Shown here piece after piece: positions 1 through 32,002 of a DNA stretch of 32,002 nucleotides. Position 1 is the first letter of the stretch, and each line of letters begins with the position of its first letter. The translations under genes were made by a program, and so were the position numbers. The stretch covers positions 1 to 32,002 of the forward strand of contig CAMCVV010000026.1 in NCBI GenBank assembly GCA_945881905.1, written 5' to 3'. The notes below the pieces were generated by a model. It made no database searches, was not told where the DNA came from, and saw only the letters and a list, made by a program, of their open reading frames with translations. Source of the DNA: Paenibacillus alvei (GTDB taxonomy: Bacteria > Bacillota > Bacilli > Paenibacillales > NBRC-103111).

Positions 1-870
1 GATCAAGGGTTCGTCTATCGGATGAACACAGATGGTAGCGAACGAACTGTTTTCATCGAACAAGATGCAATGTTCATTCAAATCATTGAAGATTGGCTGT
101 ACTTTATTGATGCTACGGATAACCAACTCTACAGAATGCGGACAGACGACAAGACGATCGAACGTATAGTTGAAGATCCTGTAAGCTTATACCAGATTGT
201 CGGAACTACGATCTATTATATGGTCGTCAATCATGATTATCACATCAATATCATCAATACAGACGGAACCCATCGTAGGCAGTTCACGAACGATCCAACG
301 AAACATTTTCAAGTCCAGAACAATTGGCTCTACTACCAGAACCTAAGTGACAACAATCGAATATATCGAATACATCTTAAGCTCAATACCAAAGAAATGA
401 TCACGAACGAAAACGCCAATTATATGATTGTTCAAGGGTCGTGGATCTATTATCAAAATCTTAGTGACCAAGGAACATTGTACAAAATAAATATAAATGG
501 ACATGAGAAAACAAAATTAATGTCACATCAAGCCAAGCAAATTCATCTCATTGCAGACTGGGTATATTATGTTTACAAAAACGGGTTAAGTGAAGAACAA
601 CATAAAATCGATACAAAGGGAAGTTATTCCTCAATCATCGTACCCACGGATGCGCAAGAAGATGGAGACTGGATGTATTATGCCAATCAAAGTAATCACG
701 GGTACTTATACAAAATACGTACAGATGGCACATTACGCACACAATTAAATCAAATAGAATCAAGTCAAATTGTGCTAGAAGGAGATTGGTTGCATTTTAT
801 TCAACGAGGAAACGAGGACCAAGAATTCAGAATTCGTAAAGATGGCTCTGAACAACAACCTTTAAATTAG
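1..870 (+). CDS. DUF5050-type beta-propeller repeat protein, C-terminal part (5' end outside window)
   Basis: The reading frame is open from base 1: the codons before the first internal ATG (position 22) read DQGFVYR, which is the end of a repeat, so the gene starts upstream. The visible part of about 289 residues consists of repeats of roughly 40-45 residues built on the pattern W(L/I)YY-N-SD-LYKI-DGT--TQL. This is typical of DUF5050/TolB-like six- or seven-bladed propellers found in Bacillota cell-surface proteins. No enzymatic motif, membrane segment or anchor is visible in this part. The gene ends at a TAA with no clear terminator behind it. Function is unknown; a binding or scaffold role outside the cell is only an inference from the fold. 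Confidence 0.85.
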   Translation, partial: DQGFVYRMNTDGSERTVFIEQDAMFIQIIEDWLYFIDATDNQLYRMRTDDKTIERIVEDPVSLYQIVGTTIYYMVVNHDYHINIINTDGTHRRQFTNDPTKHFQVQNNWLYYQNLSDNNRIYRIHLKLNTKEMITNENANYMIVQGSWIYYQNLSDQGTLYKININGHEKTKLMSHQAKQIHLIADWVYYVYKNGLSEEQHKIDTKGSYSSIIVPTDAQEDGDWMYYANQSNHGYLYKIRTDGTLRTQLNQIESSQIVLEGDWLHFIQRGNEDQEFRIRKDGSEQQPLN

Positions 871-971
871 GTCTTGAATGGACACATCTTGAAGTGATCA
901 CAAGTAAGAGAGACACAATTCTGAAGTTAGCATATATATTTTCATAAATATATACATTTAATAAATATAAG

Positions 972-977
972 TATAAT
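972..977 (+). promoter_or_regulatory. Possible -10 box of the Lgt-like/radical SAM operon
   Basis: A perfect TATAAT lies 36 bases before the ATG at 1013, in a very AT-rich 140-bp spacer. No good -35 hexamer stands 16-18 bases upstream, so the call rests on the -10 box and its position alone. Confidence 0.35.
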
Positions 978-1012
978 ATTTTATATTAATGATATTTATT
1001 AGGAGATATATC

Positions 1013-1813
1013 ATGTCTTTTCCGGTATACATTTATATTGGCTCATTGAAGCTACATCCTCATCTGTTTTTTGAATTCTCAGCTTATTTTATTGGGTTTC
1101 GTTTCTATGTCATGACTAGAAATATGGACAGAATCCCGATGGATAAAATGATCAGTGTACTTGTAGGCGCTATTGCGGGAGCAGCAATAGGGTCGAAGCT
1201 GTTGTATTGGTTTGAAGATCCTCTAATGACAATCATGAGTATAGGTAGGCTATTCCATAATACAACTTGGGTAGATGGCTTAAGTTATTTGATGGGAGGC
1301 AAAACCATAGTCGGTGGGTTGCTAGGAGGATTGATTGGAGTGGAATTGGTTAAAAAAATGATAGGCTGGGCACGTTCCACAGGGGATGATTATGTTCTGC
1401 CATTGATTATCGGCATGGCGATTGGACGTATCGGATGTTTCTTAACCGGGTTACCAGATCATACGTATGGCACACCTACCCATTGGATAACCGGCGTTGA
1501 CTTTGGCGATGGGATTTCGCGACATCCAGCTCAACTATACGAGATCGCTTTTCTATGCTTCTTGGCTGGATTTCTGATTGCTATCAAGAAAGGGCACTTT
1601 GCGTATTTGCTTCATGCGTCTGAAGGAGTCAGGTTTCAGATCTTCATGATCGGTTATTTATCTTTTCGACTGTTTATTGATTTCATCAAACCGACCATTC
1701 ACCCCTATCTGGGACTGAATAATGTACAAGTCGCTTGTATAATGGGATTGCTCTATTATGGAGTAGTCATTTGCCGCTTGACGGCTAAAAAGGAGAAAAT
1801 TACACATGCCTAA
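1013..1813 (+). CDS. Divergent prolipoprotein diacylglyceryl transferase (Lgt)-family membrane protein
   Basis: This is a polytopic membrane protein of 266 residues. Lgt proper moves a diacylglyceryl group from phosphatidylglycerol to the lipobox cysteine of prolipoproteins. Family marks seen here are GGLLGG (residues 101-106), GRIGCFLTG (138-146), HPAQLYE and, near the C-terminus, GYLSFRLFIDFIKP. The Arg of the GRxG motif (E. coli R143) is kept as R139. The essential HGG histidine (E. coli H103) is Val100, within GKTIVGG, so classical Lgt chemistry is doubtful. I chose ATG 1013 over the in-frame ATG at 989 because AGGAGA at 1001-1006 stands 6 bases before it. The 3' end overlaps the next gene by 8 bases, which implies translational coupling. 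Best reading: a paralogue with an altered acceptor or donor, working with the radical SAM enzyme. Confidence 0.8.
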   Translation: MSFPVYIYIGSLKLHPHLFFEFSAYFIGFRFYVMTRNMDRIPMDKMISVLVGAIAGAAIGSKLLYWFEDPLMTIMSIGRLFHNTTWVDGLSYLMGGKTIVGGLLGGLIGVELVKKMIGWARSTGDDYVLPLIIGMAIGRIGCFLTGLPDHTYGTPTHWITGVDFGDGISRHPAQLYEIAFLCFLAGFLIAIKKGHFAYLLHASEGVRFQIFMIGYLSFRLFIDFIKPTIHPYLGLNNVQVACIMGLLYYGVVICRLTAKKEKITHA

Positions 1814-3236
1814 AAATCGTCCGTATTTATTTTATGAACTGACCAATAGCATCTGCTCGAAATGTTATCGGAAAGTTGAGGCTAAAGTCATCATTGAAGA
1901 TGAGTGTGTGTATTTATTAAAACGTTGCTTTACGCATGGACCGGAGAAAGTATTGATTTCCACGGATGTAGATTACTACAAGCTTTGCCGAGAATTTAGT
2001 AAGCCTGCGGAAATGCCGTTGCATTGGAACACACCTATTAAATATGGTTGTCCTTACGATTGCGGATTGTGTCCGGATCATGAGCAACATAGTTGTTTAT
2101 CTTTGATTGAGGTGACGGACCATTGTAATTTACAATGCCCCATTTGCTATGCGGAATCATCTCCCAAACGGGAAAAGTATCGTTCGCTAGAGGAAATCGA
2201 AAGAATGATGGATGCGATCGTAAGGAATGAAGGCGAGCCGGATATTGTACAAATCAGCGGAGGAGAACCGACAACGCATCCTCATTTTTTTGAGATATTG
2301 GACATGGCCAAGCGGAAACCAATTAAACATCTGATGGTCAATACGAATGGGATTATAATCGCTCAGGACCGTAATTTTGCTAAGCGGCTGTCTCAATATT
2401 TGCCTTCGTTTGAAATCTATTTGCAATTTGATAGCTTTGAAGCAGCTACACTTCAGGAACTACGCGGAGCGGATCTGCGTATGATTCGCACTAAGGCATT
2501 GGAGCATCTGAATGAATTTAACATCTCTACAACATTGGTTGTAACATTGAAAAAGGGTTTGAATGACAATGAAGTAGGAAAGATTATCCAATACGGATTA
2601 AAACAGCGAGCTGTTCGTGGCGTTACCTTTCAACCGATTCAAGCTGCAAGTCGACTAGAAGAATATGATCCATCTAAAGACCGCTTGACCTTAAGCGAGG
2701 TTCGCCAGATGATTATTGACCAATCGGAACTATTCAAAGCAGCGGACGTTATTCCTGTGCCATGCCATCCGGATTGTCTAGCAATGGGTTATGCGCTCAA
2801 ACTGGGGGAAAGTGTGATCCCATTGACGAGTATTATTGACCCAGCCATTCTTCTTGAAGGCGGACGCAATACGATTGTATTTGAACAAGACGAGAACTTA
2901 AGATCCCGCATCTTTGAACTCTTTTCTACTAATCATTCTCCCGTTTCCTCCGCATTGTCTTTGAAAAATCTATTATGCTGCTTGCCGCTAGTTTCCGTTC
3001 CCCAATCGATTGGATATGCAAATGTATTTCGTGTCCTGATTATGCAGTTCTTAGATCCATATAACTTTGATGTGCGCTCCGTCAAAAAATCCTGCGTACA
3101 CATCGTTCATCCGGATGGGCGCATTATCCCGTTTGATACCTACAATTTGTTTTATCGCGATGGGAAGGAAGAATTGCTTAAACAATTGAAAGCGGAGCTT
3201 GAACCGCATAATCATATAACGATAAGGAGTGAGTAG
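1806..3236 (+). CDS. Radical SAM enzyme of the MJ0619/Tes (tetraether lipid synthase-like) family
   Basis: This 476-residue protein has the radical SAM cluster motif CxxxCxxC at C107, C111 and C114 (TDHCNLQCPICYAE) and a GGEP SAM-binding motif at 152-155. Before the core lie extra cysteines: C17-C20, C41, then GCPYDCGLC (C82, C86, C89) and C97. This arrangement is characteristic of the archaeal MJ0619/Tes family, where such cysteines bind auxiliary iron-sulfur clusters. Further family-like blocks are FQPIQAASR, PVPCHPDC and a C-terminal CVHIVHPDGRIIPFDTYN. As I recall it, the family has a Cys in that last block where this protein has Asp. Archaeal Tes joins lipid tails through C-C bonds. The bacterial substrate is unknown, but the overlapping Lgt-like gene points to a lipid or lipid-anchor substrate. 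The ATG at 1806 lies inside the upstream gene, preceded by an AAGGAGAAAA site. Confidence 0.85.
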   Translation: MPKNRPYLFYELTNSICSKCYRKVEAKVIIEDECVYLLKRCFTHGPEKVLISTDVDYYKLCREFSKPAEMPLHWNTPIKYGCPYDCGLCPDHEQHSCLSLIEVTDHCNLQCPICYAESSPKREKYRSLEEIERMMDAIVRNEGEPDIVQISGGEPTTHPHFFEILDMAKRKPIKHLMVNTNGIIIAQDRNFAKRLSQYLPSFEIYLQFDSFEAATLQELRGADLRMIRTKALEHLNEFNISTTLVVTLKKGLNDNEVGKIIQYGLKQRAVRGVTFQPIQAASRLEEYDPSKDRLTLSEVRQMIIDQSELFKAADVIPVPCHPDCLAMGYALKLGESVIPLTSIIDPAILLEGGRNTIVFEQDENLRSRIFELFSTNHSPVSSALSLKNLLCCLPLVSVPQSIGYANVFRVLIMQFLDPYNFDVRSVKKSCVHIVHPDGRIIPFDTYNLFYRDGKEELLKQLKAELEPHNHITIRSE

Positions 3237-3240
3237 GAAG

Positions 3241-3474
3241 ATGAAGATTATTGCCGGATTTTTTATAGCTATATTGATAAATATCATATTATTTATTATT
3301 GTTATTTTCATTATTTTCAGCGGAACTGCGATTGTTTCAGGTGCGATTATTCAACTTGTTATTATTGCTTTAATTTGTTTCATTAATTGGAATAATCATA
3401 GGCAGTTGGCACAAGGATTGATTATCGGAGCAAGTATAGTCTTTATGGGTAGTTCGTTATGTTGGGGAATATAA
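3241..3474 (+). CDS. Small membrane protein of the Lgt-like/radical SAM unit
   Basis: This 77-residue, strongly hydrophobic protein has about three membrane segments (residues 3-27, 32-51 and 60-75) separated by a polar WNNHRQ loop. Translation could start at GTG 3229, but that codon lies within the AAGGAG site, so ATG 3241 is preferred. The radical SAM gene stops at 3236, only four bases before this start, so the three genes very probably form one transcript. I do not recognise the family. A membrane partner or scaffold for the two enzymes is an inference from position only. Confidence 0.65.
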   Translation: MKIIAGFFIAILINIILFIIVIFIIFSGTAIVSGAIIQLVIIALICFINWNNHRQLAQGLIIGASIVFMGSSLCWGI

Positions 3475-3513
3475 TTCTTATGATACAGCTATTCAATTCA
3501 AGTGATTACTGAA

Positions 3514-3530
3514 ATCCATCTTCGATGGAT
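3514..3530. repeat. Short perfect hairpin behind the three-gene unit
   Basis: ATCCATC and GATGGAT form a 7-bp stem around a TTC loop, 40 bases after the stop of the small membrane protein. There is no T-tract after it, so it is at best a weak transcript end or mRNA 3' protection element. Confidence 0.35.
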
Positions 3531-3641
3531 CAGATATGGATGGAGTGGAATGTTCTACATATGACATGTCGCTCAAATACTCCTTAAATATTTCTTGTGT
3601 TATTTGTTTCGAAGATAGGCTTTTCGATATGTGTACTAAAA

Positions 3642-3650
3642 TGTTATAAT
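3642..3650 (+). promoter_or_regulatory. Extended -10 promoter of the first ABC-F gene
   Basis: TGTTATAAT is a perfect extended -10 element (TGnTATAAT) 53 bases before the ATG at 3703. The -35 region is poor, as is usual for extended -10 promoters. Confidence 0.6.
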
Positions 3651-3702
3651 AGATGTCGATATCAACAAATCAGAACAATGAGAAGGAGTTTAACATTCGG
3701 AT

Positions 3703-5268
3703 ATGAGTTTGTTAACGGTAGAAGATTTAAGTCACAGCTTCGGAGGGCGTGTACTTTTTAAGAATGTGTCATTTCGATTGCTTGCTGGGGAGCATGTAGG
3801 AATCGTTGGAGCCAATGGTGTAGGCAAATCAACGATGATGAACATATTGACGGGTCAATTATTGAAAGACTCTGGGAAAATCGAATGGACACCTAGAGTT
3901 CATTATGGTTATTTGGATCAGCACACGAAATTAACACCAGGCAAGTCAATACGTCATATTCTTCAAGATGCATTCTTACCCCTCTATGAAGAAGAACGTG
4001 AAATGATGGTAATCTCCGATAAAATGAGTGACGCTTCACCTGAAGAACTAGAGAAATTATTAGAGCAGATGGGTGAGATTCAGGAACGATTAGAAAATAG
4101 TGGTTTCTATATGCTAGATGTGAAAGTCGATGAAATTGCAAATGCACTGGGCTTATCTGCAATTGGCTTAGAGCGGAATGTAGAATCATTAAGCGGTGGA
4201 CAGCGTACCAAAGTATTGCTTGCGAAGCTATTGCTAGAGAAACCAACGGTATTATTATTAGATGAGCCGACGAACTATCTAGACGCGGAGCATATTGATT
4301 GGCTGAGAAATTATCTGAAGGATTATCCGTATGCATTTATATTGATTTCACACGATTCAGATTTCATGAATGATGTCGTCAATGTCGTCTATCATCTCGA
4401 ATTCACTAAATTAAACCGCTATACAGCTAATTATGAAAAGTTCTTACAGATGGCTGAAATGAATAAAACACAACATATTCAAGCTTTTGAGAAACAACAA
4501 GAGTATATTAAGAAACAAGAAGATTTTATTCAACGTAATAAAGCACGTGCTTCGACATCTGGACGTGCAAAGAGCCGCGAGAAGCAGTTAGATCGCATCG
4601 ATCGCATCGATCGTCCCGAAATCGCGATGAAGCCAACTTTTGTATTCAAGGAGTCTCGAGCCAGCAGTCGTATTGTATTCGAAGCAGCAGATATGGTTAT
4701 CGGGTATGATCAGCCGCTGTTGCCCAAAATGAATATGGTTGTAGAGCGTGGAGATAAGATTGCTGTTGTTGGATGTAACGGCGTAGGTAAATCAACTTTG
4801 TTAAAGACGATTCTAGGCGTGATCGAACCTTTAAGTGGCAAGAGCTACCAAGGGGATAACTTATTTTCTGCTTATTTCGAACAAGAGCACAAAGCACAAA
4901 CCGTCACGCCACTCGATGATGTGTGGGCCATGTACTCGCATATGACGCAAGGAGAAGTTCGCAGTGCTCTCGCACGCTGCGGATTAAAGAATGAACACAT
5001 CACTAGACCGTTACAGAAACTAAGCGGTGGCGAGCAAGCAAAGGTAAGATTGTGTAAATTAATGATGAGGGAAAGCAATTGGATTCTTTTCGATGAGCCG
5101 ACGAATCATCTAGATGTCATTGCGAAAGAAGAGTTACGCAAAGCGCTTCAAGCTTATAAAGGGACTGTTGTGCTGGTTTGTCACGAACCGGAGTTCTATC
5201 AGGATTGGGTCACGAAACTGTGGGATGTCGAAGCGTGGTCAAGTCAAAAAGCAAGAATGCAATCGTGA
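3703..5268 (+). CDS. yfmM: ABC-F family ATPase, YfmM-like
   Basis: This soluble protein of 521 residues carries two ABC cassettes and no membrane domain, as in ABC-F translation factors that act at the ribosomal E site. Each half has a Walker A (GANGVGKST and GCNGVGKST), a signature (LSGGQ and LSGGE) and a Walker B with DEPTN (DEPTNYLD and DEPTNHLD). The H-loops are SHD and CHE. A charged linker with a short DRIDRID duplication joins the halves. The N-terminal sequence and length match my memory of Bacillus subtilis YfmM rather than drug-resistance ABC-F proteins. The ATG follows AGAAGGAG and the extended -10 promoter upstream. All catalytic motifs are intact, so it should be active. A role in relieving ribosome stalling is inferred from the family. 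Confidence 0.88.
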   Translation: MSLLTVEDLSHSFGGRVLFKNVSFRLLAGEHVGIVGANGVGKSTMMNILTGQLLKDSGKIEWTPRVHYGYLDQHTKLTPGKSIRHILQDAFLPLYEEEREMMVISDKMSDASPEELEKLLEQMGEIQERLENSGFYMLDVKVDEIANALGLSAIGLERNVESLSGGQRTKVLLAKLLLEKPTVLLLDEPTNYLDAEHIDWLRNYLKDYPYAFILISHDSDFMNDVVNVVYHLEFTKLNRYTANYEKFLQMAEMNKTQHIQAFEKQQEYIKKQEDFIQRNKARASTSGRAKSREKQLDRIDRIDRPEIAMKPTFVFKESRASSRIVFEAADMVIGYDQPLLPKMNMVVERGDKIAVVGCNGVGKSTLLKTILGVIEPLSGKSYQGDNLFSAYFEQEHKAQTVTPLDDVWAMYSHMTQGEVRSALARCGLKNEHITRPLQKLSGGEQAKVRLCKLMMRESNWILFDEPTNHLDVIAKEELRKALQAYKGTVVLVCHEPEFYQDWVTKLWDVEAWSSQKARMQS

Positions 5269-5276
5269 TGATAATC

Positions 5277-5308
5277 CGAAGGCAGTACAGCATCGAAGGC
5301 AGTACAGC
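5277..5308. repeat. Two-copy tandem repeat, period 17
   Basis: CGAAGGCAGTACAGC occurs at 5277-5291 and again at 5294-5308, in the short spacer between the ABC-F and Dabb genes. It is probably a local slippage duplication; no function is evident. Confidence 0.7.
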
Positions 5309-5346
5309 TATACAACTCGTCATACACGTATAAAGGAGATGTGCCC

Positions 5347-5640
5347 ATGGTTACACATGTAGTGTTGTTCAAGCTTGCCGACCGGAGTCCTGCTTCAGTA
5401 GAAGCCGCGAGAAAAGTATTAGTGAATATGGAAGGGAAGATTCCTGTTCTGCGCCACTTGGAAGTTGGCGTGGATGTATTGCATCTCGATCGTTCCTATG
5501 ATATTGCGCTGATTGCTAAGTTCGATCAGATTGCAGATGTGAACGTATATGATGAACATCCCATGCATCAAGAAGTGAAAGCTTATATGAAGTCCGTTAT
5601 AGCTGGAAATTCAATCTGTGTAGATTTCGAGAGTTCATGA
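5347..5640 (+). CDS. Dabb family (stress-responsive alpha/beta barrel) protein
   Basis: This 97-residue protein begins MVTHVVLFKLAD, the characteristic first strand of Dabb (dimeric alpha/beta barrel) proteins. It ends with the usual HPxHQEVKAYM...SICVDFE segment. Such proteins are small cytoplasmic dimers; in bacteria their reaction is mostly unknown. The ATG at 5347 lies 7 bases after AGGAGA and is preferred to the GTG at 5341. It sits between two ABC-F genes on the same strand and may share their transcript. I assign no specific substrate. Confidence 0.85.
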   Translation: MVTHVVLFKLADRSPASVEAARKVLVNMEGKIPVLRHLEVGVDVLHLDRSYDIALIAKFDQIADVNVYDEHPMHQEVKAYMKSVIAGNSICVDFESS

Positions 5641-5690
5641 TTTTCGAAAAAAACAGAAATACATGATGAGAAAGTAGGTTCACCGCGCAT

Positions 5691-7310
5691 ATGATTAGCG
5701 TGAATAATGTGTCGTTACGATATGGCAAGAGAGCGTTGTTCGATGAAGTGAATGTGAAGTTTATTCCTGGGAATTGTTATGGTTTAATTGGAGCGAATGG
5801 CGCAGGAAAGTCGACTTTCTTAAAAATATTATCAGGTGAACTCGAAGCCAATAAAGGTGAAGTCTCGATCACACCTGGTGAACGACTCGCTGTCTTGAAA
5901 CAAAACCAAAATGAATTCGACGATGTAGAAGTATTGAAAACAGTGATGCAAGGACACTCCCGTTTATTTGCAATCATGCAAGAAAAAGATGCCCTCTATG
6001 CAAAAACTGATTTCACAGAAGCAGATGGCTTGAAAGCTGCTGAATTAGAAGGTGAGTTCCAAGATTTAGATGGATGGCAAGCGGAGTCTGACGCTGCAGA
6101 GTTACTGATTGGTTTGGGTATTACTGCACCTCAACATGATGTGTTGATGAAAGAGTTGGACAGTAACGCTAAAGTGAGAGTGCTTTTGGCTCAAGCATTA
6201 TTTGGTAATCCGAATATATTACTTCTCGATGAGCCTACGAATAACTTGGACCTTGACTCTGTAAAGTGGCTAGAGAATTTCTTAGCTCGATTCGAAGGTA
6301 CAGTCATCGTTGTTTCACATGATCGACACTTCTTGAATCAAGTATGTACACATATTGCAGATATTGATTACAGCAAACTACAACTGTATGTCGGGAATTA
6401 TGACTTTTGGTACGAATCAAGTCAACTTGCTATGAAATTAATGCGAGATTCGAATAAAAGAACAGATGAAAAGCGCAAAGAACTCGAAGCGTTCATCGCT
6501 CGATTCAGTGCAAATGCATCGAAGTCTAAGCAAGCCACATCACGAAAAAAACAATTAGAGAAGTTAACGCTTGAAGATATTAAGCCATCCTCTCGGAAAT
6601 ACCCGTTCGTTCATTTCAAATCGGAGCGTGAAGCAGGCAAGCAATTGTTGTCTGTCGAGAAACTCAGCAAAAACAGTGATGATGAAACGCTGCTCAATCA
6701 GATTTCATTTGTGATTAATAAAGGTGACAAGATTGCTTTCGTAGGTTCTCATGGGTTAGCAAAAACAGCATTGTTCAAAATACTCATGAATGAGCTAGAA
6801 CCTGACGAAGGAGCTTTCACTTGGGGAATCACGACGTCACAAGCGTATTTCCCAAAAGACAGCACTTCGTATTTTGACATGGAAATTAACTTGATTGATT
6901 GGCTTCGTCAATATTCCAAAGATCAAGATGAAACATTCATTCGCGGGTTTTTAGGACGTATGCTATTCTCAGGAGAAGAAGCTTTGAAGAAAGCGAATGT
7001 CTTATCCGGAGGAGAAAAAGTCCGCTGCATGCTTTCAAAAATGATGCTGAGTGGATCTAATGTCTTGATATTTGACGAACCGACGAATCATCTTGATTTG
7101 GAATCGATCACTGCGCTCAACAATAGTCTTAGAGATTTCGATGGAACCATTCTCTTCGTTACACATGACCATCAATTCATTCAAACAGTCGCCAATCGTA
7201 TCATGGAAATTACCCCATATGGGGTAATTGATAAAATGACGACGTATGAAGAATATCTCGAAAGTGAAGATGCGAATAAACAACGTGAGGTACACTATAA
7301 TAAAAAATAA
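5691..7310 (+). CDS. ykpA: ABC-F family ATPase, YkpA/YbiT-like, with a degenerate first signature
   Basis: This 539-residue protein has two ABC cassettes. Half one has Walker A GANGAGKST and Walker B LLLDEPTNNLD, but the signature reads LDSNA (residues 156-160) in place of LSGGE. Half two has an unusual Walker A, GSHGLAKT (352-359), where Ala replaces the usual Gly before Lys, a normal LSGGE (438-442) and FDEPTNHLD. Length and blocks such as VGNYDFWYESSQLA and TTSQAYFPKD match the YkpA/YbiT branch. I recall that Firmicute members of this branch often carry a GNE-type first signature, so the change is probably a subfamily trait and not decay. The product should be a cytoplasmic, ribosome-associated ATPase. 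The RBS before ATG 5691 is weak (AGAAAGTAGG). Confidence 0.88.
   Translation: MISVNNVSLRYGKRALFDEVNVKFIPGNCYGLIGANGAGKSTFLKILSGELEANKGEVSITPGERLAVLKQNQNEFDDVEVLKTVMQGHSRLFAIMQEKDALYAKTDFTEADGLKAAELEGEFQDLDGWQAESDAAELLIGLGITAPQHDVLMKELDSNAKVRVLLAQALFGNPNILLLDEPTNNLDLDSVKWLENFLARFEGTVIVVSHDRHFLNQVCTHIADIDYSKLQLYVGNYDFWYESSQLAMKLMRDSNKRTDEKRKELEAFIARFSANASKSKQATSRKKQLEKLTLEDIKPSSRKYPFVHFKSEREAGKQLLSVEKLSKNSDDETLLNQISFVINKGDKIAFVGSHGLAKTALFKILMNELEPDEGAFTWGITTSQAYFPKDSTSYFDMEINLIDWLRQYSKDQDETFIRGFLGRMLFSGEEALKKANVLSGGEKVRCMLSKMMLSGSNVLIFDEPTNHLDLESITALNNSLRDFDGTILFVTHDHQFIQTVANRIMEITPYGVIDKMTTYEEYLESEDANKQREVHYNKK
7209..7228. repeat. 20-bp perfect palindrome inside the ykpA-like gene
   Basis: ATTACCCCATATGGGGTAAT is fully self-complementary and encodes part of the conserved ITPYGVI stretch near the C-terminus of the ABC-F protein. 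It may be coincidence, an mRNA hairpin or a protein-binding dyad. Confidence 0.6.
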
Positions 7311-7333
7311 CGGTGCGCTAGCTGAATTTCATG

Positions 7334-7540
7334 TTAACTTCCGCCTGTACGACGTCGTTGATTATTCGCTTTTTTGGTTTGTTGACTTTTCACAGCGAGT
7401 CCTTTTTGCTGAGCAGATTGTGCATTCTTGTTCAGTGCAGATTGTTCCGCTTTCTTCTGAGCAAGTTTGTTTTTGATTGCTTCAGCTAAACTAACTTTCT
7501 TGATGTTTCCTTCTTCATGTGATTGAGTTTCGTCTGACAT
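7334..7540 (-). CDS. Small basic hypothetical protein, Lys/Gln/Ala-rich
   Basis: This 68-residue protein starts with an acidic MSDETQSHEEG segment. It continues as a probable helix, KVSLAEAIKNKLAQKKAEQ, and ends in a basic tail, TKKANNQRRRTGGS. The ATG at 7540 follows GGGAGGTG on the minus strand; the in-frame GTG at 7549 overlaps that site and is rejected. It converges with the ykpA-like gene, whose stop is 23 bases away. I do not recognise the family. Composition suggests a nucleic-acid-binding or disordered protein, which is inference only. Confidence 0.65.
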   Translation of the reverse strand: MSDETQSHEEGNIKKVSLAEAIKNKLAQKKAEQSALNKNAQSAQQKGLAVKSQQTKKANNQRRRTGGS

Positions 7541-7615
7541 CACATTCACCTCCCTTGTTTCATATATTTTATCACATTTTAGGATTTATGAAATAGTCTA
7601 TCTGGAGGTGGTCGG

Positions 7616-7936
7616 ATGTTACAAGAATGCTCACAAGATCAGATCATTCATCATTTGGCGAATTCCCAGGAACCACTTGCTTTATTTGTATATACACCTT
7701 TTTGTGGTACTTGTAAATTAACAGAGAACATGTTAAATATCATTGTACACTCAAATGATCTAGCGATTGTAAAAAGTAACATCAACTTCATGCCTCTATT
7801 AACGAAACAATGGCACATTCAAAGCGTTCCGTGCATATTGATTGCGCAAGAGGGGAATCTTCTTTCCGTGCTTTATCGTATCAACTCGATCGTCGATCTA
7901 TGGCACTATCTGTTACAGAATGTTGGGAGGAAATAA
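7616..7936 (+). CDS. Thioredoxin-like protein with CGTC active site (YusE-like)
   Basis: This 106-residue cytoplasmic protein has the redox motif CGTC at C30-C33 within VYTPFCGTCK. The cis-proline loop is QSVPC (P72). It has no signal peptide or membrane anchor. The CGTC pair and the length match Bacillus YusE/YdfQ-type thioredoxin-like proteins rather than TrxA (CGPC). The ATG at 7616 follows GGAGGTGG. The next gene, kapB-like, starts one base after its stop, so the two are co-transcribed and probably coupled. It likely acts in dithiol-disulfide exchange; its partner is unknown. Confidence 0.85.
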   Translation: MLQECSQDQIIHHLANSQEPLALFVYTPFCGTCKLTENMLNIIVHSNDLAIVKSNINFMPLLTKQWHIQSVPCILIAQEGNLLSVLYRINSIVDLWHYLLQNVGRK

Positions 7937-7937
7937 G

Positions 7938-8345
7938 ATGAGCCACGTATCGTTTCATATCGGAGATTTCGTCATTGCACAGTACAAAACAGGTGAGTAT
8001 ATCGGTGAAATTGCAGAAACGGCAAACTCTCGTAAAGTTGCTGTTCGTGTCCTAGCCGTAAGTAAGCATCCTACACAAGGTGATCTCCATCATCCGATGA
8101 ATCCTCATGTGCCTTTCTTTCATCAGCGGAAGGCTCTTTCTCATCAAGAAATTGCTTTAATGCCGATTGAACACGTTTCTTCTTATGAGGGTGAGATCCT
8201 ACCCTATGCGTCATCTTTACAGGATTCATGGAGACATGAAATGCAACGGATGCAACTACTGCAAGAGACACCTGATCACAGAGAATGGGCCATGCGTTGT
8301 CTCGAACAATTGGAGCTGCTTGGGAGCGAGTATTCATTTACATAA
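7938..8345 (+). CDS. kapB: KapB-like sporulation phosphorelay protein
   Basis: The product has 135 residues. It opens with an SH3-like segment (FHIGDFVIAQYKTGEYIGEI) and carries the KapB-type block VAVRVLAVSKHPTQGDLHHP followed by VPFFHQRKALSHQE. In Bacillus subtilis KapB is needed for the KinB sensor kinase input to the Spo0F-Spo0A phosphorelay. No kinB homologue is next to it here; the partner gene is the thioredoxin-like one. No lipobox is present, so it is cytoplasmic despite the historical 'lipoprotein' name. ATG 7938 follows GGGAGG; the longer reading from 7842 overlaps the upstream gene and is rejected. Confidence 0.8.
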   Translation: MSHVSFHIGDFVIAQYKTGEYIGEIAETANSRKVAVRVLAVSKHPTQGDLHHPMNPHVPFFHQRKALSHQEIALMPIEHVSSYEGEILPYASSLQDSWRHEMQRMQLLQETPDHREWAMRCLEQLELLGSEYSFT

Positions 8346-8384
8346 GTGAGTAAAACAGCAAGGATTGATGTGCATCAGCGAAGG

Positions 8385-8633
8385 TTATTTCAATACGTAG
8401 ATCGCGAATAAAATTGAAAATGGAATGCGAATCACGATAAATCGATTCTTCTGGTTGCTATATATGCGTAATCGCAACATCGTAGGATGATTACTAATTA
8501 GATAGCCTGTGTATGTTCCAGCATACGTTCGAGTGACTACGACTTTGTGATGATAGCGTAATGCTAAATTTCTTACTGCAATTTTGGTTTGACCTGTTAC
8601 GGTGTGATGAGCGGTTAATCGTTGTTCAGGCAT
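8385..8633 (-). CDS. Small hypothetical protein, basic, with hydrophobic C-terminus
   Basis: The product has 82 residues. The ATG at 8633 is preceded on the minus strand by AAAGGAGA at 10 bases, which supports a real gene. The centre is rich in Thr, Tyr, Arg and His (HHKVVVTRTYAGTYTGYLISN), consistent with a small beta-rich or SH3-like fold. The end (FIVIRIPFSILFAIYVLK) could be a short membrane or amphipathic segment. It converges with kapB and diverges from the TRIC-like gene. The family is not recognised. Confidence 0.6.
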   Translation of the reverse strand: MPEQRLTAHHTVTGQTKIAVRNLALRYHHKVVVTRTYAGTYTGYLISNHPTMLRLRIYSNQKNRFIVIRIPFSILFAIYVLK

Positions 8634-8695
8634 AACAAATACTTCTCCTTTCTGGCTTATTCATCTCTATAATATGTGGAAATCTGAATGCGATG

Positions 8696-8766
8696 TGGAC
8701 AAAGTCTGCAGTTGGACTTAGGTTGCCGTTGCACATAGTCAGCTGTTGGACAAAGTCAGCTGTTGG
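8696..8766. repeat. Three imperfect 20-bp direct repeats before the TRIC-like gene
   Basis: TGGACAAAGTCTGCAGTTGG at 8696-8715 is repeated imperfectly at 8730-8749 and at 8747-8766 (TGGACAAAGTCAGCTGTTGG). The last two copies have a period of 17. They fill the divergent spacer just upstream of the TRIC-like start, so an iterated regulator site is possible. A slippage origin is equally possible. Confidence 0.6.
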
Positions 8767-8807
8767 GTTCACAATCGTACTTGCACATAAAGGAGTTGTC
8801 TCATCCA

Positions 8808-9416
8808 TTGAACTGGGAATTGTTAAGTATCATGGGCATTATCGCTTTTGCATTAAGTGGTGCACTCGTTGCGATGGAAGAAGAATATGACATTCTAGGT
8901 GTCTATGTGTTGGGATTGTGCACAGCATTTGCAGGTGGTGTGATTCGCAATATCCTGATTGGTAAGCCGGTCACTTTGCTTTGGGAACAGAGTCTGTATT
9001 TCCAGTTGGCGCTAGTAGCGATGACTTTGTTATTCTTGTTACCGATCAAGTGGATCAAAATATGGCGAAGTACGGAAGTTGTGTTTGATGCAATGGGTTT
9101 AGCTGCTTTCTCAATCCAAGGTGCGATGTATGCTCGTGATATGGGTCATCCCCTAACGGCTATCATTGTAGCCGCGATGTTGACAGGAATTGGTGGTGGC
9201 GTGATTCGTGATGTGCTTGCAGGTCGAAAGCCTCTCGTATTGCGTGATGAAGTGTATGCAGTGTGGGGTATCGTTGCGGGAGTCTGTGTTGGACTTGGAC
9301 TTATTCAACACACATGGCATACCATCATGTTATTTTCATTTGTGGTTGTCATGAGAATGGTATCGTATTATTTCAAATGGAAGTTACCTACACGATCGTT
9401 GAAAGACTTCCGATAG
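8808..9416 (+). CDS. TRIC/UPF0126 family membrane protein (YvgT-like)
   Basis: This 202-residue protein has about seven membrane segments in two pseudo-repeats. Each repeat carries a glycine-rich block followed by IRN or IRD (TAFAGGVIRNILIG and TGIGGGVIRDVLAG). These are the marks of prokaryotic trimeric intracellular cation (TRIC) channels. The start is taken as TTG 8808, because MNWELLSIMGIIAFALSGALVA matches the family N-terminus; AAAGGAG lies 12 bases upstream, which is slightly far. The longer frame from TTG 8763 crosses both the ribosome site and the repeats. Expected location is the cytoplasmic membrane, with a role in monovalent cation permeation. Confidence 0.85.
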   Translation: MNWELLSIMGIIAFALSGALVAMEEEYDILGVYVLGLCTAFAGGVIRNILIGKPVTLLWEQSLYFQLALVAMTLLFLLPIKWIKIWRSTEVVFDAMGLAAFSIQGAMYARDMGHPLTAIIVAAMLTGIGGGVIRDVLAGRKPLVLRDEVYAVWGIVAGVCVGLGLIQHTWHTIMLFSFVVVMRMVSYYFKWKLPTRSLKDFR

Positions 9417-9505
9417 TGCGTATTGTGACGCGCCATGTATAGGTTATTTACTTCTTAGGCATAATAATCCTGTCACAACTAGGAACCTGAGGAGGCTATA
9501 TCGAT

Positions 9506-9961
9506 ATGGTGAATTATCAAGCGCAGCAACAGATCCGCGAATGCCAACAATTGATTTCTCAATTGATTCAGCAAACGCAACAATCATCAAGTCTGTACCA
9601 ACACATGGCACAACAAGAACAGCAGAACATCCAACAGTTAGAAGAAGTCATCATGCGTGAGCGAGATACGAATCAATTCATTCAACAAGTGCTCCAAACG
9701 CATCACATGGCGATTCAAAAAATGCAACAATGTGCGCAAATCGTATCCACCTTGGAACAATCACTGCAATCGTTTGTAGCACAGCCAACGTATCAACAGC
9801 AATCCCAGATTCCAAATTCTATACAACCGAGTTTTCAACAATCCCATATCTCAAGTTCTTCACAGCCTAGTGTTCAACAACAATCCCAGATCCCATTTGC
9901 TAACCAGCTTTCTACGGGATATACAACAAGCAGTTCATCCCATATAGGACAACGCCAATAA
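9506..9961 (+). CDS. Gln-rich coiled-coil hypothetical protein
   Basis: The product has 151 residues. Positions 1-95 are glutamine-rich and predicted helical or coiled-coil (QQQIRECQQLISQLIQQTQQ and similar). The last 55 residues are a low-complexity Gln/Ser/Pro tail with a short internal duplication (QQQSQIP occurs twice, each followed by a stretch ending in Q-S or Q-L). No signal peptide or membrane segment is visible. The ATG follows GAGGAGG at 9 bases. Such composition is seen in some spore-coat and scaffold proteins, but I do not recognise a family. Confidence 0.65.
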   Translation: MVNYQAQQQIRECQQLISQLIQQTQQSSSLYQHMAQQEQQNIQQLEEVIMRERDTNQFIQQVLQTHHMAIQKMQQCAQIVSTLEQSLQSFVAQPTYQQQSQIPNSIQPSFQQSHISSSSQPSVQQQSQIPFANQLSTGYTTSSSSHIGQRQ

Positions 9962-9974
9962 GTCATCAGTCATC

Positions 9975-10009
9975 CGTACACCTCTATGTAAAATACATAG
10001 AGGTGTACG
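9975..10009. terminator. 16-bp perfect inverted repeat, possible terminator
   Basis: CGTACACCTCTATGTA (9975-9990) pairs perfectly with TACATAGAGGTGTACG (9994-10009) across an AAA loop. It lies 14 bases after the Gln-rich gene and just before the next small gene. There is no U-tract, so it may end transcription weakly on either strand or protect mRNA ends. Confidence 0.5.
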
Positions 10010-10043
10010 TGTACGTTAATTGAATTCGTCGAAAGGAAAAGCA

Positions 10044-10226
10044 ATGATGAAACAGTATTTTGCAGAGATGAATGTAGAAGAGTATGATTCACTCAGTGAA
10101 GCGTTGGAGGACTTGGTCCATGAAGCTGAGCATCAGTATGAAACTCCTTATGTAGAAGTAGCACAAGTGATTGCTCATGATGGGAAACGCTATACGGTGA
10201 TATTGAACTTAGGTGTCTCTTCTTAA
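10044..10226 (+). CDS. Small acidic hypothetical protein
   Basis: The product has 60 residues. The N-terminal part is acidic and helical (YFAEMNVEEYDSLSEALEDLVHEAEHQY) and is followed by two probable beta strands (VEVAQVIAHDGKRYTVILNL). GAAAGGAAAA precedes tandem ATGs at 10044 and 10047. The in-frame TTG at 10020 lacks a ribosome site. It lies behind a strong hairpin and before a tandem-repeat spacer. The family is not recognised. Confidence 0.55.
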   Translation: MMKQYFAEMNVEEYDSLSEALEDLVHEAEHQYETPYVEVAQVIAHDGKRYTVILNLGVSS

Positions 10227-10249
10227 GAGAAGTGTGATCTGTAGAGCGC

Positions 10250-10316
10250 TATGTAGAGTGGTAGATGAAGCGGTATGTAGAGTGATAGATGAAGCGGTAT
10301 GTAGAGTGATGCATAG
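10250..10316. repeat. 24-bp minisatellite, 2.8 copies, in the 10227-10528 spacer
   Basis: A 24-base unit beginning TATGTAGAGTG and ending ATGAAGCGG occurs at 10250-10273 and 10274-10297 with one mismatch, then partially at 10298-10316. The rest of this 300-bp gene-free stretch holds a T-rich patch (10449-10480) but no convincing gene, terminator or RNA. Confidence 0.75.
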
Positions 10317-10528
10317 AAATTTTGTCACTTTTTGTTGAAATATGTCTTGCAGAGTGACAGGCATTGCGTTACGATGTAAATAAGTTATGAGCTCACGTAA
10401 GTCTATTGTCATGTGTGTTACATTTTCTTGGTGAATCTGTGCGGAACATGATTTTTTTGTGTTTTTTTCAACACTTTTTGTCTAGGCTTCGTTTCAGAAG
10501 AGATCTTTCAATATAAGGAGATGTTTCG

Positions 10529-11455
10529 TTGCGAAAGCAAGATTTTACATGGAGAGACCCTGATGGTGTGGAAATATTCGTGTATGTATTTCGACCAGCA
10601 GAAGGTACGCAAGAAAAAGGTGTCGTACAGATTGCACATGGTATGGGTGAAACAGCTCACAGGTACAAGCGGTTTGCTCAAGTATTGACAGAAGCAGGTT
10701 ATATCGTGTTCGCCAACGATCATCGAGGTCATGGTCGAACAGCAGGACATCCTGACAAGGTAGGAATTGTGGGGAACGATGGATTCGCCAAAATATACCA
10801 TGATCTGATACAGTTGACCAAGCATATTCATGAGAACCATCCCCAACTACCGATATATATCCTCGGACACAGTATGGGTTCATTTCTTGTTCAGAAAATG
10901 ATGTATCAACACGCATATAAAGTCAAAGGCGTTATATTATCTGGCACGAATGGGAAACAAGGTATGCTTTTGCGCGTAGGCCAAGTGATCGCTACGATCC
11001 AAAGCTGGTTCCGCGGACATAGCTATCGAAGCACTTTGCTCGATCAGCTTAGTTTCGGCAAGTTTAACGGTTCGTTTCGCCCGAATCGCACTGCATTCGA
11101 TTGGTTAAGTCGAGATGAAGCTGAAGTGGATGCCTATATCGCTAATCCATGTACAGGTAAAATATTCAGTGCGCTGTTTTTTCGAGATTTTTTTGGTCAT
11201 CTACTTGATATTCACAAGCCGAAGCATATGGCACTGATTCCAAAGCATCTCCCGATCTTGATGATCTCAGGTGCATGTGATCCTGTCAGTCAGATGGGTA
11301 AAGGTGTCGAGCAATTAAAAGCCATGTACGAACATTTAGGATGTAAGCACGTAACATGTAAGATATATCCAGAATCGCGACACGAATTGTTGAATGAACT
11401 CAACCGTGATGAAGTGACTGCCGATATATTGAACTGGTTAAACGCAAGGACTTGA
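10529..11455 (+). CDS. Alpha/beta hydrolase, monoacylglycerol lipase-like (serine aminopeptidase S33 fold)
   Basis: This 308-residue cytoplasmic hydrolase has an oxyanion-type HGMGE (37-41) and NDHRGHGRT (63-71). The nucleophile elbow is GHSMGS with Ser115. A late Asp lies in SGACDPV, and the catalytic His lies in ESRHELLNE near the C-terminus. The arrangement is that of monoglyceride lipase or lysophospholipase-type enzymes (Hydrolase_4). The start is TTG at 10529, 7 bases after AAGGAGA; the nearby ATG at 10521 is out of frame. There is no signal peptide. The substrate is probably a medium- or long-chain acylglycerol or ester, by family inference. Confidence 0.88.
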   Translation: MRKQDFTWRDPDGVEIFVYVFRPAEGTQEKGVVQIAHGMGETAHRYKRFAQVLTEAGYIVFANDHRGHGRTAGHPDKVGIVGNDGFAKIYHDLIQLTKHIHENHPQLPIYILGHSMGSFLVQKMMYQHAYKVKGVILSGTNGKQGMLLRVGQVIATIQSWFRGHSYRSTLLDQLSFGKFNGSFRPNRTAFDWLSRDEAEVDAYIANPCTGKIFSALFFRDFFGHLLDIHKPKHMALIPKHLPILMISGACDPVSQMGKGVEQLKAMYEHLGCKHVTCKIYPESRHELLNELNRDEVTADILNWLNART

Positions 11456-11683
11456 GTCAAGTACATAATCTAGACAAGCAATTAGCCCTTTATTTTATGA
11501 TCATCCTGATAGGGATAGAATCATCATCAGTGGGACATCATCGTAAAAACAGTGATGAACCTTTTTTCGGTTGAAATGAAACAACGCAGTAAAATACAAT
11601 ACTGTTAATAAATATAAATAATTTAAAATAAATTTAAAATATCTTTATATTTGACATATGCCTAATATTCAACCAAGCTATTT

Positions 11684-11697
11684 TTATAGCGCTTTCA
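11684..11697 (-). promoter_or_regulatory. CcpA cre-like site before the GH32 pseudogene
   Basis: On the minus strand it reads TGAAAGCGCTATAA, which fits the catabolite responsive element core TGAAANCGNT but has a poor right end. Sucrose/levan genes are classical CcpA targets, so the location makes sense. Confidence 0.4.
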
Positions 11698-11754
11698 CAC
11701 TTACATATTTTACTAATATTCAATATGATTGAATAGGTAACATCGTTTCCAACT

Positions 11755-11791
11755 ACAGCAAAGAGCTCTGATTGTGAGAGTTCTTTGCTGT
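11755..11791. repeat. Inverted repeat 50 bases before the GH32 start
   Basis: ACAGCAAAGAGCTC (11755-11768) pairs with GAGTTCTTTGCTGT (11778-11791), with a single G-U wobble and a 9-base loop. It lacks a T-tract, so it is more likely a regulator site or leader hairpin than a terminator. Confidence 0.5.
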
Positions 11792-11840
11792 AATTCACAG
11801 AAAAATAAGTTCTTCATGAAGATACAACAGAGGTGACGAA

Positions 11841-13317
11841 TTGGTCATTTATTCTCATCAACAAGCAATTGCAAGAATAGAGGCTTCTATACAACAAGCC
11901 AAAGAGAATTTCGAGGTAGACTCGCATCTCCCGATCTATCACGCTACACCTGGATTGAATTGGATCAATGATCCGAATGGAATGATTTTCTTTCGAGGCG
12001 AATATCACTTATTTTATCAGTATAATCCTTACGGTGTGAATTGGGGCAATATGCACTGGGGACATATGAAGTCCACCGATCTTGTGCATTGGGTGCATTT
12101 ACCGATTGCGCTAGCACCTAGTGAAGCTTACGATTGCGACGGGATATTCTCGGGAAGCGCGATTGAGCATGAAGGTAGATTGTATGTATTCTATACGGCC
12201 AATGTATGTACGTCAGCTGGGGGTAGCCCAAATGACTTGTTGTAATAGCAATGTCTAGCGATATCTGATGATGGAGTGACATTCTACAAATATGAGCACA
12301 ATCCGGTGATCACCGCTCCGCCACTACACATTGCACAGAATAATCATTTCCGTGATCCGAAAGTGTGGAAACATCAAGACGCATGGTACATGGTGTTAGG
12401 TGGCATGTTAGAAGGTCGTGGGAAAGTGCTTCTCTATTCATCGACAAATCTCGTGAATTGGCACTATGTAAGCATTGTCACAGAAAGCGATGGAACCATG
12501 GGGTATATGTATGCGTGTCCGGATTTCTTTCATATCGCGCAGACAGAGGTACTTATGTTCTGTCCAGAAGGTGCTTCGCAGATTGGCGAACCTCGTACTT
12601 CAGGTTACTATCTCGGTAACTTGAATTATGCGCAAGGAAAGTTCGAAATGAGCGTATTCCGCAAACTCGATCATGGCTTTGATTTCTATGCACCTCAGAC
12701 GACGTGCGATGATCAAGGCAGACGTATCTTAATGGGTTGGATGCCGATGGATGGACTATCCGTGAATAAGCAGTGGGCAGGTGTGAGGACGATACCTCGT
12801 GAAATTACACTCGACGATCAAGGAAAGATCAAGATCAGACCAGTAACTGAAATGAAGCGATTGCGCAAGAAACCTACGCTGTTTCGTGATCTGACGATCG
12901 AAGCGGATGAACTACAGATTATGGAACAACTTGCGGGAGATGGTTATGAAATCATCATCGAATATGATGTGTCGGCCACAACAGCAGAGGCTATGGGCTT
13001 ATCTATTTGTTCATCACGAGAAGGACAAGACAGTGATTCGCTATGAAGTAGCCGAGCATAAAGTGGTATTTGATCGTTCTCAATCAGGAATAGGTGAAAG
13101 AGGCTTACGTCATCACACCTTAGAAGCGGATGAACCAAAGACGCATCGCTTGCATATATTCGTCGATCGCTCTGTAGTTGAGCTCTATGTCAATGATGGC
13201 GAAACCGTGATGTCAGGTTATGACTTCGCACAATCAACGAGTCAAGCGATCAGCTTGTTTGCTTTAGGGGGTTCAGCGAAGATCGTGAGTCTTGAATTGT
13301 GGAAGCTCGTCGGATAG
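11841..13317 (+). pseudogene. GH32 sucrase/levanase (sucrose-6-phosphate hydrolase type), inactivated
   Basis: The frame starts at TTG 11841 behind GAGGTGA. It shows GH32 marks: WINDPNG with the nucleophile Asp, FSGSA, FRDPKVW with the stabilising Asp, and the C-terminal beta-sandwich block FVDRSVVELYVNDGE. It is broken three ways. First, TAA-TAG tandem stops at 12243-12248 interrupt the frame, which then continues in the same frame as QCLAISDDGVTF. Second, a frameshift near 13010-13035 moves the last third into another frame. Third, the acid/base motif ECPDF reads ACPDF, so the catalytic Glu is lost. Without these it would be about 490 residues, normal for the family. There is no signal peptide, so it was an intracellular hydrolase. 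No cognate transporter or regulator remains nearby. Confidence 0.9.
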
Positions 13318-13415
13318 GTATGCATTTGAAGAAGATAGTGAACTGAACAAGCCCCAGGTCTATATGGACTAGGGGTTATTTGATATAAACCATATTTAGG
13401 AAAAAGCAACACAGC

Positions 13416-13571
13416 TTAATTCAATTCCAAGAAATACACGCAAGTCAAATCCACGTTATCTTCATCATTCGTGTTATGCATACAACCGAAACCATGCTGA
13501 AGATCAATGTATGCGCAAGAAAAGAAAGATAAGTATTGAATCACACGTACATAAAAAATAGAAGGTTTTGT
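13416..13571 (-). pseudogene. Possible gene remnant (51 codons, C-terminal end of an unknown protein)
   Basis: The spacer 13318-13660 holds on the minus strand an open stretch with a protein-like sequence, including YIDLQHGFGCMHNTNDEDN and then VDLTCVYFLELN before TAA. It has no ribosome binding site and only a weak GTG as possible start. The composition (Asp, Asn, Cys, aromatic mix) looks like the end of a real protein left by a deletion. The family is not recognised, and chance cannot be excluded. The rest of the spacer holds only the TetR promoter. Confidence 0.35.
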
Positions 13572-13587
13572 TTAGTCGAAAAAAGTT

Positions 13588-13616
13588 TTGACAAAAGGAA
13601 GAATTGCTCATATTAT
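13588..13616 (+). promoter_or_regulatory. Sigma-A promoter of the TetR operon
   Basis: TTGACA at 13588-13593, a 17-base spacer and TATTAT at 13611-13616 make a near-consensus promoter 45 bases before the TetR start. An AT-rich dyad (TATTATT at 13611 and AATAATA at 13634) overlaps the -10 and could be the TetR operator; that is inference. Confidence 0.75.
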
Positions 13617-13660
13617 TAATTGATTGATAAATAAATAATATGAAGGAGGTGTAATCCGAC

Positions 13661-14218
13661 ATGAATACAAATGTAATGCCAATTTCTGAGAAATTTCAAA
13701 AAAAGAAAAAACAAATCATAGATGCAGCTATTCAACTGTTCGCCACACAAGGCTATTATAAAACCACAACGGCAGATGTGGCTAGGGTGGTGGGGGTAAC
13801 TCAGCCGTATATCTTTCATTTTTTTCAGACGAAGGAAGAACTGTTTCTTGCTGTCCTAGATCGTGCTGTAAACCTTATCAATCGTACATTTGCGAACGTT
13901 AAGGCACCGCCAGAGCAATTGGCGGATGCGATGGGTCGCTCCTTCAATGATCTTCTTACATCAGATCGAGATGAAGTGTTGTTAAGTATGCAGGCGTTTA
14001 CAACACCGGAAGTGGCTATTCGAGATCATGTGAGGGGACATTTCCAGATGATTTACCAAACCGTGAGTGAACGCTTTGAACAAGCTGGAGTAGTAAATCA
14101 TTCATATCAGGCAAGCATGTTTTTGGCAACTGGACTCATCATTTCTCTTTCCGAAGTTTTAGACATCCCCGAATTGTTACCTTGGCACTTTATCAAAGAT
14201 AATCATAACAACACCTAA
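13661..14218 (+). CDS. TetR/AcrR family transcriptional regulator
   Basis: The product has 185 residues. The N-terminal helix-turn-helix is typical: KKKQIIDAAIQLFATQGYYKTTTADVARVVGVTQPYIFHFFQTKEELF, with recognition helix VTQPYIFHFF at roughly residues 46-55. The C-terminal ligand-binding half is variable. ATG 13661 follows AAGGAGGTG. It leads a same-strand group with the DUF2269 gene, a 7TM gene and the serine-hydrolase remnant, with short gaps throughout. It probably represses its own operon. The ligand is unknown. Confidence 0.9.
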   Translation: MNTNVMPISEKFQKKKKQIIDAAIQLFATQGYYKTTTADVARVVGVTQPYIFHFFQTKEELFLAVLDRAVNLINRTFANVKAPPEQLADAMGRSFNDLLTSDRDEVLLSMQAFTTPEVAIRDHVRGHFQMIYQTVSERFEQAGVVNHSYQASMFLATGLIISLSEVLDIPELLPWHFIKDNHNNT

Positions 14219-14245
14219 TACATACGATTAAAGGAGGAATGACTA

Positions 14246-14704
14246 ATGAAATTATTGCTTGTATTGCATGTAATGGGTGGAATTTTCTTCTTGGGCAACA
14301 TCATTACAGCGGCATTCTGGAAATTAAGAGCTGATGCAGGCGGAGACTTACACCAAATATGGAGAACAGCTACGAATGTCTTGATAGCCGATTATGTATT
14401 TACTTTGCCTGGTATCGTGCTTTTACTAACGACTGGGCATATGATGGTTGCTAATAGTGGTTATGAATTATTCAGCTTGTCTTGGCTTGGTATCTCATAC
14501 TTCCTCTTCTGTTTGTCAGGATTAATCTGGCTACTCATTTTGCTTCCAACCCAGAATCAAATGATCAAACATGCCAAGAACTCGTTGGATCAAGGGAAAC
14601 TGACGAATGAATACAAGAAATCTTCGAAGATTTGGAATGTCTTCGGTTCATTATCAACAATTCTTCCAATTATAGTTATTGTGTTAATGCTAGTAAAGCC
14701 ATAA
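14246..14704 (+). CDS. DUF2269-type integral membrane protein
   Basis: This 152-residue protein has four predicted membrane helices (about 2-24, 46-66, 78-101 and 131-150). It begins LLLVLHVMGGIFFLGNIITAAFWK, matching the first helix of DUF2269/YwiC-like 'predicted integral membrane' proteins with a conserved early His-x-x-Gly-G. AAAGGAGGAAT precedes ATG 14246. The gene is 27 bases after tetR and is probably controlled by it. No biochemical function is known for the family. Confidence 0.75.
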   Translation: MKLLLVLHVMGGIFFLGNIITAAFWKLRADAGGDLHQIWRTATNVLIADYVFTLPGIVLLLTTGHMMVANSGYELFSLSWLGISYFLFCLSGLIWLLILLPTQNQMIKHAKNSLDQGKLTNEYKKSSKIWNVFGSLSTILPIIVIVLMLVKP

Positions 14705-14782
14705 TTTCATATTAGCATGGTCTAATGAATAAGCAAACTTTTACAAGCTATGAATTTGTAAACATTTGAAAGGATGAATGTA

Positions 14783-15547
14783 ATGTTGAATATAACTGAA
14801 TCTAGGTTAGATCGAGGACTTTATTGGACAGGTGTTATCCATTTAGGCCTTAGTATCTTATTTCTGATTTTGTTGTTTATCGATGAGCGACTCGTGTTAG
14901 GGATTCCGTTATGGACGAAACCACTGAAATTCGCAATTTCTATCATGGTGTATGTCTTTACACTTGCCTATTTGGTTCCTTATCTTCATTCTTCTACATT
15001 ACGCAACTGGATTTCAAAGGGTACTGTAGTTGCGTTGTTTGTAGAAATGGGATTAATTTCTTTTCAAGCCGCAAGAGGCACTTTATCGCACTATAATTAT
15101 GAAGATGTATTCGGTATCGTTGTTTATAGCATTATGGGGGTGTTTATTGCTTTTGCCTCTTTCTTGTTAATCCGCTTAGGCTTGGGGCTGCTTCGTCATC
15201 GTCCTACCGAGTGGACTCGCTCGTATCATCAAGCTGTGCAAATGGCGATCTGGATTACGGTGTTCGGTTCAGTAATCGGTGGATATATGTCTTCTCAAAA
15301 GGGTCATTCGGTAGGTGGAGCGGACGGGAGTGCAGGGTTGCCATTCTTGAATTGGAGCTTGGAGCTAGGGGATTGGCGCGCACCCCATTTTATCGGTTTG
15401 CATGCGTTACAGATATTCCTGATATTAGGGTGGATACTACGTAATCGACGAAGTGCTTATGCGTGGCAAGGGCTGGGTTTCCTTGCATATGTTGCGCTAT
15501 TGGTCTATACGATCATCTTGACATGGATGGGCAAGCCACTGATATAA
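14783..15547 (+). CDS. Seven-helix hypothetical membrane protein
   Basis: The product has 254 residues with about seven membrane segments: LYWTGVIHLGLSILFLILLF, LKFAISIMVYVFTLAYLVPY, a third near residue 80, VFGIVVYSIMGVFIAFASFL, AIWITVFGSVIGGYMSS, FIGLHALQIFLILGWIL and a last one ending TWMGKPLI. Loops contain WTKPLKF and APHFIGLHALQ, whose His residues could be functional. The ATG at 14783 stands 9 bases after AAGG and is preferred to ATG 14774. It lies in the TetR-DUF2269 group. The family is not named here; a transport or sensor role is possible. Confidence 0.7.
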   Translation: MLNITESRLDRGLYWTGVIHLGLSILFLILLFIDERLVLGIPLWTKPLKFAISIMVYVFTLAYLVPYLHSSTLRNWISKGTVVALFVEMGLISFQAARGTLSHYNYEDVFGIVVYSIMGVFIAFASFLLIRLGLGLLRHRPTEWTRSYHQAVQMAIWITVFGSVIGGYMSSQKGHSVGGADGSAGLPFLNWSLELGDWRAPHFIGLHALQIFLILGWILRNRRSAYAWQGLGFLAYVALLVYTIILTWMGKPLI

Positions 15548-15567
15548 CACCTAGTGGAGGATCGAAC

Positions 15568-16083
15568 ATGGGACTATTCAAGGGCACAACGATATCTAGC
15601 ATCATAGCGCGCTGGGACACGTACATAGGGAAACAAGCTAAAAAATTTCCAGGTAAATGGAGCACTCAAATTATTGTTCACAATAAATCACGAGTTCCCA
15701 CTTATCGTTCGCAATGCTGAATTGTGAATGGCTGGAGGAGGCATTATTTCCACCACTACAGATCTGTTGAAATTTCAAAATACTCTTCACAAAAGCCAAC
15801 TAGTTCGTCAAGATACATTAAGAAACATGGAAACGTGTTCGCATCAATTTAGATCAGTTATCTACGATGGGTTAGGGATGATAGATAACACTTTGAAGAG
15901 TTGTTCTTTCTCTTGAAAGGGCTCCCTCGGATCACAGGCCACATTGGTATTCTAGCTACGCACATGTTATGCGATAAGAAATCCGAAACCCACATGATCA
16001 TGAATTTCGGATCGATTGCTCAGATGATGACTAGTTCCATAGTCCCTATCGAGATCATCACTCAACTAATGAAGTTAAAGTAG
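15568..16083 (+). pseudogene. Collapsed serine hydrolase (beta-lactamase class C/PBP-like) gene
   Basis: An intact TGGAGGA site and ATG at 15568 open an N-terminal piece (MGLFKGTTISSIIARWDTYI and on to KWSTQIIVHNK). It stops at 15720, where the FHIAS-x-K catalytic segment should follow. The C-terminal part is found after it in broken frames: AGGGIISTTTDLLKFQNTL (from 15731) and, after a frame change near 15890-15915, ITGHIGILATHMLCDKK followed by HMIMNF, the usual GHxG end of this family. The SxxK and YxN regions are missing. An intact gene would be about twice as long. It starts 20 bases after the 7TM gene and was therefore the last gene of the TetR operon. Confidence 0.75.
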
Positions 16084-16113
16084 ATCAGACTAGCATCTCC
16101 TTGAATCTATCGT

Positions 16114-16137
16114 TGGCATGGAAACGAATCCATGCCA
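16114..16137. terminator. Hairpin between convergent units
   Basis: TGGCATGGA (16114-16122) and TCCATGCCA (16129-16137) form a perfect 9-bp stem with an AACGAA loop. It lies between the serine-hydrolase remnant (+) and the aldo/keto reductase (-). Neither side has a U-tract, so it is at best a weak bidirectional terminator. Confidence 0.45.
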
Positions 16138-16222
16138 CGCAAAATTCTAATGATTATCCCCTTGATGCCAATCCGATTGCTTAACAATCAATATGTAGTT
16201 CCATGATGTTATATCGGGTTGC

Positions 16223-17200
16223 CTACTTCAACGATGTCGTGAATCGATTCGCTTCAGGATCATCCATATCATAGCCGATGGCTTCAAGTGCAGGCCAGAT
16301 CTCGGTGGGAATGGGAAAGCTAGCGAGTTCCAACGTCTGCGCGATACGCTCTGGCTTGGAGACGCCAACGACAGTGCTAACTATACGTGGATCACGCATC
16401 GAGAATTGAAGCGCAGCAGCAGCTAGCGGTACGCCATATTCCTGGCATACTGCAGCTAACTTTCGCGCGCGTTCGATCAATGGAAGGGGTGCATCTGTAT
16501 ACGCATAGCGGACGGAAGTGTCTGGACCTTTGACTAACATGCCACCACCATAAGGCGCAGCGTTGACTACAGCAACTCCTAATCGACTAGCGACATCAAG
16601 TAACGGTTCAGCTGAACGATTGATTAGGGTGTAGCGGTTATGAGTCTCAACAGCACTGAATTCACCTGTTTCTACATAGCGAATGAGCATATCTACGGGT
16701 CCACCCGATATCCCAATATGATCGATGATCCCTTGATCTTTGAAGTTTTTCAGTACTTCAAGGGCTCCGCCTGGTCCCATGATATGGTCAAAGGTGGTAT
16801 GTTCGGGATCATGAATATACACATATTGCAGACGTTCTAGCCCTAGATGACGAAGACTTTCTTCGACAGATCGTTTGATTTGTTCACCGCTGAAGTCGCC
16901 GGTTTGCAGATTGCGATCAGCTTTGGTGGCGAGCACGAATCCCGAAGGGAGGCCGCCACTTTCTTTGATGACCATACCAATACGTCGCTCGCTCTCCCCT
17001 TCACCATATGATGCAGCTGTGTCGAGGAAGTTGATTGAGCTAGTGAAAGCAGCTCGTATCGTTGCAAGTGCTTGATCAACGGATACGCTGTAAGTGAAGG
17101 TATCCGGCATATCACCAAATGGTGCCCCACCTACACATAGCGGAGAAATAAATAGACCAGTGTTGCCAAAAGGACGATTGGACAGCTTGAATGCAGACAT
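16223..17200 (-). CDS. Aldo/keto reductase
   Basis: This 325-residue cytoplasmic NAD(P)H-dependent oxidoreductase has a TIM barrel. The catalytic tetrad is visible as D60 and Y65 (FLDTAASYGEGESE), K93 (LATKAD) and H130 (YVYIHDPE). The cofactor-side block VSTVVGVSKPERI lies near the C-terminus. The sequence resembles the D-threo-aldose/L-fucose 1-dehydrogenase branch, so a sugar lactol substrate is plausible. The ATG at 17200 follows GAAAGAGGGA on the minus strand. The gene is noticeably richer in G and C than the sugar locus beside it and may have a separate history. It diverges from the LacI gene and could serve that locus. Confidence 0.88.
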   Translation of the reverse strand: MSAFKLSNRPFGNTGLFISPLCVGGAPFGDMPDTFTYSVSVDQALATIRAAFTSSINFLDTAASYGEGESERRIGMVIKESGGLPSGFVLATKADRNLQTGDFSGEQIKRSVEESLRHLGLERLQYVYIHDPEHTTFDHIMGPGGALEVLKNFKDQGIIDHIGISGGPVDMLIRYVETGEFSAVETHNRYTLINRSAEPLLDVASRLGVAVVNAAPYGGGMLVKGPDTSVRYAYTDAPLPLIERARKLAAVCQEYGVPLAAAALQFSMRDPRIVSTVVGVSKPERIAQTLELASFPIPTEIWPALEAIGYDMDDPEANRFTTSLK

Positions 17201-17470
17201 AGAAGGAATCCCTCTTTCAATATGTATGATGATGTATAACAGTGTGGAACATATATAAACTCAGCTTACCTATAATATAACGGGTTCGTCAAGTATGAAA
17301 TGACAGGTGATATCTATTCATCGTGCTAACCTATTCCCTTATGAAGTGGTATATTCATAAGTGTTTTTTTGCTTTTCCTGAAGGCAGCGATATGCAATAG
17401 AAAGCGCATTGAAGTGGGGTATATGCAAGTTTGATAGCAGCTTCGGATTGAATTGAGGAGCTTAAGGATA
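17201..17470. other. Gene-free divergent spacer between the aldo/keto reductase and the LacI gene
   Basis: No credible open frame or RNA is seen here. The first 80 bases should hold the aldo/keto reductase promoter, but I cannot fix its boxes. The LacI operator and promoter follow after 17470. Confidence 0.5.
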
Positions 17471-17475
17471 TATTT

Positions 17476-17489
17476 CGTTCACATGAACG
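17476..17489. promoter_or_regulatory. Operator dyad upstream of the LacI gene
   Basis: CGTTCACATGAACG has 6-bp perfect arms around a CA centre. It sits 9 bases upstream of the -35 box of the LacI promoter and matches the dyad at 18654-18665 in all but one central base. It is the probable binding site for the LacI-family product encoded next (autoregulation). Confidence 0.65.
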
Positions 17490-17498
17490 ACAATTACC

Positions 17499-17526
17499 TT
17501 GAAATCGACTATTTTCTTGGTATAAT
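17499..17526 (+). promoter_or_regulatory. Promoter of the LacI-family gene
   Basis: TTGAAA at 17499-17504, a 16-base spacer and TATAAT at 17521-17526 lie 78 bases before the preferred ATG. Confidence 0.7.
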
Positions 17527-17603
17527 TAGACAATGTAATAATTGCTATGATTTGTAATTATGATATAGATTACATAAGTGAACAAATGTCAGAGAGGTAT
17601 GAA

Positions 17604-18590
17604 ATGAAACTGAGAAGTATTGAAATCGCAAAGATTTGTGGTGTTTCAAGAGGAACTGTTGACCGTGCATTGAACGATAGGCCGGGCATTAATCAAGGGA
17701 CAAGAGCCAAAATTATCAAAGTAGCTGAAGAATTAGGATATCGACCAAACTTTTTGGCTCAAAGTCTTGTCAAAGGTATGACTTTAAGTATTGGGGTCAT
17801 TCTTTTTGATATCAACAATAGAATTCTCGCTCAAGTTGTGAACGCAATCGAACAACGAGCAAGGGAACAAGGATATTTCGTGTATTTGACACTATCTAAC
17901 AAAGATGCTGAACTTGAGAAAGAATATTTATTAAATCTTGTCGATCGAAAAGTTGACGGAATCGCACTGTTGTCGGTTAATAAAGGCCCTGAATTCGAAG
18001 TTTTTTTGAGGAATCTCAAAACACCGATTGTAACTTTTGGAAATAAAGTATCAGACGAGTTTCCATTTGTATGGATAAATGATTACCAAGCGATTCAAGA
18101 TGCTGTTATTCATATCATTTCAAAAGGGTATACAGAAATTATATATGTCAGTCCACCGCTTACCAACATAGGGCACACGAATTTATATGGACCTGAGAAA
18201 CGTTATATGGCTTTAATCGAAACCTGTAGAAACTATGAGTTCATCACTTGTACAGTCATTAACCATAAGAACTATCTGTATGAATTAGATCTATTGCTAC
18301 GTAATAATAGTAAAAAGACTGCAATATTGTGTTCAAGTGACGTATATGCCATCAATATTTTAAATCATTTGAATGGACAAGGGATAAGGGTTCCCAAGGA
18401 TATTGGTTTGATGGGTTTTGATAATATCGATATTCTTAAATTCATTACACCTGGGATGACTACTGTGGACTATCATGTTGATCAAATTGGTTATAGTGTT
18501 ATCGACCAACTGTTGGAAAAAATGAAAAATAATGAAGTGGATACTTTCACATGCCTAGAACATGCCATCATCGAAAGAGATACCTTATAA
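17604..18590 (+). CDS. LacI family transcriptional regulator
   Basis: The product has 328 residues. An N-terminal HTH (IEIAKICGVSRGTVDRALND, residues 5-24) and a hinge (ELGYRPNFLAQSLVKG) lead into a periplasmic-binding-protein-like sugar sensor domain (IGVILFDINN onward). The recognition helix reads SRGTVDRALN in place of the common S-xx-TVSRVLN. ATG 17604 is chosen because GAGAGG lies 6 bases before it and the HTH then starts at residue 5; the longer frame to 17547 adds 19 unlikely residues. It stands at the head of the sugar locus, with matching dyads before itself and before the next transcript. It should repress the locus until a sugar-derived effector binds. The effector is unknown. Confidence 0.9.
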   Translation: MKLRSIEIAKICGVSRGTVDRALNDRPGINQGTRAKIIKVAEELGYRPNFLAQSLVKGMTLSIGVILFDINNRILAQVVNAIEQRAREQGYFVYLTLSNKDAELEKEYLLNLVDRKVDGIALLSVNKGPEFEVFLRNLKTPIVTFGNKVSDEFPFVWINDYQAIQDAVIHIISKGYTEIIYVSPPLTNIGHTNLYGPEKRYMALIETCRNYEFITCTVINHKNYLYELDLLLRNNSKKTAILCSSDVYAINILNHLNGQGIRVPKDIGLMGFDNIDILKFITPGMTTVDYHVDQIGYSVIDQLLEKMKNNEVDTFTCLEHAIIERDTL

Positions 18591-18618
18591 AATTTTTCAA
18601 AAAAATCGTATGTGAGCA

Positions 18619-18647
18619 TTTACAAATATAAAATATTGTTCTATACT
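18619..18647 (+). promoter_or_regulatory. Operator-controlled promoter before the AraC/PhyH genes
   Basis: TTTACA (18619-18624), an exact 17-base spacer and TATACT (18642-18647) form a good sigma-A promoter. The expected start site, about 7 bases further on, falls in or next to the dyad at 18654-18665. Confidence 0.75.
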
Positions 18648-18653
18648 TACTCC

Positions 18654-18665
18654 GTTCACGTGAAC
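18654..18665. promoter_or_regulatory. Perfect operator palindrome GTTCACGTGAAC
   Basis: GTTCACGTGAAC is fully self-complementary and spans roughly positions +1 to +12 of the promoter just upstream. This is the classical place for LacI-type repression. The same arms occur at 17477-17488. Confidence 0.7.
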
Positions 18666-18728
18666 TATAGATCAATAATACATAATCTTGAGTTGAATCA
18701 AAATGTTGTGAATAATGTACGAAAGGCG

Positions 18729-18791
18729 ATGATGAATACGACAAGATACGCAATGAACATGCTGAATTTCTTGAGAAATAGTGTTCATTAA
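18729..18791 (+). CDS. 20-residue mini-ORF in the leader of the AraC gene
   Basis: GAAAGG precedes tandem ATGs, and the frame runs 20 codons (MMNTTRYAMN, then MLNFLRNSVH) to TAA. It lies 64 bases after the operator, inside the transcript expected from that promoter. It may be a leader peptide, a remnant of a lost first gene, or chance. No repeated regulatory codons are seen. Confidence 0.3.
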   Translation: MMNTTRYAMNMLNFLRNSVH

Positions 18792-18983
18792 AACTAATCT
18801 ATCACGCACGTGGAACTTAGGAATAACCCATTGTAGGAATAAGGAAGATCAATGATTTCAAGATAGAATTGGGTATAACAGGACAATTGAAATGAGCAGT
18901 ATCATAGACTTTAAAGACCGCTCAGTCTCACAAAATACAATCTCCAGATTTAATCGGTACCCCATTTGTAAGGGATGGATGAT

Positions 18984-19883
18984 ATGCAAGAGAATCTACA
19001 TTTAATGGTATTTGGTGATCAACTAAAGATGCCTTTGATTAGTATGACGGGCTACAATTCTTTAATTAAAGCAGATTATCTCGGTTGGCACAGACATAAT
19101 GGTTTTGAGTTGACCTTTGCTTTAAAAAGCAGTGTGATTTGGGAGATAGAAGATGATTCGAAACAGCACTTGTCTTCAGGGCATGTATCTTTAGTTTCCC
19201 CTCATGTGGCGCATAGGGGAATGGATGATGTAACACATCCATGTGAAATGGTGTATATTGTTTTCGAACCATTGATTAATGATGCTTTATCCAACACACC
19301 TTTTAGTGCTAGTGATATGGAGGATATACATACAATCTTCTCTAGTGCAGGAAATAAAATGATTAAAGCAAACGATTTTTTATTCTATCTATTGAACGAA
19401 TACAGAAAAACACTGTTTCTATATGTTGCTAAGTCTTCTCACTATATGGTCGAATCGCAGCTTCGAGGATTATTATCTCAAATCATTTTACAATGCGCTC
19501 TGTCCTTTAAAGATAATGAAGAGTTACAGCTATCACGTGAAATTCAAATAGCGGTAGAATACATGAATGAACACTTCACGGATAATATAGAAATTAAACA
19601 TGTTGCGGATCATATTCACAAAAGCACGACATTTCTATATAACACGTTTAAAAAAGAAATAGGGCAAGCTCCAAATGAATACATACTTAGGCTTCGTTTA
19701 GAAAAAGCATGTAAAGAGTTGAAATCATCAGATAAATCGATAACTGAAATTTCATTCGATGCTGGCTATACGTCCACACAATATTTCTCCAAAATGTTCA
19801 ATCGCTATACGGGACGTACCCCTTCATCTTACAGAAAAAATCAAAATATTGATGATCTCGTTTCCATAAAGTACTATCCGTAG
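18984..19883 (+). CDS. AraC family transcriptional regulator
   Basis: The product has 299 residues. The N-terminal half is a cupin-like sensor (GWHRHNGFELTFALKSSVIW, then SGHVSLVSPHVAHRG). The C-terminal 100 residues form the double HTH (IKHVADHIHKSTTFLYNTFKKEIG, then ITEISFDAGYTSTQYFSKMF and GRTPSSYR). ATG 18984 has AAGGGA at 8 bases and is preferred to ATG 18975, which touches that site. The gene is transcribed from the operator-controlled promoter, so LacI controls AraC in a cascade. AraC probably activates the PhyH/transporter genes; its sugar ligand would bind the cupin. Confidence 0.88.
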   Translation: MQENLHLMVFGDQLKMPLISMTGYNSLIKADYLGWHRHNGFELTFALKSSVIWEIEDDSKQHLSSGHVSLVSPHVAHRGMDDVTHPCEMVYIVFEPLINDALSNTPFSASDMEDIHTIFSSAGNKMIKANDFLFYLLNEYRKTLFLYVAKSSHYMVESQLRGLLSQIILQCALSFKDNEELQLSREIQIAVEYMNEHFTDNIEIKHVADHIHKSTTFLYNTFKKEIGQAPNEYILRLRLEKACKELKSSDKSITEISFDAGYTSTQYFSKMFNRYTGRTPSSYRKNQNIDDLVSIKYYP

Positions 19884-19956
19884 TCGCACATGATTCATCG
19901 GTATCCCATGATAATTACCTCAGGATATAACCTATATAAGGAGAGTGAGTACAAAC

Positions 19957-20625
19957 ATGAAGGTAGACCAACGGTTTTTTGAAGAACATGGATATGTTGT
20001 CGTCAAAGGTATGATTGACGAAGAAGAAGTTGCATCATTATTAGAGGACTATAATAAAATGGTGACAGGTCAAATCCCAATGAAAGGGTTTAATGGTTTA
20101 AACGCAAAAGTAGATGAACACAACGAGAAAGCGGTTCAGATTGCAAATCCATCTCAACAATATGAGAAATGGCAACAGCATTCGTATCTGAAAAAAGCGT
20201 TAAATATTGCCAAAGAATTAGCCGGAGAAGATGTTGAGTATAAATACGATCAAATTATATACAAACCTGCGTATAATCCTGCTGAAACAGCATGGCATCA
20301 AGATGCAGCCTATTGGCAAAACAATGAACAATCAGCTGTAACCTGTTGGTTAGCTCTTACGCCGGCTTTCTTAGAAAATGGAGGCATGAAATTTATACCT
20401 GGTTCTCATCGTGAAGAAATAATGGAACATACGTCACTAGGCAGCAGTAAAGGAATTAATGACGCTTTGGGTATTCCACATTTGAATGAATCACGAGCAA
20501 TATCCCATGTACTCTTACCAGGTGATGCTTCTTTTCATCATCACAAAACAATTCATGGCACAAACGCAAATAATACGCAGATGCCTAGGTGCGCCTTAAT
20601 CACACATTTTGAATCGAAGAGATAG
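19957..20625 (+). CDS. Phytanoyl-CoA dioxygenase (PhyH) family Fe(II)/2-oxoglutarate oxygenase, first copy
   Basis: This 222-residue cytoplasmic jelly-roll oxygenase has the iron facial triad H114 and D116 (WHQDAAYW) and H200 (TIHG). The 2-oxoglutarate-binding Arg is R211, giving the H-x10-R spacing of the family. The blocks GGMKFIPGSH and GDASFHHHKTIHG are typical. ATG 19957 is preferred over GTG 19945, which overlaps AAGGAGAG. It lies 70 bases after the AraC gene. It most likely hydroxylates or oxidatively opens a small substrate. Its place between sugar regulators and a sugar importer suggests a modified sugar or aglycone, which is inference. Confidence 0.85.
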   Translation: MKVDQRFFEEHGYVVVKGMIDEEEVASLLEDYNKMVTGQIPMKGFNGLNAKVDEHNEKAVQIANPSQQYEKWQQHSYLKKALNIAKELAGEDVEYKYDQIIYKPAYNPAETAWHQDAAYWQNNEQSAVTCWLALTPAFLENGGMKFIPGSHREEIMEHTSLGSSKGINDALGIPHLNESRAISHVLLPGDASFHHHKTIHGTNANNTQMPRCALITHFESKR

Positions 20626-20719
20626 TTTGATATATGGGGTGACACCAGCCCGCAAAGGATCTGTCACAATTCGATAACCATAGAATATGGGTATGCACAA
20701 ACAATCCAGGTGAGGATTG

Positions 20720-20731
20720 CTTCATATGAAC
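20720..20731. promoter_or_regulatory. Weak third copy of the LacI-type dyad
   Basis: CTTCATATGAAC keeps the TTCA/TGAA arms of GTTCACGTGAAC but lacks the first G and has a different centre. It lies 64 bases upstream of the transporter -10 element, which weakens the case for direct repression. Confidence 0.35.
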
Positions 20732-20794
20732 ATTCATTTGTTCGAAGTACACTTTTATACGCGAAGAAATATTACCGATATTTTGAATTTACTG

Positions 20795-20803
20795 TGGTAT
20801 AAT
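20795..20803 (+). promoter_or_regulatory. Extended -10 promoter of the ABC importer operon
   Basis: TGGTATAAT fits TGnTATAAT exactly. No good -35 box is seen, so an activator such as the AraC protein may be needed. Confidence 0.55.
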
Positions 20804-20911
20804 AATTTTGATTTTAAAAGTGAAGAGGTGATAGAGAAATTCCCTACAATGAACAGGGTAGACTTCACGCAGGTATAAAGGGGAATGTATGTCTAGCTAT
20901 CTAGCAAAAAA

Positions 20912-20925
20912 TGAAAGTGCTTTCA
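20912..20925 (+). promoter_or_regulatory. CcpA cre-like site before the ABC importer
   Basis: TGAAAGTGCTTTCA has perfect 6-bp arms and differs from a strong cre (TGAAAGCGCTTTCA) by one central base. It lies downstream of the -10 element, where CcpA would block elongation. Confidence 0.6.
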
Positions 20926-20980
20926 AATTAAAGCATACAGAAAGGGGATATGAAATTTACTTATAGAAAGGGTTCTTATC

Positions 20981-21892
20981 ATGTTTAACAATCTATCGAT
21001 AAGTAATGTTTTGAAATTCCGTACATTTTATCTAATGCTTATACCCGCAATTATTTATTACGGTGTCGTACATTATTATCCCATGTTTGGAGCACAAATC
21101 GCTTTTAAAGATTTTAGATTTAACCTTGGAATTATGGATAGTCCTTGGGTAGGGTTCAAACATTTCCTTGATTTTTTTTCGGCTGCAAGCTTCACGCAGA
21201 TATTAACGAATACATTATTAATTAGTTTTTATAAATTGATATTTGGGTTTCCTGCACCGATCCTGTTTGCTTTACTTTTGAATGAAGTTCTACATACTAA
21301 TTTCAAGAAGTTCGTTCAGACGGTTAGTTATTTGCCACATTTCATCTCTTGGGTTGTGTTGGGCGGAGTATTCATGCAATTGCTTTCTCCTACTTCGGGC
21401 CCGGTTAATATCATTCTTGAATTTTTGGGGATCGATTCCATTTATTTTTTGGGTGATAACAGTTGGTTTAGAAGCACACTTGCATGGACGGCTATTTGGA
21501 AAGGACTTGGTTGGGGATCTATTATTTATTTTGCTGCACTTTCGAGTATCGACACAGCTTTGTATGAAGCAGCGGAAATAGATGGTGCGAATCGATTTCA
21601 CAAAATGGTATATATTACAATCCCTTCTATGACGCCCGTGATTACGATCATGTTTATCTTTGCAGTGGGTGGTATTATCAATGATGATTTTGACCAAATA
21701 TTCAACATGTACAGTCCTGCGGTATACGAGTCTGGGGATGTGATCGGCACCTATGTATATCGAAAAGGTTTGGTCGGAATGGAATTCTCTTACGCTACAG
21801 CAGTTGGTTTGTTCAAAAATGTTATCGGATTTGCATTAATTATTGTAACCAATAAAATTGTCAAAAAAATTAGCGATTACTCGTTATGGTAA
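20981..21892 (+). CDS. ABC sugar importer permease, LplB type
   Basis: This 303-residue membrane protein has six predicted helices. The EAA loop is EAAEIDGANRFHKMVYITIPSM (about residues 197-218), the contact site for the ATPase. The start FRTFYLMLIPAIIYYGVVHYYPMFGAQIAFKDF is typical of LplB/YteP-type permeases for oligosaccharides (CUT1 class). AGAAAGGG precedes ATG 20981. It is co-transcribed with the second permease (15 bases on) and the binding protein. No ATPase gene is in the cluster; such systems commonly borrow a shared MsmX-like ATPase encoded elsewhere. Confidence 0.93.
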   Translation: MFNNLSISNVLKFRTFYLMLIPAIIYYGVVHYYPMFGAQIAFKDFRFNLGIMDSPWVGFKHFLDFFSAASFTQILTNTLLISFYKLIFGFPAPILFALLLNEVLHTNFKKFVQTVSYLPHFISWVVLGGVFMQLLSPTSGPVNIILEFLGIDSIYFLGDNSWFRSTLAWTAIWKGLGWGSIIYFAALSSIDTALYEAAEIDGANRFHKMVYITIPSMTPVITIMFIFAVGGIINDDFDQIFNMYSPAVYESGDVIGTYVYRKGLVGMEFSYATAVGLFKNVIGFALIIVTNKIVKKISDYSLW

Positions 21893-21907
21893 GGTAGGTG
21901 CACAACT

Positions 21908-22765
21908 TTGCGATTAAAAGGTCGAATTGATACGTTCACCTCCTTAAATTTAATATTTATGTTTTTCTTTTCATTAATCATGATTTATCCTTTTCTCTAT
22001 TTATTTAACATTTCCATTAGTATGGATGGAACGGTAATTTCCAATATGACTTTGGTTCCTAAAGGATTTTCCTTTGATAGTTATCAAACGATATTGGGAT
22101 TCAAATTCATTAAGACAGGATTCTACAATTCCATTCTAAGAGTTGTGTTAGGAACATCTGCTACTTTTCTGGCTTGTACGCTTACCGCATACGCGCTCTC
22201 GAAGAGGAAACTACCATTTCGAACACTGCTTACTATGCTTATGGTATTTACAATGTTTTTTAATGGAGGATTAATTCCGAGTTATATCTTAATTAAAAAT
22301 CTCGGATTAATTGATTCGATTTGGTCATTGATTGTACCTACGATTATACCTACCTTCTCGATGTTAATCATGCGAAATTATTTCATGTCTATTCCAATAG
22401 ATTTGGAGGAATCAGCAAAGATTGATGGCGCTGGAGATTGGAGGACACTATTTCAAGTCATCATCCCTATTTCCAAACCGATTATTGCAACGATTGTTCT
22501 TTGGGAGATGGTGTACCATTGGAATGCGTGGTTCGATTCTATGATATATATTCGGACAGCTGAAAAACAAGTGCTTCAATTGGTCATGAGGAATATAGTC
22601 ATTAGCGGTCAATTAACGGACAGTACATTTATTACAAGCGCTTTAACTCCAGAGAAGTTAAAAGCTGCAACAATTATGATTGCAACGCTTCCTATTATTT
22701 GTGTGTATCCTTTTCTTCAGAAGTATTTTATTAAGGGAATTATTGTAGGGTCTTTGAAAGGTTGA
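21908..22765 (+). CDS. ABC sugar importer permease, YtcP type
   Basis: This 285-residue membrane protein has six predicted helices. The EAA loop is EESAKIDGAGDWRTLFQVII, followed by PISKPIIATI. Segments such as NGGLIPSYILIKNLGL and the end YPFLQKYFIKGIIVGSLKG are the family's standard C-terminal marks. It starts at TTG 21908 behind AGGTAGGTG. It should pair with the LplB-type subunit to form the translocation channel. Confidence 0.93.
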   Translation: MRLKGRIDTFTSLNLIFMFFFSLIMIYPFLYLFNISISMDGTVISNMTLVPKGFSFDSYQTILGFKFIKTGFYNSILRVVLGTSATFLACTLTAYALSKRKLPFRTLLTMLMVFTMFFNGGLIPSYILIKNLGLIDSIWSLIVPTIIPTFSMLIMRNYFMSIPIDLEESAKIDGAGDWRTLFQVIIPISKPIIATIVLWEMVYHWNAWFDSMIYIRTAEKQVLQLVMRNIVISGQLTDSTFITSALTPEKLKAATIMIATLPIICVYPFLQKYFIKGIIVGSLKG

Positions 22766-22798
22766 TACGAAATTATACTATATGGAGGTAATAATCTA

Positions 22799-24361
22799 AT
22801 GAAAAAATCTTTGATTATGATGTTATTTATTGTTGTTTTTGTTGTTGCTTGTTCGTCACCATCGACTGATGATACTGTGAGTACAGCAACCCCAGCTCCA
22901 GTGGTTGAAGAAACGATTAAATTATCTTGGGTACCGTTAGTTGCACCTGTAGATAAAGATGGTGTTATCGTTAAACATATGGAAGAAAAGTTTAATGTAG
23001 ATGTTGACTTGTGGAATGATGATGGAGAAGCTCTTAAGGTAAGAATCGCTACAGGTGATATTCCAGATCGCATGGAAGTGTTCGTTCCCGATTACAATCG
23101 TTTTATCGATCAAGATATTCTTGCTGAAATCCCATTGGACATGATTCAGAAACATGCTCCAAATTTGTACAAGTTATACATGGATGATTTTAATGAAGGC
23201 GTTATGAATTTTGCCAAAAAAGATGGAAAGATCTATGGTCTTCCGAATGGAAACCCTGAATCAGGCGGAGCTAGAAGAGCTATCGCATGGAGAGGTGACT
23301 GGTTAGAGAATGTTGGAATAACAAAAATTCCAGAAACTTTAGCAGAAATGGAAACAGCAGTGTATAAGTTCGCTAAAGAGGATCCTGATCAAAACAAAAA
23401 GAATGATACATTTGGATTATCGTCTTCTATGATGGAAGCAGTATATGGCGCATACGGATATTTACCTGATCAGTGGCATTTGAAAGATGGTAAATTGGTT
23501 TTTGGTGGTATCCAACCAGAAATGAAGAGCGCTTTGGAATTACTTCGCAAATGGTATAAGGATAAAGTAATAGCTCCTGAATTTGTAGCTGAAGATGAAA
23601 GTGCAGGGGGACCTGTGCATGTATCTATTCCATTTACCCAAGGTAAAATTGGTACATCCGCACATGATTCGTACTTGCAATGGAAGATAGGAAGATACGA
23701 AGGGGATCGTGAAGGAGATAACGTAAAAGAATTAAGAAACATTAATCCCAAAGGCACGATTGTATATGGTACTCCACCGATTGGTTCAAATGGTCTAAGA
23801 GGCGTAAAAATGGAACCGCAGTTGCACACTAGATTCTTGTCATTTGGTAAGCAAGTAGAAAGTGATCCAGCTAAAATGCAAAAGTTGCTTGAAATGACAG
23901 ACTATTCATCCGCTACATTAGATGGATTTTTGATATCGAGATTTGGAACTGAAGGAACACACTGGAATTGGAAAACAGATGGAGATGTGAAGATTCCTGT
24001 TCCAATTGAGCCTTTTAGTGATTGGATGCAGATTACTGCTCAAGGCGGAGGAATCACATTTAGCGCTATATGGTTACCTAGCATAATTTCAAAAGTGAAT
24101 AGTGAATATATGTGGCGTATGAACGAACAACCAGGACTTAATGAACATGGTTATATTAACGAAGCATCTCATATATTTACAGATTCAAGCACAAAATATA
24201 ATGATGAATTAAAAACTTTGAGAATGACCGCTTATCGAGATATCATCACAGGAGCAAAACCTCTTGATTCGTTCGATGAGTTCGTTAAACTATGGAATTC
24301 ATCAGGCGGGGAAACTTTAACCACTGACTTCAATGCAGCACACGCACAAATGAATAAGTAA
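22799..24361 (+). CDS. Extracellular sugar-binding lipoprotein (LplA/YtcQ-like)
   Basis: This 520-residue precursor has a signal peptide MKKSLIMMLFIVVFVVAC with a lipobox VVAC; C18 would be lipidated and hold the protein on the outer face of the membrane. The mature protein is a large family 1-type solute-binding protein of the kind that partners LplB/YtcP permeases. It carries KIYGLPNGNPESGGARRAIA and other aromatic-rich stretches suited to oligosaccharide binding. GGAGG precedes the ATG by 9 bases. A terminator follows, so the binding protein closes the importer operon. The substrate is unknown. Confidence 0.92.
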   Translation: MKKSLIMMLFIVVFVVACSSPSTDDTVSTATPAPVVEETIKLSWVPLVAPVDKDGVIVKHMEEKFNVDVDLWNDDGEALKVRIATGDIPDRMEVFVPDYNRFIDQDILAEIPLDMIQKHAPNLYKLYMDDFNEGVMNFAKKDGKIYGLPNGNPESGGARRAIAWRGDWLENVGITKIPETLAEMETAVYKFAKEDPDQNKKNDTFGLSSSMMEAVYGAYGYLPDQWHLKDGKLVFGGIQPEMKSALELLRKWYKDKVIAPEFVAEDESAGGPVHVSIPFTQGKIGTSAHDSYLQWKIGRYEGDREGDNVKELRNINPKGTIVYGTPPIGSNGLRGVKMEPQLHTRFLSFGKQVESDPAKMQKLLEMTDYSSATLDGFLISRFGTEGTHWNWKTDGDVKIPVPIEPFSDWMQITAQGGGITFSAIWLPSIISKVNSEYMWRMNEQPGLNEHGYINEASHIFTDSSTKYNDELKTLRMTAYRDIITGAKPLDSFDEFVKLWNSSGGETLTTDFNAAHAQMNK

Positions 24362-24380
24362 CATAGTTGCGAGGTATTAC

Positions 24381-24413
24381 AAAGCAGTTTGTAGAAATCT
24401 TACAAACTGCTTT
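24381..24413 (+). terminator. Rho-independent terminator after the importer operon
   Basis: AAAGCAGTTTGTA and TACAAACTGCTTT form a perfect 13-bp stem around a 7-base loop, followed by the T-rich ATTTCATT. It lies 20 bases after the binding-protein stop. Confidence 0.8.
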
Positions 24414-24467
24414 ATTTCATTCCTGTCTGTGCAATACAACGAACAGGCCAAACTTAAGGGGAAAATG

Positions 24468-25613
24468 ATGATGAGCAAGTCTAATTTTGAGATTTTAACA
24501 GAAAATCAATTCAATCAAGGGCCTTACAGTTATCGGGTACATAAAGATCATTCAGGAGTCATACATGCCATTCCAGCTCTAGAAGGGCTCAAACCTTTTA
24601 GTGGATTGAATGCTTCTAAGGTAATTAATTCTGCTATTGGTTCTATTCCCATTAAACAAGGTGGAGAGATCAGAATTATGGCAGGTGAATACGAATTGGA
24701 TCATCCTATACTTATAGACAGACATGGCATTCATTTGAGTGGAGAAGGCAGAAAATCAGGGTGCTATGGTGGACCTCCTTATCTCAAGTCAACAGTTTCT
24801 ACGAATTTAATCGAAATACGAATGGAAAACGAGCGAATACGTGGGTTAACGATTAGTAATCTTTCTTTATTCGGATCTGGAACAGCAAATGGGAAAGCAG
24901 GGATATTTGCAGATGGTTGTTCAGATGCTTTAACACTCTACAATGTTGGAGTTTACAACTGTGAGATTGGGATTTATCTAATGGGTGGAGCTGAAGGAGC
25001 AGTTGATGCAGCACAAATATATTGTTGTGACCCTCAGCAATGCGGTAGAGGACTTGTCCTTGAATACTGTCACTACACCAAAGTGATTGGCGGTGAATTT
25101 TCCGATAATATGCATTCATCTCTTCCTGCTCTCAACGAGACAGGGATTTATATAACTAGTAATTCTTATGGATACTCACTTGGTGTTAAGATCATAGGAG
25201 TAACCGCTGTTCGTAATGGAGGTCCTGGTCTACATGTGGGTAAGGGGTCTACAGATATTTCCATTACGAGTGGCTGTGATTTTGGTGGCAACCAATCTGT
25301 TGGTGGAATCATGATTTCTGATGAGCTTAGTGGGCAAAGACCTAATAATATTATCGTGAATGCGATTCTGTCTTATAATAATCGTGCTGCTGGAATCGTT
25401 ATTGACCAAGCAGATCATGTATTAATCTCCGGGTGCAGCTTTTCTATTCATGAGCATGCCCATGTCAATAATGAAGGGCAATCCTATGGTGCGCATATCA
25501 CATCTGGATCCACATCAATAGGGATCACGGCAAATATGTTTCACGGTAATCTTATTCAAGAAATATTAGATGAATCCGATCGAAATAAGATTTTTGATAA
25601 TTTTAATTTTTAA
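24468..25613 (+). CDS. Right-handed parallel beta-helix protein (pectate-lyase/GH28-like fold)
   Basis: The product has about 381 residues. It starts like polysaccharide-active beta-helix proteins (VINSAIGSIPIKQGGEIRIM, then AGEYELDHPILIDRHGIHLSGEG). It continues with repeated coils of about 22-25 residues rich in Gly, Asn, Ile and Val (for example GIYLMGGAEGAVDAAQIYCC, GLVLEYCHYTKVIGGEFSDN and GIVIDQADHVLISGCSF). It has no signal peptide, so it is cytoplasmic and should act on imported oligosaccharides as a lyase, hydrolase or epimerase. No specific catalytic residues can be named. Three tandem ATGs (24465, 24468, 24471) follow AAGGGG; the middle one has the best spacing. It lies behind the importer terminator, so either read-through or a promoter of its own is needed. 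Confidence 0.75.
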   Translation: MMSKSNFEILTENQFNQGPYSYRVHKDHSGVIHAIPALEGLKPFSGLNASKVINSAIGSIPIKQGGEIRIMAGEYELDHPILIDRHGIHLSGEGRKSGCYGGPPYLKSTVSTNLIEIRMENERIRGLTISNLSLFGSGTANGKAGIFADGCSDALTLYNVGVYNCEIGIYLMGGAEGAVDAAQIYCCDPQQCGRGLVLEYCHYTKVIGGEFSDNMHSSLPALNETGIYITSNSYGYSLGVKIIGVTAVRNGGPGLHVGKGSTDISITSGCDFGGNQSVGGIMISDELSGQRPNNIIVNAILSYNNRAAGIVIDQADHVLISGCSFSIHEHAHVNNEGQSYGAHITSGSTSIGITANMFHGNLIQEILDESDRNKIFDNFNF

Positions 25614-25764
25614 TGATTTCTTTTCGAAGAAGGCCTATCCATAGTTACACATAAGCAGACTTTTCCTCGAGATATTTATTTATACGTGAAGAATAATGAA
25701 CGAATTATCGGGTTTACTGTGTAATACTTGTATTAATTTCAACCAAATGAAAAGAGGGATTAAT

Positions 25765-26508
25765 ATGACGAAAATTCAATTAACATCAAATCAACTTGAG
25801 GAATATGAAGCTAATGGGCATTTAATTGTGGACGAGGTGTTCTCAAAACAAGAGATTAATGAAGTTCTAGATAGAATTGAAGGATTGCTAGAAGGGAGAT
25901 ACGACACTACAGGAATAATTGCAGGCATGTCTTCTAATCGTTCTGAAGATGATCCAGGTCGACTTATTCAACAGGTGATGCCTTTACAATGGCCGATTCC
26001 GGATCCTGTATTACTTAAATTCAGCGAACATCCCATATTAAAGTCACTATGCTCGCAATTGATGAAAACCTCCTCAGCCCAAGTGTTTCAACAGCAAGCG
26101 CTCTTGAAGGAGCCTGGACATCCCAATGGAACACCGTGGCATCAAGATGATTATTACTGGAAGTTGGCTGGGCCGGCGGTAACTGCGTGGTTCCCTTTAG
26201 AGCCTTTGACAAAAGAAAACGGCACCATGAGTGTATTCCTGGGAAGTCATAAAGGGGGAATATTCGATCATGCCCGTGCTCAAGGAGGAAGTGATTTTCA
26301 CACATTGCAAACAGAATTAGATGAATCACTAGCATTTCCAATTGTTATTCCAGTAGGCAGTGTCAGTTTCCATCATAAGGTATTAATTCATGGAGCATTT
26401 GCTAATCTAGGCAATGCCCGTCGAGTAGCGCTCGCTCAGCATTACTTTGACGATGGACATCCGATCGATGGTCCTAACATTCAAAAGAAAAGAGAAATTA
26501 AATATTAA
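25765..26508 (+). CDS. PhyH family Fe(II)/2-oxoglutarate oxygenase, second copy
   Basis: This 247-residue cytoplasmic oxygenase has facial triad H126 and D128 (TPWHQDDYYW) and H209 (VLIHG), with R220 in H-x10-R spacing. The blocks NGTMSVFLGSH and GSVSFHHKVLIHG match the PhyH family. It is clearly a different protein from the copy at 19957, with a longer N-terminus, so the two probably act on different steps or substrates. ATG 25765 follows AAGAGGGA; the frame upstream to 25696 lacks a ribosome site. It lies between the beta-helix and GH116 genes. An 8-bp stem (GAGAAATT and AATTTCTC, about 26492-26525) enclosing a T-run sits at its 3' end. Confidence 0.85.
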   Translation: MTKIQLTSNQLEEYEANGHLIVDEVFSKQEINEVLDRIEGLLEGRYDTTGIIAGMSSNRSEDDPGRLIQQVMPLQWPIPDPVLLKFSEHPILKSLCSQLMKTSSAQVFQQQALLKEPGHPNGTPWHQDDYYWKLAGPAVTAWFPLEPLTKENGTMSVFLGSHKGGIFDHARAQGGSDFHTLQTELDESLAFPIVIPVGSVSFHHKVLIHGAFANLGNARRVALAQHYFDDGHPIDGPNIQKKREIKY

Positions 26509-26717
26509 TTTTTTTTGAATTTCTCAGTTAGAACTTCAGTTTCATTCTAGTCGAGGCATACTGCAGATCTTCTCAAGTGGTTGTTCAAACGTATCTTTGT
26601 ACACTCAGGAAGTGCGGAGTTGCCGTAACTCATCCCATCGATATCGAACGAGGTTGATTGAAGGGATATCGAGCGACGGTTTGAAAATGTAATTATTGAG
26701 GTAGAGGAGAGAGAAAT

Positions 26718-29357
26718 ATGACAACATTGCCCCATGTCCGCAAGATGGACAAAGAGTTTGGGAGATCAGGAAACCAGACAAATGCTATATCCTTTCCCCT
26801 TGGAGGGATTGGAGCTGGATGTATAGGTTTGGCAGGCAATGGAAGACTAGTTGATTTCGAAATATTCAATCGTCCTAATAAAAATACATTCAACGGATTT
26901 TCATTTTTTGCGATAAGAGCTGAGAGAGATGGGCAAGTCATAGATGCCAAAATTCTTCAAGGTGATTTGCACCCTCCATATAGCGGAGTGGATCAAAAAG
27001 ATTTTAAATACATGGGGTTCGGATTTGGAGTTCCGAGAGAAACGATGGCAGGTCTGCCACATTTTCAGGATACCCAGTTTCGTGGCGAGTTTCCTTTTGC
27101 AGAAATCGCTTTTGAAGATGCCCATTCACCTTATGAAGTTAAGCTTAAAGCGTTCAGTCCCTTCATTCCATTAAATGATAGAGATTCATCTATTCCTACA
27201 GCTATTTTCACTTATGAAGTAACGAACCGGACCACAGAAGATTTAGATATCACGATTGCGGGTAACATGACGAATCCTCATGTACAAGGCGCATTCAACC
27301 AATTCACGCAAACTCCGAATTGGAGTGGGGTGCGAATGTATTCTAGTACTGTAGGTGCAAATGATGCTAAATATGGTGATCTGGTGTTAAGTACAGATGG
27401 AGAAGAGATAAGTTATCAAAGCAATTGGTACCGTGGAGGATGGTTTGATAATTTAACTGTGTTCTGGAAAGATTTCATCACACCAGGTAAATTTCAAGAT
27501 CGAAGTTACGCAGAGCCACGAAGTGAATATGCTGCTGCTTTCCAGAGTTTGGATGCGTGTTTATTAGCCAACCACCAAACAATATCACCAGGAGAAAGCG
27601 CTACGTTTCGGTTTGTCGTTACCTGGCACTATCCTAATTTTGTTAACTATTGGAATCCAGGAGAACACATCGACAAGAATCAACCACATGTATTTCCTTC
27701 GTGGAAAAACTACTATGCGACTTTGTTCACGGACGCTTCAGATGTAGCGGATTACGTATGGACAAATGTGAATCGATTACAAGATGAATCCTTACGATTC
27801 AAAGATGCGTTACTACGTTCTACATTGCCCGATGTCGTGTTGGATGCAATATCTAGTACGATATCTGTATTGATCAGTCCGACTTGTGTCAGATTAACAG
27901 ACGGTACGCTCTATGGTTTTGAAGGGTTACATTCAGATGTAGGTTGTTGTGAAGGTTCATGTACGCATGTCTGGAATTATGAACAAACAACCGCTTTCTT
28001 GTTCCCTGCACTTGCGCGTTCTATGAGAGACATCGATTATAGATATGCGCAACATCAAAATGGCATGATGTCATTTCGACTGTATTTACCACCTGAGAGA
28101 ACAATTATAGAAAATACGCACCGAGCAGCAGTAGACGGCCAAATGGGAGGTATATTTAAAGTCTACCGCGAGTGGAAAATATCCGGTGATACAGCATGGC
28201 TCACTTCATTGTGGCCTAATGTGAAAAAAGCACTTGAATTTGCATGGGAACCTACTAATCCTGATTTGTGGGATGCAGATCAAGATGGGGTTATGGAAGG
28301 CAGACAACATCACACCTTAGATATGGAACTGTTTGGACCGAATTCTTGGTTGAGTGGATATTATTTGACGGCACTCAAAGCTGCTTCAGAGATGGCTCGT
28401 TATTTGGGCGAAATCGATAAAGCGGAAGAGTACAATACATTATTCGAACGAGGCAAAACTTGGGTCAATGCACATCTATTCAACGGGGAGTACTTTCATC
28501 AGAAAGTCGATCCACGAGATAAAGCACTTCTCGAAAAATTTGGAGCAGAAGACGTCTACTGGAACGACGAAGACAGTGAGATGAAATATCAAGTGGGAGA
28601 AGGCTGCGAAATCGATCAAGTGATCGGGCAGTGGTATGCTCATGTTGCTGGTCTGGGATATATTCTAGATCCGATCAAAGTGAAATCCGCATTACGTCAT
28701 TTGTTTCAATATAATTTTGTATCTGAGTTTCGGAACTATGCGAATACGTGTCGCATCTATGCAGTGAATGATGACAAAGGATTAGTTATTGCAACATGGC
28801 CCAAAGGAAACAGCCCGAGAATTCCAATTCCTTACCAAGATGAAACTCAGAACGGTTACGAATATCAAGCAGCTTGTCACATGTTATATGAGGGACTGAT
28901 TGATGAAGGACTCTCTGTGGTTAAAGCGATTAGAGATCGATACAACGGTGAAAATCGCAATCCTTGGAATGAATTCGAATGTGGAAATAACTATGCGCGT
29001 TCGATGGCTTCATATTCGTTGCTACTTGCTCTCAGTGGATTTGAATATGACATGGTAGAAGGGAAGATCGGATTCAATCCGAAAATCAATCGTGAACAGT
29101 TCCGTTGTTTCTGGTCACTGAATAAGGGGTGGGGAGAAGTCTATGCGGATTCGAACAACATCACTTTCTCAGTACTTTATGGAGAAATCCAACTGAACGT
29201 ATTCACTTCAGACTTATTAGCTCAACGCATCATTACAGGAATCACTCTAGCAGAAGTTTCAATACCGTATGAGATCAGCGAACAGATCTTGCGGTTTAAG
29301 AAACCGATAACGGTTCAAGCAGGCGATACGTTAATCATCAGTACCCAATCTTGTTAA
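26718..29357 (+). CDS. GH116-type beta-glycosidase (GBA2/non-lysosomal glucosylceramidase-like)
   Basis: The product has 879 residues in two parts. An N-terminal beta-sandwich (about 1-340) starts with FPLGGIGAGCIGLAGNGRLVDFEIFNRP, the usual GH116 opening. An (alpha/alpha)6 catalytic domain (DUF608, about 360-800) follows. The catalytic domain shows GSCTHVWNYEQ (E422 in that block), AAVDGQMGGIFKVYREWKIS and GRQHHTLDMELFGPNSWLSG. D535 in the last block is the candidate acid/base by analogy with characterised GH116 enzymes; I have not assigned the nucleophile with certainty. There is no signal peptide, so it acts in the cytoplasm on imported glycosides. GAGGAGAG precedes ATG 26718. Known activities in the family are beta-glucosidase, beta-xylosidase and glucosylceramidase. 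Confidence 0.88.
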   Translation: MTTLPHVRKMDKEFGRSGNQTNAISFPLGGIGAGCIGLAGNGRLVDFEIFNRPNKNTFNGFSFFAIRAERDGQVIDAKILQGDLHPPYSGVDQKDFKYMGFGFGVPRETMAGLPHFQDTQFRGEFPFAEIAFEDAHSPYEVKLKAFSPFIPLNDRDSSIPTAIFTYEVTNRTTEDLDITIAGNMTNPHVQGAFNQFTQTPNWSGVRMYSSTVGANDAKYGDLVLSTDGEEISYQSNWYRGGWFDNLTVFWKDFITPGKFQDRSYAEPRSEYAAAFQSLDACLLANHQTISPGESATFRFVVTWHYPNFVNYWNPGEHIDKNQPHVFPSWKNYYATLFTDASDVADYVWTNVNRLQDESLRFKDALLRSTLPDVVLDAISSTISVLISPTCVRLTDGTLYGFEGLHSDVGCCEGSCTHVWNYEQTTAFLFPALARSMRDIDYRYAQHQNGMMSFRLYLPPERTIIENTHRAAVDGQMGGIFKVYREWKISGDTAWLTSLWPNVKKALEFAWEPTNPDLWDADQDGVMEGRQHHTLDMELFGPNSWLSGYYLTALKAASEMARYLGEIDKAEEYNTLFERGKTWVNAHLFNGEYFHQKVDPRDKALLEKFGAEDVYWNDEDSEMKYQVGEGCEIDQVIGQWYAHVAGLGYILDPIKVKSALRHLFQYNFVSEFRNYANTCRIYAVNDDKGLVIATWPKGNSPRIPIPYQDETQNGYEYQAACHMLYEGLIDEGLSVVKAIRDRYNGENRNPWNEFECGNNYARSMASYSLLLALSGFEYDMVEGKIGFNPKINREQFRCFWSLNKGWGEVYADSNNITFSVLYGEIQLNVFTSDLLAQRIITGITLAEVSIPYEISEQILRFKKPITVQAGDTLIISTQSC

Positions 29358-29380
29358 ATTTTTATAGGCACATGAAGCAC

Positions 29381-29394
29381 TGAAAGCGCTCTAA
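29381..29394 (+). promoter_or_regulatory. cre-like site before the CobW-like gene
   Basis: TGAAAGCGCTCTAA has a perfect TGAAAGCGCT core but a weak right end. It lies 31 bases before the GTPase start and may put that gene under CcpA control with the importer. Confidence 0.4.
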
Positions 29395-29425
29395 GAAATG
29401 AATGAACTGAAAGGAGTAATTAAAT

Positions 29426-30511
29426 ATGCCGACAACGACATTTATTCCAATCGGGGGATTTCTCGGAGCAGGTAAGACGACGTTCATGTTAGCGGTTGCT
29501 TCCTACTTGCAAGCGCAAGGTGCTTCTGTGTGTTGTATTACCAATGACCAAGGTGAAGAACTTGTAGATACGAGGTTGTCCATCTCGGCGGGTTTGGACA
29601 CAACACAGATCACCCGTGGATGTTTCTGTTGCAAATATGATGAGCTTAGTGAAGTCATTACGCACATCATCACCTATGTAATGCCGGATTATATCTTAGC
29701 GGAAGCTGTAGGAAGTTGCACAGATCTAAACGCAACAGTGATCAAACCGTTGAAGCGCGAATTCGGGGAACGGATAGAGGTGTTCCCGCTTAGCGTGCTT
29801 GCAGATCCTTCGAGAATCATTGCTTTCATGAAGGAAGAAGCTATAGATCGTTCGGAGTTACATTATTTGTTTGGTAAGCAAATAGAAGAAGCCGCTGTGA
29901 TTCTCTTGAATAAAACAGATCTCTATCTCCATGAGCAGATTTCAGTTGCACATAAGTACATCAGAGAAATGAATGAATCCGCAGCAATCATAATGAGCTC
30001 AGCTAGGCAGCGTGATGGAATTGAAGCTTGGTACAATCAACTCTGTGAATCTTCAGAACGATCCATCGCCTCGCTCGACATTAACTATGACACGTACGGA
30101 AGAGCAGAAGCCATGCTAGGTTGGCTGAATGCGGGGTACTTGTTGCAAGGTCGCATGCAAAGCGTAGTAACCGCTGCACAAACACTTGCAAGCGCACTTG
30201 CACAACAATTCAAACACAGCGGCATCGACGTTGCACATGTGAAGCTATGGTTCCAAGAAACCGGGAACAGCCTCAAGATGAGTGCAGTCGATCAACATGG
30301 ATTTGAAATCGATCACATAACGAATCCCAATTGGTCATCAGATCGTGTAACATTGGTAATCAACGCGCGATTAGTTGCTGATCCTACACTGATATGGGAA
30401 GTATGCACGAAAGTAATGTTAGAATTCGCAAGTAATTTCAATCTGCAAGCAACAGAGGAAAACCTGCAATGTTTTGCACCAGCGATGCCAGTACCTACCC
30501 ATCGGTTGTAG
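29426..30511 (+). CDS. CobW-like G3E-family P-loop GTPase
   Basis: The product has 361 residues. The Walker A is GGFLGAGKT (10-18). The metal-binding CxCC motif is GCFCC (C66, C68, C69). The specificity motif NKTDL sits near residue 160. These are the marks of COG0523/CobW metallochaperone-type GTPases, which deliver metals such as zinc or cobalt to client enzymes. The C-terminal 130 residues (from GYLLQGRMQSVVTAAQTLAS) do not look like a standard CobW_C domain. The gene follows GH116 by 68 bases behind GAAAGGAG. It could load iron or another metal into the two PhyH oxygenases, which is inference. A general zinc-homeostasis role is the alternative. Confidence 0.8.
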   Translation: MPTTTFIPIGGFLGAGKTTFMLAVASYLQAQGASVCCITNDQGEELVDTRLSISAGLDTTQITRGCFCCKYDELSEVITHIITYVMPDYILAEAVGSCTDLNATVIKPLKREFGERIEVFPLSVLADPSRIIAFMKEEAIDRSELHYLFGKQIEEAAVILLNKTDLYLHEQISVAHKYIREMNESAAIIMSSARQRDGIEAWYNQLCESSERSIASLDINYDTYGRAEAMLGWLNAGYLLQGRMQSVVTAAQTLASALAQQFKHSGIDVAHVKLWFQETGNSLKMSAVDQHGFEIDHITNPNWSSDRVTLVINARLVADPTLIWEVCTKVMLEFASNFNLQATEENLQCFAPAMPVPTHRL

Positions 30512-30605
30512 AGGAAGTTCGCTTTGAACTAAGATAATCCCGGGACTTGTATACAGCTATTGCATATATCTTGATAATTCCAATAAGGTGAAGAAGAGGT
30601 TATCA

Positions 30606-31166
30606 CTAAGGATGTAAAGCCACATCTTCGGTCCATGTGCGGAAGACCTCTAGAAGTTGAGTCAAGTTGAGTGGAGCACATGATCCTTGAAACATGTGTT
30701 CCCAAGACCCATCACATTGAGAGCAAAACCATTCTTGGAGCCACTGAAGTAATAGGTATCTATTTCTCGTATCATCTACGTTCACGATTGACCCTGTTGA
30801 AGTTACCCAGTTCTGATACGTTTGAAGAATTTCAAACAACTTGAATGTGTCGCCTGCTGAATCAAATACCCCTTCAAGCACTCTGCAAAATAACCATTCA
30901 TGTTCACTGCGGTTTATTTTAATTTCTTTGAAAGGTACTGCTTCTAAGGCAGTACCTTTCAGTTTAATATCCAACCCCCAACCTGGATTATCTATATTAT
31001 AAATCTTAATATCCACTGAATTACCGTCTTGATGGCATAGTTGATCGGAGTACCACTGTTGAAGCCAGTTCAAAGGATTCAGTCTTACCTCCAGTTGATT
31101 GGCGTACCACTGTTGAATTCGATTCGGTTTCCAAAGTTGAAACGGATGAGGACTAAAAAAACCCAT
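30606..31166 (-). CDS. Imm53-like polymorphic-toxin immunity protein with mosaic structure
   Basis: The product has 186 residues. The core VDIKIYNIDNPGWGLDIKLKGT (51-72) and the LFEILQTYQNWV stretch match Imm53-type immunity proteins. The N-terminal motif of that family (WLQ-WY-SQCDG-WEH) occurs in three versions: IQQWYANQLE (18-26), LNWLQQWYSDQL (32-43) and, at the far end, LLQWLQEWFCSQCDGSWEH (139-157), the best copy. The protein thus looks like one near-complete domain flanked by a leading and a trailing fragment. AGGAGGT stands 1 base before ATG 31169 and 4 before ATG 31166. No membrane segment is seen. It lies downstream of a toxin gene, as immunity genes do. Confidence 0.65.
   Translation of the reverse strand: MGFFSPHPFQLWKPNRIQQWYANQLEVRLNPLNWLQQWYSDQLCHQDGNSVDIKIYNIDNPGWGLDIKLKGTALEAVPFKEIKINRSEHEWLFCRVLEGVFDSAGDTFKLFEILQTYQNWVTSTGSIVNVDDTRNRYLLLQWLQEWFCSQCDGSWEHMFQGSCAPLNLTQLLEVFRTWTEDVALHP
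30930..30960. repeat. 12-bp perfect hairpin inside the Imm53-like gene
   Basis: GAAAGGTACTGC (30930-30941) pairs with GCAGTACCTTTC (30949-30960) around a 7-base loop. It encodes KGTALEAVPFK, just after the conserved core. Read in the minus direction it is not followed by a T-tract. Confidence 0.6.
31039..31117. repeat. 25-bp direct repeat encoding the duplicated QQWY motif
   Basis: Positions 31039-31063 and 31093-31117 match at 23 of 25 bases (shared core TACCACTGTTGAA). They encode the first two copies of the QQWY motif of the Imm53-like protein, so the N-terminal extension arose by recent duplication or by recombination between related immunity genes. Confidence 0.7.
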
Positions 31167-31181
31167 CATTACCTCCTAAAG

Positions 31182-31280
31182 TTATGGTTTTCGTGGTATT
31201 TCGTCGGGTCTTGGATGTCTAACCTCACCAGGAACAGTTCGATCATGGACATGAGGAGCGTGAAATACTTCTTGATACAT
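31182..31280 (-). pseudogene. Orphan toxin tail (32 codons)
   Basis: Between the two immunity-like genes lies a short frame reading MYQEVFHAPHVHDRTVPGE followed by VRHPRPDEIPRKP and TAA. The pattern HVHD-x-TVPG-VR-P-P-EIP is what the extreme C-terminus of secreted polymorphic toxins looks like. It follows the preceding gene's TGA in the same frame. It is best read as the leftover end of a displaced toxin module whose immunity gene is the Imm53-like one. It could also be translated as a short peptide, since a weak ACAGGAA precedes the ATG. Confidence 0.55.
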
Positions 31281-31289
31281 ATTCCTGTT

Positions 31290-31541
31290 TCAATTATCTT
31301 CAATTATCACTTTTTGAATGCGTTCACTGTATGAGCTTTTTTTTCCTTGGGAATAAGTTGCAATCATAATTTCATGCGCATAAGATTTATCATTCACATG
31401 AACATGGATATTTTCTTCTCCAGCTTCCATTGCTTCAATAATTCCCCCCAAATAAGCATACAATTCCTTTGCATCAGATAATTCTAATAACAAACTGACT
31501 TCACTCATTGTAATATCGAGTTTATGGGCAAATATCCTCAT
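31290..31541 (-). CDS. Probable immunity protein for the adjacent toxin
   Basis: This small protein of 83 residues has a helix-rich first half (MSEVSLLLELSDAKELYAYL, then GGIIEAMEAGEEN) and strands with HVHVNDKSYAHEIMIATYS. It is acidic overall, as immunity proteins often are. ATG 31541 follows GAAAGGAA; the in-frame TTG 31544 is less likely. It starts 14 bases after the toxin stop on the same strand, the usual toxin-immunity order. I do not firmly recognise the Imm family. Confidence 0.6.
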   Translation of the reverse strand: MRIFAHKLDITMSEVSLLLELSDAKELYAYLGGIIEAMEAGEENIHVHVNDKSYAHEIMIATYSQGKKSSYSERIQKVIIEDN

Positions 31542-31555
31542 CAAAAAATTCCTTT

Positions 31556-32002
31556 CTATTTCGGTTCAACGTCTTTAGGATATATGCGAATCGTATCCCA
31601 TTTCCCATTATTTTTTTTCCATTCAATATGTGTATGAGGATTTTCATGTGGGCTAGGGTTGTTGATGTCAAATCTAACTCTTTTCATTTCATCTTTAGAC
31701 AATAATACGTGATCTCCGCTTTTATTTATTTTCAGTTTTGCATCTTCTCCAACATATTCTTTGATTTTTCCGAGAACATCTTGTACTTTGTCATTTTTAA
31801 TGGCTACTTTAGCTACATAAGACCCAGGAACAAAAGGAACTACTGTGGCTGCAGCATCCCATGCCATGAATAAACCATTGGTTAATGTGGGTTTCTTGTT
31901 GTACTCATATATACTATGTCCTAAGCTAGCAGCGTCAGCAACTGTTTCTATCGCTCGTTTGCTTCGCTTTGATGGGTTCTGTTCATCAGATGGTGTTGCA
32001 TC
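31556..32002 (-). CDS. Polymorphic toxin, C-terminal region (N-terminus outside window)
   Basis: The frame is open through the right edge, so only the last 148 residues are seen. The pre-toxin part (ADAASLGHSIYEYNKKPTLT, then NGLFMAWDAAATVVPFVPGSYV) is the stretch often found before variable toxin tips in Bacillota secreted or Rhs-like proteins. The tip reads KIKEYVGEDAKLKINKSGDH, then VRFDINNPSPHENPHTHIEW and DTIRIYPKDVEPK. The conserved-looking R-RFD, PH-NPH-HIE and IYPKDV marks recall a small toxin domain family (possibly the 'bacterial toxin 24' type, low certainty). The two His clusters may be catalytic. The gene is followed immediately by the probable immunity gene. Confidence 0.7.
   Translation of the reverse strand, partial: DATPSDEQNPSKRSKRAIETVADAASLGHSIYEYNKKPTLTNGLFMAWDAAATVVPFVPGSYVAKVAIKNDKVQDVLGKIKEYVGEDAKLKINKSGDHVLLSKDEMKRVRFDINNPSPHENPHTHIEWKKNNGKWDTIRIYPKDVEPK

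Follow-up and report, generated by a model that had tools for sequence, protein, structure and literature searches.

An Lgt-like protein, a Tes-like radical SAM protein and a small cysteine-bearing membrane protein form a conserved gene trio, possibly for lipid attachment, in Paenibacillus alvei and distant bacteria

What would a bacterium do with an Lgt-family membrane protein encoded next to a radical SAM enzyme resembling archaeal Tes? The question is raised by a locus in the window, that is, the whole 32,002-nucleotide stretch of Paenibacillus alvei DNA analysed here (contig CAMCVV010000026.1). Three open frames follow one another on the + strand: an Lgt-like integral membrane protein of 266 amino acids (P0001; 1013..1813, ATG at 1013, stop at 1811-1813), a Tes-like radical SAM protein of 476 amino acids (P0002; 1806..3236, ATG at 1806, stop at 3234-3236) and a small membrane protein of 77 amino acids (P0003; 3241..3474, ATG at 3241, stop at 3472-3474). 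The first two start codons are each preceded by an AGGAG (1001-1005 and 1791-1795, respectively). Re-reading of the coordinates bore out the 8-base overlap between the Lgt-like and radical SAM genes, as well as the 4 bases separating the radical SAM stop codon from the third ATG, both described in the original prediction, which proposed a modification of lipid tails or of the diacylglyceryl anchor of lipoproteins by this unit, a plausible role. A separate canonical Lgt is encoded in the same genome (G000:C43:2222-3049, 245.6 bits), which rules out the Lgt-like protein as the only Lgt of the cell. Among the PHROGs families, the radical SAM protein matched general radical SAM families only, and the Lgt-like and small proteins matched none.

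A trio kept together across distant bacteria

Conserved co-occurrence of the pair had been set beforehand as a test, and the pair is conserved in all four genome sets. Among 98 related genomes (own included), the radical SAM gene was found in 23 and the Lgt-like gene in exactly the same 23, where its matches had E<=5e-53, the next best being 1e-17. Both genes were present in 16 of the 198 Bacteroidota genomes sampled (one with the Lgt-like gene alone), in 12 of 199 sampled Acidobacteriota (one with each gene alone), and in 4 of 388 Bacillota, two of these 388 being shared with the related set (one with the radical SAM gene alone). The corresponding Fisher p values were 7e-23 for the related set, 1e-22 for Bacteroidota, 3e-17 for Acidobacteriota and 5e-9 for Bacillota, with E cut-offs chosen after the gaps were visible and with related genomes that are not independent. 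Furthermore, the two genes were adjacent in 70 of 71 loci from genome contigs; chance adjacency is ruled out by this co-occurrence across genomes together with the same-strand partner enrichment given below.

The third gene was correctly called a membrane protein in the original prediction, which missed the constant cysteine that closes a helix on its outer side. Neither Pfam nor NCBIfam gave a match above cut-off for P0003; judging from its sequence, the last helix spans approximately residues 57-77, after Arg54, and Cys74 (codon 3460..3462, + strand) lies three residues before the C-terminus. Small proteins beside other pairs share this feature, namely a Lys or Arg, a hydrophobic helix and then a Cys at the predicted outer face, 16-27 residues on (median 20). 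We gathered 119 such partners from 103 loci, falling into 22 BLAST clusters; among the small proteins compared with family databases, the sole match above cut-off was a B-box zinc finger in L064. These 119 were collected for carrying the Cys, and the unselected counts come from a survey of neighbouring ORFs by our first rule, according to which a cysteine-helix ORF was present in 71 of 77 loci, and matches amounted to 85 of 320 same-strand neighbours versus 3 of 578 nearby ORFs on the other strand and 35 of 2707 far away. For 107 of the 119 collected partners, the distance from the Cys to the C-terminus is 3-15 residues; an Asp or Glu stands between the Lys/Arg and the Cys in 6 of 119; and of the 22 cluster representatives, 14 have Ile, Leu, Val, Met or Thr immediately before the Cys.

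Leaving aside the window locus and its relatives L003-L025, 103 of the 108 pairs have a recognisable partner next to them, of which 91 were identified by script, under three slightly differing versions of the rules, and 12 by eye, with no control (L080, L097, L099, L164, L166, L167, L178, L179, L181, L215, L220, L221). In the remaining five none was recognised (L077/L226, L174/L224, L175/L225, L176, L217), L176 having short flanks only. G487, whose sequence is divided between two contigs, is included among the pairs, as are L163 and L181, each cut by a contig end; the repeat genomes L144 and L171 (of L082 and L077) were counted once. Among the short loci L003-L025, 22 of 23 hold a partner, none being seen in L024. 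Thus, the trio is kept together across distant bacteria; its chemistry is what we infer below.

Loci with only part of the trio were also found. A partner and a radical SAM gene stand in L078 and L219, where no Lgt-like gene was found. The reverse case, an Lgt-like gene without radical SAM, occurs in G122, with no partner recognised in L212, and in G510, where the gene sits at a contig end and its neighbours fall outside the sequence. Tes-like genes without an Lgt-like gene mostly stand without a partner (L098, L102 and 15 of the 17 loci L184-L200). In L202 and L221 the cluster additionally includes an ICMT/PEMT-family gene.

The radical SAM protein and its relationship to Tes

The radical SAM protein scored 279 bits against the curated Tes model NF045702, which requires 450, and seven relatives scored 142.6-324.2 bits. 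Its best NCBIfam match was the radical SAM (seleno)protein TrsS (NF045646, 317.6 bits), a score below the cut-off of 490, as it was in 7 of 7 further radical SAM proteins. True membership of either family is thus rejected by the NCBIfam cut-offs, and by curated score the protein is Tes-like, not a true Tes. A selenoprotein reading of G876 was discarded, the TGA being the terminal stop.

Regarding structure, Tes (7TOL/7TOM) is the sole known-structure relative over most of the protein by sequence (E 4e-66). The predicted model matched the same entries with a Foldseek E of 3.1e-36 and TM of 0.79/0.76; among the Foldseek-ranked chains, to which the Z-score comparisons with VIA-align were confined, Tes reached Z 40.8 (rmsd 3.4, 416 aligned), followed by MoaA with Z 19.3. 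Placement in an unrelated subfamily, which the original prediction had named as telling against it, finds no support in the fold: the model resembles Tes from end to end, and no other structure came close. Within the model, the stretch 343-403 has pLDDT <50; it may form part of a lipid pocket.

The auxiliary-cysteine pattern of archaeal Tes, which had suggested this relationship initially, was recovered. A rubredoxin-like site, C17-x2-C20-x20-C41-x2-H44 (1854..1937, + strand; PF23545 zinc-ribbon domain), is invariant in alignment A1 and has spacing identical to that of the MJ0619/Tes site C9X2C12X20C33X2H36. An N-terminal auxiliary cluster, C82-x3-C86-x2-C89 with H92 (2049..2081, +), matches the Tes N-terminal cluster ligands, and the radical SAM motif C107-x3-C111-x2-C114 (2124..2147, +; Pfam Radical_SAM 80.9 bits) is invariant in A1. 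In the C-terminal auxiliary region (2763..3104, +), alignment with Tes brings together C320, C391, C392, M413, C430 and I433, the cluster-binding residues being presumably among the four cysteines. M413 occupies the place of Tes Met439, and the Met is kept; I433 occupies that of Tyr459, with Ile invariant in A1. Both Tes residues are conserved in 1000 archaeal Tes homologues, and Y459L Tes is still active (PMC9433317).

These details bear on the reaction catalysed. The enzyme might make a single-chain change, such as a methyl branch, sulfur insertion or desaturation, to a lipid that the Lgt-like protein attaches to the small protein, forming no tail-to-tail bond. We consider this unlikely, even though Tes itself yields a sulfur-bearing lipid under limiting SAM (PMC9433317), Tyr459 is not kept, the N-terminal cluster cysteines are missing in the alignment of an actinobacterial branch (L097, L099, L101, three plasmid-collection records), and the ICMT/PEMT-family gene of L202 and L221 would fit it as well. 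Against it, the main clade keeps the Met439 place and the three Tes auxiliary sites, as far as the alignment shows.

A second possibility concerns the membrane at large, with the radical SAM enzyme making membrane-spanning phospholipids in the manner of bacterial Mss or archaeal Tes, the Lgt-like protein exchanging or flipping head groups, and the small protein serving as a scaffold or sensor whose Cys is structural or redox-active. The Tes fold and metal ligands agree with it, as does the linkage of Mss, bacterial Tes homologues for which lipid-tail coupling is proposed, to iso-diabolic acid lipids in Bacillota (PMC13274423). The same source lists five species of Paenibacillaceae and one of Bacillaceae whose homologues of Mss and Ger exceed 30% identity, and these six may include members of the Lgt-paired clade. 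However, in Acidobacteriota the Mss-like loci L184-L200 (enzymes at 28-34% identity, labelled from taxon and score) show no Lgt-like gene within flanks of about 1.5 kb, and 15 of these 17 loci have no cysteine partner, the rule matches in the other two (L187, L189) being taken for chance. In a tree leaving out L201, L217, L188 and L199 (no usable frame), the Lgt-paired proteins form their own clade, with archaeal Tes outside and grouped with four Mss-like loci. Moreover, a scaffold role would not account for the retention of the Cys alone among otherwise dissimilar small proteins. Overall, a general membrane-lipid pathway appears rather unlikely.

Maturation of the small protein itself was also weighed: as in RiPP pathways, the radical SAM enzyme would modify it, for instance by a thioether at the Cys, and the Lgt-like protein would then lipidate it or only place it. 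One radical SAM protein accompanied by one or two short constant-Cys proteins does resemble the arrangement of RiPP maturases, L078 and L219 keep these two genes where no Lgt-like gene was found, and RiPP-lipoprotein hybrids using the normal Lgt pathway are known (PMC12636315). Nevertheless, TrsS and Tes scores (317.6 and 279 bits) lie far above the best maturase model, at 55.3 bits among the best 25 of 65 NCBIfam matches; in fold, Tes is the match, SPASM maturases reaching Z 19 at most; the partners fall into 22 BLAST clusters and thus show no apparent common leader; and the Cys is predicted at the outer face, the enzyme being presumably cytoplasmic. The known hybrids, named DAG-RiPPs, are similar in combining a cytoplasmic metalloenzyme and the lipoprotein pathway on one small product, but rely on an iron MNIO enzyme, a canonical N-terminal lipobox and the ordinary lipoprotein pathway, and the term radical SAM is absent from the text of that paper (PMC12636315). 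We therefore regard such maturation as improbable.

The Lgt-like protein: retained fold, altered acceptor side

The Lgt-like protein passed the superfamily threshold of Pfam LGT (75.8 bits, cut-off 24.9), and scored 34 of the 118.9 bits required by the curated Lgt model TIGR00544, by which it is Lgt-like and not a true Lgt. Its AlphaFold2 model (pLDDT 87, pTM 0.83) has the fold of E. coli Lgt (5AZB; Foldseek E 3e-6, TM 0.66/0.62; Z 14.8, rmsd 4.6, 237 aligned), so that both models of the pair matched the proteins that the original prediction had named for comparison.

Several functional residues of Lgt are retained across these proteins, some frames of which are split or broken (L041, L075, L096, G018, G032). 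Arg139-Cys142, the RIGC of GRIGC (1427..1438, + strand), keeps Arg143 of Lgt (R in 105/106) and replaces Asn146 by Cys (105/106). Tyr215, Arg219, Asp223 and Lys226 (1655..1690, +) align with Tyr235 (Y in 106/106), Arg239 (R in 106/106), Glu243 (D in 62, E in 44) and Arg246 (K in 100, R in 6), and Glu202 is kept as well. Conversely, His17 (codon 1061..1063, +) stands where E. coli Lgt has its essential Tyr26, with H in 100 of the 102 proteins having a residue there; Val100 (codon 1310..1312, +) stands where E. coli Lgt has its essential His103, no His being present in any of 104, and the HGGL motif holding His103 is thus not kept. Lys or Arg is found at position 100 in Lgt-like proteins. The canonical Lgt of the same genome likewise lacks His103, with Tyr at that place. 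The Cys at position 146 was rejected as a family marker, as other Lgt paralogues (L127-L132) also carry GRIAC or GRIGC.

A putative mechanism and its relation to known systems

With these observations integrated, our preferred though tentative reading, to which we give somewhat less than an even chance, is a three-part lipid-attachment system: the Lgt-like protein would lipidate a cysteine, and coupling or alteration of the alkyl chains would fall to the radical SAM enzyme. The small protein is the likely lipid acceptor, considering the constant Cys that closes its in-to-out helix on the outer side. It would be embedded in the cytoplasmic membrane, its last helix pointing outward from a Lys/Arg-rich cytoplasmic loop, a topology suggested by the charges of the conserved pattern, which would place the Cys at the outer face. 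This helix-Cys geometry would be that of a lipoprotein signal peptide, near the opposite end of the protein. The Lgt-like protein would transfer a glycerolipid to that Cys, using its retained fold and the donor-handling Arg143, Arg239 and Tyr235, on an acceptor side possibly rebuilt for a membrane-embedded acceptor (His103 lost, His at 26, Lys/Arg at 100); the absence of His103, essential in E. coli Lgt, counts against this mechanism, although the canonical Lgt of the genome has Tyr there. The Tes-like enzyme would approach the donor lipid from the cytoplasmic side and act on its alkyl chains, most likely forming a C-C bond between two tail ends as Tes does, and the lipid would thus be tail-coupled or membrane-spanning before handover; this coupling is the weakest step. 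As the enzyme should be cytoplasmic and the Cys is predicted outside, it would be unable to act directly on the finished anchor, which also tells against the mechanism. Further points against it are the five pairs with no recognised partner, the loci holding part of the trio, the rule matches in L187 and L189, the six partners with an acidic residue before the Cys, the missing N-terminal cluster cysteines of the actinobacterial branch, the low-confidence residues 343-403 and the Ile in place of Tyr459. In open-access literature, moreover, we found no paper linking Paenibacillus, the one genus searched, with membrane-spanning and diabolic acid. Cleavage by signal peptidase II is not expected, in view of the position of the Cys near the C-terminus (107/119) and of the residue preceding it (14/22).

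Compared with Tes/GDGT-MAS (MJ0619), the window protein is alike in its full-length fold and in the spacing of its rubredoxin, N-terminal cluster and radical SAM motifs, and unlike in its subthreshold score, its separate clade and its Ile for Tyr459. Compared with Lgt, fold and donor-side residues are shared, whereas His103, Asn146 and Tyr26 are replaced. P0003 departs from the canonical lipoprotein layout (N-terminal signal peptide with lipobox, Cys as residue 1), its Cys being residue 74 of 77; an N-terminal Cys layout is confined to some partners, such as those of cyanobacteria (L164, L166, L167), short proteins built like ordinary lipoproteins, in which a signal-like helix at the N-terminus ends in Cys. 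Another parallel is the MYXO-CTERM/myxosortase system, where an invariant Cys likewise marks the outer end of the C-terminal helix and for which its authors propose lipidation by an Lgt-like enzyme, Lgt itself being the leading candidate; there, however, the Cys precedes the helix and Arg cluster, in inverted topology, and a protease cuts (PMC11980579), whereas in the trio the order is Lys/Arg, helix, Cys, and the system includes an Lgt-like gene of its own as well as a radical SAM enzyme.

In a search of open-access literature, with most subscription journals outside its scope, no description of the trio was found. It is conceivable, though on balance unlikely, that it represents a new class of lipoproteins, small transmembrane proteins in which a dedicated Lgt relative lipidates the Cys at the outer end of the last helix with a tail-coupled, possibly membrane-spanning lipid made by the bacterial Tes relative, each protein then being held by a covalent lipid that spans both leaflets. 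If the proposed mechanism is true, proteins could receive lipids elsewhere than at an N-terminal lipobox, and tail coupling of the Tes type, associated until now with bulk membrane lipids, would have a second use in anchoring a protein. Such a mechanism would likewise provide a dedicated-enzyme parallel to the Cys lipidation proposed, and unproven, in the MYXO-CTERM model. Furthermore, it would account for the Tes-like genes of aerobic Bacillota and Bacteroidota, genes that might otherwise be taken for possible makers of membrane-spanning lipids; this bears on efforts to trace brGDGT climate markers to their sources by means of genomes. The trio is short and is found in culturable soil bacteria.

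The three-gene unit and the pairing of its enzymes

The three-gene unit of the original prediction stands, with an Lgt-like gene (1013-1813, forward strand) overlapping by 8 bases a radical SAM gene (1806-3236, forward) similar to the archaeal tetraether lipid synthase MJ0619 (Tes), followed after a 4-base gap by the gene of a 77-residue small membrane protein, the partner (3241-3474, forward). The trio is intact in the source genome despite its size (2.4 Mb, completeness 99.59%; sampled family members, 4.1-10.3 Mb), and a canonical Lgt is encoded at another place in it. Positions 22-870, 142 bases before the trio, encode a protein of WLYY / DG-x-LYKI-like repeats, and two paired-ATP-binding-cassette proteins, presumably of ABC-F type, lie downstream (3703-5268 and 5691-7310).

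Co-occurrence of the two enzyme genes was likewise found: both are present in the identical 23 of 98 genomes (relatives and the source genome), and the pair recurs in samples of Bacteroidota (198 genomes; both in 16, Lgt-like only in 1), Acidobacteriota (199; both in 12, radical SAM only in G611, Lgt-like only in G510, at a contig end) and Bacillota (388; both in 4, radical SAM only in G989), with cut-offs set in gaps of the score lists and chosen once these were visible. Weaker Tes-like genes occur in 30 more Acidobacteriota without a strong Lgt-like gene, and in 23 Bacillota without an Lgt-like gene at E<=1e-30; among 194 Cyanobacteria, 9 had a radical SAM match, strong in 8, the count covering this gene alone. 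In genome G139 the two genes are on separate contigs.

The radical SAM protein has its closest named relatives mostly in Paenibacillus. Its search returned 71 named genome loci, from Bacillota, Bacteroidota, one Blastocatellia MAG, one Spirochaetia MAG and a cyanobacterial MAG (L078), and the Lgt-like gene adjoins in 70, the exception being L078. All four plasmid-collection matches of the Lgt-like protein (Persicobacter, Nonomuraea and two Mycobacterium) lie within ~1.2 kb of a radical SAM match. The Lgt-like gene is in two frames or has an internal stop, from sequencing error or decay, in L041, L075, L096, G018 and G032. A quick phylogeny (52 radical SAM proteins, several long branches flagged) unites 32 in one clade (SH-aLRT 100), of which 30 are paired, one has its Lgt-like gene on another contig and one lacks it; L202 adjoins this clade (support 86), the actinobacterial type and L204 form a separate group (support 100), and Tes is placed elsewhere, near L189, L192, L194 and L196.

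Folds and residues of the two enzymes

The AlphaFold2 model of the radical SAM protein (pLDDT 74.3, pTM 0.81) matched Tes (7TOM; E 3.1e-36, Z 40.8, rmsd 3.4, 416 aligned) far ahead of the runner-up, MoaA (Z 19.3), and Tes is the sole known-structure relative covering most of its length. Against the TrsS and Tes profiles it scored 317.6 and 279 bits, below the respective cut-offs of 490 and 450. No variation was seen among 33 aligned sequences in the ligands of the rubredoxin, N-terminal auxiliary and radical SAM sites; Tes Met439 is conserved and Tyr459 is replaced by Ile, and the Tes variants Y459F, Y459L and M439A stay robustly active (PMC9433317).

The only protein that the Lgt-like model (pLDDT 87, pTM 0.83) matched significantly was E. 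coli Lgt (E 3e-6; Z 14.8, rmsd 4.6, 237 aligned; next match, 7.1). Among 106 proteins from 109 loci, a few repeating one genome, Tyr235, Arg239 and Glu202 are retained in all, Arg143 in 105, and position 243 is always Asp or Glu. Conversely, no His occurs at position 103 in the 104 proteins having a residue there, Tyr26 is replaced by His (100/102), Met100 by Lys or Arg (102/104) and Asn146 by Cys (105/106). The substitutions introduced into E. coli Lgt at His103, Tyr26, Arg143, Arg239, Glu243 and Arg246 abolished complementation (PMC4728403). Given these retained and replaced residues, the Lgt-like protein looks to have kept its donor side, with the remainder rebuilt.

A cysteine-bearing partner

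Partner sequences vary, and the constant elements are a Lys/Arg, a hydrophobic helix and a Cys about 20 residues on (16-27). A rule on this pattern matched in 71 of 77 loci; per open reading frame, it matched 85/320 same-strand neighbours, 3/578 on the opposite strand nearby and 35/2707 far away. Among the 74 of these loci with the pair, the partner was recognized by rule in 70 and by eye in three (L080, L097, L099), being absent by both from L077 alone. It also accompanies further pairs in Bacteroidota (15/15), cyanobacteria (6/6), Acidobacteriota (7/11) and divergent Bacillota (2/2), for 103 of 108 pairs (91 by script, 12 by eye).

The 119 partners gathered for carrying the cysteine fall into 22 BLAST clusters of varied layout. 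Gly, Ala or Ser occupies one of the two positions preceding the Cys in 111, and in 107 the distance between the Cys and the C-terminus is 3-15 residues; positive-inside reasoning suggests that the Cys faces outside, the side of Lgt action. Bacillota partners have about three helices. Some Paenibacillus partners, encoded upstream of the Lgt-like gene, combine a Cys-rich B-box-like zinc finger with one helix ending in Cys (L042:4539-4919, L060:4747-5010, L062:4835-5092, L064:4848-5114, L065:4856-5122, L096:4871-5167), with the Pfam match coming from a test of L064. Pedobacter and mycobacterial plasmids carry two tandem copies, and cyanobacterial partners (L164, L166, L167, L219) have an N-terminal signal-like helix, the Cys and a mostly proline-rich tail. 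A 397-residue probable lipoprotein adjoins the partner in L219 (5193-6386), with a similar-looking frame beside L166.

Where a Tes-like enzyme has no Lgt-like gene beside it, the partner is usually absent: it is missing from L098 and L102, where a methyltransferase gene replaces the Lgt-like gene, and from 15 of 17 putatively Mss-like acidobacterial loci (L184-L200), the single rule matches in L187 and L189 being taken for chance. In L203, with its Lgt-like gene on another contig, the sole match lies inside the radical SAM gene in a different frame, and no partner was recognized beside the lone Lgt-like gene of L212. The genomes of L078 and L219 yielded no Lgt-like gene, and there the partner adjoins the radical SAM gene; therefore, the partner tracks that gene no less closely than it does the Lgt-like one.

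Proposed function and related systems

The trio and its conservation, the two folds, the retained and replaced residues and the cysteine pattern are observations, and the mechanism is inferred. The Lgt-like protein would lipidate the partner cysteine, and the radical SAM enzyme, on the cytoplasmic side, would couple or alter the donor lipid's alkyl chains. If this chemistry is of the Tes type, the product would have one head group per membrane face, so an outer-face transferase could use a lipid made from inside. In a divergent branch, genes for an ICMT/PEMT-family methyltransferase, a match to a broad Pfam family, and for a DUF4395 membrane protein separate the two enzyme genes (L202:4784-5855, L221:7116-8280). 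The substrates of eukaryotic ICMT are lipidated cysteines.

The trio was not treated by title or abstract in the literature searched, whose coverage excluded most subscription journals. Bacterial Tes homologues are proposed makers of membrane-spanning lipids (PMC8941075; PMC13274423); for MYXO-CTERM proteins, Lgt or a similar enzyme has been suggested, though not proven, to lipidate a C-terminal-helix Cys, with a topology opposite to that of the partner (PMC11980579); and RiPP-lipoprotein hybrids rely on the ordinary lipoprotein pathway (PMC12636315).

Two tandem Tes-like genes (L223:5008-7817), in a Bacillota genome also bearing an Lgt-paired copy, adjoin genes resembling, by eye, those of fatty-acid synthesis. 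Another Lgt paralogue type (GRIAC or GRIGC) occurs among relatives without a radical SAM gene (L127-L132). Thioredoxin-like or two-component genes lie close to it in some of these loci, and L130 and L132 encode nearby a short protein with a Cys in its helix (ICPIMM, VCPIMM), perhaps a second pairing of an Lgt paralogue with a cysteine protein.
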